Part shown: positions 1-64,000 of the stretch, in pieces | How the letters are laid out: the number at the start of each line of letters is the position of its first letter | Numbering within the stretch: the first letter of the stretch is position 1 | Source of the DNA: Candidatus Baltobacteraceae bacterium | GTDB taxonomy: Bacteria > Vulcanimicrobiota > Vulcanimicrobiia > Vulcanimicrobiales > Vulcanimicrobiaceae | Direction: 5' to 3' | Length of the DNA stretch: 64,000 bases | Assembly (NCBI GenBank): GCA_036488875.1 | Contig: DASXGW010000001.1 | Span: 434,001-498,000, forward strand | The notes under the pieces: model-generated | What the model was told of the DNA's origin: nothing | The model's input: only the letters and a program-made list of their open reading frames with translations | Database searches by the model: none | Position numbers and translations under genes: made by a program

Positions 1-2
1 CG

Positions 3-956
3 CGAACGTTCGAGTACCTCCGCAGCCGGCTTTTTTCCGTCGACTGGAATGTGGGGATCGTGCGGGAATCGCCGAGCGATTTCATCGGACGTAACGCGCG
101 ACCGAAACCGCGATACCTCTTTCCCGCCAAAACGCACACGTATCTTGCGGACCCGTGCGTGGTACGTTTAGGCGCGCGTACGATGCTATTTTGCGAGCAG
201 TTCGATCACCGGCACAACCGCGGCATCTTGGTGTCGAGCGAATTCGCGTGCAATCGCGCGGCGGAACCCACCGTCGCGATCGAAGAGCCGCACCACTTGT
301 CGTATCCTCACGTGTTCGAGCTGAATGGGGCGTTGTATTGCATCCCGGAGTCGGGTCACGCGAACAAAATCTGTCTCTACCGCGCGAACGAATCGGTCGA
401 CCGATGGCATTACGTGCGCACGCTGGTCGACAACTTCGCGGGAGTCGACAGCACCGTCGTGCGGCACGACGGAAAATGGTGGCTATTCTGCACGAGCGCA
501 GAAGCGGTAGAGCGCGGCTTCAACTCACACCTCTACGTGTGGTACTCCGACGACCTTTTTGGAACGTGGAAGCCGCACGCACTCAATCCCGTAAAGATCG
601 ACGCTCGCTCCGCACGTTGCGCTGGCGCGTTCTTCACGCACGAGGGTGCTCTCTACCGCCCAGTCCAGGATTGCGCCGCGTCGTACGGAGCCATGATCCA
701 CATCGAGCGCATCGAGAAGTTGACGGAGCGGGAGTTCGAGGAAACGACCGTCGGAACGATACGACCGCCGGGAGGCCGGTATCGCAGCGGAATTCATACC
801 ATTTCCGCCGCGGGAGACGTTTGCGTCGTCGATGCAAAGCGCTACGTGTTCAGTCCGTGGCGCATCGGTTTTGCGCTGCGCCGCCTAGGACGCCGAACCG
901 CCCGCGCCGTCACCGGAATAGCCCTGTCGGGCGAGGAGTTCGGTCCGCTGCGGTAG
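3..956 (+). CDS. GINT1 N-terminal-like five-bladed propeller protein, 5' truncated
   Basis: The frame is open to the window edge, and the residues before the first GTG (51) already match the family start (W-N-V-G-I-V), so the true start lies upstream and this is a 3' fragment of about 318 residues. I recognise the glucosamine inositolphosphorylceramide transferase 1 N-terminal-like domain: the A-D-P motif near the start, the blade with YSDDLFGTW, and the R-S-A-R-x-A-G-x-F plus YRPVQDC blade. In bacteria this domain often accompanies formyltransferase-like or glycosyltransferase genes in surface-sugar loci. The role here is inferred only; the upstream partner lies outside the window. No signal peptide is visible in the part present. 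Confidence 0.72.
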   Translation, partial: RTFEYLRSRLFSVDWNVGIVRESPSDFIGRNARPKPRYLFPAKTHTYLADPCVVRLGARTMLFCEQFDHRHNRGILVSSEFACNRAAEPTVAIEEPHHLSYPHVFELNGALYCIPESGHANKICLYRANESVDRWHYVRTLVDNFAGVDSTVVRHDGKWWLFCTSAEAVERGFNSHLYVWYSDDLFGTWKPHALNPVKIDARSARCAGAFFTHEGALYRPVQDCAASYGAMIHIERIEKLTEREFEETTVGTIRPPGGRYRSGIHTISAAGDVCVVDAKRYVFSPWRIGFALRRLGRRTARAVTGIALSGEEFGPLR

Positions 957-1045
957 GGGGCCGGGGATTTTGGCGTAGACGTCATCGAACAGTGCGTCAT
1001 GGAATTCGACCGCGGCCGGCCGACGTTTGCGGTGGTGGAACTGCG

Positions 1046-2788
1046 ATGAGCGGCCGCTGGAAGGTTGCGATTCTTTCCTTATGCGCGGGTAGCGCGCTGC
1101 TTTTACTGGCGTCACAGCTCTTCGGCCTCCTCGGCTACGGCGGAATGCCGCGCGTCGGTCTCTGGGGGATGCAGGTCGTTCCGGACAAGCCGTTCACGTT
1201 TGTCGTGACGTCGCTCGATCCGGGCCAAGGTGCGGACCGAGCCGGAATCCGTCCCGGCGACGTCATCGACATGCGCGCTCAGCCTCTCACCGTTCGGTTT
1301 TGGCTGCTCGACGAGCCGATTGCCGGCCGTCCGGCTACGCTGCAGCTCGTGCGCGGCGGCCGCGCGCTGACGGCTACCGTCATGCCTACCGGGATAAGCG
1401 TGCGCCGGCGCCCGGACATCATTGTTTTCGCGGTCGCCATCCTATGGATGATCGCGTTTGCCGCATTACTGGTATGGCGCAAGCCGGAGTCGTACGACGT
1501 CCGGCTGCTCTCGCTGACGCTGATCTGCACTGCGGCGAGCCGGGCGATCGTGAATTTTTCAAGCTCGTCGGCCGCGTTCTACGTCGTAGACTTCCTTTCG
1601 ATTTACGTGCTCTATGGCGCAGCGGTCATATTGTGGGCCATGTATTGCGGCACGTTCGACCGGCCGCTTTCGCCGCTGCGACGCATCGTAGGTTACGTCT
1701 GCGTCGCGCTCGCCGTGGTTTCGATCGCGATCGGCGTAGCGGCAGTCATTGGCGAAATGACGCTGTGGTTTAGCGCCGACGCCTATCTGCACTTTTACGG
1801 AGGGCGCAGCGAACAGTGGCACTTACCCTACGACTTCGCGGTGGTAGCCGGCATCGTCGCCGGCGCCCTGGCGATCGGCGCGTCGCGGGGTGAAGAGCGC
1901 CAGCGCGCGGTATGGGCGCTCGTTCCGCTCGGGCTGCTATTCGGCTTCAACGTCATCGGAGGATACTTTGAAGGATCGCAAACGGGTTACAGTGCGCTGG
2001 TGTTTTGGATTGCGATTCGGAACGTCTTGCTCTTCGTCGTTCCCATACTCTTAACGTACGCGGCGCTGGGACGGCGGCTGCTCGACGTCGGTTTCGTCGC
2101 GAATCGTGCGCTGATCTTCGGTATCGTGTCGGCGATCGTCGTGTGCGTTTTTTTGATCGTGGAGTGGGCGGCCAACGAGCTTCTGGTTAACGCGAGCCGC
2201 ACGACGGGGACGGTCTTCAGCATGGCGGTGGCGCTGGGGCTCGGCTTGTCGATGCGGCCGATTCACCGCTGGACGGATCGTTTCGTCGACCAAGTGTTTT
2301 TCCGCAAGCGTCACGAGGACGAAGCGGCGCTGCGGCGGTTCGCGCACGAGGCGGCGTATATCACCGATCGCGAGACGTTGATCGAGCGGACCGTCGAGAC
2401 CGTTCGCGAGCACGCCTACGCGGCGACGGTAAGCGTTATGTTTCTCGGCACGAACGTCGACGAGAACGATCGCGCGATCGTGGCGCTGCGGACGTGGCAC
2501 AAACCGGTCGATCTCGATACGCTCGAGACTACGTTGCAGGGCGAGTACGCGTATCCGATGCTCTCGCGCGGGCGCTTGATGGGTGCGCTCGTGTGCGGGC
2601 CAAAGGCCGACGGTGAGAGCTACGCGCCCGACGAATCAGCGGCGCTGTTCGAACTCGCGCACGGCGTCGGAACCGCGCTCGATCTACTCGGCGAGGGTCG
2701 CACCGACGGATCGACTGCGGTGCTAGAGCAGCTCGCGGCGCTCAATCGTCGCCTCGACGCGCTTACGGAGCTTCAGCCTCGGCATTGA
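1046..2788 (+). CDS. PDZ, multi-TM and GAF membrane protein (sensor-like, no kinase)
   Basis: 580 aa from the ATG at 1046. The frame stays open to 155, but the upstream part is an Arg-rich shadow of the previous gene. Order: signal anchor (about 8-27); PDZ domain (about 30-112, with A-G-I-R-P-G-D-V-I); seven or eight hydrophobic helices (about 120-420); a linker with D-Q-V-F-F-R-K-R; and a GAF-like domain (about 445-575). The linker and GAF resemble the input half of LytS/PrsK-type sensor kinases, but no histidine-kinase, GGDEF or output domain follows. It probably senses a membrane or periplasmic signal and passes it to a partner. Its end overlaps the convergent yceI-like gene by 26 nt. Confidence 0.75.
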   Translation: MSGRWKVAILSLCAGSALLLLASQLFGLLGYGGMPRVGLWGMQVVPDKPFTFVVTSLDPGQGADRAGIRPGDVIDMRAQPLTVRFWLLDEPIAGRPATLQLVRGGRALTATVMPTGISVRRRPDIIVFAVAILWMIAFAALLVWRKPESYDVRLLSLTLICTAASRAIVNFSSSSAAFYVVDFLSIYVLYGAAVILWAMYCGTFDRPLSPLRRIVGYVCVALAVVSIAIGVAAVIGEMTLWFSADAYLHFYGGRSEQWHLPYDFAVVAGIVAGALAIGASRGEERQRAVWALVPLGLLFGFNVIGGYFEGSQTGYSALVFWIAIRNVLLFVVPILLTYAALGRRLLDVGFVANRALIFGIVSAIVVCVFLIVEWAANELLVNASRTTGTVFSMAVALGLGLSMRPIHRWTDRFVDQVFFRKRHEDEAALRRFAHEAAYITDRETLIERTVETVREHAYAATVSVMFLGTNVDENDRAIVALRTWHKPVDLDTLETTLQGEYAYPMLSRGRLMGALVCGPKADGESYAPDESAALFELAHGVGTALDLLGEGRTDGSTAVLEQLAALNRRLDALTELQPRH

Positions 2789-3335
2789 TGCTGAGATCGA
2801 TGTCGTTCCCGACGATCATCGGACCGTAGCTCATGCCCCACTGCGTGCGATCGATGGTTGCCGTCGCCGAGTAGGCGATGAGCATGCGGCCGCGCGGCGA
2901 GTTCCCCGCGCCGACGACCGCGGCGTTGAGCGTGATGGGATGCGTCTGCCCGTGCATCGTGAGATCGCCGGTGATCGTGAAATGCTTGGCATCGGTGCCG
3001 TCGACTTTCGTGCTGACGAACTTGATCGTCGGGTTGTTGGCGACGTCGAAGTAGTGCGGCGACTTGAGATCGCCGTCGCGCATGTCGTTGTGGGTGTCGA
3101 CGTGCGACGCGTCGAGCTGCGCGGTGACGGCCACGGGAATCTGCGACGGTGGGTTGAGCTGCACCGAAGCGCTCGAGATCGGAATCGTTCCGACGACGGG
3201 AACGATGCCGAAGTGCCGCGCGGTGAACTGCGCGGTCGAGTGGACGGGGTCGACGGACCAGGTCTGCGGTGCGGCGGCCGCGGGCAGGCACGTCGCAAAT
3301 GCGATTGCGGCCGAGAAAAGAAGAAGACGTTTCAT
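2763..3335 (-). CDS. YceI family periplasmic lipid-binding protein
   Basis: 190 aa with a clear Sec signal peptide (MKRLLLFS... A-A-A-A, cleavage near residue 21) followed by a single YceI domain. Family marks seen: W-S-V-D-P-V-H-S near the start, F-x-A-R-H-F-G, the middle R-D-G-D-L-K-S-P-H-Y-F-D, the T-I-K-F strand, G-x-L-T-M-H-G-x-T-H-P-I-x-L, and the final I-D-R-x-x-W-G-M. YceI folds are lipocalin-like barrels that bind polyisoprenoids or other amphiphiles in the periplasm. The ATG at 3335 overlaps by 2 nt the start codon of the divergent PepSY gene, so each promoter must lie inside the other gene. YceI often neighbours cytochrome b561 or PepSY membrane genes, as here. Confidence 0.93.
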   Translation of the reverse strand: MKRLLLFSAAIAFATCLPAAAAPQTWSVDPVHSTAQFTARHFGIVPVVGTIPISSASVQLNPPSQIPVAVTAQLDASHVDTHNDMRDGDLKSPHYFDVANNPTIKFVSTKVDGTDAKHFTITGDLTMHGQTHPITLNAAVVGAGNSPRGRMLIAYSATATIDRTQWGMSYGPMIVGNDIDLSINAEAEAP

Positions 3336-4370
3336 GGGGAAGGCGCATTCTGGTCGCCGGGTGCTGTTCCTGGTGCATCAGTACACGGGATTCATCTTTG
3401 CCGCGTATCTCATCGTCGTGTGCTGCAGCGGCGTGGCGTTGGTGCTGTTGGAGAACCAGATCTTCGGCTATCGCGACTACCTGATGCTTAGGGTGCCGGT
3501 GCGAGAGCACTCGCTGTCGATCGCGGGTATCTTGGGGATCGCGGAGCGCGCTAACCCAGGAAAACCGGTGCGCCACGTGCTGCTATCGTGCCCGACCGGC
3601 TGCACCGACGACGTCAGCTTTGACGATGGACCGAACCGGCTCGACGTGCTAGTCGATCCGTACACCGGAGCGATTCTCAAAACGGTCGTGTGGGAGCAGA
3701 CGGCGATCGGCGTGCTGTATGGTTTACACGGCAGCTTGTTTTTGGGCGATACGGGGAAGCGATCAACGCTGCGGCGGGGTTGAGCTTGATCGTTCTCGGC
3801 TGTACGGGAATCTATCTCTGGCCGTGGCGATTTAGGCTGCGTTGGAATGCGCTCGACCTTCATCGAACGATCGGCGTATTCGCCGCAGCGTTTCTCTTCA
3901 TGTGGGCGTTGACCGCTGCGGGGCAGGTATTTTGGGACGAACCCGACGAGCCGATCGCACCGGCACCGTCGCACGGCACCGCACTTGGGTTGGACCGGCT
4001 CGTCGCGATCGGGAATGCGGCGCTTCCAGGCGAGTTGACGTTCGTCTATCCGCCCGCGAACGGGGTCGTCGTCGTTCGCAAACGCGTTCCCGGCGACCCG
4101 GATCCCTACGGATACAGTTACGTCGCCGTCGACGCGCACGCCGGGCTAGTGGTGCAAGTTTACGACGCGCGAACGTTTCCGCCGTCGTGGCGTGTGCGTA
4201 CGGCGATGTACGCGGTACATATCGGCGCCCCCGGCGGACCGGTCTTGCGGGCGCTCTACGCGCTCTTCGGGCTGGCGCCGGCGGTGCTATTCGTAACGGC
4301 GTTCCTCATGTGGCGCAAAAAGCTGAAGCGCTCGGAACAATTGCGCGACGCGGCGCCTCTTTCAGGATAG
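3334..4370 (+). CDS. PepSY-associated TM protein, frameshifted near 3747
   Basis: Two consecutive frames encode halves of one PepSY-TM protein. The first (ATG 3334, stop 3783) gives the N-terminal helix after RRVLFLVHQYTGF and a PepSY-like periplasmic part ending LHGSLFLG. The second resumes as R-Y-G-E-A-I-N and carries the T-G-I-Y-L-W-P-W helix, H-R-T-I-G-V helix, a second PepSY region and a last helix before a basic tail. Adding one G to the G run at 3744-3746 joins them with family-like spacing. The family anchors periplasmic domains linked to metal or heme reduction and protease inhibition. This may be a consensus indel or a recent mutation. A programmed frameshift is less likely. Confidence 0.82.
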
Positions 4371-4396
4371 CGGTCTCTAGGACCGGGAGGAGGCGC

Positions 4397-4948
4397 ATGA
4401 CACGTTGGGCACCGCCCGAGACGATTTCCGCGGCGCACCGCGGCGACGAAAACGCTCGCGAGGCGCTCATCACGGCGATTTGGCCCGCTTGCTATCGTTT
4501 GGCCGCGACGGTCATCGGCGACGCGGCCCTGGCGCAAGACGCGGCGCAGGAGGCATGCGCCATCGTGCACCGGCGAATACCGGGCTTACGTGAGCTCGCT
4601 GCGTTCGACACGTGGCTCTACCGTATCGTGATGCGCGAAGCGGCCCACGTGCGGCGCCGCAATCCACCCGTCTACGAGATTCCCGAACGCGCCGCGGCCG
4701 TCGAGGATACGAGTGCCGCGATCGACGTCTGGAGCGCGCTCGGCAACCTGCCGCCCGATCAGCGCGACGTCCTGGTGCTGTTCTATTTCGACGATTTATC
4801 GACCGACGAGATTGCCAAGATTTTGAATGTCGCCCACGTTACGGTGCGTACGCGCCTATCGCGAGCGCGACAGCGCTTACGCGGCATCCTCGACGATTAT
4901 AATTCCGGGACCTTAGCGCAGCCGGAGGAGAAGCAGTATGCACTCTGA
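4397..4948 (+). CDS. ECF-type RNA polymerase sigma factor (sigma-70 family)
   Basis: 183 aa from ATG 4397 with a strong GGGAGGAGG site 6 nt upstream. The longer frame back to 3842 is a shadow of the PepSY gene. Region 2 is at about 25-85 (A-A-Q-E-A, then F-D-T-W-L-Y-R-I). Region 4 is at about 115-170 (L-P-P-D-Q-R-D-V-L-V-L, S-T-D-E-I-A-K-I-L-N-V, V-R-T-R-L-S-R-A-R-Q-R-L). It would direct polymerase to a small stress or envelope regulon. The next gene starts 11 nt before its stop and encodes a single-TM protein, the usual position for an anti-sigma partner. The C-terminal tail has no extra domain. Confidence 0.92.
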   Translation: MTRWAPPETISAAHRGDENAREALITAIWPACYRLAATVIGDAALAQDAAQEACAIVHRRIPGLRELAAFDTWLYRIVMREAAHVRRRNPPVYEIPERAAAVEDTSAAIDVWSALGNLPPDQRDVLVLFYFDDLSTDEIAKILNVAHVTVRTRLSRARQRLRGILDDYNSGTLAQPEEKQYAL

Positions 4949-6029
4949 GTTTTCGATGATGGCGAAGTCCGCGCGCGCGGCTATTGCCGTGCCGGGCGTT
5001 CCGTTCGACAAGATTGTGAGTCGCTCGCGGGCGTTGGGCTATCGCGATCGGCTACGTATGGTCGTTGCGTGCGGCGCGTTGGCGCTCGCTGCGGTTGCGA
5101 GTGGAACCGTCGGACCAAAGGTCTATGACGGCATTCAGTTCTGGTTCGCGGGCAACCGGTGGGCGGTCCGCGTGAACTCGTTGACGATCATGAGCCCACC
5201 GTCTGCGAACGACCTTCGCGCCGTCACTGCGAGCGCGACGTTTCCAGTCGTGTATCCGGTAGGGTTGCCGAATGGCACGCATCTGATTCGGATTCTGTAT
5301 TCACCGGCGGATCGTCCAACCTCGATCACGATCAACTACCTCAACACTCGCTCCGGATTCCATGAAGGTTTCACGCTGATCGACTCAAGGATCATTAATG
5401 CGACCACCTTTCCGAATAGTCCCAAGCAGCAATCCCATTTCCGAACGGGACCGAGTGCCCAGAACCCGTGGCGCATCGGTGATGAAACAGTCATGGCTTT
5501 CAACGATAAGGGGCCGGCAGCGAAGGTGCGAGCGATCGAAATGGCCATGCGGTCTACATCTCCGGCCGAGAGTCTGTCCGCAAACGTAGCGATGTTGTGG
5601 AAGATTCGATGGTTGGGCGGTACGTTCGAGCTGACTGACGTCGCCGATCGTCTCGCCGGGGACAGGGCCGGCGTGTTGATCGATCGTGGTAATCTCCGAC
5701 TCATTTCGGAACTCGCTCGCACGCACCGGCCTCTTCTCGCGCCTAAGATCACGTATCTCACGAACATTCCATATGTTGGCGGTCTTCCGCAGTACAATCG
5801 TGCGACAATTCGCTGGGGACGCGACGTTACGATCCCGGCCGGCGGGGTTCGCGCAGTCGCCACGGCGATGGCTGCGGCGGGCGAGTCGGGCCGCTGGACC
5901 GACTGCTGCGAGATTCTCTACACTGCGGCGCAAAACGGTACGTACACGCTCTGGACGCTGCCGATGAAAAAGTCGCAGTCGATCGAAAGGTACGAAATCG
6001 ATGCAAAGACTTATCGCGTGAGAAGCTGA
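4938..6029 (+). CDS. Single-TM protein downstream of ECF sigma, candidate anti-sigma
   Basis: 363 aa with a ribosome site (GGAGGAGAAG) 4 nt before ATG 4938, overlapping the sigma gene by 11 nt. Residues 1-40 are basic and cytoplasmic, one transmembrane helix spans about 42-62, and the remaining 300 residues are predicted extracytoplasmic. No zinc anti-sigma motif (HxxxCxxC) is visible in the short cytoplasmic part. The outer part has a Y-P-V-G-L-P-N-G-T-H segment, as in DUF4367-like sensor domains. Position and topology suggest membrane control of the upstream sigma factor, but this is inference. The 5.3-5.7 kb stretch is less GC-rich than its surroundings. Confidence 0.7.
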   Translation: MHSEFSMMAKSARAAIAVPGVPFDKIVSRSRALGYRDRLRMVVACGALALAAVASGTVGPKVYDGIQFWFAGNRWAVRVNSLTIMSPPSANDLRAVTASATFPVVYPVGLPNGTHLIRILYSPADRPTSITINYLNTRSGFHEGFTLIDSRIINATTFPNSPKQQSHFRTGPSAQNPWRIGDETVMAFNDKGPAAKVRAIEMAMRSTSPAESLSANVAMLWKIRWLGGTFELTDVADRLAGDRAGVLIDRGNLRLISELARTHRPLLAPKITYLTNIPYVGGLPQYNRATIRWGRDVTIPAGGVRAVATAMAAAGESGRWTDCCEILYTAAQNGTYTLWTLPMKKSQSIERYEIDAKTYRVRS

Positions 6030-6109
6030 GCGGCTCGAGCGCCAAGGAGCCATGAAAAAGCTCTTGAAAGCCTAGCGAACGACCAGCAGCGACTTACGAG
6101 GACGGCACA

Positions 6110-7507
6110 ATGAGCTTTTTAGACCGTTCGCACTCGATCGCGGCACCGGGCTTCAGCCGATGGCTGGTCCCTCCCGCGGCGCTCTGCATTCATCTTTGTA
6201 TCGGTCAAGCGTACGCCCTGAGCGTGTTCAACAAGCCGATGTCGCAACTCATCGGTATCAGCGCGCCGGCGCCGGGCGATTGGAGCATTCCCGCGATCGG
6301 GTGGATCTTTAGCCTCGGGATCGTCTTTCTCGGACTGTCGGCGGCATTCGGCGGAAAATGGGTCGAGGAAGCCGGCCCGCGCAAGGCGATGTTCTTGGCG
6401 GCGCTGTGTTTTTGCGGAGGTCTCGCGATTTCAGCGGCCGGCGTTGCGGTGCACCAGTTGTGGGTCGTGTACCTCGGCTATGGCGTCGTCGGCGGTATCG
6501 GACTCGGCATCGGCTATATTTCGCCCGTCTCCACGCTCGTCAAGTGGTTCCCGGACCGGCCCGGATTGGCAACGGGGACGGCGATCATGGGCTTTGGCGG
6601 CGGCGCGCTGATCGGTGCTCCCCTCGCAGTCGCTCTCATGAAGTTCTACGCGACGCCAACCTCGACGGGCGTCGCGCCCACGTTGCTGACGATGGCCGTG
6701 ATCTATTTCGTCTTCATGATCATCGGCACGTTCATCGTGCGCGTTCCGGCGGCCGGTTGGCTTCCGGCCGGATACGTTGCACCGACGCAGTCGACCGGCC
6801 TCGTGACCGCGGAAAACGTGCTCGTGGGACAGGCGGTAAAAACGCCGCAGTTCTACCTGTTGTGGATGGTGCTGTTTCTCAACGTGACGGCGGGAATCGG
6901 CGTGCTCGGTCAAGCGTCGCTGATGATTCAGGAGATGTTCCCGGCGAAGTTCCCACATGCGACGGTGGCGGCAGCGCAAGCGTCGGCCGCGGCGGCTGCG
7001 GGGTTTGTCGGTTTGCTCAGCGTCTTCAATATGGGCGGCCGGATCTTTTGGGCGTCGATGTCGGACTTCATCGGCCGTAGAACGACGTACGTGGTGTTCT
7101 TCGTCCTGGGCGCATTTCTGTATGCTTGCATACCTGGAATCGGTCGCGCGGGAAACTTGGCGCTGTTCATTACGTGCTACTTGATCATCCTCAGTATGTA
7201 CGGCGGCGGCTTCTCGACGATACCGGCCTACTTGCGCGATCTCTACGGGCACATGAACGTCGGAGCGATTCACGGCCGGATTTTGACTGCGTGGTCGGCG
7301 GCCGGCATCGCGGGACCCGTGCTCGTGAACTACATTCGCGAGTATCAGATTAACCACGGCGTTGCCAAAGCCGACGCCTATTCGGTCACGATGTACGTTA
7401 TGGCCGTGTTGCTCGTCATCGGATTGATCTGCAACCTGTTGGTGCGTCCCGTCGACGAGCGGCATCATTATAAAGAAGATGAAGTGCTCGTCGGAGGTGT
7501 CGCATGA
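6110..7507 (+). CDS. OFA family MFS transporter (oxalate/formate antiporter-like)
   Basis: 465 aa, twelve hydrophobic helices, from ATG 6110. The first helix pair has the OFA signature around P-A-A-L-C-I-H-L-C-I-G-Q-A-Y-A-L-S-V-F-N. The loop between helices 2 and 3 and the long periplasmic-side segment near residues 165-185 are also family-like. OFA carriers exchange small carboxylates such as oxalate, formate, pyruvate or similar acids; the substrate cannot be read from sequence. It is translationally coupled (ATGA) to a 34-residue membrane peptide, the small-subunit arrangement known for this family. No oxalate-degrading enzymes lie next to it, so oxalate is not favoured. Confidence 0.93.
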   Translation: MSFLDRSHSIAAPGFSRWLVPPAALCIHLCIGQAYALSVFNKPMSQLIGISAPAPGDWSIPAIGWIFSLGIVFLGLSAAFGGKWVEEAGPRKAMFLAALCFCGGLAISAAGVAVHQLWVVYLGYGVVGGIGLGIGYISPVSTLVKWFPDRPGLATGTAIMGFGGGALIGAPLAVALMKFYATPTSTGVAPTLLTMAVIYFVFMIIGTFIVRVPAAGWLPAGYVAPTQSTGLVTAENVLVGQAVKTPQFYLLWMVLFLNVTAGIGVLGQASLMIQEMFPAKFPHATVAAAQASAAAAAGFVGLLSVFNMGGRIFWASMSDFIGRRTTYVVFFVLGAFLYACIPGIGRAGNLALFITCYLIILSMYGGGFSTIPAYLRDLYGHMNVGAIHGRILTAWSAAGIAGPVLVNYIREYQINHGVAKADAYSVTMYVMAVLLVIGLICNLLVRPVDERHHYKEDEVLVGGVA

Positions 7508-7608
7508 GCAACGCGCTCAAACTCACGCTCTCGTGGGCACTGGTCGGCATTCCGCTGCTGTGGGGAGTCTACGTCACGCTACTCAATGCAGTGAAACTAT
7601 TCCGCTAG
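7504..7608 (+). CDS. MFS transporter small subunit (34-aa single-helix peptide)
   Basis: Thirty-four residues from ATG 7504, overlapping the carrier stop codon as ATGA. After a short polar start (MSNALKLT) comes one hydrophobic helix with W-A-L-V-G-I-P-L-L-W-G-V-Y-V-T-L, then a basic end (KLFR). This is the pattern of the short companion proteins encoded directly after OFA-type MFS genes. They are thought to pack against the carrier, though their function is little studied. Coupling and sequence style make it very likely translated despite its size. Confidence 0.82.
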   Translation: MSNALKLTLSWALVGIPLLWGVYVTLLNAVKLFR

Positions 7609-7638
7609 CTTTTTTGAGCGAACGGCGAAGCAAGCACT

Positions 7639-8946
7639 GTGCGTAGGCGATTTTGGAGCTTCGTTCTCTTGGCTTTTGTGCTCGCCGGGTGTTCGTCGGG
7701 CAGCGGTGCGTACGGCCCGCCGACTCCGGGTCCGGCGCCGGCGCGAGGCGCCGTCATCTCCGTGACGCACACGGCCACCTTGAGCAAAACGGCGATGGAA
7801 GGCGGCGAAGCCGGCCCGTTCGTGACCGGGATCGGCGGAGCGCCCAAGTGCGACGTCGATCTCTATGCCGTCCGGTACGTGACTATCGGTGCGCACGGCG
7901 AGCCGGCCGATGCAAGCGCCGGCTTCTACGTGCCCGGACGCGGCTGCAAGGGGCCGTACGTGCTGATCGGCTACTCGCAAGGGACGAACTTCAATCGCGC
8001 GATGAATATCGCCGTTTCCACCAAGCAGAATCCCGAGCCGCTCATCCTCGCCGGCGTCTACGCCGCGCACGGTTACGTCGTTGCGGCAACCGACTATCTC
8101 GGCCTGGGCTATTCGACGTATCCCTACGAGCCGTATCTCGTGTCGAGCGCCGAAGCCAGCGCCGAGATCGACGCGATGCGCGCCGTGCGCAACGCCGCCA
8201 AGACCCTGCACGTGGCGCTTTCCGGCAAAGTGTTCTTGCAAGGCTACTCGCAGGGCGGGCACTCCACCATCGCCGTGCAGCGTGCCATCGCGCAAGAAGC
8301 GCCGAGCGAGTTCGACGTTATCGCCAACCAGCCGGGCAGCGGCATGTACGAGCTGACCAGCTGGGTTCAGAGCAATGCGAAAAAACCGCCGTCCGACGGC
8401 GAGTCGGCGTTTTTTGCGTTTCTCGTCCCCGGCTACAATAAAGTGTACGCTAACATCTATAAGGATCCGTCGGAAACGTTCAAGCCGCCCTATGCGAATT
8501 CCATCGATACGCTGCTGCCCGTAAAGACGTACGCGCAGCAGAACGCGCTCGCGGGGAAAACGCTGCCCGTCAACCTCAAGGAACTGATGCAGCCACGGTT
8601 CTTCCGCGATCTCGCGAGCGATCCGAACAGCGGCGTTCGCAAGGATCTCACGGCCAACGAGCCGCTGACGGATTGGAAACCCACGACCCCGATCTACTTG
8701 TGCGGCGGACATCACGATCCGGTCGTCGACTATGAGAATTCGCGCCAGGCGTATGCGTTTCTCAAAGGCGAAGGCGCGAAAGTGACCCTCGTCGATCTCA
8801 ACTCAATGGTGCCGCCGGGCATTCCGCTAAGCCAGTATCACGACGCCGTGTTTGTTCTGTGCACGGTCGTCGAGCGCGTCAAAGTCCTCGATCCGCTTTA
8901 TACGCGCTCTTCGTCGAGGACGGTTGCCCGGCGCATGCGGCGATAG
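7639..8946 (+). CDS. Alpha/beta-hydrolase lipoprotein (secretory lipase-like)
   Basis: 435 aa from GTG 7639. The N-terminus is a lipoprotein signal with lipobox L-A-G-C (Cys 18), so the enzyme is membrane-anchored outside the cytoplasm. The core is an alpha/beta hydrolase related to fungal-type secretory lipases and tannase-like esterases. It has a first G-Y-S-Q-G (strand end near 112), Y-V-V-A-A-T-D-Y-L-G-L-G, then the nucleophile elbow L-Q-G-Y-S-Q-G-G-H-S. The late C-G-G-H-H-D-P-V-V-D should carry the acid and Q-Y-H-D the histidine. The substrate is probably an ester or lipid (inference). It overlaps the convergent dioxygenase gene by 49 nt; the C-terminal Arg-rich tail lies in that overlap. 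Confidence 0.85.
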   Translation: MRRRFWSFVLLAFVLAGCSSGSGAYGPPTPGPAPARGAVISVTHTATLSKTAMEGGEAGPFVTGIGGAPKCDVDLYAVRYVTIGAHGEPADASAGFYVPGRGCKGPYVLIGYSQGTNFNRAMNIAVSTKQNPEPLILAGVYAAHGYVVAATDYLGLGYSTYPYEPYLVSSAEASAEIDAMRAVRNAAKTLHVALSGKVFLQGYSQGGHSTIAVQRAIAQEAPSEFDVIANQPGSGMYELTSWVQSNAKKPPSDGESAFFAFLVPGYNKVYANIYKDPSETFKPPYANSIDTLLPVKTYAQQNALAGKTLPVNLKELMQPRFFRDLASDPNSGVRKDLTANEPLTDWKPTTPIYLCGGHHDPVVDYENSRQAYAFLKGEGAKVTLVDLNSMVPPGIPLSQYHDAVFVLCTVVERVKVLDPLYTRSSSRTVARRMRR

Positions 8947-9731
8947 TTGGGGTAGTAATCGCCCAGCGCGCAGTGTTGCGTCCAGCGATTATCCCATAAC
9001 ACCAGCGTGTTCGGTTTCCATCGCCAGCGTACTTGATACTGCGGCTGTTCCATGTGCTCGAATAGAAACTTCAGCAGCATATCGCTTTCGCGCTGCGAGA
9101 CGCCCAAGATTCGCGTCGTGAAGTCCTGGTTCACGTAGAGGGCGTATCGGCCGCTCTTTTTGTTCATGCGCGCGACGGGATGCGAGACCGGCGGATGCTT
9201 GGCATACATTTCGGCCATCCGGTCCTCCATGCCGATCCGCGCAAACCGTTCCGGCGTGAAGTTCTTCGCGAACGAATGTTCGGCGCGCAGATTCTGCAAT
9301 AAGGTTTGCAGCGGTGGGCTCAGGTCGCTAAACGCCTGATACATGTTGGCCCACAGCGTATCGCCGCCCAGTTCGGGAATAGCTTCGGAGTACAGCACCG
9401 CGATCTTCGGCGGCTTTTCTAAAAACGTGACGTCGTTATGCCACCGGTCCGCGCTCGGCGGCCGCTTGGCGTCGTTCTCGAGCACCATGACTTCAGTCGC
9501 TTCCGACATTCCGGGATAGAACGGGTGCAAGTAGAGCGGCCCAAGTGCGGCGGCGAGATCGCGCTGCTGTTTCGGCGTGACGTGCTGATTTTCAAAGAAG
9601 AGCACCAAGTGCTCGTCGAGGGCTTCGAGGATCGCGCCTTTGATCGCGGCCGGGCTCTCGGCGCTCAGATCGACGCCTTCGACCACGGCGCCAAGACTGG
9701 GGGCGAGGCGGTGAGCGGTTAAGGCGTTCAT
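8898..9731 (-). CDS. TauD/TfdA family 2-oxoglutarate-dependent dioxygenase
   Basis: 277 aa, a full-length single-domain member. Iron ligands are the H-x-D pair in WHNDVTF (His 98, Asp 100) and the distal His 253 in TQHCALGDY. The 2-oxoglutarate carboxylate ligand is probably an Arg in the following RRMRR segment. The start (A-P-S-L-G-A-V-V-E-G-V-D-L) and L-F-F-E-N-Q-H are typical. Enzymes of this group hydroxylate small sulfonates, aryloxyalkanoates or other carboxylates, often releasing sulfite or an aldehyde. No sulfonate transporter adjoins it, so the substrate is open. ATG at 9731 is at the expected distance from the first strand. Confidence 0.93.
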   Translation of the reverse strand: MNALTAHRLAPSLGAVVEGVDLSAESPAAIKGAILEALDEHLVLFFENQHVTPKQQRDLAAALGPLYLHPFYPGMSEATEVMVLENDAKRPPSADRWHNDVTFLEKPPKIAVLYSEAIPELGGDTLWANMYQAFSDLSPPLQTLLQNLRAEHSFAKNFTPERFARIGMEDRMAEMYAKHPPVSHPVARMNKKSGRYALYVNQDFTTRILGVSQRESDMLLKFLFEHMEQPQYQVRWRWKPNTLVLWDNRWTQHCALGDYYPNYRRMRRATVLDEERV

Positions 9732-9841
9732 TAGTCGTTAGGCAAGAAAATCGCAGTTCGTTTGACCGTAGCTCACGCGATACTGCAGACCTTCTAATGC
9801 GTAGTGTGGACCAAGTGGACCGCTACCGTCGGTCGCATCCA

Positions 9842-10021
9842 CTAGATCCGTGCCTTGCCGTTTAAGGCCTCGAGCTGGTAGAGGATCTCGATGAGCGTGT
9901 AACACTGCGTCATGCCGATGACGTATTGAAACTCGCCCGGGTCGACCTTTCGTTTCTGCCAATCCTCGACTTGGAGTTGTAAGGCCTCCATCATGGCCTT
10001 GGCATTGGAACGAATCGCCAT
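9842..10021 (-). CDS. Small conserved-looking hypothetical protein (59 aa)
   Basis: From ATG 10021, preceded by AAAGGGG at a proper distance; a GTG five codons further up is possible. Residues read M-A-I-R-S-N-A-K-A-M, then a helical segment with Q-V-E-D-W-Q-K-R-K and Y-V-I-G-M-T-Q-C-Y-T-L-I-E-I-L-Y-Q-L. The protein is amphipathic, all-helical in character, and acidic toward the end. I do not recognise a family. Amino-acid composition and the ribosome site favour a real gene. It lies alone between the dioxygenase and the spermidine-synthase-like gene, all on the minus strand. Confidence 0.55.
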   Translation of the reverse strand: MAIRSNAKAMMEALQLQVEDWQKRKVDPGEFQYVIGMTQCYTLIEILYQLEALNGKARI

Positions 10022-10123
10022 TGGCGCCCCTTTCACTTCAAACGGATACGACTCGGATTGAAGAACCGCGATCGTAACGGGGCTTCAAAATCGGTGTCCA
10101 AGGCACCTTGCCGAGCCCTTATC

Positions 10124-12286
10124 CTACGTTGGTTGGGCGGACGCCTGACTCACTGGTGCGTCGGAGGGTTCACGCCGCAACGCGAAAGCCAATCCGTATA
10201 GCGCGGCGACGACAATGAGCAGTGCCCGGTAGCCCACGAACAACGACGCGTACTCGAGGACTCCGCCGATCATCGCCCCGAGGAGGTTCGCTGCAAATGC
10301 AGCGGTCGATGAGCCGACGTTGCGGAAGCGTTCCGCAAAGATGAGATTCGCAAGGAAGATGGGAGCGAAAGCCAGCGCGATCGCCGCGCCGAGCCGCAGT
10401 GGAATATCGAGCGTGAGGAGCAGCTCGGGTTTGACGGCCCAGGCAACTGCAAGCGACGCAAACAGGGCGACGTAGAGCCAACGAGGACTGGGCAGCCGGG
10501 CGCGCCGAGTGACCTCGATGGCCGCATACACGGAAAGCAAAATGCCGAAGAATACCAACGCGTTGACGAACCACGTCGTACCAAAAAGAAGAGCGAACTG
10601 CACGACGTTCTTGGTCTCGAGTAATAAGAAGGCTGCGCCCATGAAGAACAGATCGAGGTAACCGCTCATGTCGCGCAGCGAGCCGGCCGCCAAGCGAACC
10701 ATGAGCAGTGAGGCGAGCAAGATCGCGCCGATGGTGATCAGATAGATTTGCGGGATCGCGCTCGAGCGCAGATAGAGAAACGGCCGGTCGTCGGTGACGG
10801 GCGCCGGAACGAAACGCCCTTGTGGACTCCAGAGGCTCGCGCACGCGACGTTGCCGGATGCCGCTCCGATCATCAGGAGAGCTAAATGAGCTTGGGGTCC
10901 GGCTGACGTCGCGCAGGGCGGATGGCCGAAGGTAAGTGCGAGCATGTTCGCCAGCCGATCGACCGGCCAATCCTCGCGATAGTAATTATACATACCAAAC
11001 GCGCCGCCGGCAGTGAGATGCTCGCGCGCCGCGCGGATGGACTCGGTGGTAAAGAGATAGGTCTCGAGGCGCAGCGAGGACTGCCCTGAGATGAGCGCAA
11101 GTGAGTCCGGCAAAGCGAAAAGGATTAAATCGTATTTTTTGCGCGTGCGCTCCAGAAACGCACGCCCGTCGTCGATGTGGATGCTGACTTGCGGCTGCTG
11201 ATACGGATGATCCGGGTTCATACTGCGCCCGATTTGGTAGATTCGCGGATCGATTTCGACGGCGTCGACGTGCTTGGCGCCCGATGCCAGCGCGATGGCA
11301 ACGTCTTTACCGTTCCCGGCTCCGACGATCAGCACGTCGCGGAGCGGATTGTTGCGCACGCTTTGATACGGAACGAAATAAATCGGCTCGATGTCCCTTC
11401 GTTCGGCGGTAGAGACGATCGTCTGGTGATTGATTCCGTTAACATCGATCGCAACGAACTGATTTTTCACGCGATACGGGGCGCCGTTGAGGTCGTAGAC
11501 GGTCGTACCCGGCTTGAGGGTGAAGACTTTGACTTTATAATACGGCGACCAGGTGTAACCGGGCTGAAATGATTCTCGTCCGAGCATCAAGAGGAGCGCC
11601 ACCGCGGCCACGACTTGAAGCGCTTTCACCGAGGGAGCGTAAAGGATGAGAAACACGATGGACGCGATCGCTCCCCACACGAGCGGCGGCGCTCCCAGGT
11701 ACGAGAGCAGGCTGAGAGCCACAATGCCCGTGAGACTGCCAAGGATGTCGAGCCGATAGGCTTCCAGCGGCTCGAACTGTGCGAAGATGCGCGCGACGCC
11801 CTGCGCAATGGTTCCCATGACCGTGGCAGTCGCCAGGAAGACCACCGGCAGGATCGCCCACATCGGAATGCCGCTGGAAATCGCACCGAAGTAGAATACG
11901 TCGCCACGAGGCCGCGCGATCGTTACCGGAAAGAGCAGCACGAGCGCCACGAGGAAGGCGAGAACGACGATCGCCCACGGGAAGTAATCCGTGCGCGATT
12001 TCCCCTTGAGGAATCCTAGGCCGATGCCGAGGAAGCTGCCCAACAAAACGAAGTTCGAAAAATACGAAAGATAGATGACGTTCGAGCCAAGCCAACGGAT
12101 CAGCGCCAGCTCGACGAACAGCATCAAAAAGCTCGACAGGACTAAACGCGACCTTCCCGCCATGTCGAGCAATTCTATCATTGCTTCGCCGGGTCCCTGC
12201 GCGAGGGCGAACAAGGTGGAGAATCGCTCTTTGGTTTCTTTCGGGGGCACGTTTACAGTGGTTCGCTGCCCTTTGCGATTATACAA
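10124..12286 (-). CDS. Membrane protein with spermidine-synthase-like methyltransferase-fold core
   Basis: Up to 720 aa from TTG 12286; ATGs at 12181 or 12163, just before the first helix, are equally likely starts. Order: six or so N-terminal helices (about 45-255); a soluble spermidine-synthase-type domain (about 265-500) with nucleotide motif V-L-I-V-G-A-G-N-G-K-D-V, then D-A-V-E-I-D-P and D-D-G-R-A-F-L; then seven or so C-terminal helices. The family is annotated spermidine synthase-like or fused MFS/spermidine synthase. Polyamine synthesis has rarely been shown for these membrane forms, so the reaction is unknown. The core fold should bind an S-adenosyl-type nucleoside. It is transcribed away from the lipoprotein gene at 12375. 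Confidence 0.85.
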   Translation of the reverse strand: MYNRKGQRTTVNVPPKETKERFSTLFALAQGPGEAMIELLDMAGRSRLVLSSFLMLFVELALIRWLGSNVIYLSYFSNFVLLGSFLGIGLGFLKGKSRTDYFPWAIVVLAFLVALVLLFPVTIARPRGDVFYFGAISSGIPMWAILPVVFLATATVMGTIAQGVARIFAQFEPLEAYRLDILGSLTGIVALSLLSYLGAPPLVWGAIASIVFLILYAPSVKALQVVAAVALLLMLGRESFQPGYTWSPYYKVKVFTLKPGTTVYDLNGAPYRVKNQFVAIDVNGINHQTIVSTAERRDIEPIYFVPYQSVRNNPLRDVLIVGAGNGKDVAIALASGAKHVDAVEIDPRIYQIGRSMNPDHPYQQPQVSIHIDDGRAFLERTRKKYDLILFALPDSLALISGQSSLRLETYLFTTESIRAAREHLTAGGAFGMYNYYREDWPVDRLANMLALTFGHPPCATSAGPQAHLALLMIGAASGNVACASLWSPQGRFVPAPVTDDRPFLYLRSSAIPQIYLITIGAILLASLLMVRLAAGSLRDMSGYLDLFFMGAAFLLLETKNVVQFALLFGTTWFVNALVFFGILLSVYAAIEVTRRARLPSPRWLYVALFASLAVAWAVKPELLLTLDIPLRLGAAIALAFAPIFLANLIFAERFRNVGSSTAAFAANLLGAMIGGVLEYASLFVGYRALLIVVAALYGLAFALRREPSDAPVSQASAQPT

Positions 12287-12313
12287 ATCAATAAGACCTG
12301 ATCGCGCTGTGCG

Positions 12314-12345
12314 GCTGCCCCCGCGGGAACCAAACGGGGGCCAGC
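12314..12345 (+). other. GC-rich hairpin in the 5' region of the 12375 lipoprotein gene
   Basis: Arms 12314-12323 and 12335-12345 pair over ten positions with one bulged base and an 11-nt loop. No U tract follows, so it is not a classical terminator. It sits 30 nt before the start codon of the lipoprotein gene and downstream of the divergent TTG start. It may shape the mRNA leader or stabilise it. Confidence 0.4.
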
Positions 12346-12374
12346 GAACGTCCCTCTATCAGGAGGTTACCCGT

Positions 12375-12896
12375 ATGAGTTACCTGCGATTTTCGCTATG
12401 GCGGCTGCTGTGCGCGCCGATGTGCGCGGCGCTTCTGTTGCCCGGTTGCGGCAGTACCGCCGCGAGCCAGCCTCCCCCGGGTGGTCTTTTCGACGGTAAT
12501 GAATGGCGGGTGACGGTGCGCAACCAAACCGACCGTTACGTGTGGCTATCGAGGTATTGGCAAACGACTTGGACCAAAGATTGGCACCTTGAGAACTACT
12601 CCCGGTGCATCGCTCCTCACGGCGAAAGCACGGCGTCGATCGACTATACCGGCCCGAACGGTGCTGAAGCGCGGCTTCGCGCCGAAGTCAAGCCCGCCAC
12701 TGCGACCGGTTGCGAACCACACGAGAATACCGCCGACGTATGGGGCAATGCATGCAACGAGCACCTCTTCACCAATAAAGAGGGCACCCAGCAATGGCAT
12801 GTTGTGAGAGCGGAAGCGTTCGTTAAGTACGACGGAAAGGATTACACTGTGCCTACGTCTTGCGACGTGGCGCATTGGTCTTTCGTGCGCAAGTGA
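12375..12896 (+). CDS. Hypothetical lipoprotein (173 aa)
   Basis: ATG 12375 follows a near-perfect AGGAGGTTA ribosome site. The signal peptide ends in the lipobox L-L-P-G-C, so the mature protein is lipid-anchored at Cys 25. The rest is a small Trp-, Tyr- and Cys-containing beta-rich domain with E-W-R-V-T-V-R-N-Q-T-D near the start and at least five further cysteines (R-C-I-A-P-H-G-E, G-C-E-P-H, N-A-C, S-C-D-V), which may form disulfides. I do not recognise a family. The gene stands alone and ends 28 nt before a good intrinsic terminator. Confidence 0.82.
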   Translation: MSYLRFSLWRLLCAPMCAALLLPGCGSTAASQPPPGGLFDGNEWRVTVRNQTDRYVWLSRYWQTTWTKDWHLENYSRCIAPHGESTASIDYTGPNGAEARLRAEVKPATATGCEPHENTADVWGNACNEHLFTNKEGTQQWHVVRAEAFVKYDGKDYTVPTSCDVAHWSFVRK

Positions 12897-12923
12897 GTTT
12901 TGCATCCGCGTGACGGACGACTA

Positions 12924-12962
12924 AAAAAGCCCCGCGGAACGTTCTTATTCCACGGGGTTTTT
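12924..12962 (+). terminator. Intrinsic terminator, probably bidirectional
   Basis: Arms 12924-12939 and 12948-12962 form a CCCCG/CGGGG plus GGAA/TTCC stem flanked by A5 on the left and T5 on the right, with one mismatch and one bulge. It follows the lipoprotein gene by 28 nt. Because it is flanked by both an A and a T run, it can also serve transcripts coming leftward through the tRNA remnant. Confidence 0.85.
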
Positions 12963-12964
12963 AC

Positions 12965-13014
12965 AATGGTGGGCGGTATCAGGATTGAACTTATGACCTC
13001 TTCCGTGTCAAAGA
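12965..13014 (-). repeat. tRNA-Val(GAC) 3'-half remnant, candidate attachment site
   Basis: Fifty nucleotides match 22091-22140 with only two mismatches, in the same orientation 9126 bp away. The matched part of the intact tRNA runs from the anticodon loop through the variable region, T arm and acceptor 3' strand to the encoded CCA. Beyond 13014 the match stops and no 5' acceptor strand, D arm or paired anticodon stem is found, so this copy is not a working tRNA. A duplicated anticodon-loop-to-3'-end segment is the classic footprint of a tyrosine-recombinase island. A plain tRNA pseudogene is the alternative. Confidence 0.75.
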
Positions 13015-13569
13015 GATCGATCCACCAGGCAAGCTCCGCTTCCCTCGTGCACGAGAGTGTTTCACGTTGCAGGATCCGCACGCCGCGCGCGTGGTACGTG
13101 GTAGCTTAAGTGGTAGTTCCTTCTTATCTTCTGGCGGTGCGGCGGCTGTACTAAAGAGCCGGTCTCCGGGCCGGAAGGCCTCGAGCCCGTCCTGCGTTCC
13201 GAACCTCGGCTTTGGGGCAGATTTGCCGCCGCTAAACAAGGAAATCGATTCCGATTGCATCCGAGTCTACCCGAAAAATCTGGGTCAGCTTCGATCCGTC
13301 CTTACCCTTGAGTTACTTACATTCGAGAATATCGCGATCTGTTTGGCTGACTCGATGGACGGGGCGATTCTGGAATTTCCTAGCGAATCAGAGATAAGTC
13401 GCAATCTGGGTTTAGAATTAATAGTTCAGCCATGAACCCATCGCCTACACGCGCTTGCGCCTTCCGAGCGGGAATGGGCTTTTATACCGTGCGAAAACTC
13501 GGAAGTTCCTCATCAAACGTGCCGACGCCCCGATGGGGCGGCCGCTCGATTTACGGGCGTTGCTCCTAG
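13015..13569. other. Gene-poor stretch at the left edge of the putative island
   Basis: About 555 bp without a convincing gene. A plus-strand frame from TTG 13067 to 13435 is open, but its N-terminal half is Arg/Ser-rich shadow-like sequence and it lacks a ribosome site. The stretch near 13380-13430 is AT-rich compared with its surroundings. No integrase fragment was found by eye. Confidence 0.5.
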
Positions 13570-15387
13570 TTAGGGTGTCGCATACCCGGTGACGGTCGTG
13601 AGAAGCGTAGGATCGAAGTTGCCCGAGGGAAGCCGGACGCGCCACGTTCGGCTGGCCGTATCGGCTCCCGGAAGCAGCCGTCCTAAGTTCCCGATTGTGG
13701 CCGAAGAATACACGAACGTCGCGCCGATACCGGCTTTCTGATTGTCCGCGTTGAGCACCGCAATCGGCGGCTGCTTGGCTGTGAAGTTCGGGTTTTCGTC
13801 GTCGTACGGATTGTGCGTCAAGCTAACGGTAACCGTAAACGGTGGATACAGAACCGAATGCGAGGTGTTGTGCAGCCGCACCGGCACGGTAAACGCTTGC
13901 GATTTACCGTCCCAGGTTCCGACGCCAAACTCGAGCGCTATCGAGTCGGTGAGCTTGCGTTCGCTCAAGCCCGCCGGCACGGGGTCGGACGCGGTTGTAA
14001 AGGCCGTCGCCGTCCAAACCTGTCCCGTGCCGTTGCGCGCGTCGATCCAAATCGGGTGAAACCCGCCGCTCGCGTCGGCGGCGAGTCCCATGTAGTCGCC
14101 GAACGAGGCATAGCGGTTGAGCGGCGACGTGAATCCGACGAAGATCCCTTTCGTATCGGGAAACGCTTGCGCCGAATAGCCGTCACCATTCGGCGGACGG
14201 ATCGGCGACGACGTGCTCGAAACGCGTGCAAGCGTTGAAAACGATCGGCCGCCGTCGTGTGAAAGGGCGAACATCTCGGAAATCGTCTCGGACTCATGCG
14301 ATGCGTTGTACCAACTGATGCCCAGTGCACCCATGTTGTTGACCGCGAGTGACGGTTGATATTGCGAGTCCAGACGATCGGAAGTCGTCAGAATCTCCTG
14401 CGGCTGCGTCCAGTGCGTTCCCATGTCGTCGGAACGAGTGAACAACAGGCGCGACCGCGGCGTTCGCATGTCGCTCCAAACGCCATAGATTTCGGTGCCG
14501 CTAGTCGTCCGTGCCGAGGCAAACTGCGGAACGGAATCGACGTCAAACGTATAGTCACCGCTGTGCAGGCGCTGTTCCGTGGCCTTGAGTCCGTACACGA
14601 TGCGATCGCCGACGCGTCGCGGCGTGCCGAACGATCGACCGCCATCGCGCGAAAGACTTACGGCGACGACTTCGTGTGTATCCGTAAGCGATTTTACGTG
14701 AAAAAACGGAAACAGAAGATTTCCGCCGGGTAACACGACCGGACGGCTGTTGAACGACCATCCTCGCCAAACTTCCACCGGACGGTGAAACGTGCGGCCG
14801 CCGTCGCTCGACCAGATGAGTCCCAATGCATTGACTTGCGGCGAAAGACTCGCGGTATACAAAGCCGACATGTATATTCGGCCGCGATACGTACCATTCG
14901 TTTCGTCGATCGCGAGCTGCTCGTGGTCGTAGCTGTGCTTGTCGGGTGTTTGAAGAAATGCTAGGCGTTGGAAGGTCTCTCCGGCGTCGAGCGTGCCGAA
15001 GACGTAGAGACCGTTCAGCGTCTCTCCGGAGGAGTCGGCCTCGCTGCCGAGTATTGTCATATAACCTTTGCCGTCGGCACTAAAGGCCGCCTGAACGTCG
15101 CCTAAGAGGGAACCTGAGGCGAGCGGTAAGGTGGTGCCGCGCCAGTTGTATCCCCCGTCGTCCGACCTAAACGTTTCTGCCGTCAAGCCGCCGACGCCGA
15201 AGACCATCGAACCGGCGATGAGCTTGCGTGCATCCTTCGGCGACACCGCGATCGCCGGTTCGACGTACCACGACGACGGATGTCCGTCGACGACCGAGTC
15301 GGGTCCATACGACGGCTGGGAACTGCCGATGGTACTCGCGCAGAGCGAAACCGTGAGAAAAAGCGTGACCGCGCGTAGTGTCTTCAC
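13570..15387 (-). CDS. Secreted Asp-box (sialidase-fold) beta-propeller protein
   Basis: 605 aa from GTG 15387, which lies 1 nt after the TonB receptor stop codon; the longer frame back to 15501 is inside the receptor. Signal peptide: V-K-T-L-R-A-V-T-L-F, cleavage near residue 20. Five Asp-box-type motifs are visible (SDDGGYNW, SSDGGRTF, SRDGGRSF, SDDMGTHW, SHDGGRSF), the beta-hairpin turns of sialidase/BNR propellers. A C-terminal beta domain of about 120 residues follows. Catalytic sialidase residues could not be confirmed, so it may bind or cleave glycans or be structural. Same transcript as the receptor, suggesting a shared surface substrate. Confidence 0.85.
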   Translation of the reverse strand: MKTLRAVTLFLTVSLCASTIGSSQPSYGPDSVVDGHPSSWYVEPAIAVSPKDARKLIAGSMVFGVGGLTAETFRSDDGGYNWRGTTLPLASGSLLGDVQAAFSADGKGYMTILGSEADSSGETLNGLYVFGTLDAGETFQRLAFLQTPDKHSYDHEQLAIDETNGTYRGRIYMSALYTASLSPQVNALGLIWSSDGGRTFHRPVEVWRGWSFNSRPVVLPGGNLLFPFFHVKSLTDTHEVVAVSLSRDGGRSFGTPRRVGDRIVYGLKATEQRLHSGDYTFDVDSVPQFASARTTSGTEIYGVWSDMRTPRSRLLFTRSDDMGTHWTQPQEILTTSDRLDSQYQPSLAVNNMGALGISWYNASHESETISEMFALSHDGGRSFSTLARVSSTSSPIRPPNGDGYSAQAFPDTKGIFVGFTSPLNRYASFGDYMGLAADASGGFHPIWIDARNGTGQVWTATAFTTASDPVPAGLSERKLTDSIALEFGVGTWDGKSQAFTVPVRLHNTSHSVLYPPFTVTVSLTHNPYDDENPNFTAKQPPIAVLNADNQKAGIGATFVYSSATIGNLGRLLPGADTASRTWRVRLPSGNFDPTLLTTVTGYATP

Positions 15388-15388
15388 G

Positions 15389-18154
15389 TTAGTACTTGAA
15401 GTTTGCGGTAACGGTGATATAGCGCGGCCCGTACGGTTGAATGACGGCGACTCCGGGATAGTATCCCGTCGAACCTTGAACCACCGGCGTGACGTATCCA
15501 TAGTTTCCGAAGTTTTGGATACTTTGGTCGTAGGCCCCCGTGATGTTATTAAAGTTCACGAGCAGAGCGATGTTGTCGGTGAATGAGTACCCGGCGTGTG
15601 CATCGAGCACGACGAAGGCGTGTGGAATATTGTAGATGTTGTTGTTGCCGTAATAGGTGGGAGACAGATCGACGAACCTGCCCGGTTTCCAGCGCCAGCC
15701 AAGCGTCGCCGACGCGCCGGAATACGGCACCGTTGCGGAGTACGTGTTGCTGATGAAGTTCGCACCCGGAACCACGGATTGATTCGTGCACGCCTTCGTC
15801 GCCGCGCACGTGCCGTTATTGTAAAAGCCCGGGGGTACGCTCATCACGTAAGCGTGCGTCAATCCGAGCGTCGCGCGCCAATAATACCCGGACGGCACGT
15901 CGCGATTGACAGTGAGGTTGAGTCCTTCCATGCGACTCGTTCCCAGGTTCCCGTATTGGTTGATGAACAACGGCTGATTGTTGAGCGTCGACTGCGTGGT
16001 GCCGATGAAAAACTGACCGTAGAGATTCGTCCGATAGAGATCGATCGACGCGACGGTATTTCGTTCCAGGCGCGCGTCGGCGCCGACGTCGAACCCGAAC
16101 GTTTCCTCAGGTTTCAGATTGAGATTTGCCGTCGTTTCGGTGCATTCGCCGCCACTGCACTCTAGTGCGTAGCCCGTCAGATTCGGCAGCGCCGGCAGCG
16201 CAAAGCCGCCTCCGGCCGACGCTCGAATGGCCACGTTCGGACCGGCGCGCCACACGACGCCCAACCGCGGTGCGTTGTAGCGAAACACCGAGTCGCTCCA
16301 CTGAGATGGACTCGATGGCGTCGGAACGTGAAACGAGCCGATCGCAAAATACCACGAAAGTCCCACGGACAGTTTGTCGTTGATCTGCGAGTCGACGTGA
16401 AGGCGCGTCTCGTCCGTCGTCGACGATGCCGCGGTCGACTGGCTCAAGTTGACCAACGGCGTCTTATCGAGCGTTAGGCTCGCATTGTAGGGCGCGTTGT
16501 AGTACGACGTCGTATAGGAAAGGCCGGCGCTGGTCGAGATTCCTATCTGCGTCGCATAACTGAGCAGCAGGTCGCGGTTGTTCGTCCACCAGCTTTCTTG
16601 CGTGTTGAGGCTCGGAAACGTCACTTTTTCCAACGTGCCGTTGTACGCCGCAGGCGCGTACGACGAGGACGATCCGAGATCGGCAGTTCCCCAGAGGCGA
16701 TACGTCCCGTTGGGGTAGGCTTCGGCGCCGTTAAGGTTATTGAACGAGTTGTATTGTAGTGCCGCCACGCGCAGCACGGCGCCGTTGACGAAAGCCGTCA
16801 CTTTCTCTTCGAGGAGACTGCTGGATTGACTCACGACCTCCGGCGCGCTCTCCTGCGTGAGGAACGTATACGACGGCTGACCCACCGGACTCGGCGCGTA
16901 GCTTCCATGGTATCCGGTTCCCGGCGCGAACTCGACCGGGAAATAGCCTTGTTCGGAATACTGTCTTGACGTCGTGCCGGCATAGAATACTTCCGCCGTT
17001 ATCGACCGTGCGACGTCGTACGAAAGCGCGAGGGCGCCGTTTTGCTGCGACCATGCCGTGGACTGCTGCACGCCTTGCATCAACAGCGAGCTCGTGACGG
17101 TACAGAAGCAGTTCGGCACGCCGTTGACGGTAGGGTTTTGGTTGGCGGGTGGCAATGCGACCGGCTTTCCGTCGATCGTTGCCAGCGCAAACGGTAATGC
17201 CGGGATGACCGCGCTGCTGCCCAACGGCCCGGGGCTGTCGTTGATGCCGTAGACGATCGTTGCAGAAAGCTTGCCGAAGTGGAAGCCGGCGCGGCTGTTC
17301 GAAATGATGCCGCCGTACGGATCGTTACTTACCGAGAGCTCGAAACGGTTTGTGGTGACTTGTCCGGGCGGATGGAGTACGAAGCTTCCGCCAATTGAAT
17401 CCACGATGGACGGCGCATTAGCGCCGGGACCGCGCACGACGTCGGCCGTATCGAACGCGTCCATCGGCAAGTTGCTGAGGTCGAGGCCGCCGCCCGTATT
17501 TTCGATGAATCCGTTGCTCGATACACCCTGCAGCGGCATGCCGTCGAGCGTAGTCGACGTTTCGTACGGAAGCGCGCCGTTGAGCGAAAGAACGACCGGC
17601 ATCTGAGGTGCCAGTCGCATCGTTCCGGCAAAGGCGCTTCCGCCCGCCGAGTAGCCCGACACGGCCACGCCCGGAATTTGTGCGAAGAGATTCGTCCACG
17701 TGCCGTAGCCTGAGAACGCGTAATCGCCCGGTGTAACCGACGCGATGCTCGACGAGCTCACGTTGATGTGCGCGCCGCTGCTTTGGGTCGAAACGCGCGC
17801 GATCGTTTTAATTGCCGAAGGCGGCTCGAACTGAATGGCAACGGTGATGTCGCCGTTAATCAGGACGTCTTGTCGCGTTGCAGTTCCCAGCGCCGACGTC
17901 ACGACGATGCGGTATGTGCCCCACGGAACGTTGTTGAACGTAAAAATGCCGCGGTCGTTGCTGCTGGTCGAGAGTACGGTCGGTCCGCCGATTCGTACCT
18001 CGGCGCCGGGCACCGGCTTGCCGTCGCTTCGCGTTACGCTCCCCGTGACGTTCGCCGTATGCGCGGCTGACTGCTGGACGCCGGGCGATACTTGGGCCAG
18101 CACCACGCGCGTGCACAACAGAAACGCGACGGCGAGGGCGATCGTATTTCTCAT
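15389..18154 (-). CDS. TonB-dependent receptor with N-terminal carboxypeptidase-regulatory domain
   Basis: 921 aa. Signal peptide (cleavage near residue 20, V-L-A-Q); carboxypeptidase-regulatory-like beta sandwich at about 35-115 (V-T-G-S-V-T-R-S-D-G-K-P-V-P-G-A-E-V); plug domain about 130-285 with L-D-G-M-P-L and D-V-V-R-G-P-G-A-N-A; then a 22-strand-type barrel ending in the aromatic Y-I-T-V-T-A-N-F-K-Y. It imports a large or scarce ligand across the outer membrane using TonB energy. The regulatory domain at the front is typical of oligosaccharide and peptide receptors (SusC-like and Oar-like). ATG 18154 overlaps the amidotransferase stop by 4 nt, and the Asp-box gene follows at once, so the three are coupled. 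Confidence 0.93.
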   Translation of the reverse strand: MRNTIALAVAFLLCTRVVLAQVSPGVQQSAAHTANVTGSVTRSDGKPVPGAEVRIGGPTVLSTSSNDRGIFTFNNVPWGTYRIVVTSALGTATRQDVLINGDITVAIQFEPPSAIKTIARVSTQSSGAHINVSSSSIASVTPGDYAFSGYGTWTNLFAQIPGVAVSGYSAGGSAFAGTMRLAPQMPVVLSLNGALPYETSTTLDGMPLQGVSSNGFIENTGGGLDLSNLPMDAFDTADVVRGPGANAPSIVDSIGGSFVLHPPGQVTTNRFELSVSNDPYGGIISNSRAGFHFGKLSATIVYGINDSPGPLGSSAVIPALPFALATIDGKPVALPPANQNPTVNGVPNCFCTVTSSLLMQGVQQSTAWSQQNGALALSYDVARSITAEVFYAGTTSRQYSEQGYFPVEFAPGTGYHGSYAPSPVGQPSYTFLTQESAPEVVSQSSSLLEEKVTAFVNGAVLRVAALQYNSFNNLNGAEAYPNGTYRLWGTADLGSSSSYAPAAYNGTLEKVTFPSLNTQESWWTNNRDLLLSYATQIGISTSAGLSYTTSYYNAPYNASLTLDKTPLVNLSQSTAASSTTDETRLHVDSQINDKLSVGLSWYFAIGSFHVPTPSSPSQWSDSVFRYNAPRLGVVWRAGPNVAIRASAGGGFALPALPNLTGYALECSGGECTETTANLNLKPEETFGFDVGADARLERNTVASIDLYRTNLYGQFFIGTTQSTLNNQPLFINQYGNLGTSRMEGLNLTVNRDVPSGYYWRATLGLTHAYVMSVPPGFYNNGTCAATKACTNQSVVPGANFISNTYSATVPYSGASATLGWRWKPGRFVDLSPTYYGNNNIYNIPHAFVVLDAHAGYSFTDNIALLVNFNNITGAYDQSIQNFGNYGYVTPVVQGSTGYYPGVAVIQPYGPRYITVTANFKY

Positions 18155-18888
18155 GATGACTCCAAAGCGGCGCTAACTAGCGAAGAATAGATTCGTTGCG
18201 AGGCAGGCGTATCCGGCAACGATTCGGGGTGCCACTGGACGCCTAAAAAATAAAAGTCTCGCACCTTGAGCTCGATGGCTTCGATCACGTCGTCGGGTGT
18301 CGCGCCGACGGCAGCGAGTGGCGGTGCGAGCGCGCGAATGGCTTGATGGTGCAGCGAGTTCGTCCAGATCGATGATTGACCGGTAACCTCGCGCAGCAGC
18401 GATTTTGGCTTTACGGCAACGCGGTGCGTCCCCACGGTGGCGGGCTCGTTGAGTTCGCGCACCTGATGATGCTTGATCTGGTATCGCGGGCCGAGTTCGG
18501 ACGCCAAATCTTCGATGAGCGTTCCGCCGAAGGCGATGTTCGCGAGTTGCATGCCTCGGCAAACGCATAGCGTCGGCTTTCGTTCGGCAAATACGCGCCA
18601 GAGTAACGCCATTTCGCCGGCATCGCGAACGGGATCCACGCGATTGTCGGCAAGATCCGATCGCCCGCCGTAAAGGCCGGGCGCGACGTCGCCTCCTCCG
18701 CTAAACAGTAAGCCGTCGAACTGCGTGCGATCTAACGCCGACGCGGTGGCTTTGCCGCGCGGTAGAATCACCGCGTTTGCTCCGGCCGATTCGAGCAGTC
18801 TCTTGTGCCTGGCAACCTCATATTGAGCAAGATCCTCCTCGTCGATCGACTCCAATGGACTAGTGATGCCGATGGTAGGCCGACCCAT
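18151..18888 (-). CDS. Class I glutamine amidotransferase-like peptidase (C26, PuuD-like)
   Basis: 245 aa. The gamma-glutamyl hydrolase fold is shown by the start R-P-T-I-G-I-T, the oxyanion loop F-S-G-G-G-D-V, the nucleophile elbow C-V-C-R-G-M-Q (Cys 110), and the His-Glu pair in GVQWHPES (His 220, Glu 222). Relatives cleave gamma-glutamyl amides such as gamma-glutamyl-GABA in putrescine breakdown. No signal peptide is present, so it acts in the cytoplasm. It lies between a LuxR regulator and a TonB receptor and overlaps the receptor gene by 4 nt. An imported gamma-glutamyl compound is therefore a reasonable guess for its substrate, not a demonstrated one. Confidence 0.9.
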   Translation of the reverse strand: MGRPTIGITSPLESIDEEDLAQYEVARHKRLLESAGANAVILPRGKATASALDRTQFDGLLFSGGGDVAPGLYGGRSDLADNRVDPVRDAGEMALLWRVFAERKPTLCVCRGMQLANIAFGGTLIEDLASELGPRYQIKHHQVRELNEPATVGTHRVAVKPKSLLREVTGQSSIWTNSLHHQAIRALAPPLAAVGATPDDVIEAIELKVRDFYFLGVQWHPESLPDTPASQRIYSSLVSAALESS

Positions 18889-18905
18889 ACGAGAAGCGTA
18901 GAAAA

Positions 18906-20618
18906 TCAGACTAGAGGTGTCATCCTGGAATCCCCAACCGAAAGCGAATCGGTGAGCTGGTGGCGCGAGCGAATTCCGAGCCGGTTCATGATCGACGTCA
19001 TATGCGATTCAACGGTGTGCTCGCTGATCGCGAGTTCGCGCGCGATCGCACGATTGGTGAGGCCTTTGAGAACGAGGTGCGCGACCTCTTCCTCGCGTCT
19101 CGTCAAAGTCGTCATATCCCCGAGCAACGTGCGGAAGGCGGATCGTTTCAACGACGATTTATCTTTCGTCGCGTGCGCGCGCCAGCCGATGGTGCCGAAG
19201 TCGCGCGCCGCTTTCGTTTGCTTGCCTTCGAACGCGAGAAGGTAAGCTGCGGCAACGCGGCCGTTCGGAAGCTTCGCGCGTGCCACGAGCAAGGTTCGCG
19301 CGCGCTTCCGATCGGCTTCCGTTCCGTATCGTGACGCATCCAAAAGTAAGTCCCACGCGTGATCTGCGTTAAGCAGTGAAGCGACGCCGCGGTGGAGTAA
19401 CGCTTTGGCTGCATCGTCTTCATCGCGCGCGAGATGCCAGCGGACGGTTGCGGAGAGCAGCGGCCCAATGCGACCCGGTTCTCCGGACTGCAGTGCGTAA
19501 TCGACGGCGCGCTCGTTGGTACAGCGTCGCCGCAGCCCCTCGTCGTCGAGGACGTAACTGAGCTTCAGACCAACGGTCGCGAGCAGCACGACGACGCAAG
19601 GCGTTGCAATGTCGAGTGCGAGTGCGTCGAGAAGCAGGTCTCGTGCGTGGTCGTATTGCTCGAGTTCTAAAAGCAGGTCGGCGTAACGAAGCGAGAGATA
19701 AGCCACGCGCCACGCGATGTGCCGGTCGCGCGCGACGAAGAGCGCCTGTTCGCGACAGAGCTGCCCGGTTGCAATGTCGCCGAGCGCAATCGCCCAACTG
19801 CCGTAGTCGTCCCAGATCGACGTGATCTGATAGCCGTCCGGCAGGGCTTTGGCTGCGGTGACGGCCTCTTCGAAATGCGCGTACGCCTCGGTTCGGCTGC
19901 CTTTTGCGGCGTACAAGATGGCGCGCTGCGTCAAGCTCACGGCACGCGTTTCGGGCAGATCGCTGCGGAGAACGTTTCCCGCGCGCTCGAAAAACGGTTC
20001 GGCCGCTTCATGCCGGCCGAGCAGAATCAGATAGTGCGCCATTGCAAGGTTCGCACGCTCGGAAAACGCGTGGCTGTTGGCCAGCGTCGCGAGTTGAATT
20101 GCCTCGCTAATGAGCGGCAACGCGGAGACTGTGTCGGCGTTAAGCCAATATTGACGCGATAACCGCAACAGTAACGTGCCGGCGGTTTCGGCATTCCGGG
20201 CAGTGACGCCGGCTGCGCGATAACCGTTGAGCGCGCGCTCGAACCATACGCGCGCGTTTTCCGGTTCGCGGCCGAAGAAGAGCGTGCCGGCGTACTTCTG
20301 TGAAAGACGAAGTTCGTCGTCAACGTGGATCGCCGCCGACTTGAGTGCTTCGTCGTAACGGAGGAGTGCTTCGGGGTAGTCATATCGCCCGCACGCGAAG
20401 TCGCCCGCGGATTCGTGAAACGCGAGTCTGCGTCGGTGCTCGACGGTCGCCGATTTCCGGAGGCGCGACGCGCGTACGCGAAGCTTGGCCGCATCGTTGC
20501 AAGCCTTGCAAACCGTCTGTCCGGCACGCGCCGGCGCTTTAAAGCAGACGATGCAGATGCCCCGCTCTCGTGCCACCTGTCTGCGCCTCACGAAGCGATT
20601 AGTGCCGTGCTGTAACAT
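18906..20618 (-). CDS. LuxR-type regulator with N-terminal zinc ribbon and TPR region
   Basis: 570 aa. Residues 22-40 hold C-x2-C-x11-C-x2-C (CIVCFKAPARAGQTVCKAC), a likely zinc ribbon, followed by a basic stretch. Residues about 65-480 are helical TPR-like repeats. The C-terminus (about 500-560) is a LuxR helix-turn-helix: L-T-R-R-E-E-E-V-A-H-L-V-L-K-G-L-T-N-R-A-I-A, S-E-H-T-V-E-S-H. This resembles the MalT-like/LAL layout without a nucleotide-binding STAND domain. It ends 17 nt before the amidotransferase gene on the same strand and is probably the local regulator. An inverted repeat covers its start codon. Confidence 0.88.
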   Translation of the reverse strand: MLQHGTNRFVRRRQVARERGICIVCFKAPARAGQTVCKACNDAAKLRVRASRLRKSATVEHRRRLAFHESAGDFACGRYDYPEALLRYDEALKSAAIHVDDELRLSQKYAGTLFFGREPENARVWFERALNGYRAAGVTARNAETAGTLLLRLSRQYWLNADTVSALPLISEAIQLATLANSHAFSERANLAMAHYLILLGRHEAAEPFFERAGNVLRSDLPETRAVSLTQRAILYAAKGSRTEAYAHFEEAVTAAKALPDGYQITSIWDDYGSWAIALGDIATGQLCREQALFVARDRHIAWRVAYLSLRYADLLLELEQYDHARDLLLDALALDIATPCVVVLLATVGLKLSYVLDDEGLRRRCTNERAVDYALQSGEPGRIGPLLSATVRWHLARDEDDAAKALLHRGVASLLNADHAWDLLLDASRYGTEADRKRARTLLVARAKLPNGRVAAAYLLAFEGKQTKAARDFGTIGWRAHATKDKSSLKRSAFRTLLGDMTTLTRREEEVAHLVLKGLTNRAIARELAISEHTVESHMTSIMNRLGIRSRHQLTDSLSVGDSRMTPLV

Positions 20619-20632
20619 TCCTCTGTGTTACA
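20611..20632. promoter_or_regulatory. Inverted repeat TGTAACA-N8-TGTTACA over the regulator start
   Basis: Perfect 7-bp arms at 20611-20617 and 20626-20632 with an 8-nt spacer. The left arm overlaps the ATG (20616-20618, minus strand) of the LuxR regulator gene. It could be an operator for autoregulation or an mRNA hairpin that limits translation. I cannot tell which from sequence. Confidence 0.55.
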
Positions 20633-20880
20633 GATACGCGGGCGAGCGCTCCAAGTCCCGCATTATTACGCTGCGTCGTGACGGCGCTGAATGGACGTGG
20701 GCGCAAAGTCCCGCTGGGGACACCGGTCACTAAGCCTAGTCGCGCCGAGCGGCGCCGTGGATCCGGCGGCTTGGGTCGAGATAACTCCAGCGATCGCGGC
20801 GTGGGTGCCAAGATGGAACTGAGCCGTTGCAGTCTAAACCAAAACTGGCCGAGTTTGATAGAAAAAGTTTGCTCTCCACA

Positions 20881-21724
20881 ATGCGGGAAGCAAAACATTT
20901 CTTCAAGGAGACCTACGCAAATAATCTTTCAATGACTCTACAGCGGCTCGTCAAGAGTGCGAAGTTACGGTCCCTGGGGAGCGAGCGATATGCCCTGTCT
21001 CACGACACAATCCAGGAGTTAAACGAAGCGCGTTGCTTAAGGACATTGATCTCAAGAACGTCATTCACGCGAAGGGCCTTTCCCAGACTGATGCCCTACT
21101 GCTAATATTCGCTGCAGACGACCCCGGTCCGAAGAAGGTAGACGTATCATTACACTTGGGATCTCGGCAGGTCAACGCAAGATACGGAAGTGGAATATCT
21201 CGGCGCGACTCGCGGCGTCCGCCGGCCGTGAGTACGTAGCGAAAAAGCCTGGGATAAGTTTCGGCGCTTCGCCAATGAAGAAGACCGCATTGAATCTCGG
21301 AAAACACGTCGCAAAAATCGGGGACCCGCAGAGCCGAGAATTCCTCGAAGAAGCGATAGACAGCCTCGATCATGGACAGAGACGAGCGGCTGTAGTGCTG
21401 TCGTGGGTTGGCGCTGTCGCTCTCATACAGGATTACGTTGTGGCTAACCACCTAGTAGATTTCAATGCCGAGGCGACAAAGCGCAACCTTAAATGGAAGG
21501 CGGCGATAACGGCCGATGACATTTCGTCGCGCATGGATGAGTACGACTTCTTGCAGATTTGTGCGGCGATTTCCGTTTTGAGCAAGAGCGTTAAAAACCG
21601 ACTTGAGCAGGCGCTAAAGTTGCGAAACGGAGCCGGTCATCCGAATCGGCTAGCCGTTGGAGAGTTTGAGGCCGCTGCGCACGTCGAATCACTCGTCAAG
21701 AACGTGTTTGAGAAGTTTGCCTAG
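20881..21724 (+). pseudogene. Winged-helix-like plus HEPN-domain protein, two frameshifts
   Basis: Three consecutive plus-strand frames give one coherent protein of about 280 residues. ATG 20881 (or TTG 20827) opens a helical part with a DNA-binding-like L-R-S-L-G-S-E-R-Y-A-L-S. The frame slips near 21032 into L-L-K-D-I-D-L-K-N and L-S-Q-T-D-A-L-L-L-I-F-A-A-D-D. It slips again near 21150 into I-T-L-G-I-S-A-G-Q-R-K-I-R-K-W-N-I-S. The last part (150 aa from ATG 21275) has R-N-G-A-G-H-P, the Rx4-6H motif of HEPN domains. Each slip equals one missing base. Base composition is visibly more AT-rich than the flanks, as expected for mobile or defence DNA. It is either a broken gene or a consensus error. 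Confidence 0.65.
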
Positions 21725-21957
21725 TTAGGCTCATCGTCGCTAGTCGCGACCTGTTGCCAACGCCCGTCGGGTGTGTAGAACACGCGCTTGCCGCCGATAG
21801 TGGCTTCAAGGCTTGGGTCGTGGTCGAGATATTCTAGTAGGTGCTTGGCGAACCAGCGTTCCTCGCCAAGATCCTTGAAGAAGATGTTCTCCGCGTAATC
21901 TTCGTAGAGCTCCCCAATTACGGATGCGCCGCTAGAGACGGAGTGGTAAAAGCCCAC
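21721..21957 (-). CDS. Hypothetical protein (78 aa)
   Basis: Starts at 21957 and converges on the HEPN gene with a 4-nt overlap. It is acidic, with E-L-Y-E-D-Y-A-E-N-I-F-F-K-D-L-G, H-L-L-E-Y-L-D-H-D-P and a short beta-like T-I-G-G-K-R-V-F-Y-T-P-D-G-R-W. No family is recognised. Composition is protein-like and similar in base content to the neighbouring HEPN gene, so both may belong to the same transferred segment. Confidence 0.5.
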   Translation of the reverse strand: MGFYHSVSSGASVIGELYEDYAENIFFKDLGEERWFAKHLLEYLDHDPSLEATIGGKRVFYTPDGRWQQVATSDDEPN

Positions 21958-22047
21958 ACTTCGCCGATCTTGTGGGCGAATCCGAGTCGTTCAGTTTCCG
22001 GCGATACCCTAATACGGACAAGTTGCATCGGTAATCCGTGTTTCGAT

Positions 22048-22085
22048 AAAAAAGAAGAAAAAGAACCCCGATCCGTTCGGAGTTC
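22048..22085 (-). terminator. Intrinsic terminator of tRNA-Val(GAC)
   Basis: On the minus strand, a stem between 22077-22085 and 22063-22071 (one mismatch, 5-nt loop) is followed by a pyrimidine run rich in T at 22062-22048. It begins 8 nt after the tRNA 3' end. Confidence 0.75.
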
Positions 22086-22092
22086 TCTAAAA

Positions 22093-22167
22093 TGGTGGGC
22101 GGTATAAGGATTGAACTTATGACCTCTTCCGTGTCAAGGAAGCGCTCTCCCACTGAGCTAACCGCCC
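22093..22167 (-). tRNA. tRNA-Val (GAC), CCA encoded
   Basis: Folds as a full cloverleaf. Acceptor GGGCGGT pairs with ACCGCCC, followed by discriminator A and encoded CCA. The D arm contains GCTCAGTGGGAGAGC, the anticodon stem is CTTCC/GGAAG with loop TTGACAC (anticodon GAC), and the T loop is TTCAATC. Its 3' half is repeated at 12965-13014, making it the likely integration target of the segment to its left. Confidence 0.96.
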
Positions 22168-22266
22168 GCACCGGCCAAACCCCCGGAGTATAGCGACCCG
22201 GGGCCCGGGGCGTCAAACGGTTGTACGGGCTCGGCCCCAAGACCTTCAGGACCTTGCGATGCGCCT

Positions 22267-22307
22267 GCCCTTCGACTTCGCGCCTGCGGCGCTACGCTCA
22301 GGATGAC
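22267..22307. repeat. Dispersed intergenic repeat, copy 1
   Basis: Contains GCCCTTCG and CTCAGGATGAC around a GC-rich palindromic core (CGCCTGCGGCG). A shorter copy with the same two ends lies at 42264-42287, also between genes. This looks like a REP-type element family. Only two copies are visible here. Confidence 0.45.
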
Positions 22308-22322
22308 ATGCTGTTGACACGT

Positions 22323-22351
22323 TTGACATCGTCATTTGCGCGTGATACATT
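22323..22351 (+). promoter_or_regulatory. Strong sigma-70-type promoter
   Basis: TTGACA at 22323-22328, a 17-bp spacer, then TACATT at 22346-22351 preceded by TG-n (extended -10). A second TTGACA lies 9 bp upstream. It points into the small-ORF leader at 22402, leaving an untranslated leader of about 45 nt. Confidence 0.75.
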
Positions 22352-22401
22352 CATTCGAACCTAAACGTTACTACGCAACCCGAACTGCGAAAGGAGGCAC
22401 G

Positions 22402-22491
22402 ATGACTACGAATCTGTGGAATCCTATTCTCGCGCCGCAATGCGGTGGCGGGTCGATGCTTTCTGGGCCTTCGCGTGGTGGACCGACGTAG
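22402..22491 (+). CDS. Small leader ORF (29 aa), possible attenuator peptide
   Basis: ATG 22402 follows a perfect AAGGAGG 4 nt away, giving M-T-T-N-L-W-N-P-I-L-A-P-Q-C-G-G-G-S and a TAG stop at 22491. An overlapping frame (ATG 22440, stop 22571) contains four Trp codons including a TGG-TGG pair (22476-22481), in F-W-A-F-A-W-W-T-D. One missing G in the GGG at 22459-22461 would join the two frames. An intrinsic terminator begins 27 nt past the stop. Leader peptide plus terminator fits transcription attenuation. No trp gene is present, and the exact frame is uncertain. Confidence 0.5.
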   Translation: MTTNLWNPILAPQCGGGSMLSGPSRGGPT

Positions 22492-22517
22492 TCATTCGTC
22501 GTTTTCGACCGCTTCGA

Positions 22518-22548
22518 AAGGCCTCCAGGATCGACCCGGAGGCTTTTT
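22518..22548 (+). terminator. Intrinsic terminator between leader ORF and 63-aa gene
   Basis: GCCTCC at 22521-22526 pairs with GGAGGC at 22538-22543, with an 11-nt loop and T5 at 22544-22548. GGCCTTCG at 22466-22473 can pair instead with 22515-22523, which would break the terminator stem. Such a switch is what attenuation needs. Confidence 0.8.
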
Positions 22549-22582
22549 CATTTCACTTTTCACTTCGATAACGAGGCGAATC

Positions 22583-22774
22583 ATGGACCTTTGGTTTGAA
22601 ACCGAGATCCGGATGCGCCGTGACGACGCCTTCAAGTCCGCCGAACGCAGCCGGCTCATACGCCTTGCGGAAAGTGGACGAAGTACGAGCGTACGCACGC
22701 GCATCGCCAACAGCGCTCAAGCGATGAGCGACGCGTTGGCCGCGTTGGCACGAACGTTGCGCGCGCAAGCCTAA
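22583..22774 (+). CDS. Small hypothetical protein behind the attenuator-like leader (63 aa)
   Basis: ATG 22583 with GAGG 7 nt upstream. Sequence style: M-D-L-W-F-E-T-E-I-R-M-R-R, then basic and helical with S-A-E-R-S-R-L-I-R-L-A and A-M-S-D-A-L-A-A-L-A-R-T-L-R. No Cys, His-rich or membrane segment. No family recognised. It converges with the TPR gene, overlapping by 4 nt. It is the only gene that could be controlled by the leader and terminator upstream. Confidence 0.5.
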   Translation: MDLWFETEIRMRRDDAFKSAERSRLIRLAESGRSTSVRTRIANSAQAMSDALAALARTLRAQA

Positions 22775-24156
22775 AGATCGCCGATCGACAGCGTCGTATC
22801 GGCCCCCGCCCAGGCGGCGTCAAAGCGCGAACGCGCTTGCGCCGCCTCGGCGGTCTTCCCTTGCGCGGCGAGCGCCTGCGCCAAACCGAACAGCGCGCGC
22901 GGATCGTTGGGATAGCGCGCGAGGCAATCGTCGAACGCGGCAATCGCTTCGGGATACCGCTGCGTTCGCAATAGATATCCCCCCAGCGCCTCGCCGGCCG
23001 GCACGAACGGGATGATCTCCGCGTAGAAGTCGGCGCGCTGATTGTCGCGAGCCCGATCCAGCCACGCCCGCGCGTCGCGATCGTTCCCCTCGGCCTCGGC
23101 CAGCCGCGCAAAGAAGAGCTGCGGAATATAGCCGCGCGTCGGCGTGCCGTATTGCTTGCGGGTCGCCGCTTCGGCCGCTTTCGCATCGGCTAAACGGCCG
23201 AGGTGGATTGCGGCCGCGCCGGCGATCCACTGGCCGGAGAGCTCGTCCGATCCTGCAGCCGCCGCATCGGCATAGCGTCCGAAGCGCAGCGCCGTCAACG
23301 CCGCGAACTTTGCGCCGACCAGGCCATTGAGACGATTGGCCCAACGCGTCGCGGTCGCGTAGTTGCCTAACATCATCGCGGCCTCGTAACCCACGGAGAT
23401 GTCGTGCGATGCGTACCGTTGCTGACTCAGGTCGCGGTGGCCGGCCGCATCGAGCTGCAGCAGCATCTGATACGCGCGCTCGCTCGAGGCCAACGCTTTG
23501 GCATAGTCGCCGCTCTCGATCCAAAAGTGTGCGGGCATGTGCGCTAAATGCTCGGCCTCGGGCGGAAGGGCCATCGTATCGAGACGCTGCGCGCACGGCA
23601 GCGCCGGCGAACGATCGGACAGGTTGTCGTAGGCATGGATGCACAGGTGATTGGCCATTGCGTTGTTGGGAAACCGGGCGAGAACGCCGTCGATCAGTGC
23701 GATCGTGCGCTTTGTGGCCTCCCCGTGCTCGAGCAGCGCTTCGGCCGCTAACAGCTGCGCGTTCGGATCGTTTGGAGAAGAAGAGGCCAGCGCGACCATC
23801 GCTTGGCGGTAAGCGGCGTCGTCGCTCGTCCAGTTGTCCCACGTGCCGGCATACCGCAGGCTCATCGCGTCGATATACGGACGCTCCGCCGGCGTCGCGT
23901 TCGCTGCGAGCGCTTGCGCGCGCTCGATGGCTGCTTTGCCGCGAGCGAAGTTTTCGGCGGTCATCGGCGTGTTGAGGTCGGGGCCGTACGCTAGCGCCTC
24001 GCCCCAGTAGGCCAGGGGCGGCGTCGGCGTCTGCTCGGCCGCCTTGGCGAAGGCCGCCACGGACGCGTCGCGCGCGTACGCGTAATAGAGGAAGACGCCG
24101 TGCGCGATAGAGGTCTGCGTCGTGACGACGGCTGCCAACGCCGCGGCGAGTATCAC
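22771..24156 (-). CDS. Secreted TPR-repeat protein
   Basis: 461 aa from GTG 24156, which overlaps the thioesterase stop codon as GTGA; upstream extension is Arg-rich shadow. The signal peptide is V-I-L-A-A-A-L-A-A-V-V, cleavage near residue 15. The mature part begins H-G-V-F-L-Y-Y-A-Y-A-R-D-A and A-Y-W-G-E-A-L-A-Y-G-P-D-L-N, conserved in a widespread family of periplasmic TPR proteins. About ten helical repeats follow (for example L-L-A-A-E-A-L-L-E-H-G and A-I-A-A-F-D-D-C-L-A-R-Y-P-N-D). It is probably a protein-interaction scaffold outside the cytoplasm. A second frame (22820-24373) is its shadow. Confidence 0.85.
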   Translation of the reverse strand: MILAAALAAVVTTQTSIAHGVFLYYAYARDASVAAFAKAAEQTPTPPLAYWGEALAYGPDLNTPMTAENFARGKAAIERAQALAANATPAERPYIDAMSLRYAGTWDNWTSDDAAYRQAMVALASSSPNDPNAQLLAAEALLEHGEATKRTIALIDGVLARFPNNAMANHLCIHAYDNLSDRSPALPCAQRLDTMALPPEAEHLAHMPAHFWIESGDYAKALASSERAYQMLLQLDAAGHRDLSQQRYASHDISVGYEAAMMLGNYATATRWANRLNGLVGAKFAALTALRFGRYADAAAAGSDELSGQWIAGAAAIHLGRLADAKAAEAATRKQYGTPTRGYIPQLFFARLAEAEGNDRDARAWLDRARDNQRADFYAEIIPFVPAGEALGGYLLRTQRYPEAIAAFDDCLARYPNDPRALFGLAQALAAQGKTAEAAQARSRFDAAWAGADTTLSIGDL

Positions 24157-24584
24157 GTGAAGAAGCGCTGGGGCCCGGCCTCGTAGGCCGCGATGGCGTC
24201 GCGCCACTCTTGCGGCACGGCGATGGTTTTCTGAGCGACGAAGTCGTAGGCGACGACGGTCGTGGTCCCCTGGGCCGCGCGGTGATTTTCGGTCTCGCTC
24301 CAGATTTCGTACTCGAAATCCCAAGATTTCGTGCCGATCCGCGGAATCCGAATGCCGATCGCGATCTGTTCACGATAGCGCAGCTGGCGCTCGTACGTGA
24401 AGTGAATGTTGGCCTGGATGATGCCGCGATCGCCGTTGATCGGCACGTTCATCACCTGCGCGAAATACTCCGACCGCATCATTTCGCACCAGCGAATGTA
24501 GGCGACGTTGTTCACGTGCTGCATCATGTCGATGTCCGCAAACGGCACCGTGAACTGCGAGACGAGCGGATATCCCTCGAGCAT
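24153..24584 (-). CDS. Hot-dog acyl-CoA thioesterase (4-hydroxybenzoyl-CoA thioesterase type)
   Basis: 143 aa from ATG 24584. A longer frame to 24707 reads through the tRNA-Val gene and is rejected. Motif F-A-D-I-D-M-M-Q-H-V-N-N-V-A-Y-I-R-W is the active-site segment of the 4HBT/YbgC family (the Asp after A is the usual catalytic acid). The strands with H-F-T-Y-E-R-Q-L-R-Y and T-T-T-V-V-A-Y-D-F follow. It hydrolyses a short or aromatic acyl-CoA in the cytoplasm. It overlaps the TPR gene by 4 nt on the same strand, so the two are co-transcribed. Confidence 0.88.
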   Translation of the reverse strand: MLEGYPLVSQFTVPFADIDMMQHVNNVAYIRWCEMMRSEYFAQVMNVPINGDRGIIQANIHFTYERQLRYREQIAIGIRIPRIGTKSWDFEYEIWSETENHRAAQGTTTVVAYDFVAQKTIAVPQEWRDAIAAYEAGPQRFFT

Positions 24585-24644
24585 GCATCGCCGCTTCGCG
24601 CCGGAAGGGTGGAGAGCCCGCCGCCTCCAAAAGACCGCATCCGA

Positions 24645-24719
24645 GGGCGCGTAGCTCAGTGGGAGAGCATCCGCTTCACACGCGGGGGGTCGTTGGTTCA
24701 ATCCCAACCGTGCCCACCA
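24645..24719 (+). tRNA. tRNA-Val (CAC), CCA encoded
   Basis: Acceptor GGGCGCG pairs with CGTGCCC (one G-T), discriminator A, encoded CCA. The D arm is GCTCAGTGGGAGAGC; the anticodon stem is TCCGC/GCGGG with loop TTCACAC (anticodon CAC); the T loop is TTCAATC. This is the second valine isoacceptor in the window. Confidence 0.95.
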
Positions 24720-24794
24720 TCTTCGTCGGAGGTCCCCCTTTGGCGGGGGCCTTCGACTCTAACCATCAGTATCAGCGACGGCTAGCCTGTTCTC

Positions 24795-26138
24795 ATGCGG
24801 CAGTCGATCTTGGCGCTGCCGGTGCTAGCGGTTTTAACGGCCTGCGCCGGTGCGTCCAACACGGTCCCTTCCTCGACGTCGAAGCTTTCGGCGAGTGATT
24901 TCGCCGGTGTTTCAGTGCGCAAATACATCAAGCACGTCGTCATCATCGTTCAAGAGAACCGCAGTTTCGATAACATCTTCGCGAACTTCCCCGGTGCCGA
25001 ATCGAAGAGCTACGGTTACATGAGCACGGGCACGCGCGTCTCACTGCAGCCGATTCCGTTCGAAAAGAAATACATCGATCATTACTATCGCGACGCCGTG
25101 CACGATTACGACGGCGGCAAGATGGACGGATTCGACTTGCAGGGCGGCTTGACGGGTGTTATCGGCGCTTATGCGTATTCATATCTCGACCGCCCGCAGG
25201 TCGAACCGTACTGGAGGATGGCAAAGCGCTACGTCCTGGCGGATCACATGTTTCCGACGATGATGGGCCCGAGCTTCACCGCGCACCTCACGCTCATCGC
25301 GGGAACCGCGGATCTCAATCCGACGCTTTCCGAAATAGACGTGCCCAGCAACACGCCGTGGGGCTGCGATGCTCCTAACGGAACCAAGACGGCGACCTTG
25401 AGCGCGAGCGGGGCAACCGAAGAAGGCGCTCCGTATGCGCCGTGCTTTCAGCAGTTCAACACGATGGCCGCGACGCTCGACGCCAAGGGCGTTTCGTGGA
25501 AGTACTACGCGCCGCAGATCGGTCAACCGGGTGGAAGCACGTGGTCGTCGTTCGACGCCATCCAGTCGGTGCGTTACAGCAGCGACTGGACATCGAACGT
25601 CGTTTCGCCGCCGACAAGGATCTTGACCGACGCCGCTCGAGGACAGCTTCCGAGCGTTTCGTGGGTGATCCCTGACGCGCTGTGGTCAGACCATCCCGAT
25701 CAGGGCACCGATTACGGACCGTCCTGGGTGGCGTCGGTCGTGAACGCCGTGGGGGAATCGAAGGACTGGAACTCGTCGGCGATTATCGTCGTTTGGGACG
25801 ACTGGGGAGGGTTCTACGACGATCTGCCGCCGCCGCAACTCGATTTTCGTGGGTTGGGGATCCGCGTTCCCTGCTTGATCATCTCGCCGTACGTGACACC
25901 GCACGTGGAGCACACGCAATACGAGTTCAGCAGCGTCTTGAAGTTCGTCGAGCAGGTCTTCGGGTTGCCGGCGCTGGGCCCGCAGTCGGCCGGCTACACC
26001 GACACGCGCGCGACAAGTTTGGCAGGCAGCTTCGATTTTGGTATGAGCCCGCGGAGATTCCGTAAAATCAAGGCTAAGTATCCCCCGTCGTTCTTCCTCC
26101 AGCACGCTCCCTCGTTGCTGCTGCCTGACGACGAGTAA
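24795..26138 (+). CDS. Phosphoesterase-family lipoprotein (phospholipase C / acid phosphatase-like)
   Basis: 447 aa. The lipobox L-T-A-C at residue 17 follows a short signal. Family signature at about 50-70: H-V-V-I-I-V-Q-E-N-R-S-F-D-N-I-F, the metal and nucleophile region of PF04185 enzymes. Later metal-site segments are D-H-M-F-P-T-M-M-G-P-S, W-V-I-P-D and V-V-W-D-D-W-G-G-F-Y-D. These enzymes release phosphate or diacylglycerol from phospholipids or phosphomonoesters outside the cytoplasm, so phosphate scavenging is plausible. Single gene, flanked by tRNAs. Confidence 0.9.
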   Translation: MRQSILALPVLAVLTACAGASNTVPSSTSKLSASDFAGVSVRKYIKHVVIIVQENRSFDNIFANFPGAESKSYGYMSTGTRVSLQPIPFEKKYIDHYYRDAVHDYDGGKMDGFDLQGGLTGVIGAYAYSYLDRPQVEPYWRMAKRYVLADHMFPTMMGPSFTAHLTLIAGTADLNPTLSEIDVPSNTPWGCDAPNGTKTATLSASGATEEGAPYAPCFQQFNTMAATLDAKGVSWKYYAPQIGQPGGSTWSSFDAIQSVRYSSDWTSNVVSPPTRILTDAARGQLPSVSWVIPDALWSDHPDQGTDYGPSWVASVVNAVGESKDWNSSAIIVVWDDWGGFYDDLPPPQLDFRGLGIRVPCLIISPYVTPHVEHTQYEFSSVLKFVEQVFGLPALGPQSAGYTDTRATSLAGSFDFGMSPRRFRKIKAKYPPSFFLQHAPSLLLPDDE

Positions 26139-26206
26139 GGGCGCGGGCAGGTGGTCATGGCCGAGACTGCTAAATAGCGGTCCCGGTCAGCGCGCCAAGG
26201 TGGCTT

Positions 26207-26283
26207 GGCGCTGTAGCTCAGTTGGTTAGAGCGCCGCCCTGTCACGGCGGAGGTCGTGGGTTCGAGCCCCATCAGCGTCGCCA
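26207..26283 (+). tRNA. tRNA-Asp (GTC), CCA encoded
   Basis: Acceptor GGCGCTG pairs with CAGCGTC, discriminator G, encoded CCA. The anticodon stem CCGCC/GGCGG encloses CTGTCAC (anticodon GTC). The T loop is TTCGAGC. It is 22 nt upstream of tRNA-Phe and likely in one transcript with it. Confidence 0.97.
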
Positions 26284-26305
26284 TTCCCCTTGGCGCGCAC
26301 CATGT

Positions 26306-26381
26306 GCCAAGGTAGCTCAGTTGGTAGAGCACGCGCCTGAAAAGTGCGGTGTCGCGAGTTCGATTCTCGCCCTTGGCACCA
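26306..26381 (+). tRNA. tRNA-Phe (GAA), CCA encoded
   Basis: Acceptor GCCAAGG pairs perfectly with CCTTGGC, discriminator A, encoded CCA. The anticodon stem CGCGC/GTGCG encloses CTGAAAA (anticodon GAA). The T loop is TTCGATT. Confidence 0.96.
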
Positions 26382-26433
26382 CCCCCTCGGTGGAAAGCAG
26401 GCAGCCTCACCGCGGACCGATAAAAACCGCAGG

Positions 26434-27267
26434 ATGCGCTTTCGCCTTATCGTCGCCGGGCTGTTGTGTGCCATTTTCGTCGCCCCATTGTCGCTCGTCG
26501 CCGGCGCGCCGGCCGCAACGTTGTCCGTGGGCTCGGACGTTTCGGGCGCGCCGTTTGAATATTTCCAAGGGAACTCGAAGCAGCCGCTCGGGTTCGACAT
26601 CGACTTGCTCAACGCGATGTCCGCGAAGATGGGACGTCAACCGGCGGTGACCAACCATCAGTTCGACGATTTGCTCAAAGCCGTGCAGCGCGGACAGTAC
26701 GAAGCGGCGATGTCGGCGATCTCCGATAACAGCGCGCGCGAAAAACTCGTCAACTTTCTCGACTATTTCCTGGCCGGCGGCGGTTTGATGGTTCAGCAGG
26801 GTAATCCGCTGCACGTCTTCGGCATCGACGGACTCTGCGGGTACAGCGTAACGGTCGAAAGCGGCACCTCGTACGAAACCGATCTCGAAAAGCAATCGGA
26901 CAAATGCAAAGCCGTCGGACTCGGCGGCGTTAAAGTGCTGACGTATAAAACCGACGACGACGCGTTCGCCGCATTTGCCTCAGGGAAAGCGCCGGCGTAC
27001 GTTGCGGATTATCCCGTCGGCGTTTGGCGCGCTCGCTCGGCCGGTGCCGCCAAAGGCTACGAGGTCGTCGGGCGGCAGTTCGACGTCGTTCCCTACGGCA
27101 TCGCGGTCGCCAAGCAGAATACCGCGCTGCTGACGCAGCTCCAGCAGGCGCTAGTGTCCGTGGTGGCGGACGGAACCTACGATCGTCTGATCAAGAAATG
27201 GGGCCTCTCTCAAGGCGCGATGCGCGTGGCCCCGGTAAACGCCGGCAAGAAGTTCGAACAGAAATAA
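26434..27267 (+). CDS. ABC transporter substrate-binding protein, polar amino-acid type (SBP_bac_3)
   Basis: 277 aa from ATG 26434; the frame upstream crosses tRNA-Phe. A signal peptide (M-R-F-R-L-I-V-A-G-L-L) is cleaved near A-P-A-A. Family marks: L-S-V-G-S-D-V-S-G-A-P-F-E-Y-F, L-G-F-D-I-D-L-L-N-A-M, Y-E-A-A-M-S-A-I-S, V-E-S-G-T-S-Y-E-T, and Y-D-R-L-I-K-K-W-G-L. It would bind an amino acid or similar solute in the periplasm. No permease or ATPase gene is adjacent, so it works with a distant transporter or as a sensor domain. Confidence 0.9.
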   Translation: MRFRLIVAGLLCAIFVAPLSLVAGAPAATLSVGSDVSGAPFEYFQGNSKQPLGFDIDLLNAMSAKMGRQPAVTNHQFDDLLKAVQRGQYEAAMSAISDNSAREKLVNFLDYFLAGGGLMVQQGNPLHVFGIDGLCGYSVTVESGTSYETDLEKQSDKCKAVGLGGVKVLTYKTDDDAFAAFASGKAPAYVADYPVGVWRARSAGAAKGYEVVGRQFDVVPYGIAVAKQNTALLTQLQQALVSVVADGTYDRLIKKWGLSQGAMRVAPVNAGKKFEQK

Positions 27268-27268
27268 G

Positions 27269-27943
27269 CTACGCCAAGTTCTTTTCAAAGAATCCGACGC
27301 TGCGGCGCCAGGCCGTTTCGGCGTGCTCGGGGTGATGGTTGCCGATGCCGCCCGGATTGTAAAACGCGTGCTTGGCGTCGTAGCGATAAAACTCGTACGG
27401 CGCGCCTTTGGCCTGCAGCTTGCGTTCGAGCTCGTCGACGCCTTCGATCGTGAAGAACTCGTCGTGTTTGGCCCAGTGCCCTTGCAGCGGGATGCCGATT
27501 TTCGACGGGTCGCCGGCTTCGGGCGGCGGATACCCGTACCACACGACTGCCGCGTCGAACTCCGGATCGTTCATCGAGGCGAGCATGGCGAGCGCTCCGC
27601 CCATGCAAAACCCGGTAATGCCGATTTTTTTCGCGCCCAGATCGCGTAGGTAACGCGCCGCGCCGCGCGCATCTTCGGTCGCGGCATCGCCGAAGTTCAG
27701 GCCGCCCATCAGATGGCCCGCCTCTTCGCGGCTTTCCGCGACGCGACCGCGATACAGATCGGGTACGAGCACGCGAAAACCGTGTTGCGCTAAACGGTCG
27801 GCCGTTTCTTTAATCTGATCGTTGAGGCCCCACCACTCTTCGAACATCACGACGCCGGGCGCGCCGTCGGCACGTTCGGGCTCGGCGAGATAACCGGGTG
27901 CTTTCGCACCATCGGGACGTGTGAAGTCGACCATCTTACCCAT
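27269..27943 (-). CDS. Dienelactone hydrolase family protein
   Basis: 224 aa from ATG 27943, 8 nt after GGAGG; an ATG two codons earlier is too close to that site. Dienelactone-hydrolase marks: P-G-V-V-M-F-E-E-W-W-G-L-N-D-Q-I, V-L-V-P-D-L-Y-R-G, nucleophile G-F-C-M-G-G (Cys), and the late H-A-F-Y-N with the catalytic His. The Cys-His-Asp enzymes hydrolyse lactones or esters in the cytoplasm, for instance in aromatic breakdown. The neighbours give no pathway. It converges tail to tail with the binding-protein gene, 1 nt apart. Confidence 0.93.
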   Translation of the reverse strand: MGKMVDFTRPDGAKAPGYLAEPERADGAPGVVMFEEWWGLNDQIKETADRLAQHGFRVLVPDLYRGRVAESREEAGHLMGGLNFGDAATEDARGAARYLRDLGAKKIGITGFCMGGALAMLASMNDPEFDAAVVWYGYPPPEAGDPSKIGIPLQGHWAKHDEFFTIEGVDELERKLQAKGAPYEFYRYDAKHAFYNPGGIGNHHPEHAETAWRRSVGFFEKNLA

Positions 27944-27997
27944 CACCATTACCTCCGCATAAAGTAATCGACGTGAAACCGGGCGAACCTCGCGTTC

Positions 27998-28696
27998 ATG
28001 GAGAGCGGACAAAAGACCTACGTCGAGCACGAACCGCGCTGGCACGCGTCCCTTGCCGTCATTGCCGCACTCATCCTCTACATTACCCTGCCGCCGAAGC
28101 TCACCGTCGGTCCCGTCTGGGCGGCACCGCTCGCCGTTCTCGCTATTCTTATACCACTGTCGATTCTGGCGCCGCGGCGGCATCGCGAAACGCGCCGCAT
28201 GCGTTTTTGGGGAATTCTGCTGATCGCGATCGTCAACTTTTTCAATATCGCATCGGTGGTCATGCTCATCAACGGATTCTTTCATCCGTCGCGCACCGCC
28301 GAACTGCAGTCGGCCGCAACGCTGCTTCGGCACGGCCTGCAGATCTGGTTCACGAACATCTTGGTTTTCGGGCTGTGGTTCTGGGAGCTCGACGGCGACG
28401 GCCCGGACGCACGCGCGCACGCCAACGCGGCGACGGAGTTCAAGAACGCCGATTTTCTGTTTCCGCAGATGGGGATGGCCATGCAGGGCCAGCCGTGTTT
28501 GCCATGCGTCAACCCGACGTGGAAGCCGCAGTTCTTCGACTATCTCTACGTCGCGTTCACCAATTCGACCGCGTTTAGCCCGGCCGACGTCATGCCGCTC
28601 AGCCTCTGGGCCAAGTCGCTGATGATGCTCGAAGCGCTCATCTCGCTAGTCACCGTTGCCATCGTGCTAGCGCGTTCCGTGAGTATGATCCAGTAA
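27998..28696 (+). CDS. Integral membrane protein (DUF1345-like)
   Basis: 232 aa with six hydrophobic segments; after a polar start (E-P-R-W-H-A-S-L) the helices lie at about 20-37, 45-58, 75-97, 115-130, 180-190 and 205-228. L-W-F-W-E-L-D-G-D-G-P and the late Y-L-Y-V-A-F-T-N-S-T-A-F-S-P-A-D are marks of a widespread uncharacterised membrane family. C-L-P-C-V-N-P lies in the long loop. No function is known. It converges with the DUF4239 gene, overlapping by 30 nt. Confidence 0.8.
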   Translation: MESGQKTYVEHEPRWHASLAVIAALILYITLPPKLTVGPVWAAPLAVLAILIPLSILAPRRHRETRRMRFWGILLIAIVNFFNIASVVMLINGFFHPSRTAELQSAATLLRHGLQIWFTNILVFGLWFWELDGDGPDARAHANAATEFKNADFLFPQMGMAMQGQPCLPCVNPTWKPQFFDYLYVAFTNSTAFSPADVMPLSLWAKSLMMLEALISLVTVAIVLARSVSMIQ

Positions 28697-29473
28697 GTCG
28701 GCGGCCATGATGGTCCGCAGCTGCGTGAACGGAAACGGTTGGATCTGTCCGTCGCCGCGGAACGGATAGTCGAACTCGGCGGTGACGACGAAGAGCGTCG
28801 CGATCACCGCCATGAGTCCGGTGGTCATGAACACGTGAAGCCAGCGCTTACGCACGCGAAACAGATAGCAGAACACGATCGTGATCGCGGCGATGAAGAA
28901 GTTTCCGGCCCAAAAGAGCATCGGGATGCCTTCTTCGTTATCGAAGAGGCGCGTGCGGCGCCCGTCCATGATCGCGTTTGCGAGCGCCAGATCGCTCTGC
29001 TGAAGCGCTTGCTGCGCGGCGGTTTTCGGTTCGTACCGCGCCACGATCTCCAGAATGTGCAGCGCGGCTTGCAGCGCTTGCGGACTGCTTTGGCCGCGGC
29101 GCATCGCGGGCCATTCCGTGCCGATGACGACGTCGACGTAGGTCCGGCACGCCGACCGCAGCTGCGTCGCGGTCGCCGGCGGAAAGTACGCCGCCGAATG
29201 GTAGAGGTCGCCGACGGAGGAGGCTTCCTGCGCGACGGTTGCGGCCGCCCCATCGTACTCTTGCCAGTTGCCGATCAGCAAGAACGAGAGAACGACGGCG
29301 AGGATCGTTCCGATCGTGCCGATGATCGGGCCGGCCACGTCGTTGTGCGCGAGCTCGTCGTTCTGTGGAACGACGCGCTGGAACACGAACAGGCCGGCGG
29401 CCGAAGCGACGGTCAGCGCGACCAAAACGACGACAAAGAAGAGCCACGCCGGAAGGGCATAGATCCAGGTCAT
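28667..29473 (-). CDS. DUF4239 family membrane protein (bestrophin-like)
   Basis: 268 aa. Two N-terminal helices (about 8-30 and 48-67), a long cytoplasmic helical part (about 70-190) with N-W-Q-E-Y-D-G-A-A-A-T-V-A-Q-E-A-S, and two C-terminal helices (about 190-208, 217-233) ending F-D-Y-P-F-R-G. This layout and the final motif identify DUF4239, sometimes labelled bestrophin-like. Ion transport is suggested by fold predictions for the family but not proven. The next gene on the strand starts 12 nt away in the same direction. Confidence 0.88.
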   Translation of the reverse strand: MTWIYALPAWLFFVVVLVALTVASAAGLFVFQRVVPQNDELAHNDVAGPIIGTIGTILAVVLSFLLIGNWQEYDGAAATVAQEASSVGDLYHSAAYFPPATATQLRSACRTYVDVVIGTEWPAMRRGQSSPQALQAALHILEIVARYEPKTAAQQALQQSDLALANAIMDGRRTRLFDNEEGIPMLFWAGNFFIAAITIVFCYLFRVRKRWLHVFMTTGLMAVIATLFVVTAEFDYPFRGDGQIQPFPFTQLRTIMAADLLDHTHGTR

Positions 29474-29484
29474 ACGTCCCTATA

Positions 29485-30117
29485 TTAGCGCAGAGCGCGC
29501 GAAATCGCTCCGCTGAGCCAAATCGCGGTCGCGACGCCGGCCAGCAGCATGAGCGTCGTGTAGATGACCGGCGAGACCGAGACCACCAGGCCCACGTTCA
29601 TGGTGAGCGCCATGAAGGCGCGCAGAACGAGCTCGCCGAGCAGCACCACGCCCCACGCGAGCGTCACGACTCTTATGCCGTGCCGAAAGTACGCGGTGCG
29701 CCAAAGCACCTCAAAATGTTCTTCGGGAAGCGCGTCGTTTGCCGTGAGGACCTCGCGAATCACGTAATAGCCGATGGGTCGCCGCATCAGAAACGGCGAG
29801 ACGAGCAGCACGAGTCCCAACAGGCCGCTCACGAACGACTCCCGGATGAGCAGCAGCCGTTGCGTTCCACCGAACAGCGCCGGAATGAGGCCGCCCATCA
29901 TGCCGAGCAAAATCAGCAATCCGACGATGTCGACGGTTTTGCGGCGTACTAAGTTGACGACGTTGGAAACGGTCGGGACGAGCGATGCGCCCAGGATCGG
30001 CCAGATGCTGGTGCTCGGGTAGAACCGCGCCAGTGCGTAGTACACGATCGTCGTTCCGCCCACGTCGATCGCGAGGGTCGGCAGCAGTGCGCGAAAGCTC
30101 TCCCATAGGAAGCGCAT
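29485..30117 (-). CDS. VC0807-like integral membrane protein
   Basis: 210 aa from ATG 30117, which has GAGGA 7 nt upstream; a GTG at 30174 would add 19 polar residues. Six helices. V-S-N-V-V-N-L-V-R-R-K-T-V-D-I-V-G and R-R-P-I-G-Y-Y match VC0807/DUF3159-type proteins of unknown role. It lies upstream of the DUF4239 gene with an 11-nt gap and may be co-transcribed. Confidence 0.78.
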   Translation of the reverse strand: MRFLWESFRALLPTLAIDVGGTTIVYYALARFYPSTSIWPILGASLVPTVSNVVNLVRRKTVDIVGLLILLGMMGGLIPALFGGTQRLLLIRESFVSGLLGLVLLVSPFLMRRPIGYYVIREVLTANDALPEEHFEVLWRTAYFRHGIRVVTLAWGVVLLGELVLRAFMALTMNVGLVVSVSPVIYTTLMLLAGVATAIWLSGAISRALR

Positions 30118-30273
30118 GGGCGTTTCCTCGGGGGCAGGGCGTTCCTCGGTCGCGACTTGCCGATCTGGCTGCACCGGTCATCTCTACCCAAGCCGGGAAG
30201 GGTAGGGGAGGCGGTGAAACCTCCGCCTGCTCAAGGGTTTCTTTCAAGGGCGGTGGTACTGACGAATCCGCGC

Positions 30274-30347
30274 GCGGGTATGATGTAATGGTAGCCTGCG
30301 ACCTTCCCAAGGTTGATGCGTGGGTTCGATTCCCACTACCCGCTCCA
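30274..30347 (+). tRNA. tRNA-Gly (CCC), CCA encoded
   Basis: Acceptor GCGGGTA pairs with TACCCGC, discriminator T, encoded CCA. The anticodon stem CGACC/GGTTG encloses TTCCCAA (anticodon CCC). The T loop is TTCGATT. It is 1 nt from tRNA-Cys, so the two form a tandem transcript. Confidence 0.95.
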
Positions 30348-30348
30348 G

Positions 30349-30423
30349 GGCGACGTAGCCAAGTGGTAAGGCAGGGCTCTGCAAAAGCCCCATTCGGCAG
30401 TTCAAATCTGCCCGTCGCCTCCA
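30349..30423 (+). tRNA. tRNA-Cys (GCA), CCA encoded
   Basis: Acceptor GGCGACG pairs with CGTCGCC, discriminator T, encoded CCA. The anticodon stem GGGCT/AGCCC encloses CTGCAAA (anticodon GCA). The T loop is TTCAAAT. Confidence 0.96.
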
Positions 30424-30442
30424 AACTCTCTTCGGAAAGCCC

Positions 30443-31381
30443 ATGCGCGTAGCCGTCGTGGGCGCCGGAGCGATCGGCGGGTTCATCGCCGCGGCGCTCG
30501 ACCGGTCGGGCGTTGACGTAGCGGTGGTCGCGCGCGGCGAGCATCTGACTGCGATCCAGCGCGACGGCCTTGTCGTCGACAGCGATTTCGGTACGCTCCA
30601 CGCGCCCGTCGATGCGGCGGCCGATCTGCGCGAACTCGGCGACTTCGACGCGCTGCTGCTCACGTTCAAAGCGCATCAATGGTCCGAACTGCTCCCGCAG
30701 CTCGAACCGTTTTCCCAAACCGATACGACGATCGTCACCTTACAGAACGGATTGCCGTTTTGGTACGTCCGCGACGAACCGCTAGCCAGCGTCGATCCAG
30801 GCGGGCGCATCGCGCGTCTCTTTCCCGACGAGCAAGTAGTCGCCGGCGTCGTCCACGTTTCGGGACACCTCGCGTCACCCGGAAGGATCGTGCAAAGCGG
30901 CGGGACTCGATACGTGCTCGGGCCGCCCAACGGCGGCAGCAACGTGCGCAGCGCGAGGCTCGTGGAGCTGTTTACCGCCGCGGGACTTTCGCCCGAAGCC
31001 GACGCGAACGTTCGCGCCACCGTATGGCTCAAGCTGGTCAATAACGCCGGGCTCAATGCCGTCAGCGTGTTGCGGCGCATGACGATCGCTCCGATGCTCG
31101 CCGACGCCGGCGCGCGCGCAGACGTGCGCGCGCTCATGACCGAAGCACTGCACGTCGGGCAAGCGCTGGGCGTGGTCGCCGACGTCGACATCGACGCGCG
31201 CATCGCTTACGCCGCGCGGCTCGCCGACGTGAAGACCTCCATGCTGCAAGACTACGAACGCGGCCGTCCGCTCGAGCTCGAGCCGATTTTGGGCGCGGTG
31301 CTCGAGCTGGCCACACGCTTGGACGTCGCCGTCCCGCACGTCCGCAGCGCCTACGACGCGCTGCTGGCCGGCGCTCGATGA
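30443..31381 (+). CDS. panE: 2-dehydropantoate 2-reductase (ketopantoate reductase)
   Basis: 312 aa. NADPH-binding M-R-V-A-V-V-G-A-G-A-I-G-G at the start; the catalytic Lys in V-W-L-K-L-V-N-N-A-G-L-N-A, with the Asn pair that binds ketopantoate; and the C-terminal helical domain with S-M-L-Q-D-Y-E-R-G-R-P-L-E-L-E-P-I. The enzyme reduces ketopantoate to pantoate for coenzyme A synthesis. coaD lies 10 kb downstream. Paralogues of this fold act on other 2-oxo acids, so the symbol is the most likely reading. Its stop overlaps the next start (ATGATG). Confidence 0.9.
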   Translation: MRVAVVGAGAIGGFIAAALDRSGVDVAVVARGEHLTAIQRDGLVVDSDFGTLHAPVDAAADLRELGDFDALLLTFKAHQWSELLPQLEPFSQTDTTIVTLQNGLPFWYVRDEPLASVDPGGRIARLFPDEQVVAGVVHVSGHLASPGRIVQSGGTRYVLGPPNGGSNVRSARLVELFTAAGLSPEADANVRATVWLKLVNNAGLNAVSVLRRMTIAPMLADAGARADVRALMTEALHVGQALGVVADVDIDARIAYAARLADVKTSMLQDYERGRPLELEPILGAVLELATRLDVAVPHVRSAYDALLAGAR

Positions 31382-31839
31382 TGGACGGCGTCGTCATTCG
31401 TCCGGCGGGGCTGGCCGAGATCGGCGTTGCGGCCGAGCTGCGCGCCATGATGGCGCGCGAGATGGACGGCGATTGGGATGCCGAGCATCCCGGATGGCGC
31501 GACGGTTTCGTGCAGTTTTTTCACGATAAGCAGGCCGGCGGCGACGCACAGCTCTTTTACGCCGATCGCGACGGCGAGACCGTCGGCATGGCGGCGTTTT
31601 CGGTGCTCGACGAATATCGCGCGAAAGCGTTCGGCACGCCGCGCGGCTGGGTGAACTCGGTGTACGTCGTTCCGTCGTTGCGCCGCCGCGGCATCGCCAA
31701 GGAACTCATGCTCGCGGGCCTCGAGTGGATGCGCCGGCGCGGCTGCGTGATGGCTCGTTTGCGTACGAGCAGCCAAGGACAGCCGCTCTACGAGATGCTG
31801 GGTTTCGTTACGGGCAGAGAGATGGAACTCGATCTGTGA
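31378..31839 (+). CDS. GNAT family N-acetyltransferase
   Basis: 153 aa. Starts at ATG 31378 within the panE stop; a second ATG follows directly. The acetyl-CoA loop is V-V-P-S-L-R-R-R-G-I-A-K-E-L (Q/RxxGxG/A type), preceded by strand W-V-N-S-V-Y-V and followed by Y-E-M-L-G-F-V-T-G-R-E-M. The substrate is unknown. It overlaps recG by 4 nt (GTGA), so panE, this gene and recG form one translationally coupled unit. Confidence 0.92.
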   Translation: MMDGVVIRPAGLAEIGVAAELRAMMAREMDGDWDAEHPGWRDGFVQFFHDKQAGGDAQLFYADRDGETVGMAAFSVLDEYRAKAFGTPRGWVNSVYVVPSLRRRGIAKELMLAGLEWMRRRGCVMARLRTSSQGQPLYEMLGFVTGREMELDL

Positions 31840-33887
31840 GCGATATCGGCCGGCTCTCGGGCGTCGGCGCGAAGACGGCGCCGCTGTTTCGCGATCTCGG
31901 CATCGGTACGGCGCAGGCGCTGCTCGAGTATTTGCCGTTCCGATACGACGATCTGCGCTTTCCGACGCCGGCGGCGCTGCTCGGCCAAAACGGCGGCGAA
32001 GAAAACGCGGTCGGAACCGTCACGGGCGTGAAAGAGCGCCGCGTGCGCGGTATGGAAATCGTCGAAGTTCGCCTGGTCGACGATGCCGGAACGCCGTTCG
32101 GGGCGAAGTGGATCGGACGCAACCGCTACGTGTACGGACGCTTTCACGAAGGGATGCGCCTGTTCGTGCGCGGGCGCGTGGATCGGTCGTTTGCGGGTGC
32201 GTCGGTCAACGTCACGCAGTACGCGCAGCTCGGTCCGGGCGAAAGCTATCGCGGCGAGATGATTCCGGTTTATCGCGCGAGCAAGGAACTCGCGACGCGT
32301 AAAATCGCGGCCGTGGTGAAGAAGAACCTTCCGCAGCTGCTCGAGCTGGCGCCGGACGACCCGCTGCCTTCGGCCATCGCGCGGCGGCGGAAATATCCCA
32401 ACCTGCGCGACGCCTACCGGAGCGTGCACGCGCCGAAGGACCCCGACGAAGCGCAGCGCGCGCGCGAGCGTTTCATTTTTGCCGAGTTTCTTACGCTCGC
32501 GGCGGCGGCGCAGCTGCGTCGTGCCGATCGCGAGCGCGATCACCGCGCCCGCGCGCTGCGCGTTCCGGCCAATCTCCTCGACGAGTTTCAGAGCGGACTT
32601 CCGTTTCCGCTAACGGGCGCGCAGCGCCGGGCGATTGCCGAGATCTGGGACGACATGACGCGCGACGTGCCGATGAACCGGCTGCTCCAAGGTGACGTCG
32701 GAAGCGGCAAGACGCTCGTCGCGGCCGCCGCGGTGCTGCTCGCCGCGCGCAACGGCATGCAATCGGCGCTGATGGCGCCCACCGAGATTCTCGCAGCGCA
32801 GCACGCGTCGAAACTCGCGCCGCTGCTGCTGCCGTTCGGGATTGCGCTCGAAGCCGTGTTCGGCAGTCAGAGCGCACGCTCGCGCACGGCCGCCGTCGAG
32901 AAACTCGCCAGCGGCCAGGCGTCGGTGGCGGTGGGAACGCACGCGTTATTAACCGAGGGCGTCGATTTCGATCGTCTCGGTTTGGCGATCATCGACGAGC
33001 AGCATCGTTTCGGCGTCGAGCAGCGCGCGCGGCTGCGCGCCAAGGGAACGTCGCCGCACACGCTGCACATGACCGCCACGCCGATTCCGCGGACGCTGGC
33101 GCAGTCGGTCTACGCCGACCTCGATCTGTCGATCATCGACGAACTGCCGCCGGGGCGCACGCCGATCGAGACGTTTGCCGTGCGCGAAAGCCGCCTCGCT
33201 CGCGTCTACGACTTCGTTTCGCGCAACGTCGAGCTGGGCCATCAGGCGTACATCGTCGCTCCCGCGATCGAGGAAGGCGAGACCGAGCTGACCAGCGCCG
33301 TCACCGAGTTCGAACGGCTGCGCAGCGACGTCTTTCCGGCGTTGCGCTTGGGGCTGCTGCACGGCCGGCTATCGAGCCGCGAAAAGGACGACGTCATGCA
33401 GCGCTTCGTACGCGGCGAGCTCGACGTTCTCGTCTCGACGACGGTCATCGAGGTCGGCGTCGACGTCCCCAACGCGAGCGTCATGGTCGTGCGTGACGCG
33501 CAGCATTACGGCTTGGCGCAGCTGCACCAGTTGCGCGGACGCGTCGGACGCGGTGCCGCGAAGTCGTATTGCCTTCTGGTGTATCCGGATTCCGCCGAAG
33601 AGACGGAGAGGCTAGAAATTCTCACGCGCTCGACCGACGGTTTTGCGATCGCCGAAGACGATCTACGGATTCGGGGTCCCGGCGAGTTCGCGGGCACGGC
33701 GCAATCCGGCGGTAACGAGCTGCGGTTCGGCGATTTGGTGCGCGACATCGACGTCTACCGCGCCGCGAGAGGAGAAGCTGAAACGATCGTGAGCCGCGAT
33801 CCGGAACTCACGCACCCCGAACACGCCGGACTACGGGCGCTGCTCGAACGTCAGCCGAGCACGCGGGCTTTGCTGGTATCGTCCTAG
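31836..33887 (+). CDS. recG: ATP-dependent DNA helicase RecG
   Basis: 683 aa from GTG 31836; the longer frame is a shadow of the acetyltransferase. An N-terminal wedge/OB domain (about 50-150, V-G-T-V-T-G-V-K-E-R-R) precedes the superfamily 2 helicase: Walker A G-D-V-G-S-G-K-T, A-P-T-E-I-L-A-A-Q-H, DEQH box in I-I-D-E-Q-H-R-F-G-V, M-T-A-T-P-I-P-R-T-L, V-S-T-T-V-I-E-V-G-V-D-V-P, and Q-L-R-G-R-V-G-R-G. RecG regresses stalled forks and remodels branched DNA. It is slightly shorter than the E. coli form at the N-terminus but complete in all motor motifs. Confidence 0.97.
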   Translation: MSDIGRLSGVGAKTAPLFRDLGIGTAQALLEYLPFRYDDLRFPTPAALLGQNGGEENAVGTVTGVKERRVRGMEIVEVRLVDDAGTPFGAKWIGRNRYVYGRFHEGMRLFVRGRVDRSFAGASVNVTQYAQLGPGESYRGEMIPVYRASKELATRKIAAVVKKNLPQLLELAPDDPLPSAIARRRKYPNLRDAYRSVHAPKDPDEAQRARERFIFAEFLTLAAAAQLRRADRERDHRARALRVPANLLDEFQSGLPFPLTGAQRRAIAEIWDDMTRDVPMNRLLQGDVGSGKTLVAAAAVLLAARNGMQSALMAPTEILAAQHASKLAPLLLPFGIALEAVFGSQSARSRTAAVEKLASGQASVAVGTHALLTEGVDFDRLGLAIIDEQHRFGVEQRARLRAKGTSPHTLHMTATPIPRTLAQSVYADLDLSIIDELPPGRTPIETFAVRESRLARVYDFVSRNVELGHQAYIVAPAIEEGETELTSAVTEFERLRSDVFPALRLGLLHGRLSSREKDDVMQRFVRGELDVLVSTTVIEVGVDVPNASVMVVRDAQHYGLAQLHQLRGRVGRGAAKSYCLLVYPDSAEETERLEILTRSTDGFAIAEDDLRIRGPGEFAGTAQSGGNELRFGDLVRDIDVYRAARGEAETIVSRDPELTHPEHAGLRALLERQPSTRALLVSS

Positions 33888-33900
33888 AATAGGGCGGCCC

Positions 33901-36573
33901 ATGCGTTATTTCAGCTCTGCGTCCACGGTCTTTTTCTCCGCGCTCGCCGCGGTTTTTTTAGGTCTCGGCAACCTTCCCGCACGAGCCGAAACCACCGCCA
34001 CGCGCGCCACGCTGGCCAACGGCCTGCAGGTCATCGTCGTACGGGACACGCTCGCGCCGGTCGTTACCACGATGCTCAATTATAAAGTGGGGTCCGACGA
34101 ACAGTGGGTCGACGGTCTAGCCCACGCCACCGAGCACATGATGTTTCGCGGCAGCCAGACGATGTCGGGATCGCTGCTCAACGATATCATGAGCGTTACC
34201 GGCGGCGACTTCGATGCGGACACGCAGAGCACGGTGACGCAATACTTCTTTACCGTTCCGTCGCAGTATCTCGACGTCGCTCTGCGGGTGGAACGCTCGC
34301 GCGCGAGCGGCCTGCTCATGGCCCAGGATCAATGGAATCAGGAGCGCGGCCCGATCACGCAAGAGGTGACGCAGGATAACAGCAACGCCTTCTACCGGCT
34401 CTTCGTGAAGATGCAAGACCGGCTCATCGGCGGCACGCCGTACGCGAAGAATGGTTTGGGAACGGTCGAGGGATTCGCAAAAAACGTCAACAGCACGCAA
34501 CTGCTGAAGTTCTATCGCACGTGGTACCATCCCAATAACGCCGTCTACGTCATCGCCGGCGACGTGGATCCGCAGGCGACGATCGCCAGCGTCAAGGCGC
34601 TCTTCGGCGACATTCCCTCCGCTAAGCTGCCGGCACGCGCACCGGTGCGTTTGCGGCCGCTGCGTCCCGGCACCGTCTATCACGATGTGTCGGATCAACC
34701 GTTTACCGGCATCCTGCTGGGATATCGCTTCCCAGGGTACGATAGTCCCGATTATGCGGCGTCGCAAATTCTCAGCGACGTTCTTTCCAGTCAGCGCAGC
34801 GAATTTGGCGCGATGGCGTACACCGGTAAAGCCCTCGGCACTCAGTTCTTCGTGCAGACCTTTCCGAAGACGGCCGTTGGAATTGCGTTTGCGGCGGTTC
34901 CCGTAGGGACGCCGCCCGATTCAACCGATCGCGACGTGCGAGCGATTTTCGACGCGTACCGTCGCAACGGCGTGCCGGCGGATTTAGTAGAAGCTGCGAA
35001 GTTGCGCGAAATCTCGCAGCTGGAGTTCAATGCGAACTCGATTCAGGGGCTTGCCGACGAATGGAGCGAGGCGGTCGCCGTGCAGGGCTTGAGCTCGCCC
35101 GACGACATGATCGCACATTTTAGAGCGGTGACGGCGGCCGACGTCAACCGAGTCTTGCGGACGTACATGAACCCCTCCACCGTGGTCGCGGCCTATGCGG
35201 TTCCGAAAAACTCCGGCGCGATGAGTTCGGGCAGTTCGGAGATGGCCAAGGAGAACAACTCGATCCCGCCCAGCAAGCACGAGCCGCTGCCGTCCTGGGC
35301 ACAAGCGGTCCTCGATAAACTGCAAGTGCCGCAGCAGACGCTGTCGCCCACCGACACGACGCTCGCCAACGGCATTCGCTTGATCGTTCAACCCGAACAC
35401 GTCACGCATACGGTCGTCGTTACGGGTGAGATCGAAAACAACGAGCAGGTGCAGACTCCGGCGGGTAAAGAGGGTGTTGCGGACATCACCAGCGCGTTGT
35501 TCCCTTTCGGTACGACCACCTACGGTCGCGTAGCGTTCCAAACCGAGCTCGACAAGATCGCCGCGTCGACGAACGCTGGGACGAGCTTCGACTTGCAGGT
35601 GCTGTCGCCGGACTTCGATCGCGGGGTGGCTCTGCTTGCCGACGAGGAACTGCATCCGGCCTTCGATCCACGAGCGTTCGCGATCGTCCAACAGCAGACC
35701 GTCGGAGGATTGCGCGGCGAGGTGACGTCGCCCGATCATCTGGCCGAAGTGGCGATGAACAAAGCGCTATATCCGCTCGGAGACCCGCTTCAGCGATTCG
35801 CTACGCCGGAAACGGCTGCCGGCGTGACGCTGCAAGACGTCAAGGACTGGTACGCGTCGGCGTATCGCCCCGATCTGACGACGATCGTCGTTATCGGCGA
35901 TACAACTCCCGAAGCCGCTAAAGCGGCGATCGAAAAGTACTTCGGCGGTTGGACGGCGAGCGGCCCCAAACCCAACGTGTATCCGCCGCCGGTTCCGCTT
36001 AACGCGCCGAGTGCCGTGACCGTTCCGGCAACCGGACGAGTTCAATCGTCGGTCGAACTCGCAGAAACGGTCGGCGTGCTCCGAACGGATCCGGATTGGG
36101 CCCCGATGCAAGTTGCAAACGCCGTGCTGACCGGCGGATTCTATTCGTCGCTGCTGTACCACGATTTGCGCGAGGTGCACGGCTATGCTTACTCCGTATC
36201 CAGCGGTCTCAACGCCGGCAAAGTGCGATCCGCGTTCTCGGTCTCATACGCCTGCGATCCGCAAAACATCGTACCCGCGCAAGCGCAAGTCGTTGCCGTG
36301 CTCAAACAGCTCCAGGCGCAGCCGATCGAAAGCGATCGTCTATTGCGCTCGAAGGCGCTGCTCATGGGCGATATTCCCATTCGTGAAGGCAGCTACGGCG
36401 GCGTGTCGCGTCAGTTGCTCAACTACGCAACGCGCGGGCTTCCGCTGGATCAGAACATGATCGACGCTCGCGCGGAGTTGGCGACGACGCCCGCCCAAAT
36501 CGAAGCGGCGATGGTGAAATACGTGCGACCGGACGGCTTCGTGCGCGTCGTCACCGGCCCTGGGCCAAAATAA
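33901..36573 (+). CDS. Secreted M16 zinc peptidase, tandem domains
   Basis: 890 aa with a signal peptide (cleavage near A-R-A-E, residue 29). The first half has the inverted zinc motif H-A-T-E-H (His 75, Glu 78, His 79) and third ligand Glu 155 in T-Q-E-V. The second half (from about 470) repeats the fold, but at the matching place reads K-E-G-V-A-D-I with no metal ligands, so it is the usual inactive partner lobe. Such proteins degrade peptides or process proteins in the periplasm. The following binding-protein gene starts inside the stop (TAATG), suggesting coupled peptide cleavage and uptake. Confidence 0.93.
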   Translation: MRYFSSASTVFFSALAAVFLGLGNLPARAETTATRATLANGLQVIVVRDTLAPVVTTMLNYKVGSDEQWVDGLAHATEHMMFRGSQTMSGSLLNDIMSVTGGDFDADTQSTVTQYFFTVPSQYLDVALRVERSRASGLLMAQDQWNQERGPITQEVTQDNSNAFYRLFVKMQDRLIGGTPYAKNGLGTVEGFAKNVNSTQLLKFYRTWYHPNNAVYVIAGDVDPQATIASVKALFGDIPSAKLPARAPVRLRPLRPGTVYHDVSDQPFTGILLGYRFPGYDSPDYAASQILSDVLSSQRSEFGAMAYTGKALGTQFFVQTFPKTAVGIAFAAVPVGTPPDSTDRDVRAIFDAYRRNGVPADLVEAAKLREISQLEFNANSIQGLADEWSEAVAVQGLSSPDDMIAHFRAVTAADVNRVLRTYMNPSTVVAAYAVPKNSGAMSSGSSEMAKENNSIPPSKHEPLPSWAQAVLDKLQVPQQTLSPTDTTLANGIRLIVQPEHVTHTVVVTGEIENNEQVQTPAGKEGVADITSALFPFGTTTYGRVAFQTELDKIAASTNAGTSFDLQVLSPDFDRGVALLADEELHPAFDPRAFAIVQQQTVGGLRGEVTSPDHLAEVAMNKALYPLGDPLQRFATPETAAGVTLQDVKDWYASAYRPDLTTIVVIGDTTPEAAKAAIEKYFGGWTASGPKPNVYPPPVPLNAPSAVTVPATGRVQSSVELAETVGVLRTDPDWAPMQVANAVLTGGFYSSLLYHDLREVHGYAYSVSSGLNAGKVRSAFSVSYACDPQNIVPAQAQVVAVLKQLQAQPIESDRLLRSKALLMGDIPIREGSYGGVSRQLLNYATRGLPLDQNMIDARAELATTPAQIEAAMVKYVRPDGFVRVVTGPGPK

Positions 36574-38173
36574 TGGGATAACGAGGGCCGCGCTCGCCGT
36601 TACGGCGTGCGCGGCGGTCCTCGCAACCGGATGCACGCGCGTAACGAGCGGCGGCGCGCATAATTCCTGGACGGTGCCCGGCACGTTGCGCATCGCGACG
36701 CGCCAAGATCCCGAAAATCTCAACAGCCTGCTCGGTACCCAAGACGTCGACGAAGCGATTGCGGCTTTTTGGGGCGCGTTTCTGTTTCGCTGGAACGATC
36801 GCAACGCACTCGTCCCCGAGCTGGCGACCGCGGTACCGACGCTCGCCAACGGCGGCATCAGCCGCGACGGTCTCAGGATCGTCTATCATCTGCGGCGCGG
36901 TGTGAAGTGGCAAGACGGCGTTGCGTTCACGTCGCGGGACGTCGTTTTTACGTGGAAAGCGATCATGAATCCGCGCAACCTCGTGGTGAGCCGTCATACG
37001 TACGACGTCGTTGCGCGCATCGATAGGCGCGACGATGCAACATTGGTCGTGCATCTCAAGCACCGCTTCGCGCCGTTCGTCACGCAGTTTTTCGGTCCGT
37101 CGAATCCGCCGTCGATCGTGCTGCCGGAACATCTGCTCGGGCGGCTTCCCGACTTCAATCACGCCGACTACAATAGCCGGCCCGTCGGAACGGGTCCGTT
37201 TCGCATCGTTTCGTACGAAAAGGGACAGCGCTTGGTGATGGTTGCTAACGACGGATATTGGCGCGGTCCGCCCAAGCTGCGGCGCATCGAGTTTCTCTTC
37301 GTTCCCAGCGACAACACGATGCTGACCATGCTCGAGACGCATCAGATCGACTTTTATTTCCGCGCGTCGGAGACGCTGATCGCTTCGCTGCGCGGGATCC
37401 CCGGCACAAAGGTGGTGCTCACGCCGCGCGACCGGCTGGCCGACGTCGGGCTCAACGCCGCTAATCCGGCACTCGCCGACGTGCGCGTTCGCCGGGCCCT
37501 GGCGTATGCGATCGACCGCAGAGCCCTCATCGATAAAGTCATGCACGGGGTCGCGTTCGAAGGATGGAGCAATCACGCCCCGTTTTCCAACGTGTACGCC
37601 TCCGGCGTGAAGCGCTACCCTTACGACCCCGCGCGCGCGAACGCACTACTCGGGGAGGCGCGCATCGCGCGGCCGCTGCATCTGACCTTGGTCAGCTTCA
37701 CGGGATCCACGACGATCGCCGCGGCCGAGGCGCTGATACAGGCGCAATGGGCGAAAGTCGGCGTCGACGCGGCGATCAAAAACTTTCCCTCCGGCGAGCT
37801 GTACGCAACGCTCGCTCAAGGCGGCATCGAGCAGTCGGGCAAGTTCGACGCGGTCATCGAGAACTGGAGCAACGGAGCCGATCCGGACGACTCGGTTCTA
37901 CTGATGTGTTCGATGGCGCCGCCGGCCGGCTGGAACATCTACCATTTTTGCGATCCGCAACTGGACGCGGCCGAGCGCGCGGCACTCGAATCGAGCGATC
38001 CCCAGCACCGGCGAGCGGCGTACGCAACGATTCAGCGCATCGTCGCGGACCGGTTGCCGTTTATCGTCTTATGGTACGAAATGCAGATCGACGTCATCAA
38101 CTCGGATTTGCGGGGCTACCGGCCGTCGCATAGCATCACGCCGATTTGGAACGTCTGGGAATGGTCGATTTAG
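36573..38173 (+). CDS. Peptide/nickel-type ABC substrate-binding lipoprotein (SBP_bac_5), 5' frameshift
   Basis: The body is intact from GTG 36674 (499 aa): L-R-I-A-T-R-Q-D-P-E-N-L-N, V-K-W-Q-D-G-V-A-F-T-S-R-D-V-V-F-T, R-P-V-G-T-G-P-F, R-R-A-L-A-Y-A-I-D-R-R. The same frame upstream still encodes a lipoprotein signal (A-A-L-A-V-T-A-C-A-A-V-L-A-T-G-C) but has no start codon. ATG 36573, overlapping the M16 stop, is one base out of frame. One extra G in the GGG at 36575-36577 restores M-G-I-T-R-A-A. The reading is therefore a lipoprotein of about 533 aa that binds oligopeptides or similar solutes. No permease genes follow. Confidence 0.88.
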
Positions 38174-38194
38174 CGAAGCGTCGAACGGCGCGGC

Positions 38195-38899
38195 ATGGAT
38201 CGTAACGCCGTAGCCGGTATCGGTTTCGACCTCGATCACACGCTCGCGATCGACAATAAGCTCGAGCGCGTCGCGTTCCTTCGGCTCCTCGAGGAGATCG
38301 AACGTGACACGGGACGCGTTCCCGCTAACCTCGACGACGAGATCGCCCGAATCGACGAGCTGCTCGCGTGGCAGCGTAAAGGGCCGGCATCGATCGAAGA
38401 CGCGGTCACGCGCTTCGCGCGCGACCGGGGAGTCGAACCAAAAGCCTCGTACGTCGAGAGCTTTCGCACGATGGCCGTGGAGATGGTCGACGATTTCGTG
38501 ATTCCGATCCCGGGCGTGAAGCGCATGCTGGCCGCGTTGAAGGAGCGCGGGATCGCCGTCGCGGTGCTGAGCAACGGCTGGAATCCGCTGCAGGTTCGCA
38601 AGGCGCAGCGTGCGGGGTTCGAAGGCCCGGTGCTCGCCAGCGCCGACATCGGTCAACAAAAACCCGGCGCCCGCGCGTTCGAAGTGCTGCTGAGCGCACT
38701 CGGAACGCGTCCGCAGAACACGTGGTTCGTCGGCGACGATCCGTACAGCGACGTCGACGGCTCCCGTTCGGCCGGTCTTCACGCCGTCTGGTTCGACTGG
38801 GAGAAGAAACCGTTCCCGCCGGAACTGCTGCCGCCGCCGTATACCATTCACTCGCTCGACGAACTGCTCGAGGTATTGCCGACATGGTCCATGCATTAG
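38195..38899 (+). CDS. HAD family hydrolase
   Basis: 234 aa. Motif I F-D-L-D-H-T-L (nucleophile Asp and general acid Asp), motif II L-S-N-G-W-N-P, motif III Lys in Q-Q-K-P-G-A-R-A-F, and motif IV G-D-D-P-Y-S-D-V. The helical cap at about 20-95 is of the C1 type. It hydrolyses a phosphate ester or another small substrate in the cytoplasm. The next gene starts 16 nt before its stop. Confidence 0.93.
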   Translation: MDRNAVAGIGFDLDHTLAIDNKLERVAFLRLLEEIERDTGRVPANLDDEIARIDELLAWQRKGPASIEDAVTRFARDRGVEPKASYVESFRTMAVEMVDDFVIPIPGVKRMLAALKERGIAVAVLSNGWNPLQVRKAQRAGFEGPVLASADIGQQKPGARAFEVLLSALGTRPQNTWFVGDDPYSDVDGSRSAGLHAVWFDWEKKPFPPELLPPPYTIHSLDELLEVLPTWSMH

Positions 38900-40596
38900 C
38901 TTTGCTGATCGCCGTGGCGTCGCCCGCGCCGAGCGATTACGACGCCAAACTTCAAGCCCTCGAGCGCCGCTACACCGAATGGTCGCTAAAAGCGAGCCCC
39001 ACCGGCGCGACCGATGCCGGCATCCACACGTACGATACGAAACTTTCCGACTTTTCGCCGCAAGCCCAAACCGCGGAGATGCAGCAGTTGCACGCGTTTC
39101 GCGACGAGCTCGCGCAGCTGCAGCCGTCCGCCGGCGCAAGCCGCCACGACTTTGTCGACTACCTGCTCGTGCGGTCCGATTTAGAAGCCGATTGGTGGGG
39201 TCGTACGGTCCTTCGCGGGCTCGAGCGCAACCCGAGCATTTACGAAGGCGAATGCAGTAACGGTATCTTTTCGTTGATCAAAAAACCGTTTGCGAGCGAC
39301 GAGGTTCGCGTGCACGACGCGATCGCGCGCTTACGCGCGTGTCCGGGCGTACTCGAACAAAGCAAGGCGAATCTCACCGACACCGTTAGGGAGTTCGCGG
39401 TCGCGGCATCCGAAGACATCGCCCAAGGCGACGCGCTCTACACGACGAGCCTCGACGCCCTCGCGCACGACGTCTCGCCGCAAACGCGCGCCGACCTTCG
39501 CGCCGCGCAGAAGACCGCGCTGACCGCGCTTCACGCGTATGGAAAGTGGCTCGACTCGAACAAGAACTCGTTCCACGAGGGCGGCTACTCGGTCGGAAAG
39601 GATCAATACAACTTCTTCCTGCGGCGCGTGCTGCTGCTGCCGTTCGATTCGGATGAAGTCGCCGCGATCGGCCGGCTCGATTTGCCGCGCGACCGCGCGC
39701 TGGCCGTTTGGGAAGAGAATCGCGACCGGTACGTCCGCGGTCCGACCGTGCGGCAGCCGGCGTTTACCTCGACGGCGCAGTTTCTCGCGTACTTCGAAAA
39801 GTCGATGACGCAGCTCACGTCGTTCTTGAAGACGCATCAAATCGTCGACGTGCCGCCCTACATCGGGCCGTTCCACATCGTTCCGTTGCCTAAGGCCCTC
39901 GAAGCCGTCAACACCGGCGGCTTCATGAATCCGCCCGGCATGTTCGACAAGGATCCCGAGGGCTTCTATTTCGTGCCGGAATACAATCCGCACAACACGC
40001 TGTTCTTCGCGCAGCAGGCGCGCGAGTCGGTGCTTCCGCTGCTCGGACACGAGGGTATTCCGGGACACTTCATGCAGTTTACGTACGCGTACCACAACCC
40101 CGACTACATCCGGCACGTGCACCAAGATAGCGTCTTTGCCGAAGGTTGGGCGCTCTTCGGCGAGGAGATGCTGCTGCGCACGGGGCTGTACGACGACAAT
40201 CCCTCGGCGCGCAAGCAAGTGATCGCGCTGATGCGCTACCGGGCGACGCGGATCGGCGTCGACGTGGGTCTGGCGACCGGGACCTTTACCTTGCCGCAGG
40301 CCATTGCGTACTTTCAAGAGACAGCCGGAATCGACAAGGCGACCGCCTACGGGGAATCCACCCGAGCGGCGATGGGGCCTGGGCAGTTGATAGATTACCT
40401 GGTGGGGAAGACGCAGATCGAAGCGCTCTCGGGATTGGTCCGCGACCGGGAAGGATCGGCGTTCACGCTCCGCCGATTCAACGACCGGTTGCTGTCGTAC
40501 GGTACGGTTCCGCTCTCGACGATTCGCTACGAATGGCTTGACGACGACACGTGGCTCAAGCCGGTGGTCGAGCCCCTCGCACCGCAGGAGTTTTAA
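38884..40596 (+). CDS. DUF885 family secreted metallo-carboxypeptidase-like protein
   Basis: 570 aa from ATG 38884; the frame upstream is a shadow of the HAD gene. The short signal peptide is M-V-H-A-L-A-L-L-I-A-V-A. DUF885 marks: L-G-H-E-G-I-P-G-H-F-M-Q-F (HExxxGH zinc motif), F-A-E-G-W-A-L-F-G-E-E-M with the third ligand, and the end Y-E-W-L. The family includes dipeptidyl carboxypeptidase-like enzymes. Translation is coupled to the HAD gene by overlap, but no shared role is evident. Confidence 0.92.
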   Translation: MVHALALLIAVASPAPSDYDAKLQALERRYTEWSLKASPTGATDAGIHTYDTKLSDFSPQAQTAEMQQLHAFRDELAQLQPSAGASRHDFVDYLLVRSDLEADWWGRTVLRGLERNPSIYEGECSNGIFSLIKKPFASDEVRVHDAIARLRACPGVLEQSKANLTDTVREFAVAASEDIAQGDALYTTSLDALAHDVSPQTRADLRAAQKTALTALHAYGKWLDSNKNSFHEGGYSVGKDQYNFFLRRVLLLPFDSDEVAAIGRLDLPRDRALAVWEENRDRYVRGPTVRQPAFTSTAQFLAYFEKSMTQLTSFLKTHQIVDVPPYIGPFHIVPLPKALEAVNTGGFMNPPGMFDKDPEGFYFVPEYNPHNTLFFAQQARESVLPLLGHEGIPGHFMQFTYAYHNPDYIRHVHQDSVFAEGWALFGEEMLLRTGLYDDNPSARKQVIALMRYRATRIGVDVGLATGTFTLPQAIAYFQETAGIDKATAYGESTRAAMGPGQLIDYLVGKTQIEALSGLVRDREGSAFTLRRFNDRLLSYGTVPLSTIRYEWLDDDTWLKPVVEPLAPQEF

Positions 40597-40604
40597 ACAG
40601 GGTC

Positions 40605-41156
40605 ATGGCTCCCAAGATCACGGGCGGCTCGCTGAACAGCCGCAAGCTTCGCTCGCCCAAGGGACTCAACGTCCGGCCGACGCCCGGCCGCGTCAAAGAG
40701 TCGCTTTTTTCGATTCTCGCGCCGCGAATCGAGGGAGCGCGCTTCCTCGACCTCTTTGCGGGCACGGGCGCGATCGGGTTCGAGGCGGCGTCGCGAGGCG
40801 CGTCGCGCGTCGTGTGCGTTGAGGCGCATCGCGAAACGGCGCACGCGATCGAAGAAGCCGCGCGCGACATGGCTGTGGATAAGGTTGTGAGTATTTTTGC
40901 CGCGCCCGCCGAACGCGCGCTCTATCGTCTCGAAGGCCCGTTCGATATCGTGTATCTCGACCCGCCGTATGCCGACGACGTGCCGCTCCAACTTTTCCGC
41001 CTGCTGCGCGAACGCAACGTGCTGGCACCCGACGCGCTCGTGGTATACGAGCACGCGGCAAAGCGAATTCTTCCGGACATACCGGGGTATCGCTCGGAGC
41101 GCGAAGAAGTGTATGGCGATGTCGCCCTTGCGTTTATGGCGCCGTCATCGGCATAG
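40605..41156 (+). CDS. rsmD: 16S rRNA (guanine(966)-N(2))-methyltransferase RsmD
   Basis: 183 aa from ATG 40605. Start I-T-G-G-S-L-N-S-R-K-L and R-P-T-P-G-R-V-K-E-S-L-F, SAM motif L-D-L-F-A-G-T-G-A-I-G-F-E-A-A-S-R-G, and catalytic motif D-P-P-Y. It methylates G966 of 16S rRNA. The following coaD is its usual neighbour in many bacteria. Confidence 0.95.
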   Translation: MAPKITGGSLNSRKLRSPKGLNVRPTPGRVKESLFSILAPRIEGARFLDLFAGTGAIGFEAASRGASRVVCVEAHRETAHAIEEAARDMAVDKVVSIFAAPAERALYRLEGPFDIVYLDPPYADDVPLQLFRLLRERNVLAPDALVVYEHAAKRILPDIPGYRSEREEVYGDVALAFMAPSSA

Positions 41157-41165
41157 GAATGGGAT

Positions 41166-41687
41166 TTGACCAACGGTAGAGCCGCGCGTACGACGCGCGC
41201 GATCTATCCGGGGTCGTTCGATCCGCCTACCAACGGCCACCTTGACGTCATCGAACGCGCGGCAAAGTGCTTCGGCCAACTCATCGTCGCCATCGTCGTC
41301 AACCCTCAAAAACGCAGCCCCATGTTCACCTTGGACGAACGCATCGCCATGCTCAAGCAGTGCATCACGCACGTGCCGCAGGCGCGCGTCGAACACTTTC
41401 GGGGCCTTCTCGCGGACTATTTGAAGGCCGCTCAAGCCGACGTGATCGTCAAGGGACTGCGCGTGGTGTCCGATTTCGAGAGCGAGATGTCGACCGCGCT
41501 GATGAACCGGGAGCTATCCGGCGTCGACACGCTCTTCCTGATGTCGGATGCGAAGTATTCCTTCGTCAGCTCGAGCCTGGTCAAAGAGGTCTTTTTTCTC
41601 GGCGGCGACGTCGCCACGCTCGTTCCGGAGCCCGTGCTCAAGGTCATGACGGACAAACGCTCAACTCTTTCCGAGTCTCAATCGTAA
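41166..41687 (+). CDS. coaD: Pantetheine-phosphate adenylyltransferase
   Basis: 173 aa from TTG 41166, 9 nt after rsmD. Nucleotidyltransferase motif A-I-Y-P-G-S-F-D-P-P-T-N-G-H-L-D, V-K-G-L-R, and E-L-S-G-V-D-T-L-F-L and S-S-S-L-V-K-E, all typical of CoaD. It transfers AMP to phosphopantetheine in the fourth step of coenzyme A synthesis. The ATG-less start is supported by the first strand beginning a dozen residues in. Confidence 0.95.
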   Translation: MTNGRAARTTRAIYPGSFDPPTNGHLDVIERAAKCFGQLIVAIVVNPQKRSPMFTLDERIAMLKQCITHVPQARVEHFRGLLADYLKAAQADVIVKGLRVVSDFESEMSTALMNRELSGVDTLFLMSDAKYSFVSSSLVKEVFFLGGDVATLVPEPVLKVMTDKRSTLSESQS

Positions 41688-41698
41688 CGGAGGTAGAA

Positions 41699-42262
41699 AT
41701 GTCGGTCTATCGAGTCCTAGATAAACTCGAGAGCTACGTACACGAAGGCACGTGGCTGCCCGCCGGTTATCGCGTGCTCTCCGAAGAACGGCTGCTCGAG
41801 TTCGTCGAGAAGATCCGCGCTTCGCTGCCCGAGGAAGTCGGGCGCGCGAAGATCATCGCAAAGGACCAAGACCGCGTGATGCGTGCCGCCGCCGAGAAAG
41901 CGCAAGCGATCGTCGAAGAAGCGGCCACCAAGCACGAAGAGCTGGTCGATCAAAACGAGATCGTGCAGCGTGCCCGGACGACTGCCGAGATCGTGCTGCG
42001 CGAAGCCGAAGAGCGCGCGCGCAAAGTTCGCGAAGGCGCGGACCACTACGCCGCGCAGGTGCTCGGCGAGATGGAAGGTCGTTTGTCAGGCGCGCTCGGC
42101 GCCGTGCGCAAAGGGCGGGACACGCTGACGCGTCAGCCGCAAGCGGCGGCCGCCACGCCGTCGACGCAGCTCGCGGATGCGGCGGCAAAAAGCAAGCGTG
42201 CGGCTTTCGACTTGCAAAACGCGGCCGACGAAACCGAAGCGTTGGAGTCGGTCAAGGCATAG
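41699..42262 (+). CDS. Coiled-coil protein downstream of coaD (DivIVA/ATPase-stalk-like)
   Basis: 187 aa from ATG 41699 with GGAGG 6 nt upstream, 11 nt after coaD. The folded start is V-Y-R-V-L-D-K-L-E-S-Y-V, then L-L-E-F-V-E-K-I-R-A-S-L-P-E-E-V. Residues about 55-140 form a long charged coiled coil (A-A-E-K-A-Q-A-I-V-E-E-A-A, A-E-E-R-A-R-K-V-R-E). The tail is Ala/Gln-rich. Similar proteins often follow coaD in several phyla and are annotated as hypothetical or V-type ATPase stalk-like. A scaffold role in cell division or envelope growth is a guess. Confidence 0.78.
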   Translation: MSVYRVLDKLESYVHEGTWLPAGYRVLSEERLLEFVEKIRASLPEEVGRAKIIAKDQDRVMRAAAEKAQAIVEEAATKHEELVDQNEIVQRARTTAEIVLREAEERARKVREGADHYAAQVLGEMEGRLSGALGAVRKGRDTLTRQPQAAAATPSTQLADAAAKSKRAAFDLQNAADETEALESVKA

Positions 42263-42263
42263 C

Positions 42264-42287
42264 GCCCTTCGTAAAACTCAGGATGAC
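42264..42287. repeat. Dispersed intergenic repeat, copy 2
   Basis: Shares GCCCTTCG and CTCAGGATGAC with 22267-22307 but lacks the palindromic middle. It lies directly after the coiled-coil gene stop. Confidence 0.4.
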
Positions 42288-42318
42288 GGAGGGTCGTACT
42301 CTGGGTATAGGAGTGGGC

Positions 42319-42741
42319 ATGAGACAGTTCGCTACCTTGCTCACTCTTATGACCTTGCTCGTTGCGCCGGCGCTCGCCGACACGACGACCAACGGCGGTC
42401 TCCAAGGACAAGTCGTCGATCTCTCAACCGGCAAGCCGATCGCGCACGCCACGATCGTCTATTACAAGACGCCGTATCTCGACAACGGTCCGAACCGCAT
42501 CATGACGATCAAGACCGATCGCCGCGGTTACTTCACCGACATTACGCTCGAGCCGGGCCGGTACATCGTCATGGCGCGCGTACCCGGTAAGGTCGAGGGA
42601 TGCGCGGTCGACGACGTGCAGATGGGTGAAACCGCTCGCGTGAAGCTCGAGATCGGCCGCGACCAGATCGTGTGCTCGGGCCCGCGCGTCCATCCGACGC
42701 TCATCGACCCGAACCTCACCGCCGACCTGTATCGAATCTAG
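42319..42741 (+). CDS. Secreted carboxypeptidase-regulatory-like domain protein
   Basis: 140 aa with a signal peptide (cleavage after A-L-A, residue 20). A single beta-sandwich follows: L-Q-G-Q-V-V-D-L-S-T-G-K-P-I-A-H-A-T-I-V-Y, D-R-R-G-Y-F-T-D-I-T-L-E-P-G-R-Y, typical of CarboxypepD_reg domains found at the front of TonB receptors, but here free-standing. Two cysteines (C-A-V-D and V-C-S-G) may pair. Role unknown; it could bind a surface protein or glycan. Confidence 0.82.
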   Translation: MRQFATLLTLMTLLVAPALADTTTNGGLQGQVVDLSTGKPIAHATIVYYKTPYLDNGPNRIMTIKTDRRGYFTDITLEPGRYIVMARVPGKVEGCAVDDVQMGETARVKLEIGRDQIVCSGPRVHPTLIDPNLTADLYRI

Positions 42742-42744
42742 ACG

Positions 42745-43692
42745 CTAAACCGGTGGGGCCTGAACGTTATGCGCGAAGGCCTCTAGGCGTGCGCGGTCGA
42801 TCGCTTTGACGCGTCCGCGATCGAGTTCGACCGCGCCAGCGTTCTTCAATCGCAGCAGCGCGCGCGCCGCCATATCGCGGACGGTGCCCGCGGCGGCTGC
42901 GATTTGCGCTTGCGACAGGTTCTCGACACCCGGGAGTCCGCGCGTCATGCCGACCGACGCGCGCGCGTAGCCGAGCAAGAACTTCGCGACGCGCTGCAGC
43001 ACGTGCGCGAATGCAAGATCCGCGATCGTGTCGATCGAACGGCGACGCGCCTGCGACGACGCGATCAGGAATCCCAGCGCGAGCTCGGCGTCGTTGCGCG
43101 CGGCGTGAATGACCGCCTCGCTGGGCAGCGTGACGACCGTCGCGTCGGTCAGCGCTTCGGCACGCGTGGTCGCGCCGCCGCCGTCGAAGGTGCCGCTCTC
43201 GTTGAGCGTGTCGTGCGTCAGCCGCTCGCCGATGGTGTGCGTCTTGCCGTCGGGCGAGAGCAGCGTGTAGATGACCTTGCCCGTCTTGACGATGCCGAGA
43301 TACGGCCACACTTCGCCTTCGTCGAAGATGGTGTCGCCCGACTTGTAGTTGCGCTCGCTCATCTGCCCGGCAAGCTCTTTGATCGTGTTCGCCCGTGCCG
43401 ACGTGAACTGCGGTACGTTTGCCAGAAAGGTCTCGCCGTCGGCGTTTTCGTCGATCCGCTCGAGACGAATCGTCCAGCGATTACTGCCGAGGTTGCGCGC
43501 GTCCCAAGAGAAGCGTCCGGCGCGCAGCTGCGTCATCTCGTTGCGCAGCGCGCGAGGGTCGGTCTCCTCGTTGATTTCGAGGGCCGTCCCGATCTGGAGC
43601 TTGTCGAAGGACTCAACGATCTGATCGGTCTTGCTCGCCGGAGAGAGCGAGCGGGCGTCCAGGGTGAGGGCAGCGGGGCGGTTCATGGGCAT
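42745..43692 (-). CDS. Crp/Fnr-type regulator with N-terminal DUF2249 domain
   Basis: 315 aa. Residues about 10-80 form a DUF2249 domain (L-D-A-R-S-L-S-P-A-S-K, D-P-R-A-L-R-N-E-M, F-S-W-D-A-R-N-L-G). A cyclic-nucleotide-type beta barrel follows at about 100-215 (M-S-E-R-N-Y-K-S-G-D-T-I-F-D-E-G-E) and a Crp winged helix at about 230-300 (L-S-Q-A-Q-I-A-A-A-A-G-T-V-R-D-M-A-A-R-A-L). DUF2249 is known near nitrogen-oxide and sulfur-redox genes. No Fnr cysteines are seen. It is divergent from the thiolase gene with a 63-nt gap, so it may control that gene. Confidence 0.85.
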   Translation of the reverse strand: MPMNRPAALTLDARSLSPASKTDQIVESFDKLQIGTALEINEETDPRALRNEMTQLRAGRFSWDARNLGSNRWTIRLERIDENADGETFLANVPQFTSARANTIKELAGQMSERNYKSGDTIFDEGEVWPYLGIVKTGKVIYTLLSPDGKTHTIGERLTHDTLNESGTFDGGGATTRAEALTDATVVTLPSEAVIHAARNDAELALGFLIASSQARRRSIDTIADLAFAHVLQRVAKFLLGYARASVGMTRGLPGVENLSQAQIAAAAGTVRDMAARALLRLKNAGAVELDRGRVKAIDRARLEAFAHNVQAPPV

Positions 43693-43755
43693 AGCCCGGC
43701 CGATTTAAGCGGGGCCAGGCACGGTGCCTGCCCCGGCCGAATAGGGAGGCCCGCT

Positions 43756-44961
43756 ATGAGTACGCCAATCAACGATAGCGACGTCGTCATCGTCGCCGGT
43801 GCCCGCACGCCCTTCGGCAATCTGATGGGCACCCTCTCCGAGCTTACGGCCACCGACCTGGCCGTGGCCGCGGCCGAAGCCGCGATCGAGCGCAGCGGCG
43901 TCCCTAAGGAACGCATCGACGACGTCGTCTTCGGCAACGTCATTCAATCGAGCTCCGACGCCATATATCTGGCCCGTCACGTCGGTTTGCGAGCGGGCGT
44001 TCCCGTCGACGTGCCCGCGCTCACGCTCAACCGCCTCTGCGGCTCCGGCTTGCAAGCGATTCTCTCGGCGGCGCAGACGCTGCGCTTGGGACAGTCGACG
44101 TACGCGCTGGCCGGCGGCACCGAAAACATGAGCCAATCGCCGCACGTCGTGCGCGGCGCGCGCAAAGGGTTCGCGTTCGGCGCAAACGTGCAGTTCGAAG
44201 ACTCGCTCTGGGAAGCGCTCACGGACTCGTACGGCAACACACCCATGGCGATCACCGCGGAGAACCTGGCGAAGAAGTATTCGATTGCTCGTGAAGCGTG
44301 CGACGAGTTCGCGCTGGCGAGCCAAGAGCGCGCGCTCGAATCGCAAGCCCAAGGCTATTTTGCCGGCGAGATCGTTCCGGTTGAGGTTCCCGGTCCCAAA
44401 GGCACGAAGGTAAGCGTCGACAAGGACGAGGGTCCGCGCGCCGGACTCAACATGGAGAAGCTCGGACGGCTACCGGCGCGCTTCGCCAAAGACGGCGTCG
44501 TGACGCCGGGGAACGCGAGCGGAATAACCGACGGTGCGGCGGCACTGGTCCTGACCACGGTCAAACAGGCCAAGGCCGACGGCGTCAAGTGGAGCGGACG
44601 TCTCGTCAGCGGCAGCGTCGTCGGCGTCGACCCGTCGATCATGGGCATCGGACCGGCCTATTCGATTCCGCGAGCCCTGCAGCGCGCCGGAATTGCGGAA
44701 AAAGACCTCGCCGTGATGGAGATCAACGAAGCATTTGCGCCGCAGGTGCTCGCATGTCTGCGCGAGATGGGCACTAATGGAAACGTGCGTCTGAATCCTC
44801 ACGGCGGCGCGATCTCGCTCGGCCATCCGCTCGGCGCGTCGGGAGCGCGACTCGCACTAACGACGATTCACGACCTCACGCAGCGCGGCGGCGGTTACGG
44901 CGTCGCGTCGGCGTGCATTGGGGGCGGTCAAGGTATTGCAGCGGTCTTTACCGTCGATTAA
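43756..44961 (+). CDS. Thiolase family protein (acetyl-CoA C-acetyltransferase)
   Basis: 401 aa from ATG 43756 with GGGAGG upstream; the longer frame is a shadow. Nucleophile Cys 95 in L-N-R-L-C-G-S-G-L, N-E-A-F-A, the His loop G-G-A-I-S-L-G-H-P-L-G-A-S-G-A-R, and the second Cys 387 in C-I-G-G-G-Q-G. It joins or splits acetyl-CoA and acetoacetyl-CoA. Together with the crotonase and hydroxyacyl-CoA dehydrogenase 4-5 kb away, it supplies much of a C4 acyl-CoA route. Confidence 0.95.
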   Translation: MSTPINDSDVVIVAGARTPFGNLMGTLSELTATDLAVAAAEAAIERSGVPKERIDDVVFGNVIQSSSDAIYLARHVGLRAGVPVDVPALTLNRLCGSGLQAILSAAQTLRLGQSTYALAGGTENMSQSPHVVRGARKGFAFGANVQFEDSLWEALTDSYGNTPMAITAENLAKKYSIAREACDEFALASQERALESQAQGYFAGEIVPVEVPGPKGTKVSVDKDEGPRAGLNMEKLGRLPARFAKDGVVTPGNASGITDGAAALVLTTVKQAKADGVKWSGRLVSGSVVGVDPSIMGIGPAYSIPRALQRAGIAEKDLAVMEINEAFAPQVLACLREMGTNGNVRLNPHGGAISLGHPLGASGARLALTTIHDLTQRGGGYGVASACIGGGQGIAAVFTVD

Positions 44962-45514
44962 ACGGTTCGGCGCGCGCGCGGCCGCGCGTGTCCTGGACGT
45001 CCTTGCGGTCGCGGCGATCGGCTTCATCCTGTGGAAGGTGCTGATCGCCCCGCGAAATCTCGATCCGGCGCGCGCCTTTCCCGCGCCGCACGCAAACTAC
45101 GCGCGGCTCGACGGCGGAACGTTTCGCGTCACCGACGCGCGCGGTCACGTCCTGTTCCTCGATTTCTACGCAAGCTGGTGCGAGCCGTGTAAGATCGAGT
45201 TGCCGCTCATCGAGCAGTGGGCCAAGTCGAATCAGCGCGCCTTGGTCGTGCCCGTCGACGTCGGCGAGCCGACGCCGGTTGCGTCCGCGTTCGCGCGGAA
45301 ATACGATCTGCGCGGCGTCGCCCTCGATCCGCACGAAAGCGCGCAGGCGTTTTTTGCGGTGCACGGCTTTCCGACCGTCGTCGTCGTCGATCCCGCCGGC
45401 CGGATTCGTGCGACGTGGGAAGGTCTCAATCCGGCGATCGGACTGGCGATGTCCAACGCGCTAGCCCGGCTTGATCGTAAAGTAGAACATCCCGGCGGTC
45501 GCGGCGCCCATTAG
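44918..45514 (+). CDS. TlpA/ResA-like membrane-anchored thioredoxin
   Basis: 198 aa if TTG 44918 is used; TTG 44936 is an alternative. Both lie inside the thiolase gene. One N-terminal helix (V-A-A-I-G-F-I-L-W-K-V-L) anchors a thioredoxin fold with F-Y-A-S-W-C-E-P-C-K and the cis-Pro loop H-G-F-P-T-V-V-V-V-D. It reduces disulfides outside the membrane, for instance in cytochrome c maturation. It converges on the Nramp gene with a 54-nt overlap. Confidence 0.9.
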   Translation: MGAVKVLQRSLPSIKRFGARAAARVLDVLAVAAIGFILWKVLIAPRNLDPARAFPAPHANYARLDGGTFRVTDARGHVLFLDFYASWCEPCKIELPLIEQWAKSNQRALVVPVDVGEPTPVASAFARKYDLRGVALDPHESAQAFFAVHGFPTVVVVDPAGRIRATWEGLNPAIGLAMSNALARLDRKVEHPGGRGAH

Positions 45515-46726
45515 CGCAACCGTCGCCCATCCCCACGCACGCGCGAGCATCGAACTTTTCCAACGCCCAACCACCGCGGAGTTGGAAGCAAGATAGACGA
45601 TCGTCGCGATCAGCGGAACCGCGGTAATGCCGTTGAGCACCGCCGACCAAAAGAGCGCCTTGATTGCATCGACTCGCAACAGATTCATCGCGATGCCCAG
45701 CAAGATGCCCGCGACGATGACGCCGTAGAAGCGCGGCGCGCGCGCGACGGGTTCGCTGAGCCCCTCGCGGAAACCAAACGTTTCGGCCGCGACGTACGCC
45801 GACGATCCGGCGAGTACGGGAACCGCGAGGACTCCCGTTCCGACCATTCCGAGCGCGAAGAGCAGCTCGGCGAAGCGACCAGCCAACGGCCGCAGCGCTT
45901 CGGCCGCCTGCTGCGCCGTCGCAATGTTATGCTTTCCGGTCGCGCCGAGCGTTGCGGCCGTCGTCACGATGATGAACAGCGCGACGGCATTGGAGAAAAT
46001 CATTCCCGTGTTGACGTCGGCGTGCATGGCGCGCACCGCCCCTTCGTCGGTGCCGCGGCGTTGCGCCAACTTCGTATTGCCGGCTTCCTTGTCTTCCTCG
46101 ACCATGAGCGATGCTTGCCAGAAGAAGAGGTAGGGCGTGATTGTCGTTCCCAGCACGCCGACCATCGTGGAGAGAAAGCCGGAATCGAAGCGAACGTGCG
46201 GCAACAGGAAACCGCGCAGGACGTCGGGCCACGAAGCGTGCACGACGAAGGCGGTGATGACGTAGGCAAAGAGCGAGAGCGTCAGCCACTTGAACGCGCG
46301 AGCCAGCGTCGCGTAGGGCAGCCAGAGCTGCGCGGCGATCAAAGCGATGCCGAAGAAGAAGACCCATGCCTCGCTCGGCAGCGGAAGCACGAGGTGCGCC
46401 GCATCGGCCATGCCCCCGAGATCCGCGCCGGCGTTGAACGTGTTGGCGACGATCACCAGCCCGCCGAGCGCGTACGCTACCGGCGTCGCGAGGCGCTTGC
46501 GCATTACGGCGGCCAAGCCTTCGCCCGTTACCATAGAAATGCGAGCGCACATGCCCTGAATCACCGCCATCATCGGGGTTGAGACCAGGGTGAGCCATAA
46601 CATCGAATAGCCGGTCGTTGCGCCCGCGACCGAGTACGTCGAAATCCCGGACGGATCGTCGTCGGCTGCGCCGGTAATCAGGCCGGGCCCCAAAATCGAA
46701 ACCCAGCGCATCAACCGGCTCTTCAT
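45461..46726 (-). CDS. Nramp-related divalent metal transporter, divergent metal-site motif
   Basis: 421 aa from ATG 46726; GTG 46735 is possible. Upstream extension is a shadow of the aminotransferase gene. Eleven or so helices. Helix 1 has G-P-G-L-I-T-G-A-A-D-D-D-P-S-G-I-S-T-Y-S where classical Nramp has D-P-G-N. Helix 6 has T-T-I-T-P-Y-L-F-F-W-Q-A-S-L in place of M-P-H. These are marks of the Nramp-related branch whose metal range may differ (Mg or Mn rather than Fe). No MntR-type regulator is nearby. Confidence 0.9.
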   Translation of the reverse strand: MKSRLMRWVSILGPGLITGAADDDPSGISTYSVAGATTGYSMLWLTLVSTPMMAVIQGMCARISMVTGEGLAAVMRKRLATPVAYALGGLVIVANTFNAGADLGGMADAAHLVLPLPSEAWVFFFGIALIAAQLWLPYATLARAFKWLTLSLFAYVITAFVVHASWPDVLRGFLLPHVRFDSGFLSTMVGVLGTTITPYLFFWQASLMVEEDKEAGNTKLAQRRGTDEGAVRAMHADVNTGMIFSNAVALFIIVTTAATLGATGKHNIATAQQAAEALRPLAGRFAELLFALGMVGTGVLAVPVLAGSSAYVAAETFGFREGLSEPVARAPRFYGVIVAGILLGIAMNLLRVDAIKALFWSAVLNGITAVPLIATIVYLASNSAVVGRWKSSMLARAWGWATVALMGAATAGMFYFTIKPG

Positions 46727-46789
46727 TCCCAGCACGTATACCCCGATTGGGCCTGTGAGTCGACGCCGCCGCCCGATACGATACCCGCC

Positions 46790-47917
46790 GTGAAGGTACC
46801 TTTTGTGGATCTGCAGGCGCAGTACGGTTCGATCCGTCACGAGGTTGGCGGCGCGATGGCCGACGTTCTCGAGCGCGCTTCGTTTGTGCTGGGTCCCCAA
46901 GTCACGGCGTTCGAGCAGCGTTTTGCCGAGTATAACGGCAGCAGCTATTGCGTGAGCGTGGAGTCGGGGACGGCAGCGCTCAAACTCGCTTTGATTGCGC
47001 TGGGGATCGGACGAGGCGATGAAGTCATCGTCCCAGCCAACACGTATATCGCGTCGGCAATAGCCGTGTCGGCGGCCGGAGCGACCCCGGTCCTCGTCGA
47101 CGTCGACGATGCGTATCTCATCGATCCGGCAGCGGTCGAAGCGGCGATCACGCCGCGTACGCGCGCGATCCTCCCCGTGCACCTTTACGGCCAAGTCGTA
47201 CCGATGAAACCCGTGCTCGAGCTTGCGGACCGTTATGGCCTGTTCGTGGTCGAAGACGCGTGCCAAGCGCACGGTGCGGTCTGGCAGTCCCGGCGCGCGG
47301 GAAGCATCGGCACCGTGGGATGCTTCAGCTTTTATCCGGGAAAAAATTTAGGCGCGTACGGCGACGGCGGCGCCATCGTTACCGACGACGAAGCCCTTAC
47401 CGATCGTCTTCGGCTCTTGCGCGACTTTGGTCAGGCAAAGAAGTACGAACATCTCATCAAGGGTGACAACTGCCGTCTCGATTCGCTGCAGGCCGCGGTG
47501 CTCGACGTCAAGCTGCGCTACCTCGACGAATGGAACGAGCGCCGCCGGGATCACGCGGCGCTCTACGATTCGCTGCTGGCTGCGGCCGGATTTCCCACTC
47601 CGAAGAACCTCGACGCGCAGGGACACGTCTATCACTTGTACGTCACCCAGGTCGAGGATCGCGAGAACGTGCAGCGCCGGCTGTCCGAGCGCGGCATTCA
47701 AACGGGAATCCATTATCCGATTCCGATCCATCTGCAGCCGGCCTACGCCGAGCTCGGCTTGAGTGCGGGACGTTTTCCCGTTACGGAAAGCGCGGCCGCG
47801 ACGATTCTGTCGCTTCCGATGTTTCCGGAGCTGACCGGAGAGCAGATTCGCTACGTCGCGGGATCGCTGGCCGAGATCGCTCGGCCGCCGGCCTCGGCTC
47901 ACGCGAGCGTCGCATGA
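46790..47917 (+). CDS. DegT/DnrJ/EryC1 family sugar aminotransferase
   Basis: 375 aa from GTG 46790. Start K-V-P-F-V-D-L-Q-A-Q-Y; PLP-binding E-S-G-T-A-A-L, V-E-D-A-C-Q-A-H-G, and Lys in F-S-F-Y-P-G-K-N-L-G-A-Y-G-D-G-G-A. It transfers an amino group to a keto sugar nucleotide (C3 or C4), as in WbpE, WlbC or DesV. The gene overlaps the Gfo/Idh oxidoreductase by 4 nt. Such a pair commonly makes an amino-deoxy sugar for glycans. It is separate from the cluster at 59-64 kb. Confidence 0.94.
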   Translation: MKVPFVDLQAQYGSIRHEVGGAMADVLERASFVLGPQVTAFEQRFAEYNGSSYCVSVESGTAALKLALIALGIGRGDEVIVPANTYIASAIAVSAAGATPVLVDVDDAYLIDPAAVEAAITPRTRAILPVHLYGQVVPMKPVLELADRYGLFVVEDACQAHGAVWQSRRAGSIGTVGCFSFYPGKNLGAYGDGGAIVTDDEALTDRLRLLRDFGQAKKYEHLIKGDNCRLDSLQAAVLDVKLRYLDEWNERRRDHAALYDSLLAAAGFPTPKNLDAQGHVYHLYVTQVEDRENVQRRLSERGIQTGIHYPIPIHLQPAYAELGLSAGRFPVTESAAATILSLPMFPELTGEQIRYVAGSLAEIARPPASAHASVA

Positions 47918-48987
47918 GCGCGTTCGAACGCAACGCGGCGATCGTCGGTCTGGGCTATTGGGGACCCAACCTGCTGCGCAACTTCACGGCGTCGGAGCGC
48001 TGGAACGTCCGCTGGATCATCGACGCCGACGAAAAGCGCCTCGCGCGCATGCAGCGCCTCTACCCGCGCGCGTACGGCTCGTGCGATTTCGACTCGGCAT
48101 TGAGCGACCCGGAGGTCGATCTCATCGCGATCGCAACGCCGCCGGCGATGCACGCGACGATGGCCGGCCGGGCGATCGCCGCCGGAAAGCACGTTTTAGT
48201 CGAGAAGCCGCTGGCGGAAAACTCCGCCGACGCCCGGCGGCTCGTCGATGCGGCCGCGCGCCGCGGCGTGAAGCTCTTTACGGATCACACGTTCCTCTAT
48301 ACCGGGGCCGTCGAGGCGATGCACCGGCTCAACGCGGAGGGTGCGCTCGGCGAAATGTATTACGCCGAATCCCAGCGCGTGAACCTCGGGCTGTTTCAGC
48401 AGACCAACGTGATCTGGGATCTCGGTCCGCACGACGTGTCGATCCTCAACCGCGTTTTCGCAAGCGCGCCGGAGGCCGTATCGTGCCAAGCCCGCGCGTG
48501 CGTCAATCCCGAGGTGTGGGACGTTGCGTTCATGCTGCTGCGATACGGTTCGTGCGTCGCACAAGTACACTTGAGCTGGCTCTCGCCCGTGAAAGTGCGG
48601 CGCATGATGCTTTCCGCGAGCGAACGCATGCTCGTGTGGGACGACGTCGATCCGTCGGAAAAAGTCCGGATTTACGACAAGGGCGTCGTGCTCAATCCCA
48701 GCAGCGAAACGCTGACCAAACAGATGGTGAGCTACCGGCTCGGCGAGGTGCGCATCCCGATCGTCGACGAGCGGGAAGCCCTCGGTAAACTGATCGACGA
48801 CGCGTGGGAAAGCATCGCCAACGGAGCCACGTCGCGCGTCGAAGGCGCGGTCGGGTACGACGTCGTCTGCTGTTTGGAGGCCGCGTGCGCGTCGGCCCGC
48901 GCCGACGGCAAATGGATCGAAATCGGGGAACCGGCGACGGCGCGCGCCATCGCCGGCGTCGTCGACGTTACCGTCCCTTCCAGGTAG
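47914..48987 (+). CDS. Gfo/Idh/MocA family oxidoreductase
   Basis: 357 aa from ATG 47914 (ATGA overlap with the aminotransferase gene). Rossmann start A-A-I-V-G-L-G-Y-W-G-P-N-L; signature V-L-V-E-K-P-L-A; D-H-T-F-L-Y-T-G and D-L-G-P-H-D-V-S-I-L in the substrate domain, where the last His is the usual catalytic residue. It oxidises a sugar nucleotide ring carbon before or after the coupled transamination. The gene ends 20 nt inside the convergent crotonase gene. Confidence 0.94.
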   Translation: MSAFERNAAIVGLGYWGPNLLRNFTASERWNVRWIIDADEKRLARMQRLYPRAYGSCDFDSALSDPEVDLIAIATPPAMHATMAGRAIAAGKHVLVEKPLAENSADARRLVDAAARRGVKLFTDHTFLYTGAVEAMHRLNAEGALGEMYYAESQRVNLGLFQQTNVIWDLGPHDVSILNRVFASAPEAVSCQARACVNPEVWDVAFMLLRYGSCVAQVHLSWLSPVKVRRMMLSASERMLVWDDVDPSEKVRIYDKGVVLNPSSETLTKQMVSYRLGEVRIPIVDEREALGKLIDDAWESIANGATSRVEGAVGYDVVCCLEAACASARADGKWIEIGEPATARAIAGVVDVTVPSR

Positions 48988-49774
48988 GCTTTCGCTTTTC
49001 GAGGAAGGCGCCGGTGCCTTCTTTGATATCTTCGGTATCCACGAGCGTACCGAACTCGAGCGCTTCGAGTTCCAACGCGTCGTCGATGGAGAGATGCGCG
49101 CCGTTGTTGATCGCGCGCTTGCACGCGGCTATGGCGAGCGGCGCCTTCGCTGCGATCGTCGACGCGATGCGCTTGGCTTCGTTCAATAGTTCGGCCTGAG
49201 GGACGACCTTTTGCACCAAGCCGATGCGCAGCGCTTCCGCTGCATCGATGATCTCGCCCGTCAAGCAGAGGTACATGGCCATGCCTTTGCCGACCAAGCG
49301 CGTCGTGCGCTGGCTGCCGCCGTATCCGGGGATGAGACCGAGGTTCACTTCGGGCTGTCCGAACTTCGCATTTTCGGATGCGATCATGATGTCGCCGGCC
49401 ATCGCGAGCTCGCAGCCGCCGCCGAGTGCGAATCCGTTGACGGCCATGACGACCGGTTTGCGCATGCGCTCGATCTGCCGGGTGAGCGATTGACCCATGC
49501 GCGCCTGATCGGCGCCGGCACCCGCCGACGCCAGCGCATTGAGTTCGGAGATATCGGCGCCGGCCGCAAACGCTTTTTCGCCGGCGCCGGTGATGACGAC
49601 GGCGCGCACGTCGGGATGCGCGTCGAGCTCGACCAGCGCCACCGAGAGCTCGGCCAGCAGCGATCCGCGCAGCGCGTTGAGCACGTTGGGCCGATTGAGC
49701 GTTACGATGGCTACCGGCGCTTCGACCGTCACGAGGATGTTTTCGAACGTCCGCTGCCCGCTAGGCGTAGTCAT
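48968..49774 (-). CDS. Enoyl-CoA hydratase/isomerase (crotonase)
   Basis: 268 aa. Crotonase marks: L-N-R-P-N-V-L-N-A-L, oxyanion A-F-A-A-G-A-D-I-S-E, G-G-G-C-E-L-A-M-A-G-D-I with the first catalytic Glu region, and P-E-V-N-L-G-L-I-P-G-Y-G-G-S-Q-R. It hydrates crotonyl-CoA or similar enoyl-CoAs. The start lies 14 nt inside the dehydrogenase gene, so the two are one operon for the hydration and oxidation steps. Confidence 0.94.
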   Translation of the reverse strand: MTTPSGQRTFENILVTVEAPVAIVTLNRPNVLNALRGSLLAELSVALVELDAHPDVRAVVITGAGEKAFAAGADISELNALASAGAGADQARMGQSLTRQIERMRKPVVMAVNGFALGGGCELAMAGDIMIASENAKFGQPEVNLGLIPGYGGSQRTTRLVGKGMAMYLCLTGEIIDAAEALRIGLVQKVVPQAELLNEAKRIASTIAAKAPLAIAACKRAINNGAHLSIDDALELEALEFGTLVDTEDIKEGTGAFLEKRKPTWKGR

Positions 49775-50615
49775 AGAATCCCTTTCCGCTCTTACGTCCG
49801 TAGCGGCCGGCTAACACCATGCGCTTGAGCAGCGGCGGCGCGGCCATCATCGGATCTTTGAACTCGTCGAACATAATTTCGGCGATGTAGTAGGTCGTGT
49901 CTAAACCGACGAAGTCGAGCAGCTCGAACGGTCCCATGGGATACCCGCATCCCAACCGCATGCCTTTGTCGATGTCCTCTTTGCTGGCCAGTCCTTGCTC
50001 GTACACGCGAATCGCGTACAGCAAATACGGAATCAGCAGGCGATTGACGACGAAGCCCGGCGTATCTTGCGCGAGAATCGGTTCCTTGCCCAGCTTCTTA
50101 GCAAAGTCGAACAGCGTGTCGACCGTCTCTTGAGTCGTCGCGATCGTCTTTACGACCTCAACCAGTTTCATGATCGGAACCGGATTGAAGAAATGCAGGC
50201 CCGCGACGCGGTTCGGCCGCTTCGTCTTGGCGGCAAGTTCGACGACGCAGAGGCTGGAGGTATTCGTGCAAATGATCGCGTGCGGCGCGAGAAGCTCGTC
50301 GAGCTCGCGGAAGAGCTTCGTTTTGACCTCCACGTTTTCGATAATCGCTTCGACGATCAAATCGCACTGCGCGAGCCCGGCGACCTCCGTCGTCGTCGTC
50401 AGCCGCCCGAGCGTTGCATCGCGATCGGCTTGCGACAGTTTTCCCTTTTCGACGAACTTGTCGAGCGATTTCGCAATCCCCGCCATGCCGCGAGTCAGCG
50501 GCTCTTGCGCTACCTCCATCAGCACCACGTTGAAGCCGGCGCTTGCGCAGGTTTGCGCGATACCGCTGCCCATCAGTCCGGCGCCGCAAACGCCGACCGT
50601 GCGGATCTCAGCCAC
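49761..50615 (-). CDS. 3-hydroxybutyryl-CoA dehydrogenase
   Basis: 284 aa. NAD-binding V-C-G-A-G-L-M-G-S-G-I-A-Q, E-A-I-I-E-N, T-N-T-S-S-L-C-V, catalytic His in G-L-H-F-F-N-P-V-P-I-M-K-L-V-E-V, and C-terminal domain R-L-G-C-G-Y-P-M-G-P-F-E-L-L-D. It interconverts 3-hydroxybutyryl-CoA and acetoacetyl-CoA. It is the first gene of the pair with crotonase and is preceded by a ribosome site AGGAGGAGG. Confidence 0.95.
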   Translation of the reverse strand: MAEIRTVGVCGAGLMGSGIAQTCASAGFNVVLMEVAQEPLTRGMAGIAKSLDKFVEKGKLSQADRDATLGRLTTTTEVAGLAQCDLIVEAIIENVEVKTKLFRELDELLAPHAIICTNTSSLCVVELAAKTKRPNRVAGLHFFNPVPIMKLVEVVKTIATTQETVDTLFDFAKKLGKEPILAQDTPGFVVNRLLIPYLLYAIRVYEQGLASKEDIDKGMRLGCGYPMGPFELLDFVGLDTTYYIAEIMFDEFKDPMMAAPPLLKRMVLAGRYGRKSGKGFYDYA

Positions 50616-50688
50616 GAGTCCTCCTCCTTAGAATAGCTATGCTGGAAGCCCTTAAGGTTTTATAAAGGCCGCAGGTGCATTCGTTGCG

Positions 50689-50717
50689 TTGCAGGGAAGC
50701 CACCTTTGCCTTATACT
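50689..50717 (+). promoter_or_regulatory. Candidate promoter for phoU
   Basis: TATACT at 50712-50717 (five of six consensus bases) lies 17 bp after a weak TTGCAG at 50689-50694. It is 40 bp upstream of the phoU GTG. No clear Pho-box direct repeat is visible. Confidence 0.5.
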
Positions 50718-50756
50718 GGGGGCTGCCGCTCGTCGCTCTAGGAGGATAACGATCAC

Positions 50757-51392
50757 GTGCGCACGGCGTATCACGAGGCGCTGGAGGGAACGCGGCTGGA
50801 CGTCGTCCGGCTTGGTGCCCTCGTTGGCGACGCTATCCGCGTAGCCGTCGAGGCGCTCAATAATCGCGACGCCTCTGCAGGCGCTCGAGTCGTCGCCGGT
50901 GACGACGCGATCGACGATCTGCGCCGCCGTGTGGAATCTCACTGCATCGAGCTGATTTGGCGGCAGCAGCCGGTCGCGGGCGAGTTGCGCGAGATCGCGG
51001 CTATGTTGGAAATCGCGACCGATCTCGAGCGGGTCGGCGATTACGCGGTCGACATCGCCAAGAACGCCATCAAGCTCTCCGATCAACCCATGCGCCCGCA
51101 AAAAGTCGAAATCGACCGCATCGCCAGCGTCGCGCACGCGATGCTGCTCGACGCGATGCGCGCGTACACGGAGCGCGACGTCAAGCTCGCGAGCGACGTC
51201 ATCGACCGCGACGACGAAGTCGACAAACTCTACAAACGCAGCATCAAGCTTCTGCAGCAAGAGATGCGCGAAGATCCCGAGATCGTGCGTCCGGGTACGC
51301 GCTATCTGTTCGTGCTCGCGTCGCTCGAGCGCGTGGGCGATCGTGCCGGTAACATTGCCTGGCATACGAAGGACATGATCGGCGCGGAGTGA
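50757..51392 (+). CDS. phoU: Phosphate-signalling protein PhoU
   Basis: 211 aa from GTG 50757, 11 nt after AGGAGG. Two three-helix PhoU repeats: R-E-I-A-A-M-L-E-I-A-T-D-L-E-R-V-G-D-Y-A in the first and F-V-L-A-S-L-E-R-V-G-D-R-A-G-N-I-A in the second, each with the metal-binding ExxxD pattern. PhoU links the Pst transporter to the PhoR kinase and damps phosphate uptake. pst genes are not in the window. It overlaps the next gene by 4 nt. Confidence 0.95.
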   Translation: MRTAYHEALEGTRLDVVRLGALVGDAIRVAVEALNNRDASAGARVVAGDDAIDDLRRRVESHCIELIWRQQPVAGELREIAAMLEIATDLERVGDYAVDIAKNAIKLSDQPMRPQKVEIDRIASVAHAMLLDAMRAYTERDVKLASDVIDRDDEVDKLYKRSIKLLQQEMREDPEIVRPGTRYLFVLASLERVGDRAGNIAWHTKDMIGAE

Positions 51393-52537
51393 GCACGCCG
51401 CTCCCGCGCGACGAATTTGCCGTTACCGAGCGTTACGTCTACCTGAATCACGCCGCGACCGGCGTGCTGCCCCGATCGTCGGTTGCCGCGATCGAAGGTT
51501 TCGTTCGCGAGCACGGAGCGGGCGGCGTCATGGGAACGGGACGTTACGAGGCCCGCATGCCGGAGTTTCGCGATCGCATCGCGCGGTTCATCGGCGCGAA
51601 GAGCGGCGAGATCGCGGTGCTGCGTAATACGAGCGACGGCGCTAACGTCGTAGCGCTCGGACTAGACTGGCGCGATGGCGATGAAGTGATTGTCTGCGAC
51701 AACGAGTTTCCGGCCAACGCGATCCCATGGGTCGCGCTGCGACGGCGCGGCGTCAACGTTCGCGTACTGCCGACGCAAAATCAACGCCTCACGCCCGACG
51801 TTCTGCGTCGAGAGATTACGCAAAGGACGCGCGTGGTCGCGATCTCGTGGGTGACCTACTCCGACGGCTACCGTCACGACCTGCCGGCATTAGCGGAAAT
51901 CGCGCACGAATCCGGAGCGCTGCTTTGCGTCGATGCGATGCAGGCTCTGGGTGCATTCGGCGTCGACGTCGCGGCCGCCGATGTCGACGTGCTCTATTGC
52001 GGCGCCGCAAAGTGGATGCTGGGATTGCAAGGCGTAGCGTTTTGCTACGTGCGCGAGTCGCTGATCGAGCGTCTGGAACTGGCCGCGCCGGGTTGGCGGT
52101 CGATGCGCGACATGTGGGATTTTCCGAACTTCGACCAGCCGTACGTTGCGGACGCCTCGCGCTTCGAAGGCGGGACTCCGAACTATCTCGGCGCCCTTTC
52201 GTTCGCGAGTTCGATCGAGCTCATCGAACGTTGCGGCGGAACGGCGGCGATCGCGCCTTACGTCCTGAAGTTGACCGACGCGCTCTGCGCCGGTTTGCAG
52301 CGTTTGGGGGCGCGCGTGGCGAGCCCGCGCGGCATCGGAATTTCGTCGAGCATCGTGACGTTTAGCATGCCCGGCTGCGACAGCGTGGAGCTGGGATGCG
52401 CGCTGCAAGAGCGCGCCGCGATCGTTACGACCTACCGCGCGTCGGGAGTTCGTGTCGCGCCGCACGGTTATAACACGGCCGCGGAGATCGACCGGCTGCT
52501 CGAGGCGGTCGCGCAGTACGGCCCTGCGGCGGGGTGA
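51389..52537 (+). CDS. Aminotransferase class V (cysteine desulfurase-like)
   Basis: 382 aa from GTG 51389, overlapping phoU as GTGA. Start V-Y-L-N-H-A-A-T-G-V-L-P, L-R-N-T-S-D-G-A-N cofactor loop, V-D-A-M-Q-A-L-G, and the Schiff-base Lys in Y-C-G-A-A-K-W-M-L-G. The usual catalytic Cys loop of IscS is not obvious, so a desulfurase, selenocysteine lyase-like or other PLP reaction is open. No Isc/Suf partner lies nearby. The link to phoU looks positional only. Confidence 0.88.
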   Translation: MSTPLPRDEFAVTERYVYLNHAATGVLPRSSVAAIEGFVREHGAGGVMGTGRYEARMPEFRDRIARFIGAKSGEIAVLRNTSDGANVVALGLDWRDGDEVIVCDNEFPANAIPWVALRRRGVNVRVLPTQNQRLTPDVLRREITQRTRVVAISWVTYSDGYRHDLPALAEIAHESGALLCVDAMQALGAFGVDVAAADVDVLYCGAAKWMLGLQGVAFCYVRESLIERLELAAPGWRSMRDMWDFPNFDQPYVADASRFEGGTPNYLGALSFASSIELIERCGGTAAIAPYVLKLTDALCAGLQRLGARVASPRGIGISSSIVTFSMPGCDSVELGCALQERAAIVTTYRASGVRVAPHGYNTAAEIDRLLEAVAQYGPAAG

Positions 52538-52650
52538 GCCGGCGCGGGACACACGGCCGTCCGGTGCGCGCAAATCGAGGCGAAAGGCCCGGGCCGTCGG
52601 ACTGCCCGGCCCCTTGGTAGGGCCAGGCCGAAGCGCGTACTCTTAGGTCG

Positions 52651-54045
52651 ATGCACGGTGTTCGATCGAGCGAGATAGCAAACACCTCAGGTGAGACGCG
52701 AGCCGGCTCACCGGTCGATAGCGCGCCTTCGGCCACGCTGCGATGGGTAAACCACGCGTCGTTCGCCTTCGATGCTCGTGACGTCTGCGTGTTGGCCGAC
52801 CCTTGGCTCACAGGTCCTGCGTTCAACCGGGGATGGTCGCTCCTGGTGCCTACGCCGCGCGGCGCCGCCAACTTCGAGCAAGTCACGCATATTTGGATAT
52901 CGCACCAGCATCCCGATCATTTCAGTCCGCGCGACTTGCGCGCGATTCCGCCGGAGCTGCGCGCTAAGATCACGCTCCTGTATCAGAAAACCCGCGATAG
53001 GCGAGTCGTAGCTGCCTGCAAGGCACTGGGGTTCGCGCAGGTGCGCGAGCTTCCAAAGCGGCGGTGGATTGCATTATCCGACCACGTCTCGGTGATGACC
53101 GATTCCATCCTCGAGGATTCGTGGCTCGCTTATAAGACGCCGGACGCGGTGTTTTTGAACGTGAACGACTGCGTAATCGAGGATGAGCGAACCGTTGCCA
53201 AGATCCGCCGCGCGGTGGGTGCGGTGGACGTTCTTCTTTCACAGTTCTCGTACGCCAACTGGGTGGGTAATCCCGACGAAATCGAGTTGCAGCGCGGCGC
53301 GGCACGCTTGCGGTTAGACTATCTCGTTAGACAGATCCAGGGACTCCGGCCGCGCTTCGTGGTTCCCTTTGCAAGCTACGTCTACTTTGCAAATACGGAA
53401 AACTGGTACCTCAACGAGCAGATGAATCGTGTAGAAACGGTCGTCGAGCGGATCGGAGAACAGACGTCCGCGCAACCGATCGTGTTATTCCCCGGCGACA
53501 CGTGGAACGTCGGTCAGCCCCGCGATAACGCCCAGGCAATCGCAGCGTACGCTCACGAACGGGAGGAGCGTCTCAAAGCAGGGGCGCCGTACGAACCGCT
53601 TGCGGTGACGCGAGAACAAATCGAGAGCTCGATTAACGCGTTCTACGGACGGATCTCGCGTAAGATGGCACCGCTGCTGCGGGCTTATCCTCTGAAGACG
53701 CGCGTTTACGTGACCGATCTGGACCTCGTCGTCGAGCTGTCTTTCAAAGGCTTTAACGTCCGGAGTGACCCGGCATCCGCGGCGCAGGCGGACCTGGAAA
53801 CCAGTGCGGACAATCTACTGTTCGCCTTAAAAACGCCTTGGGGCGGCGAAGCACTCTGGGTGAACGCTCGCTTCCGAACGCGCAATTTTCAACAGTTAAA
53901 GCGCTTTTTTAATTTTTTCCGGGTGGCGGATATTACGGAGCGGCCCGGGACGACGATTCCTTGGTTCATTTGGCGCGCGTTGCCCGGGGTACTGCGAGCC
54001 CTGCATTTTGCGACGATCGGGCGCTTTCGCAAAGAAGTCTCATAG
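52651..54045 (+). CDS. MBL-fold metal-dependent hydrolase
   Basis: 464 aa. A 25-residue polar lead precedes L-R-W-V-N-H-A-S-F-A-F, then A-D-P-W-L-T-G-P-A and the metal motif S-H-Q-H-P-D-H-F-S (HxHxDH), as in UlaG-like and CMP-NeuAc-hydroxylase-like proteins. The C-terminal 150 residues (Y-V-T-D-L-D-L-V-V-E-L-S) form an extra domain of SCP2-like appearance. The product is unknown. A membrane glycosyltransferase-like gene follows after 6 nt. Slightly richer in A/T codons than its neighbours, so the pair may have arrived together. Confidence 0.82.
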   Translation: MHGVRSSEIANTSGETRAGSPVDSAPSATLRWVNHASFAFDARDVCVLADPWLTGPAFNRGWSLLVPTPRGAANFEQVTHIWISHQHPDHFSPRDLRAIPPELRAKITLLYQKTRDRRVVAACKALGFAQVRELPKRRWIALSDHVSVMTDSILEDSWLAYKTPDAVFLNVNDCVIEDERTVAKIRRAVGAVDVLLSQFSYANWVGNPDEIELQRGAARLRLDYLVRQIQGLRPRFVVPFASYVYFANTENWYLNEQMNRVETVVERIGEQTSAQPIVLFPGDTWNVGQPRDNAQAIAAYAHEREERLKAGAPYEPLAVTREQIESSINAFYGRISRKMAPLLRAYPLKTRVYVTDLDLVVELSFKGFNVRSDPASAAQADLETSADNLLFALKTPWGGEALWVNARFRTRNFQQLKRFFNFFRVADITERPGTTIPWFIWRALPGVLRALHFATIGRFRKEVS

Positions 54046-54051
54046 GGGTTC

Positions 54052-55311
54052 GTGACGATGAAAAGCGTTTGGGCCGCTTGCGCCTCAATAGCCGCACTTT
54101 ACGTAGCTGAGGCGGCGTCATTTACCCATGCGTTGCACTACAGTATGCCGATGCCGCATGCGGGCGTATATCGAATTGCGGCTGGTATCGCGGCCGCTCT
54201 GCTGACGGGAGCCGTCTATTGGTTGTACGTTGCCGTCCGCCGGCTGAGCTCTCTTCCCGCGGTGCCGATCCTCGCGTGCGCCCTGATCATGGGCGCGACG
54301 TCGTTCGCCTTTATCAATCCGCACCGGGATGCGCTGGCTTATATCGCGTACGCGAAGCAGCCGACATTCGCGAGCGCGTACAACGTGCCGCCGGATTACG
54401 TCCTGCCGCCGGGTTTCTCGGAGATAAAGCGGGAGTGGCCCGCTCTCCCCACATGTTCGTACGGGCCGCTCTGGCTGTGGGTCGCACGAGCGCTTACTGG
54501 TCCGGTTCAAAGCTTAGCCGGCTGCATGCTAGTCATGCGATTCATCGGACTGCTCAGTCTGGTGCTGATGTTCGCGGCGGTGGTGCGCCTTCGAGCTCCG
54601 CCGGCGGTTGTCGCCGCTACGATTGCCAATCCGTTTTGGTATTTCTTCTACGTGTTGGAAGCGCACAATGACGGGCTCGCCCTTATGCTCGTGGCGGCTG
54701 CTATGGCGATTGCAGTTCCGCTTCCGTTCGTCGCCCCCGTCGTCGCAGGTGCGGCTGCGCTCGTCAAAGCGCCCTTCATTCTGATTGGAGCACTGGCATT
54801 CTCGGGCGCGCGTTCGGCGCGTAACCGTCTCTGGCTGCAGTTGGCGATCCTCGCCGCCGTCGCCGTGGCGGGATCGCTCTTCGGCGGCCGCCGCTATTTT
54901 GAGAAACTCTTTTTTCACGGCACGCAGACGTACAGCACCAGTCAATCTACCCTCGGCCATCTCTTTGCCGCGATCCACATCGCGCTGGCGATCCTCGCGA
55001 TCGTTGCGATTGCGGCCGCGGTCTTGCGTGCGCGATTCTCGGGACCGTTATCGTTCAGTTTCGTAGCGCTCTCGAGCTTCCCGTATCCGTGGTACTTGGG
55101 TTGGGGCTTACCTTATGCCTACGACACGCCCTTCGTGCCGGCGTTTCTCGCGCTGCTTTCCGTTTTTGGCTTTCTCATGAACTCGGAGCCCGTCGCCCGC
55201 CTCTTCGAGGCTGCGGTACTCGTGGCTGCGATCGCCGTATTCTTGCGACGGCGCTATCAACTCCGAACTGAGGGCGCGGGGGCCGCGGTGCCGTTGGTGA
55301 GCAGCCGCTAG
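54052..55311 (+). CDS. Polytopic membrane protein, GT-C glycosyltransferase-like
   Basis: 419 aa from GTG 54052 or ATG 54058. About eleven helices. The long first outside loop has N-P-H-R-D-A-L-A-Y, and later S-Y-G-P-L-W-L-W-V-A-R-A-L and L-E-A-H-N-D-G-L-A-L resemble polyprenyl-phosphate-mannose-dependent (GT87-like) enzymes; Y-P-W-Y-L-G-W-G also fits. It would transfer a sugar from a lipid carrier to an extracytoplasmic acceptor (inference). The tight spacing suggests an operon with the MBL hydrolase. Confidence 0.72.
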   Translation: MTMKSVWAACASIAALYVAEAASFTHALHYSMPMPHAGVYRIAAGIAAALLTGAVYWLYVAVRRLSSLPAVPILACALIMGATSFAFINPHRDALAYIAYAKQPTFASAYNVPPDYVLPPGFSEIKREWPALPTCSYGPLWLWVARALTGPVQSLAGCMLVMRFIGLLSLVLMFAAVVRLRAPPAVVAATIANPFWYFFYVLEAHNDGLALMLVAAAMAIAVPLPFVAPVVAGAAALVKAPFILIGALAFSGARSARNRLWLQLAILAAVAVAGSLFGGRRYFEKLFFHGTQTYSTSQSTLGHLFAAIHIALAILAIVAIAAAVLRARFSGPLSFSFVALSSFPYPWYLGWGLPYAYDTPFVPAFLALLSVFGFLMNSEPVARLFEAAVLVAAIAVFLRRRYQLRTEGAGAAVPLVSSR

Positions 55312-55358
55312 TCCGCGTCACGCAGTACGCGCCGCCGACGGCGGCGAAGCAGTAACCG

Positions 55359-56021
55359 ATGCTCGCAACGATCTTTTTGGCGGCGCTTTCGAGCGCCGTG
55401 CCGGCGCTCGCGCCGGGAACGTATACGTACACGGCGACCTACCAGGGCGCGCAGAGCGGAACGTCGACCTTGGTCGTTCGCCGGACCGGCGACACCACGA
55501 CGATTCAAGAGAATGCCAGCGGTGTGATCAACGATCTCCAGGTCGCCGGTACGGTCACGCTCAATCTCGGCGCCGATTTGGTTCCAACGGTGTACAACGG
55601 ATCGTACGATAGCGGCGCCCTCCACTCGGTCGTAACGGTCACGGTTGCCAAGACGTCGGCCACGCTCGTCGGCACGACCACCGGCGGCGTGCAGATGATG
55701 TTTCCGCTGAAGCCGCCGGCGCGGCATCTGGTCATCATCGAGCCCGGATTGATGGCCGGACTCTTCGCACTTCCAGCGCAAATGCAGGCATGGCAGTACG
55801 ATCCGATCTTGGCGGTTGCGCCGTCCATCGGGAAGAGCGAGAACTACGCGCTCGACACGACGGCAAAACCGCAACGGCCCGACGGCGTTCCCGCGCAGGA
55901 TACGCAAATAACGTTCGGTGGTCCGCTGGCATTTACGATGTGGTACGATCCGGCGACCTACGTACCCGATGCGGTCGTCGTGCCGTCGCAGGACGCCGTC
56001 GTCACTCGCGTCCGCCACTAG
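55359..56021 (+). CDS. Hypothetical secreted protein (220 aa)
   Basis: Signal peptide M-L-A-T-I-F-L-A-A-L-S-S-A-V-P-A-L-A. The mature part is Thr-rich and beta-structured (Y-T-Y-T-A-T-Y-Q-G-A-Q-S-G-T-S-T-L-V-V), resembling DUF6134/DUF3108-like lipid- or outer-membrane-associated barrels. No catalytic motif was found. Its stop lies 1 nt before the GTG of the TPR gene. Confidence 0.75.
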   Translation: MLATIFLAALSSAVPALAPGTYTYTATYQGAQSGTSTLVVRRTGDTTTIQENASGVINDLQVAGTVTLNLGADLVPTVYNGSYDSGALHSVVTVTVAKTSATLVGTTTGGVQMMFPLKPPARHLVIIEPGLMAGLFALPAQMQAWQYDPILAVAPSIGKSENYALDTTAKPQRPDGVPAQDTQITFGGPLAFTMWYDPATYVPDAVVVPSQDAVVTRVRH

Positions 56022-56022
56022 C

Positions 56023-57468
56023 GTGACGCGGCCGCGCAAGCTGCTCGAGCGCGCGCTCAAAGATGTGCAGGAGCGGTTGCGCAATCACCCGGGTTCGGTT
56101 CCGATCATGTTCGAGCGCGCGCAACTGCTCGACCGGCTCGGACGCGCCGACGACGCGCGGCTCGCCTACGTCGAGATTTTGCAGCGCGACGCTTCGCATT
56201 TCGGGGCACTCAACGACTTGGGCATGCTGCTCTTCAAGGCCGGCCTTCGCCAAGAGGCGTTCACCTGCTTTAACGCCGTTGTCGCCAAGCATCCGCGCGA
56301 AGCCGTCGGGCACGCAAACCTCGCCTTGATCTTGCTGCGCGGCGGCGAGAAAGAAAAGGCGCGCGAGCACTACGAGATCGCGGTTTCGCTCGATCCGCAA
56401 AACGTCGAAGCGCGCCGCGGTTTGGCGTTGGCGCTCGAAGCGCTGGGCGATCGCACGAGTGCGGCCGTGCATCGCGACATCGGTTTCGGCGCGGCGCCGC
56501 TGGTGGAGATTCCGTATCGCGGCGAGGGCAGCGGCATCCGCGTGCTGCTGCTCGTTCGCGCGGGCCCCGGAAACGTCCCGACGGACCGGTTTCTCGACGA
56601 CCGGACGTTTGCAGTCGCAAAACTCGTCGCGGATGCGTATCGGCCCTCGCTCGCGCTGCCGGCGCACGACGTGATTTTCAACGCCATCGGCGATGCCGAC
56701 GTAACCGGTGACGCCCTCGAACGCGCCGCTGCGATCGTCGAGCGATCGGGTGCGCTCGTCGTGAACCCGCCGGAGGCAGTATTAGAGACGGGTCGCGTGC
56801 GCATTGCGCGGCGTCTGCGCGACGTCGAAGGGATCGTGGCTCCGCGCGCGCAGGCGTATGCCAAAGCGCTGTTGCTCGCGCCGGACGCCGTCGACCGGCT
56901 CGAAGGCGACGGATTCGGGCTCCCGTTTCTCTTACGCGCCGCGGGGTTTCACACCGGCGAGCATTTCGAGCGCGTCGAGCGGCGCGAGGAGCTGCGCGAA
57001 ATCGCCTCGCGGCTTCCCGGCGAGGAGCTGCTGGCACTCGAGTTTGCCGACGTTCGCGGCGCCGACGGCAACGCGCGCAAATACCGGGTGCTCTTCATCG
57101 ATGGAAATCTCTATCCGCTCCACCTAGCGATTTCGCCGCACTGGAAAGTCCACTACTTCTCCGCGGCGATGGCCGATCACGCCGAACGGCGTGCCGAAGA
57201 AGAGCGATTTCTCAGCGACATGTCCGGCGCGCTCGGCGGGCGTGCGGTCGACGCGCTCGCGCGCGTCGCGGCTGAGCTCGCCTTGGATTACGCGGGGGCG
57301 GATTTCACGATCGACGCCGGCGGCAACGTCGTGCTGTTCGAAGCTAACGCGACGATGATCGTTCCGGTTCCCGATGCCGACCCACGCTGGGAGTATCGCC
57401 GGGCGCCGATCGCTCGGATCGAACGAGCCGTGCGCGCGATGCTGCTTAGGCTATCGCGTCCTGCCTAA
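56023..57468 (+). CDS. TPR protein fused to an ATP-grasp-like domain
   Basis: 481 aa from GTG 56023; the earlier frame is the secreted gene's shadow. Residues about 5-150 form TPR repeats (A-L-N-D-L-G-M-L-L-F-K-A-G, A-N-L-A-L-I-L-L-R-G-G). The rest has I-F-N-A-I-G-D-A-D, V-V-N-P-P-E-A-V, Y-R-V-L-F-I-D-G-N-L-Y-P-L-H-L and F-T-I-D-A-G-G-N-V-V-L-F-E-A-N-A-T-M, the last being the metal-binding end of an ATP-grasp fold. Such enzymes ligate amino or carboxyl groups to small molecules or peptides. The substrate is unknown. Confidence 0.78.
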   Translation: MTRPRKLLERALKDVQERLRNHPGSVPIMFERAQLLDRLGRADDARLAYVEILQRDASHFGALNDLGMLLFKAGLRQEAFTCFNAVVAKHPREAVGHANLALILLRGGEKEKAREHYEIAVSLDPQNVEARRGLALALEALGDRTSAAVHRDIGFGAAPLVEIPYRGEGSGIRVLLLVRAGPGNVPTDRFLDDRTFAVAKLVADAYRPSLALPAHDVIFNAIGDADVTGDALERAAAIVERSGALVVNPPEAVLETGRVRIARRLRDVEGIVAPRAQAYAKALLLAPDAVDRLEGDGFGLPFLLRAAGFHTGEHFERVERREELREIASRLPGEELLALEFADVRGADGNARKYRVLFIDGNLYPLHLAISPHWKVHYFSAAMADHAERRAEEERFLSDMSGALGGRAVDALARVAAELALDYAGADFTIDAGGNVVLFEANATMIVPVPDADPRWEYRRAPIARIERAVRAMLLRLSRPA

Positions 57469-58018
57469 CGACGCGGGCAGGCGCTCCGGCGGCTGTAGCG
57501 TAGGGCGGAATGTCGGCCGTCACGACCGAGCCCGCAGCGACGATCGCGTGATGTCCGATCGTCACTCCGGGAACCACGATGACGCCCGAGTACAACAGCA
57601 CGTGGTCTTCGATGCGCACCGGTGCACAGTCGATCGTCAACGGCACGGCAGGATCGGTTTGCGAGGACGGCACTTTGCGTCCTTGCTGCGACGTCACGTG
57701 CACGTGTGCACCCATGTGCACGTTGTTGCCGATTTCGATCCCGCCGCCACCCCATAATACACTATACGGCCCGATCTCGACGCCGTCGCCGATGTGTATG
57801 TATCCGCGCGATCCGCCGACGGCCGACGCACTCAGGTACGCGCGATGATCGATAAAGACGTTCTTCCCCGCGGTGATGCGATCGGCGCCGCGCACCAGCA
57901 CGCTGCTGCCGAAAAGCACGCCCGGTAAGGCGTCGCGTTGCGCTTGATCCGCGGTGGCGGAGCGCAGCGCCGTTTTCAGTGCGCGCCAAAGGGTCCCAAT
58001 GCGCCGGACTGGGTTCAT
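57446..58018 (-). CDS. Hexapeptide-repeat acyltransferase (LbH)
   Basis: 190 aa. Left-handed beta-helix repeats of the form V-E-I-G-P-Y-S, I-E-I-G-N-N-V-H-M-G, V-T-I-G-H-H-A-I-V-A-A-G-S-V-V-T-A-D-I-P-P-Y, ending P-A-R-V-V-R. The catalytic His is probably in H-M-G-A-H-V-H. It likely acetylates a sugar, as in CapG or WbbJ proteins. It overlaps the TPR gene convergently by 23 nt. Confidence 0.9.
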   Translation of the reverse strand: MNPVRRIGTLWRALKTALRSATADQAQRDALPGVLFGSSVLVRGADRITAGKNVFIDHRAYLSASAVGGSRGYIHIGDGVEIGPYSVLWGGGGIEIGNNVHMGAHVHVTSQQGRKVPSSQTDPAVPLTIDCAPVRIEDHVLLYSGVIVVPGVTIGHHAIVAAGSVVTADIPPYATAAGAPARVVRQDAIA

Positions 58019-58178
58019 AGGGGAAGCCTACCGCGTCGGCCCCGATTTTGACGTAGGCCAAGCGTCCCAATGCCTGCGAGGCGTTCGACTTAGCCAATTG
58101 ACCGGGTGGAATCTTCGCTGGCGGGCGCTGCGACGGTACGATGCTTTCGAGCTTGCTTCTTCACGAGGAGAGAATAGT

Positions 58179-58943
58179 ATGCGAGGGTCGATTCGTCGGT
58201 GGCCCGCCGTCTGCCTAACCGCAGTTTTGGCGACGATGCTGTCCGCCTGTCACGGCGGCAGCACGGCAACCGGCTCCAATATTCTTCCGCAGCAAATGTC
58301 GCCGGGACAAAGCGACGCTGCATTTACGTCCAATTCGTTGGGTCCAGTCAACCTCTATCCGGGGGCGATTATCGGAGCCGACGACATGTTCAAGCCGCAC
58401 GACGGCGACACCAAGACCGGCGGTCGCGGCAAGACGATCGACAAGATCCCGTGCGCCCCGACAGAGTATCTCAACGACTATCACATTCACGTGTATCTGG
58501 GCATCGTCTATAAGGGCCGGCAGGTTGCCGTGCCGGACGCGATCGGCCTCAACGGCCCCGGTCCCGAGCAAAACGGATACATCAGCACCGCCAAGTGCTT
58601 CTACTACATCCACACGCACGACGCGTCCGGCATGGTCCACGTTGAGTCACCCAATAGCCTGCCGCCCAGTGCAACCGTGTACACGCTCCAAAACGTGCTC
58701 GACGTCTGGGGCATGAAGTATTCGCACACCAGCTTCGGCCCGTTCAAGGGCGAGGTACACGTCTTCGTCGGCAACCCCAGCTCGCTGGGCGAGACGACGG
58801 TCAGCCACTACACGAAGGTCAAGCAAGCCGGCAAGCTCGGCACAATTTCGATCAAATCGCATGAAGTGATCTGGATTGAAATCGGCAAGCCGGTAACCAA
58901 GGGCGCGAACCTTCCGCCCGTGACGTTCTACACGGAATACTAG
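58179..58943 (+). CDS. Lipoprotein with conserved His-rich domain
   Basis: 254 aa from ATG 58179 with GAGGAG 9 nt upstream. Lipobox L-S-A-C (Cys 24). The domain at about 90-225 has Y-H-I-H-V-Y-L-G-I-V-Y, V-P-D-A-I-G, C-F-Y-Y-I-H-T-H-D-A-S-G-M-V-H-V-E-S-P and Y-T-L-Q-N-V-L-D-V-W-G. I have seen the same H-x-H, HTHD and DVWG order in unnamed secreted proteins of several phyla. The four or five histidines suggest metal binding. No function is known. Confidence 0.82.
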   Translation: MRGSIRRWPAVCLTAVLATMLSACHGGSTATGSNILPQQMSPGQSDAAFTSNSLGPVNLYPGAIIGADDMFKPHDGDTKTGGRGKTIDKIPCAPTEYLNDYHIHVYLGIVYKGRQVAVPDAIGLNGPGPEQNGYISTAKCFYYIHTHDASGMVHVESPNSLPPSATVYTLQNVLDVWGMKYSHTSFGPFKGEVHVFVGNPSSLGETTVSHYTKVKQAGKLGTISIKSHEVIWIEIGKPVTKGANLPPVTFYTEY

Positions 58944-58985
58944 TCAACCGTCCGCTCAACTTCGCTAACTGGCCCGGAAGGCCCA

Positions 58986-59015
58986 GGGGCCGGGGTGCGA
59001 TGGCACCCCGGCCCC
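58986..59015. terminator. Perfect 13-bp GC hairpin after the lipoprotein gene
   Basis: Arms 58986-58998 and 59003-59015 pair without mismatch around a 4-nt GATG loop. No T run follows, so it could be a factor-dependent stop, an mRNA-stabilising hairpin, or part of the leader of the polysaccharide operon 25 nt further on. Confidence 0.55.
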
Positions 59016-59040
59016 AGTGCGTCTCCGTCCTGTTGTTTGC

Positions 59041-61032
59041 ATGAGCTTGCTAATAGAATCGGTGAAGATGAAGATCGGCATCAAAGCGGAACCGCACGCG
59101 CGCGGCATCCGACCCGGATTACGCTATGGATTGCTGGCGGCGGACCTCTTGCTCTCACTGGGAGCCGTCGCGCTGGCTACGGAGATTGCCGACGTTCACT
59201 CGGCGACGGTGCGCCAGCTTGCCATCGTCGGTCTAGTTCTCTTCATCACCGGATCGTACGCACAGTTTCGCTACGAGAGCGCGCGCACGTTCGACTTCCA
59301 CGACGTTTTACGGCTGCTCCTAGGAGCGACGGCCGGGGCGTTGGTTGCATTCGTCTGCATTTGGCTGCTCGTTACACCGCTGCATCACGTATCGGGACGC
59401 TTGGTCGCCGTCGCGGCGATGGTGGCCTTTACAATGCGGATGTTTCTGCGAATCGGGCTCGTGCTCGTGCGCACGAAGATCATCACCCACCGGCCGAACG
59501 CTCAACGGGTCGTGGTGGTCGGCGTGGGCATGCCCGCTTTCACCTTGATCAAGGAAATCCAAGAGGACCGCGATCTTCCGATTCGGGTGATGGGATGCGT
59601 GGACGACGGTATCGCGATCAAGCGCGTCGACGGAGTGAAGATTCTGGGAGGCGTCGAGGATCTTCCGAAAATCGTCGTACAGCTGCAGCTCGACTCGGTC
59701 ATCGTCGCCATCCCCGCGGCTCCGTTGCAGACGATCAATCGCATCAAGCAGCTCTGCAGCGATTCCAAGGGCGCCAACGGCGCGCCGCCGACCGTTAAGG
59801 TCGTCCCCAACGCCGCCGATCTGCTCAATGACCGCGTGACGATCTCGCGAATTCGCGACATTCGGCTCGAGGACGTCCTTTCGCGCGATCCGGTCGTCGT
59901 CGATACCGCATCGTTGCGTCCCCATCTCGAAAACCAAGTCGTGCTCGTCACCGGCGCCGGCGGTTCGATCGGCAGCGAGCTGTGCCGCCAAATCGTGACG
60001 TTCGAGCCGAAGCTCCTCGTGCTGTTGGGTCATGGCGAAAATAGCCTCTTCGCCATCGAGCAGGAGCTGCGGCTGAACTACGGCTTTACCCGCACGAAGA
60101 TGATCTTGGCCGACGTCGCCGACGCCTGGGCGATACGGTCGACGTTCGGACGCTACTACCCGCGCATCGTCTTTCACGCCGCAGCCCACAAGCACGTGCC
60201 CATCGTCGAAGCGAACATCTGCGAAGCGGTTCGTAATAACGTGATGGGCACGCGGACCGTGGCCTTGGCCGCCGCCGCTACCGGCGCCGCGAAATTCGTG
60301 CTGCTCTCGACCGACAAGGCCGTCAATCCGAGCAGCGTGATGGGACTGACCAAGCGTATGTCCGAGCTGGTCGTGCAGTCGTTCGCCGGCGGCAGCGCGA
60401 CGGAGTTCGTCGCCGTGCGTTTCGGCAACGTGCTCGGCAGCCGCGGCAGCGTCATCCCCGTTTTCAAGCAGCAAGTTGCGGCCGGTGGACCCGTGACGAT
60501 TACCCACCGCGACATGCGGCGGTATTTCATGACGATCCCGGAAGCCGTGTCGCTCGTCCTGCAAGCAATGTCGATCGGGCGCGACGGTGAGGTGTTCGTG
60601 CTCGACATGGGCGACCCCATTCGGATCATGGATCTCGCCGAACAGGTCATTCGCTTGTCGGGCTTTACGCCATATCAGGAGATCGACATCGTCGAAACCT
60701 CAATGCGTCCCGGCGAGAAGTTGTTCGAGGAGATCTTGACCAACCGGGAAGATTTTTCGCGGACCAGCCACGAGCGGCTTTTCATTGCCAAACAAGACCG
60801 GCTCGACTATAGCGAGCTGGGCCGTGCGATGGTTCAGCTGCAGCGCACCATACGCGCGTCGGATTGGCGCGCAACGCTCGAGACGATGCGCCAGTTCGTT
60901 CCCGAATATACGCCCGATGCCAACCTGCAGTTAACTCCGCCCCATTCGACGGCGAAAGTCGAACGCAACGTCATCGAGCCAATCACCAAAAGCGAACCCA
61001 CTGTGAAGGAAAGATCGCGTGCAACTCGTTGA
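59041..61032 (+). CDS. Membrane nucleotide-sugar 4,6-dehydratase (WbpM/FlaA1/CapD-like)
   Basis: 663 aa from ATG 59041; ATG 59068 is a close alternative. Four N-terminal helices (about 30-145), a first Rossmann-like region with V-V-V-V-G-V-G-M-P, then the SDR domain: V-T-G-A-G-G-S-I-G-S-E-L, A-A-A-H-K-H-V-P, L-S-T-D-K-A-V-N-P-S-S-V-M-G-L-T-K-R and R-F-G-N-V-L-G-S-R-G-S-V. In this family the TDK and MGxTK elements replace the usual Tyr site. It makes the 4-keto-6-deoxy form of UDP-GlcNAc. Its stop overlaps the next gene, so it leads the operon. Confidence 0.93.
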   Translation: MSLLIESVKMKIGIKAEPHARGIRPGLRYGLLAADLLLSLGAVALATEIADVHSATVRQLAIVGLVLFITGSYAQFRYESARTFDFHDVLRLLLGATAGALVAFVCIWLLVTPLHHVSGRLVAVAAMVAFTMRMFLRIGLVLVRTKIITHRPNAQRVVVVGVGMPAFTLIKEIQEDRDLPIRVMGCVDDGIAIKRVDGVKILGGVEDLPKIVVQLQLDSVIVAIPAAPLQTINRIKQLCSDSKGANGAPPTVKVVPNAADLLNDRVTISRIRDIRLEDVLSRDPVVVDTASLRPHLENQVVLVTGAGGSIGSELCRQIVTFEPKLLVLLGHGENSLFAIEQELRLNYGFTRTKMILADVADAWAIRSTFGRYYPRIVFHAAAHKHVPIVEANICEAVRNNVMGTRTVALAAAATGAAKFVLLSTDKAVNPSSVMGLTKRMSELVVQSFAGGSATEFVAVRFGNVLGSRGSVIPVFKQQVAAGGPVTITHRDMRRYFMTIPEAVSLVLQAMSIGRDGEVFVLDMGDPIRIMDLAEQVIRLSGFTPYQEIDIVETSMRPGEKLFEEILTNREDFSRTSHERLFIAKQDRLDYSELGRAMVQLQRTIRASDWRATLETMRQFVPEYTPDANLQLTPPHSTAKVERNVIEPITKSEPTVKERSRATR

Positions 61033-62371
61033 ACCCGTTCCGCTGCGGCTCAGCGGTCTAAAGAAGAAGATCCTCGATCGCAGCGCGGTCGTCGGCGTCG
61101 CCGGTGTCGGCTACGTCGGGTTACCGCTGGCCGTCGAAAAAGCGAAGGTCGGGTTCACGGTGATAGGGTACGATCGCAATCCTATTCGCGTGGATCAAGT
61201 CAATCAGGGTCTCAACTACATTCGCGACGTTAACGATCGCGAACTGGCCGGAATGGTCGACGCCGGCCGTTTGAGCGCGACGACGGACTTTTCGAGCATT
61301 GGGAAGTGCGACGTCGTGATCATCTGCGTTCCGACGCCGCTCACCGTAAATCTCGATCCCGACATCTCGTTCATTAAAGCCGTGGCCGAGTTGGTCGCGC
61401 ATCAGCTGCGCCCGGGCCAGCTCGTCTGCCTGGAAAGCACGACGTATCCCGGGACGACCAACGACGTGCTGCGGCCGATTCTCGAACGCTCGGGATTGAA
61501 AGTCGGAGAGGATTTCTTCCTGTGCTTTTCGCCGGAGCGCGTCGACCCGGGCAACGCGCGCTATACGACCAAGAACACCAACAAGGTGGTCGGCGGCGTT
61601 ACTCAGGCCTGCCTCGAAGCGGGTGTCACGTTCTACGAGCAAACCATCTTGCACGTGCTGCCGGTGTCGTCGCCCAAGGTGGCCGAGCTGACGAAGGTCT
61701 TCGAGAATACGTTTCGCGCGGTCAACATCGCTATGGTCAACGAGATGGCGATTCTGTGCGACCGGCTCGGGATCGACATCTGGGAAGTCATCGACGCTGC
61801 CGCGACCAAACCGTTCGGAATCATGCGGTTCGATCCCGGACCGGGCGTCGGCGGGCACTGCATCCCCCTGGACCCCTTCTATTTGGCCTGGAAGGCGCGC
61901 GAGTACGACTTCCGCGTACGCTTCATCGAGCTGGCGGGAGAAATCAACGTCGGCATGCCGTACTTCGTACGGGAAAAGGTTCTGCGTGCGCTCAACGAGC
62001 GCGGCAAGGCGCTCAAGGGTGCCTCGATCCTGGCGCTCGGCGTAGCGTATAAACGCGATATCGACGACTACCGCGAGTCGCCGGCGCTCAAGGTCATGGA
62101 ACTCCTGCAGCGCGACGGAGCCCGGATCGATTACCACGATCCGCACGTTCCAAGCTTTACCGACGAGCGAGGTAAGGCGTGGCACTCGATCCCGCTCTCG
62201 AAGGACGTGCTGGAACGCACCGACTGCGTGGTGATACTCACCGACCATTCGACGGTCGACTACGGCCGCGTTCTCGAGCAGGCCGAGCTCGTCATCGACA
62301 CGCGTAACGCGACCAAAGACGTGCGTCAGAAGCTCAACGGCAAGGTGCAGAAGAGCCTGGTGCTGCTGTGA
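61019..62371 (+). CDS. UDP-sugar 6-dehydrogenase (WbpA/WecC type)
   Basis: 450 aa from GTG 61019 (14-nt overlap). Start V-A-G-V-G-Y-V-G-L-P-L-A (NAD site), E-S-T-T-Y-P-G-T-T, F-S-P-E-R-V-D-P-G-N, catalytic Cys in G-V-G-G-H-C-I-P-L-D-P, and C-terminal Y-H-D-P-H-V-P. It oxidises C6 of a UDP-HexNAc to the uronic acid in two NAD-dependent steps. Next to WbpB-, WbpD- and WbpE-like genes it most likely uses UDP-GlcNAc. Confidence 0.94.
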   Translation: MQLVEPVPLRLSGLKKKILDRSAVVGVAGVGYVGLPLAVEKAKVGFTVIGYDRNPIRVDQVNQGLNYIRDVNDRELAGMVDAGRLSATTDFSSIGKCDVVIICVPTPLTVNLDPDISFIKAVAELVAHQLRPGQLVCLESTTYPGTTNDVLRPILERSGLKVGEDFFLCFSPERVDPGNARYTTKNTNKVVGGVTQACLEAGVTFYEQTILHVLPVSSPKVAELTKVFENTFRAVNIAMVNEMAILCDRLGIDIWEVIDAAATKPFGIMRFDPGPGVGGHCIPLDPFYLAWKAREYDFRVRFIELAGEINVGMPYFVREKVLRALNERGKALKGASILALGVAYKRDIDDYRESPALKVMELLQRDGARIDYHDPHVPSFTDERGKAWHSIPLSKDVLERTDCVVILTDHSTVDYGRVLEQAELVIDTRNATKDVRQKLNGKVQKSLVLL

Positions 62372-63387
62372 ATGCCAACGGGAAGCGCCCGCGCGTCGGC
62401 GTCGTTGGGGCCGGCAAATGGGGCATGAACATCGTGCGTTGCTGCGCCAAGATGGGCGTGCTCGCGGCCGTTTGCGACGGCGACCTTCATCCGCTCGAAG
62501 AAATACGGGCGAAGTATTCCGGCGTCAAAGTCTTCTGCGATTTCGACTCGATGCTCTCGCTGGCGAAGATCGACGCCGTCGCGATCGCCGCACCGGCGCA
62601 GATGCACGCGAAGCTTGCGCTGCGCGCCATCGAGGCGGGGCTCGACGTCTTCGTCGAGAAGCCGCTCGCGCTCGGCGTCGCCGACGCCCAACGCGTGGTC
62701 GACGCGGCGCGGGATGCCGGGTGCAAACTGGTCGTCGGGCACGTTCTGCTGTACCATCCGGCCGTTCGGACGATGCTCAAGCTCATCGGCGACGGGCGCA
62801 TCGGCCAAGTGCGGCACTTGCGTTCGCGGCGTCTGAGTTGGGGAAGGCTGCGTTCGTACGAAGACGTGTGGTGGAGCTTCGCACCGCACGACGTCGCCGT
62901 GATGCTCGAGGTGTTCGGCGAGGAACCGTCGGCGATCAGCTGCGACGCGAGCGCCTTTATCCGCCCGCACATTGCCGACGTCACCTACGCGGACTTTCGC
63001 TTTTCGACGGGGCGCAGCGCCCACATCGAAGTCGCGTGGATCGATCCGGACAAAGGGTGGCGCTTAGACGTGTTCGGTTCGACCGGCGTGCTGGCGTTCA
63101 GCGAAAGCAGCGACGGATCGAAGCTCGTGCTTACGCCGTGCGGCGACCGTTTGAACGCTCGCGGCGAAGCGGAGCTCTACCGCGAGCCGGCTCGCGAAAT
63201 CGAGATTCCCGCCGGCGAGCCGCTGCAAATCGAGCTCGAAGCGTTCTGCCGTACCGTGCGCGGAGGGCGCCTGCCGCCCAGCCACGGCGACGAAGCGCTG
63301 GCGGTCGTTCGAACGGTCGCCATGATTCACGAATATGCAGAGACACCTGCCGCAACGACGGAGACGATAGCGCGATGGACGGCGTAG
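62368..63387 (+). CDS. Gfo/Idh/MocA oxidoreductase (WbpB/WlbA-like)
   Basis: 339 aa from GTG 62368 (4-nt overlap with the 6-dehydrogenase). Rossmann V-G-V-V-G-A-G-K-W-G-M-N, V-F-V-E-K-P-L-A-L, G-H-V-L-L-Y-H-P-A and F-A-P-H-D-V-A-V-M. In the WbpA-B-E-D route the enzyme oxidises C3 of UDP-GlcNAcA to the 3-keto sugar, which the WbpE-like aminotransferase then aminates. Confidence 0.93.
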   Translation: MNANGKRPRVGVVGAGKWGMNIVRCCAKMGVLAAVCDGDLHPLEEIRAKYSGVKVFCDFDSMLSLAKIDAVAIAAPAQMHAKLALRAIEAGLDVFVEKPLALGVADAQRVVDAARDAGCKLVVGHVLLYHPAVRTMLKLIGDGRIGQVRHLRSRRLSWGRLRSYEDVWWSFAPHDVAVMLEVFGEEPSAISCDASAFIRPHIADVTYADFRFSTGRSAHIEVAWIDPDKGWRLDVFGSTGVLAFSESSDGSKLVLTPCGDRLNARGEAELYREPAREIEIPAGEPLQIELEAFCRTVRGGRLPPSHGDEALAVVRTVAMIHEYAETPAATTETIARWTA

Positions 63388-63971
63388 CCGAAAAAACCTA
63401 TTTCGTACACGAAAGTTCCTACGTCGACGAACCAGTGGAAATCGGCGACGGCACCAAGATCTGGCACTTTTCACACGTCATGACGGGAAGCTCGATCGGA
63501 CGTGAGTGTACGATCGGGCAAAACGTCGTCATCGGCCCGCGGGCGCGCATCGGTAATCGCGTCAAGATTCAGAATAACGTCTCGGTTTACGAAGGCGTGG
63601 AGCTCGAAGATGACGTGTTCTGCGGACCGAGCATGGTGTTCACGAACGTCACGACGCCTCGCTGCGGCACGCCGCGCAACCGGCCCGAAGATTTTGCGCC
63701 GACCCGGGTTCGTCGCGGGGCGAGCTTAGGCGCGAACTGTACGGTGGTCTGCGGCCACACGATCGGTGAGTTCGCGTTCGTAGGCGCCGGTTCGGTCGTA
63801 ACGACCGACGTCCCGCCGTACGCGCTGGTCTACGGCAACCCGGCTCGCATTCGCGGTTACGCGTGCGAATGCGGCGTTCGCCTGACCGTCGCCTACGACG
63901 CGGCGCGCTGCGAACAATGCGGCCGTATGTACGTCGAGGAACACGGGCGCCTGCGGAGGACCGGCCGATGA
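63375..63971 (+). CDS. Sugar N-acetyltransferase (WbpD/WlbB-like) with C-terminal zinc ribbon
   Basis: 198 aa from ATG 63375 (13-nt overlap). Hexapeptide helix: I-G-D-G-T-K-I-W-H-F-S-H-V, C-T-I-G-Q-N-V-V-I-G, V-K-I-Q-N-N-V-S-V-Y-E-G-V, F-T-N-V, and A-G-S-V-V-T-T-D-V-P-P-Y-A-L-V-Y-G-N-P-A-R. It acetylates the new 3-amino group of the uronic sugar. An added tail has C-x-C ... C-x2-C (C-E-C-G and C-E-Q-C-G), a likely zinc knuckle, known in some relatives. Confidence 0.92.
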   Translation: MDGVAEKTYFVHESSYVDEPVEIGDGTKIWHFSHVMTGSSIGRECTIGQNVVIGPRARIGNRVKIQNNVSVYEGVELEDDVFCGPSMVFTNVTTPRCGTPRNRPEDFAPTRVRRGASLGANCTVVCGHTIGEFAFVGAGSVVTTDVPPYALVYGNPARIRGYACECGVRLTVAYDAARCEQCGRMYVEEHGRLRRTGR

Positions 63972-64000
63972 TACCGATTCTGGACCTCACCCGCCAGCAT
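63968..64000 (+). CDS. DegT/DnrJ aminotransferase (WbpE/WlbC-like), 3' truncated by window
   Basis: Eleven codons from ATG 63968, overlapping the acetyltransferase stop as ATGA: M-I-P-I-L-D-L-T-R-Q-H. This is the standard opening of DegT sugar aminotransferases and is the enzyme expected next in the WbpABDE order. The rest lies beyond the window. Confidence 0.72.
   Translation, partial: MIPILDLTRQH

Follow-up and report, generated by a model that had tools for sequence, protein, structure and literature searches.

Why does a 3' piece of tRNA-Val(GAC) lie, with no 5' half attached, some 9 kb from the intact gene? We addressed this question in a window of 64 kb from a soil bacterium of Candidatus Eremiobacterota (contig C1 of genome G000, positions 434001-498000), which is the whole stretch of DNA that was analysed; coordinates below refer to this window.

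The tRNA-Val(GAC) gene and its displaced fragment

Realignment confirmed the direct repeat reported in the first-pass annotation: 50 nt at 12965-13014 recur at 22091-22140, in the same orientation and with exactly two mismatches. The repeat finder extended this core to 53 nt at 94% identity (12962-13014 and 22088-22140), by far the longest direct repeat within 12.5-22.6 kb (the runner-up was 23 nt at 83%). Three features define the ends of the segment:

12962-13014, minus strand, distal copy of the core repeat, a displaced tRNA-Val fragment with the 3' 48 nt and no 5' half (repeat finder and sequence comparison)
22088-22140, minus strand, proximal copy of the core repeat, 53 nt (repeat finder)
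22093-22167, minus strand, intact tRNA-Val(GAC), the putative restored target gene, whose 3' part is the proximal core copy (ARAGORN)

The core spans the tRNA from the anticodon stem/loop through CCA. ARAGORN found no tRNA at 12.97 kb and gave the tRNA-Val(GAC) at 22093-22167 as the one intact gene; upstream of the left copy, 7 of 27 positions matched the 5' half of the tRNA, which is chance level. The earlier description of an intact tRNA and a left copy devoid of its 5' half was therefore correct. Over its 48 nt, the fragment departs from the tRNA at two positions, including one in the T stem, which would be consistent with a fragment freed from selection. A whole-genome comparison with a 341-nt stretch holding the tRNA revealed no second GAC gene and no third core copy, the remaining matches being weaker (72-81% identity). 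Judged from sequence, the geometry of the segment is that of a tRNA-targeted island. The first-pass annotation had named two contrary cases, relatives with the receptor operon in place and no tRNA remnant, and a second tRNA-Val at 12.97 kb that is intact in relatives; neither was seen.

The same tRNA gene in related genomes

The locus was compared with metagenome-derived assemblies of Candidatus Eremiobacterota. Gene order on the 5' side of tRNA-Val(GAC) was widely conserved (TPR protein, thioesterase, tRNA-Val CAC, tRNA-Asp and tRNA-Phe), and the 3' side was different in every genome checked. Displaced tRNA 3' pieces were present in G074 (two, in tandem), G075, G076, G098 (two), G115 and G120, which belong to three other genera of the same family. 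G075 carries a complete element of 23.6 kb. An intact tRNA lies at one end and a core with 48 identical nt at the distal end, and the gene for its tyrosine integrase (407 aa) begins 139 bp from the tRNA. An integrase 84-85% identical to that of G075 occupies the same position at tRNA-Val in G061, and integrase genes or fragments adjoin a distal piece in G098 and G115. G074 (L072:11914-19772) holds two units in tandem (4.4 and 3.4 kb), neither with an integrase, which have only end sequences in common. Because integrase-bearing or remnant elements occupy the site in other genomes of the family, tRNA-Val(GAC) looks like an integration hotspot for tyrosine integrases. G062, whose head had suggested a further element, was rejected, as a search of the 41 kb to the 3' side revealed no distal core.

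In G001, the only genome of the same genus, the tRNA is uninterrupted, and both the terminator and the genes after it differ from those of the window. The metallo-hydrolase-like neighbour of the G001 tRNA-Val was sought in the genome of the window and not found, and the G001 ortholog of the spermidine-synthase-like gene in the left flank lies away from tRNA-Val. Across 99 family genomes, only the core and the terminator of the left flank were found beside tRNA-Val. No relative had the same left-flank genes adjoining an uninterrupted tRNA-Val, and these genes showed no similarity to the downstream DNA of G071, G072 and G074. The confirmation proposed in the first-pass annotation, namely relatives with an uninterrupted tRNA-Val followed directly by the flank at 12.9 kb, was obtained for the terminator (G071, G072 and G074) but not for the flanking genes.

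Terminators at both ends of the segment

A terminator-like hairpin lies at each end, and the two are unlike:

12922-12962, minus strand, hairpin directly 3' of the distal tRNA fragment and, within the window, the closest counterpart of the terminator after the intact tRNA-Val in G071, G072 and G074
22047-22089, minus strand, hairpin 3' of the intact tRNA (from the sequence)

The 55 nt beyond the left fragment were the best match in the window to the sequence that follows the intact tRNA-Val in these three genomes, with alignment scores of 48 (G071), 33 (G072) and 25 (G074), each the top score in the window. The left terminator fits a displaced tRNA 3' end, whether or not the flank is native. 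We rejected it as proof of a native flank, because the same type sits at the heads of the inserted units of G074 and is absent from G001, where tRNA-Val is followed by a different terminator. If integration is right, the hairpin at 22047-22089 arrived with the element.

Arm-like repeat pairs close to the core

Elements at the same tRNA carry arm-like marks, namely two direct repeats of ~10 bp with a spacing of 11-12 near each end. Relative to the tRNA, those in the heads lie at about +66 to +84; relative to the distal core, those in the tails lie at about -70 to -150. Such positions suit the arm sites of tyrosine integrases. The repeats were as follows:

G075 and G061, TGACCACTTA
G076, CCACAGCCTA
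G074, GGTAGCAACG
G098, TGACCACCAC
G115, AGGTCAACT

The two units of G074 have such repeats at both ends, paired except for one single-copy head. A pair score of 9/10 was reached by five of the eight remnants outside the window, the background being 2.4% per 158 nt. This gives P about 5e-7 assuming independence, which does not hold for related genomes; moreover, the pairs were first recognised while scanning a handful of elements and tested afterwards, so that the P values are post hoc. Of all the intact tRNA-Val loci compared, a proximal pair was found only in G061, G074, G075 and G076, each of which also shows an integrase or a remnant.

The segment has one such pair, at its distal end:

13095-13116, minus strand, paired direct repeat CTACCACTTA-AG-CTACCACGTA, proposed integrase arm site, 81-102 nt inside the distal core (repeat scan and comparison with G075 and G061)

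This pair, which the automated repeat scan had listed before the comparison with G075, scored 9/10, as do 1.2% of 90-nt stretches. It was the sole placement among 255,904 in the 64 kb to reach 15/20 when compared with the TGACCACTTA pair of G075 and G061, a matter of similarity and not identity. No arm pair was found at the tRNA-proximal end of the segment or in the left flank of the window. We propose that the pair at 13095-13116 is a putative integrase arm site.

Integrase and mobility genes

Pfam and NCBIfam searches found no integrase, transposase or conjugation genes among the main ORFs of the island. A tblastn search of the island with the ORFs of the neighbouring elements found no integrase relics; the listed matches were to the tRNA region, to short chance-like stretches and to the LuxR helix-turn-helix. 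In the host genome, integrase-type genes were limited to a XerC/D-like gene and, on contig C14, a truncated integrase, and no suitable intact helper integrase was seen there. The truncated gene (G000:C14:8860-9213, L066) is of the phage type, with a 157-aa frame. There was no sign of a phage origin of the segment, as viral contigs yielded no copy of the core, and relatives of the G075 integrase in these contigs reached only 24-28%.

The cargo operon

The operon consists of four genes:

18906-20618, minus strand, LuxR-type regulator with TPR repeats, the first gene of the operon (Pfam GerE 1.5e-17, TPR_12 6e-9; 52% match in G106)
18151-18888, minus strand, peptidase C26 / gamma-glutamyl hydrolase-like protein (Pfam Peptidase_C26 2.9e-52; 55% match in G106)
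15389-18154, minus strand, TonB-dependent receptor with a CarboxypepD_reg domain (Pfam TonB_dep_Rec_b-barrel 1.7e-21, Plug 3e-6; 56% match in G106)
13570-15501, minus strand, BNR-repeat (sialidase-like propeller) protein (Pfam BNR_2 3.8e-7, just under the curated cut-off; 43% match in G106)

All four are on the minus strand, overlap or nearly touch, and have frames that are still open. The true start of the BNR gene is probably further in, since the listed start overlaps the receptor gene. G106 has these four genes in the same order (43-56% identity); its tRNA-Val lies on a different contig. In 74 loci from relatives, almost all of which include tRNA-Val, the operon was not present at the tRNA gene; the cargo gave no matches there beyond a resemblance to the LuxR helix-turn-helix and a single HEPN piece, the latter on a different contig. 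With the TonB receptor as the query, no relatives were found in the genome contigs. The copy in G106 (C148:15001-25129, L125), the second of the whole cargo operon and in another genus, ends with its contig inside the last gene; G106 also contains several additional BNR paralogs.

The AT-richer tRNA-proximal stretch

Between the operon and the tRNA, G+C falls to 54% at 21-22 kb, versus about 60-62% around it. The stretch contains the following:

20827-21105, plus strand, fragment with weak AbiEi-like similarity (PADLOC E=0.002)
21275-21724, plus strand, HEPN-like ORF of 149 aa with an R-x4-H motif, the C-terminal part of a probably broken gene (homologs in G112, in a 253-aa frame, and in G087, 73% over 56 aa)
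21721-21957, minus strand, 78-aa ORF with no family, adjoining the tRNA-proximal end (ORF list)

The HEPN-like ORF had no Pfam match at the cut-off. A winged-helix-like sequence upstream of it looks, by eye, like its N-terminal domain and lies in a different frame; the HEPN gene is therefore probably broken, as had been noted earlier from the sequence.

Origin of the segment

Taken together, we consider it likely that the 9.1-kb segment is the decayed remainder of a tyrosine-integrase element at tRNA-Val(GAC), probably no longer mobile but still carrying the LuxR/C26/TonB-receptor/BNR operon. A site-specific tyrosine-recombinase element would have integrated into the 3' part of the tRNA gene, crossing over within the anticodon loop or on its 3' side. 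Recombination of the chromosomal tRNA with the tRNA 3' copy carried by the element would have given an intact tRNA at one end and displaced the former 3' half by 9 kb, and the distal end would have retained the core and an arm-like pair related to that of the G075 and G061 elements. Later deletion or decay would have removed a former integrase and the tRNA-proximal arm sites and broken the HEPN gene; the receptor operon would have remained open. Self-excision is probably no longer possible.

The strongest support for this reading comes from the integrase-bearing and remnant elements at the same tRNA in the family, together with a distal pair of the kind that adjoins an open integrase gene. The geometry, the same-site elements and the distal pair all favour the tRNA-integrated island put forward in the first-pass annotation. 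That annotation had left two options, an island that lost its integrase and one mobilised in trans; the former fits better and the latter worse, because the tRNA-proximal arm pair is missing as well.

The segment could also be a composite. Two elements would have accumulated one behind the other at tRNA-Val and lost their junction by deletion, so that the proximal and distal ends come from different elements; the sequence to the left of 12962 may itself be an older element's head. The ends of the segment mismatch each other, with an arm pair at the distal end only, and tandem arrays are known at this site (G074 and G098). In G071, G072 and G074, a sequence similar to the left terminator immediately follows tRNA-Val or its copies, which in G074 means the heads of inserted units; were the left flank native, the different terminator of G001 would be odd. 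However, a third core copy was seen neither in the window nor in the genome, the left flank has no arm pair, and its genes are unlike the downstream DNA of G071, G072 and G074. We regard a composite as unlikely.

A broader proposal, which we also rate as rather unlikely, is that tRNA-Val(GAC) of Eremiobacterota is frequently used for docking by a family of small elements, in which integrase-bearing elements and integrase-free cargo units have a common arm-site geometry. Cargo such as a whole receptor operon would then be moved by integrases encoded elsewhere, and the island would be such a unit minus one end.

In another alternative, an element that never had an integrase would have been moved in trans (or in cis by accretion) by the helper integrase of another tRNA-Val element. 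The integrase-free tandem units of G074 (4.4 and 3.4 kb), with arm-like repeats at both ends, show that integrase-free units exist at this site. The window, however, has no proximal arm pair, its HEPN gene is decayed, and the host genome, having no suitable intact integrase, offers no visible helper; we consider this origin improbable. That no site-specific integration took place, and that a partial duplication of the tRNA or a chromosomal rearrangement at it produced the fragment, is very improbable: in every relative gene order is disrupted at the 3' end of the tRNA, and many relatives have no fragment, but the copy boundaries fall at the anticodon loop as in other elements at tRNA-Val, a distal arm-like pair is present, and integrase-bearing elements occupy the identical site.

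Relation to known elements

The decayed-element reading places the segment close to several described types. It resembles the tDNA islands of Islander (PMC4383910) in its intact tRNA, the same-orientation 3' fragment on the 3' side, the anticodon-centred attachment subsite, and a length within range. Listing by Islander requires an integrase gene (PMC4383910), however, so the segment falls outside the strict definition and the published filter would reject it. Cis-mobilizable elements (CIMEs), for which the term and a decay route have been described (PMC5704250), likewise have no integration or transfer genes, have cores at both ends, and occur at a site with tandem elements; unlike them, the segment has an arm-like pair at the distal end only, and no mobilising partner was seen. 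The ssrA islands of Dehalococcoides, at a tmRNA hotspot, include tandem islands, some lacking an integration module, with metabolic cargo (PMC3146451). They are alike in all these respects, with an RNA gene as the hotspot, but use a serine recombinase at tmRNA, whereas the neighbours here use a tyrosine integrase at tRNA-Val.

The elements of G075 and G061 use the same tRNA and the same core (anticodon loop to CCA) and have a related distal arm-like pair. They differ in having an integrase and a proximal arm pair; both are missing from the segment, which is therefore not an intact member of this group. They have no cargo genes in common with the segment. Among titles and abstract openings, we found no literature treating genomic islands of Eremiobacterota. 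The segment is probably a known kind of element at an apparently undescribed hotspot.

These results point to an integration hotspot in a largely uncultured phylum. The paired repeats near the core provide a testable mark for integrase-free remnants that standard island finders discard, and the cargo suggests a route by which a nutrient-uptake operon can travel on such elements in soil bacteria.

Other variants of the tRNA-Val(GAC) locus

A tRNA-Val(GAC) with no encoded CCA was observed in G104 (L104), G106 (L106), G109 (L108), G110 (L084 and L085) and G074 (L072:19773-19847). In G104, G106 and G109, this CCA-less gene is followed by a conserved stretch starting AAGTTGT; in G109, the sequence after the tRNA exists in alternative forms on two contigs. 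G072 (L069) has a decayed piece of the tRNA T arm and acceptor end, CACGTTCAATCCATGTGCCGCCCGCCA, some 185 nt beyond tRNA-Val on its 3' side; this suggests an almost wholly deleted element.

Follow-up and report, generated by a model that had tools for sequence, protein, structure and literature searches.

A predicted ribosome-mediated transcription attenuator ahead of a small arginine-rich protein gene in one family of Candidatus Eremiobacterota

The majority of well-known leader peptides respond to a single amino acid or a single drug. In the window (the whole stretch of 64,000 nucleotides analysed here, from a Candidatus Baltobacteraceae bacterium), a short upstream open reading frame (uORF) and an intrinsic terminator precede a gene for a small protein, and an earlier note had read this leader either as tryptophan-responsive or as a detached leader. 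The locus raises two questions, namely whether leader and gene belong together and which signal the leader conveys.

Architecture and distribution of the cassette

The earlier note had correctly located the extended −10 promoter, the ribosome site, the 29-residue frame, the terminator with its five T residues and an upstream segment able to pair with the terminator's left arm (Table 1). The promoter consists of TTGACA (22323–22328), a spacer of 17 nt and a TG followed by TACATT (ending at 22351), with 10 of 12 consensus matches; two promoter-like sites occur in 1.3 kb (0.5 expected), and no further promoter was called between 22351 and 22583. The RNA would start near 22358. The terminator stem reads GCCTCC...GGAGGC and runs into T5 (22521–22548); it has no entry in a generic terminator scan, probably because of an A/C mismatch in the stem or the long loop. 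Rfam at gathering scores matched tRNAs alone in the whole window, and none of its RNA families fits the leader. As the note had also observed, no trp gene follows: the small gene, whose product has no family above cut-off, is succeeded by a convergent TPR-like gene (a label from reading the sequence), and no gene for tryptophan or aromatic biosynthesis or transport was found downstream of the leader at the window locus.

Table 1. Features of the leader and the small gene (window positions).
Feature	Position	Strand	Sequence or basis
Extended −10 promoter	22323..22351	+	TTGACA-17-TGATACATT
Shine-Dalgarno motif of the uORF, AAAGGAGG	22390..22397	+	read in the sequence
uORF, 29 codons and stop, MTTNLWNPILAPQCGGGSMLSGPSRGGPT	22402..22491	+	ORF reading; counterpart in relatives
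P1 hairpin within the uORF, CGCCGC/GCGGTG	22433..22447	+	inspection of relatives
Antiterminator left strand, within the uORF (uORF nt 51–82)	22452..22483	+	duplex pairing and co-variation
P2 hairpin round the uORF stop codon, CGACG..CGTCG	22484..22501	+	sequence and relatives, by inspection
Antiterminator right strand (terminator flank, left arm and loop)	22504..22534	+	pairing, co-variation
Intrinsic terminator	22516..22548	+	stem 22521–22526 with 22538–22543, T5 22544–22548
Small Arg-rich protein gene, 63 aa, MDLWFETEIRMRRDDAF...	22583..22774	+	profile matches, pN/pS, AlphaFold model

The cassette of promoter, Shine-Dalgarno (SD) motif, uORF, terminator and small gene recurs within the window's family, in 26 genomes. 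When 60 related genomes were searched at the DNA level, eight including the window's own had matched, one of them (L008) through a chance repeat. The locus set was defined by a small-protein profile, which gave 26 strong loci with a gene start among 99 family genomes; a partial gene near tRNA-Val (L035, in G076), whose start is missing, was excluded. A larger profile built from these loci matched 27 of the 99 genomes, and its one weak match in 50 other genomes of the phylum (G042, E 5.9e-5) lies within a 610-aa frame and was taken as chance. An SD-type motif, required by our search, a uORF of 26–46 aa and an intrinsic terminator between uORF and gene occur at all 26 loci, and the same promoter type at 25, the remaining locus (L028) being cut by a contig end. 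A tRNA-Val(GAC) is a neighbour of 23 of the 26 loci, at a distance of up to about 1.5 kb. Homologous tRNA-Val sites were compared in 17 genomes that lack the gene; one of these regions is cut by a contig end, and the promoter/terminator pattern was found in none of the 16 readable ones (12 of the 17 were also read by eye), while the same check recovered promoter, uORF and terminator in six of six positive controls. As leader and gene are either both present or both absent, they behave as one cassette, and the idea of a detached leader was dropped. The note had further considered that a base miscount in a GGG, quoted at 22459–22461, might split one long gene. The GGG triplets actually lie at 22450–22452 and 22465–22467, and such an error is excluded, since among the relatives uORF and gene stand in all three possible frame offsets (modulo 3).

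The window protein contains 11 Arg and 1 Lys in its 63 residues (9–15 Arg across the 26 members), and M1, W4, R38 and A42 are invariant. The gene is under purifying selection, with pN/pS ratios of 0.28–0.59 in 11 of 11 pairs. An AlphaFold model computed from five sequences consists of two helices (pLDDT 82, pTM 0.38). For the window protein neither Pfam nor NCBIfam yielded a family above cut-off, and we found no relative by PDB sequence search, no Foldseek match with the model and no plasmid-borne relative. The Pfam matches listed over the 26 members were each confined to one or two of them (best E 0.00037, in one member) and were taken as chance.

The surroundings of the locus contain repeats. 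A 47-nt copy (96%) of the 3' part of tRNA-Val(GAC) at 12968–13014 is separated by about 9 kb from the intact tRNA (22094–22170), an arrangement resembling the att sites that flank integrated elements; ORFs resembling a TonB-type receptor and a LuxR-type regulator, among others (names from reading), lie between the copies, and similar partial tRNA-Val copies occur in several relatives. Directly upstream of the promoter, at about 22270–22312, is a dispersed repeat, CTTCGAC..CTCAGGATGACAT. At L020, in the same genus, this repeat is found in the 3' part of the uORF and alters its end, with the antiterminator kept.

Pairing of the uORF with the terminator

In the window alone, pairing between uORF and terminator is modest (z −1.74, equalled by 11 of 200 dinucleotide shuffles; z −2.76 for the fold of the whole leader), and it becomes convincing only across the relatives. 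By our reading, at 24 of 26 loci the latter portion of the uORF pairs with the terminator, namely with its flank, its left arm and its loop, and the mean z over the loci is −2.3 against dinucleotide shuffles and −2.1 against codon permutations; at L031 and L032 the pairing is no better than in shuffles (z near zero). With 15 close leaders as input, RNAalifold chose local hairpins together with the terminator, and its covariation term was close to nil. The antiterminator was then tested by duplex permutation: the strands were left unchanged, the terminators were permuted among the loci and the duplex energies were compared. Each uORF with its own terminator reached −30.5 kcal/mol versus −25.6 kcal/mol after permutation (z −7.8, 0/20000; 26 loci). 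The difference persisted for 22 less related loci (z −7.1, 0/20000) and when each of 11 genera was represented by a single locus (z −3.75, 2/20000); in this last set the flank alone (z −0.89) and the loop alone (z −1.26) were not significant. Controls gave z +0.56 for the first 45 nt of the uORF, −0.87 for the first 60 nt of the gene and −2.1 (367/20000) for the 60 nt upstream of the uORF. Since permuting the terminators among loci weakens the pairing, the two strands have co-evolved. In another genus, L090 (G021) keeps a long antiterminator (−35.7 kcal/mol) in an unrelated uORF sequence. This locus has the same type of leader (uORF MMMTNIVQTFG..., antiterminator, terminator) before a small protein of different appearance, which is likewise Arg-rich and is unrecognised by the family profile.

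We then folded the 26 leaders with a ribosome-sized mask placed along the uORF and computed the probability of the terminator. For the window it was 0.00 in the free leader, stayed at about 0 while the P site lay on codons 0–10 and was 1.0 from codon 12 on; the antiterminator is thus predicted to form when the leader is free or a ribosome sits on codons 0–10, and the terminator once it has passed codon 12. The mean over the 26 loci was 0.43 in free leaders and about 0.4–0.55 at most early codons; it reached 0.93–1.00 over the 13 codons preceding the stop and was 0.75 on the stop itself. Terminator probabilities below 0.2 were found in 14/26 free leaders versus 26/650 codon-permuted ones, and, with the right arm not yet transcribed, an antiterminator probability above 0.5 in 23/26 versus 130/650. 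At equilibrium, 10 of the 26 full-length free leaders favour the terminator, so that there only a kinetic switch would work. Co-variation under permutation and ribosome-mask folding both predict that antiterminator and terminator are mutually exclusive. The note's general reading of the locus as an attenuator leader is supported by conservation in 26 genomes and by the co-variation of the two strands, which, like the predicted switch, come from computation.

The direction of the response probably is as follows. RNA polymerase would start at the promoter and make a leader whose 29-codon uORF is strongly initiated. A translating ribosome would cover the left strand of the antiterminator (codons about 17–27), allowing the terminator to form and transcription to stop near 22548. 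If initiation fails, or if the ribosome is kept within roughly the first ten codons, the left strand would instead pair with the left side of the terminator, and the polymerase would read into the small gene. Ribosome shortage, inhibitors of initiation or elongation, and general amino-acid shortage are candidate signals for this ON state. The Arg-rich two-helix protein may then act on RNA or ribosomes under conditions of poor translation.

Translation as the probable input

The uORF peptide is poorly conserved, with a mean column identity of 23% (24 peptides), and over its first 60 nt three of five pairs show pN close to or exceeding pS, and the other two show it lower than pS (small counts). 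Codons 2–17 contain no residue that is present in all 26 uORFs, the commonest being N and T (24/26 each), and no conserved codon run was found at the 26 loci. Besides the start, one residue is near-invariant, a Pro encoded within the antiterminator strand, and the conserved Pro-Ser corresponds to CCUUCG of that strand. Such almost free drift of the amino acids, together with an RNA strand that co-varies with the terminator, points to translation as the input. Because the peptide is unconserved and lacks a regulatory codon run, the signal most likely is translation capacity, and we regard it as probable that the leader is a ribosome-dependent transcription attenuator responding to this capacity and not to one amino acid or drug.

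Part of the weak covariance-model matches in the relatives, seven of which were read, proved to be other probable attenuators of the family; the window's own genome gave three further matches (E 0.007 or worse). A probable tryptophan attenuator with a WWW leader precedes a DAHP synthase in a sister genome (L093, G095), and probable amino-acid attenuators were seen with CCC ahead of a sulfite reductase (L086, G009) and of a peroxiredoxin (L089, G117), and with MCHMC ahead of a sulfonate ABC binding protein (L083/L088; G030, G060). As the amino-acid attenuators of this family carry codon runs and the present leader does not, we take translation itself to be its input.

Three other readings were considered. 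Firstly, a drug might arrest the ribosome at a peptide motif of the uORF and thereby switch the gene on, as in erm- or whiB7-like leaders. The mechanics would be the same, and such uORFs are known (PMC12121999), but the peptide is unconserved save for the Pro-Ser that coincides with the antiterminator strand, and the gene, with no Pfam or NCBIfam family above cut-off for the window protein, looks unlike known resistance factors; we therefore consider an antibiotic-specific leader unlikely. Secondly, the leader could bind a small molecule or, in an autoregulatory manner, the Arg-rich protein itself, with uORF translation merely tuning the outcome. Alternative structures by themselves do not name the input, and Arg-rich proteins might bind RNA; however, inspection of the alignments revealed no conserved unpaired pocket, and the strong SD motif and open frame at every locus argue for translation, which makes this reading improbable as well. 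Thirdly, promoter and terminator bound an RNA of about 190 nt that might be a constitutive small RNA next to an independent, equally unregulated gene. This is very unlikely in view of the co-variation between uORF and terminator, the joint presence or absence of leader and gene and the lack of any other promoter call between 22351 and 22583.

A classical attenuator in which stalling at Trp codons, or at those of another single amino acid, lets the antiterminator form is the least credible reading: the layout resembles trp leaders and the window uORF has one TGG, but Trp is lacking in 17 of 26 uORFs (present in nine), tandem Trp occurs in none of the 26 true frames, no run is conserved of the kind seen in the family's probable amino-acid attenuators, and the covariance search proposed in the note found no match to Rfam Trp_leader, whether at gathering scores or with E values allowed up to 10. 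The four TGG codons cited in the note, TGG-TGG among them, do exist in an overlapping frame, but that frame starts with GTG or an internal ATG and misses a ribosome site of its own. It is peculiar to the window: TGG-TGG is found in the overlapping frame at one of 26 loci, and the equivalent frame has in-frame stops at 15.

Relation to known leaders and possible role

In trp-type attenuators, a leader ORF is combined with an antiterminator and an intrinsic terminator that are mutually exclusive, and the position of the ribosome decides between them. Our leader shares, by prediction, the ORF and the mutually exclusive structures; it differs in that there is neither a regulatory codon run nor a biosynthetic gene downstream, and in that translation passes through the antiterminator strand. 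Ribosome-mediated attenuators of the trp type include examples from Actinobacteria (PMC1262725). The uORFs of E. coli toiL/topAI and actinobacterial whiB7 sense several translation inhibitors and stresses (PMC12121999), as is proposed for the present uORF. There toiL controls topAI translation with Rho polarity (PMC12121999), in contrast to the intrinsic terminator switch described here, where moreover no peptide-specific arrest is indicated.

The closest analogue is the duf1127_1 leader of Sinorhizobium (S.) meliloti, which follows the same logic with another termination device and another protein. In that system a 29-aa uORF in a long leader precedes a small Arg-rich protein, the leader is induced by tetracycline and not linked to one amino acid, and efficient uORF translation accompanies a transcription stop before the gene (PMC12218461). 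Rho-dependent termination is proposed there, with C-rich codons at the uORF start and, as described, no intrinsic terminator (PMC12218461). Here, by contrast, an intrinsic terminator (26/26) competes with an antiterminator whose left strand lies in the second half of the uORF, and the protein has no DUF1127 match: none of the 26 members has PF06568 among its family matches at E up to 0.1, and DUF1127 had no match over the cut-off in the window's own genome. We class the leader as a probable ribosome-mediated transcription attenuator, and neither as a trp leader nor as a DUF1127 system. In the open-licence PMC literature, outside of which most journals lie, we found nothing on Eremiobacterota attenuation with a leader peptide and nothing on Eremiobacterota small RNAs and riboswitches.

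The leader probably reports the ability of the cell to make protein, not the amount of tryptophan, and the small protein, whose gene is under purifying selection, would be a candidate for a stress factor that serves when translation is poor. Tentatively, we propose that one family of an uncultured phylum may possess a peptide-independent sensor of translation capacity that drives an undescribed Arg-rich two-helix protein acting on ribosomes or RNA when translation fails. If true, its logic would be convergent with that of the Rho-dependent S. meliloti leader and would suggest a recurrent bacterial solution, in which small Arg-rich proteins are held off by an efficiently translated uORF. The S. 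meliloti parallel makes this general hypothesis testable in culturable bacteria.
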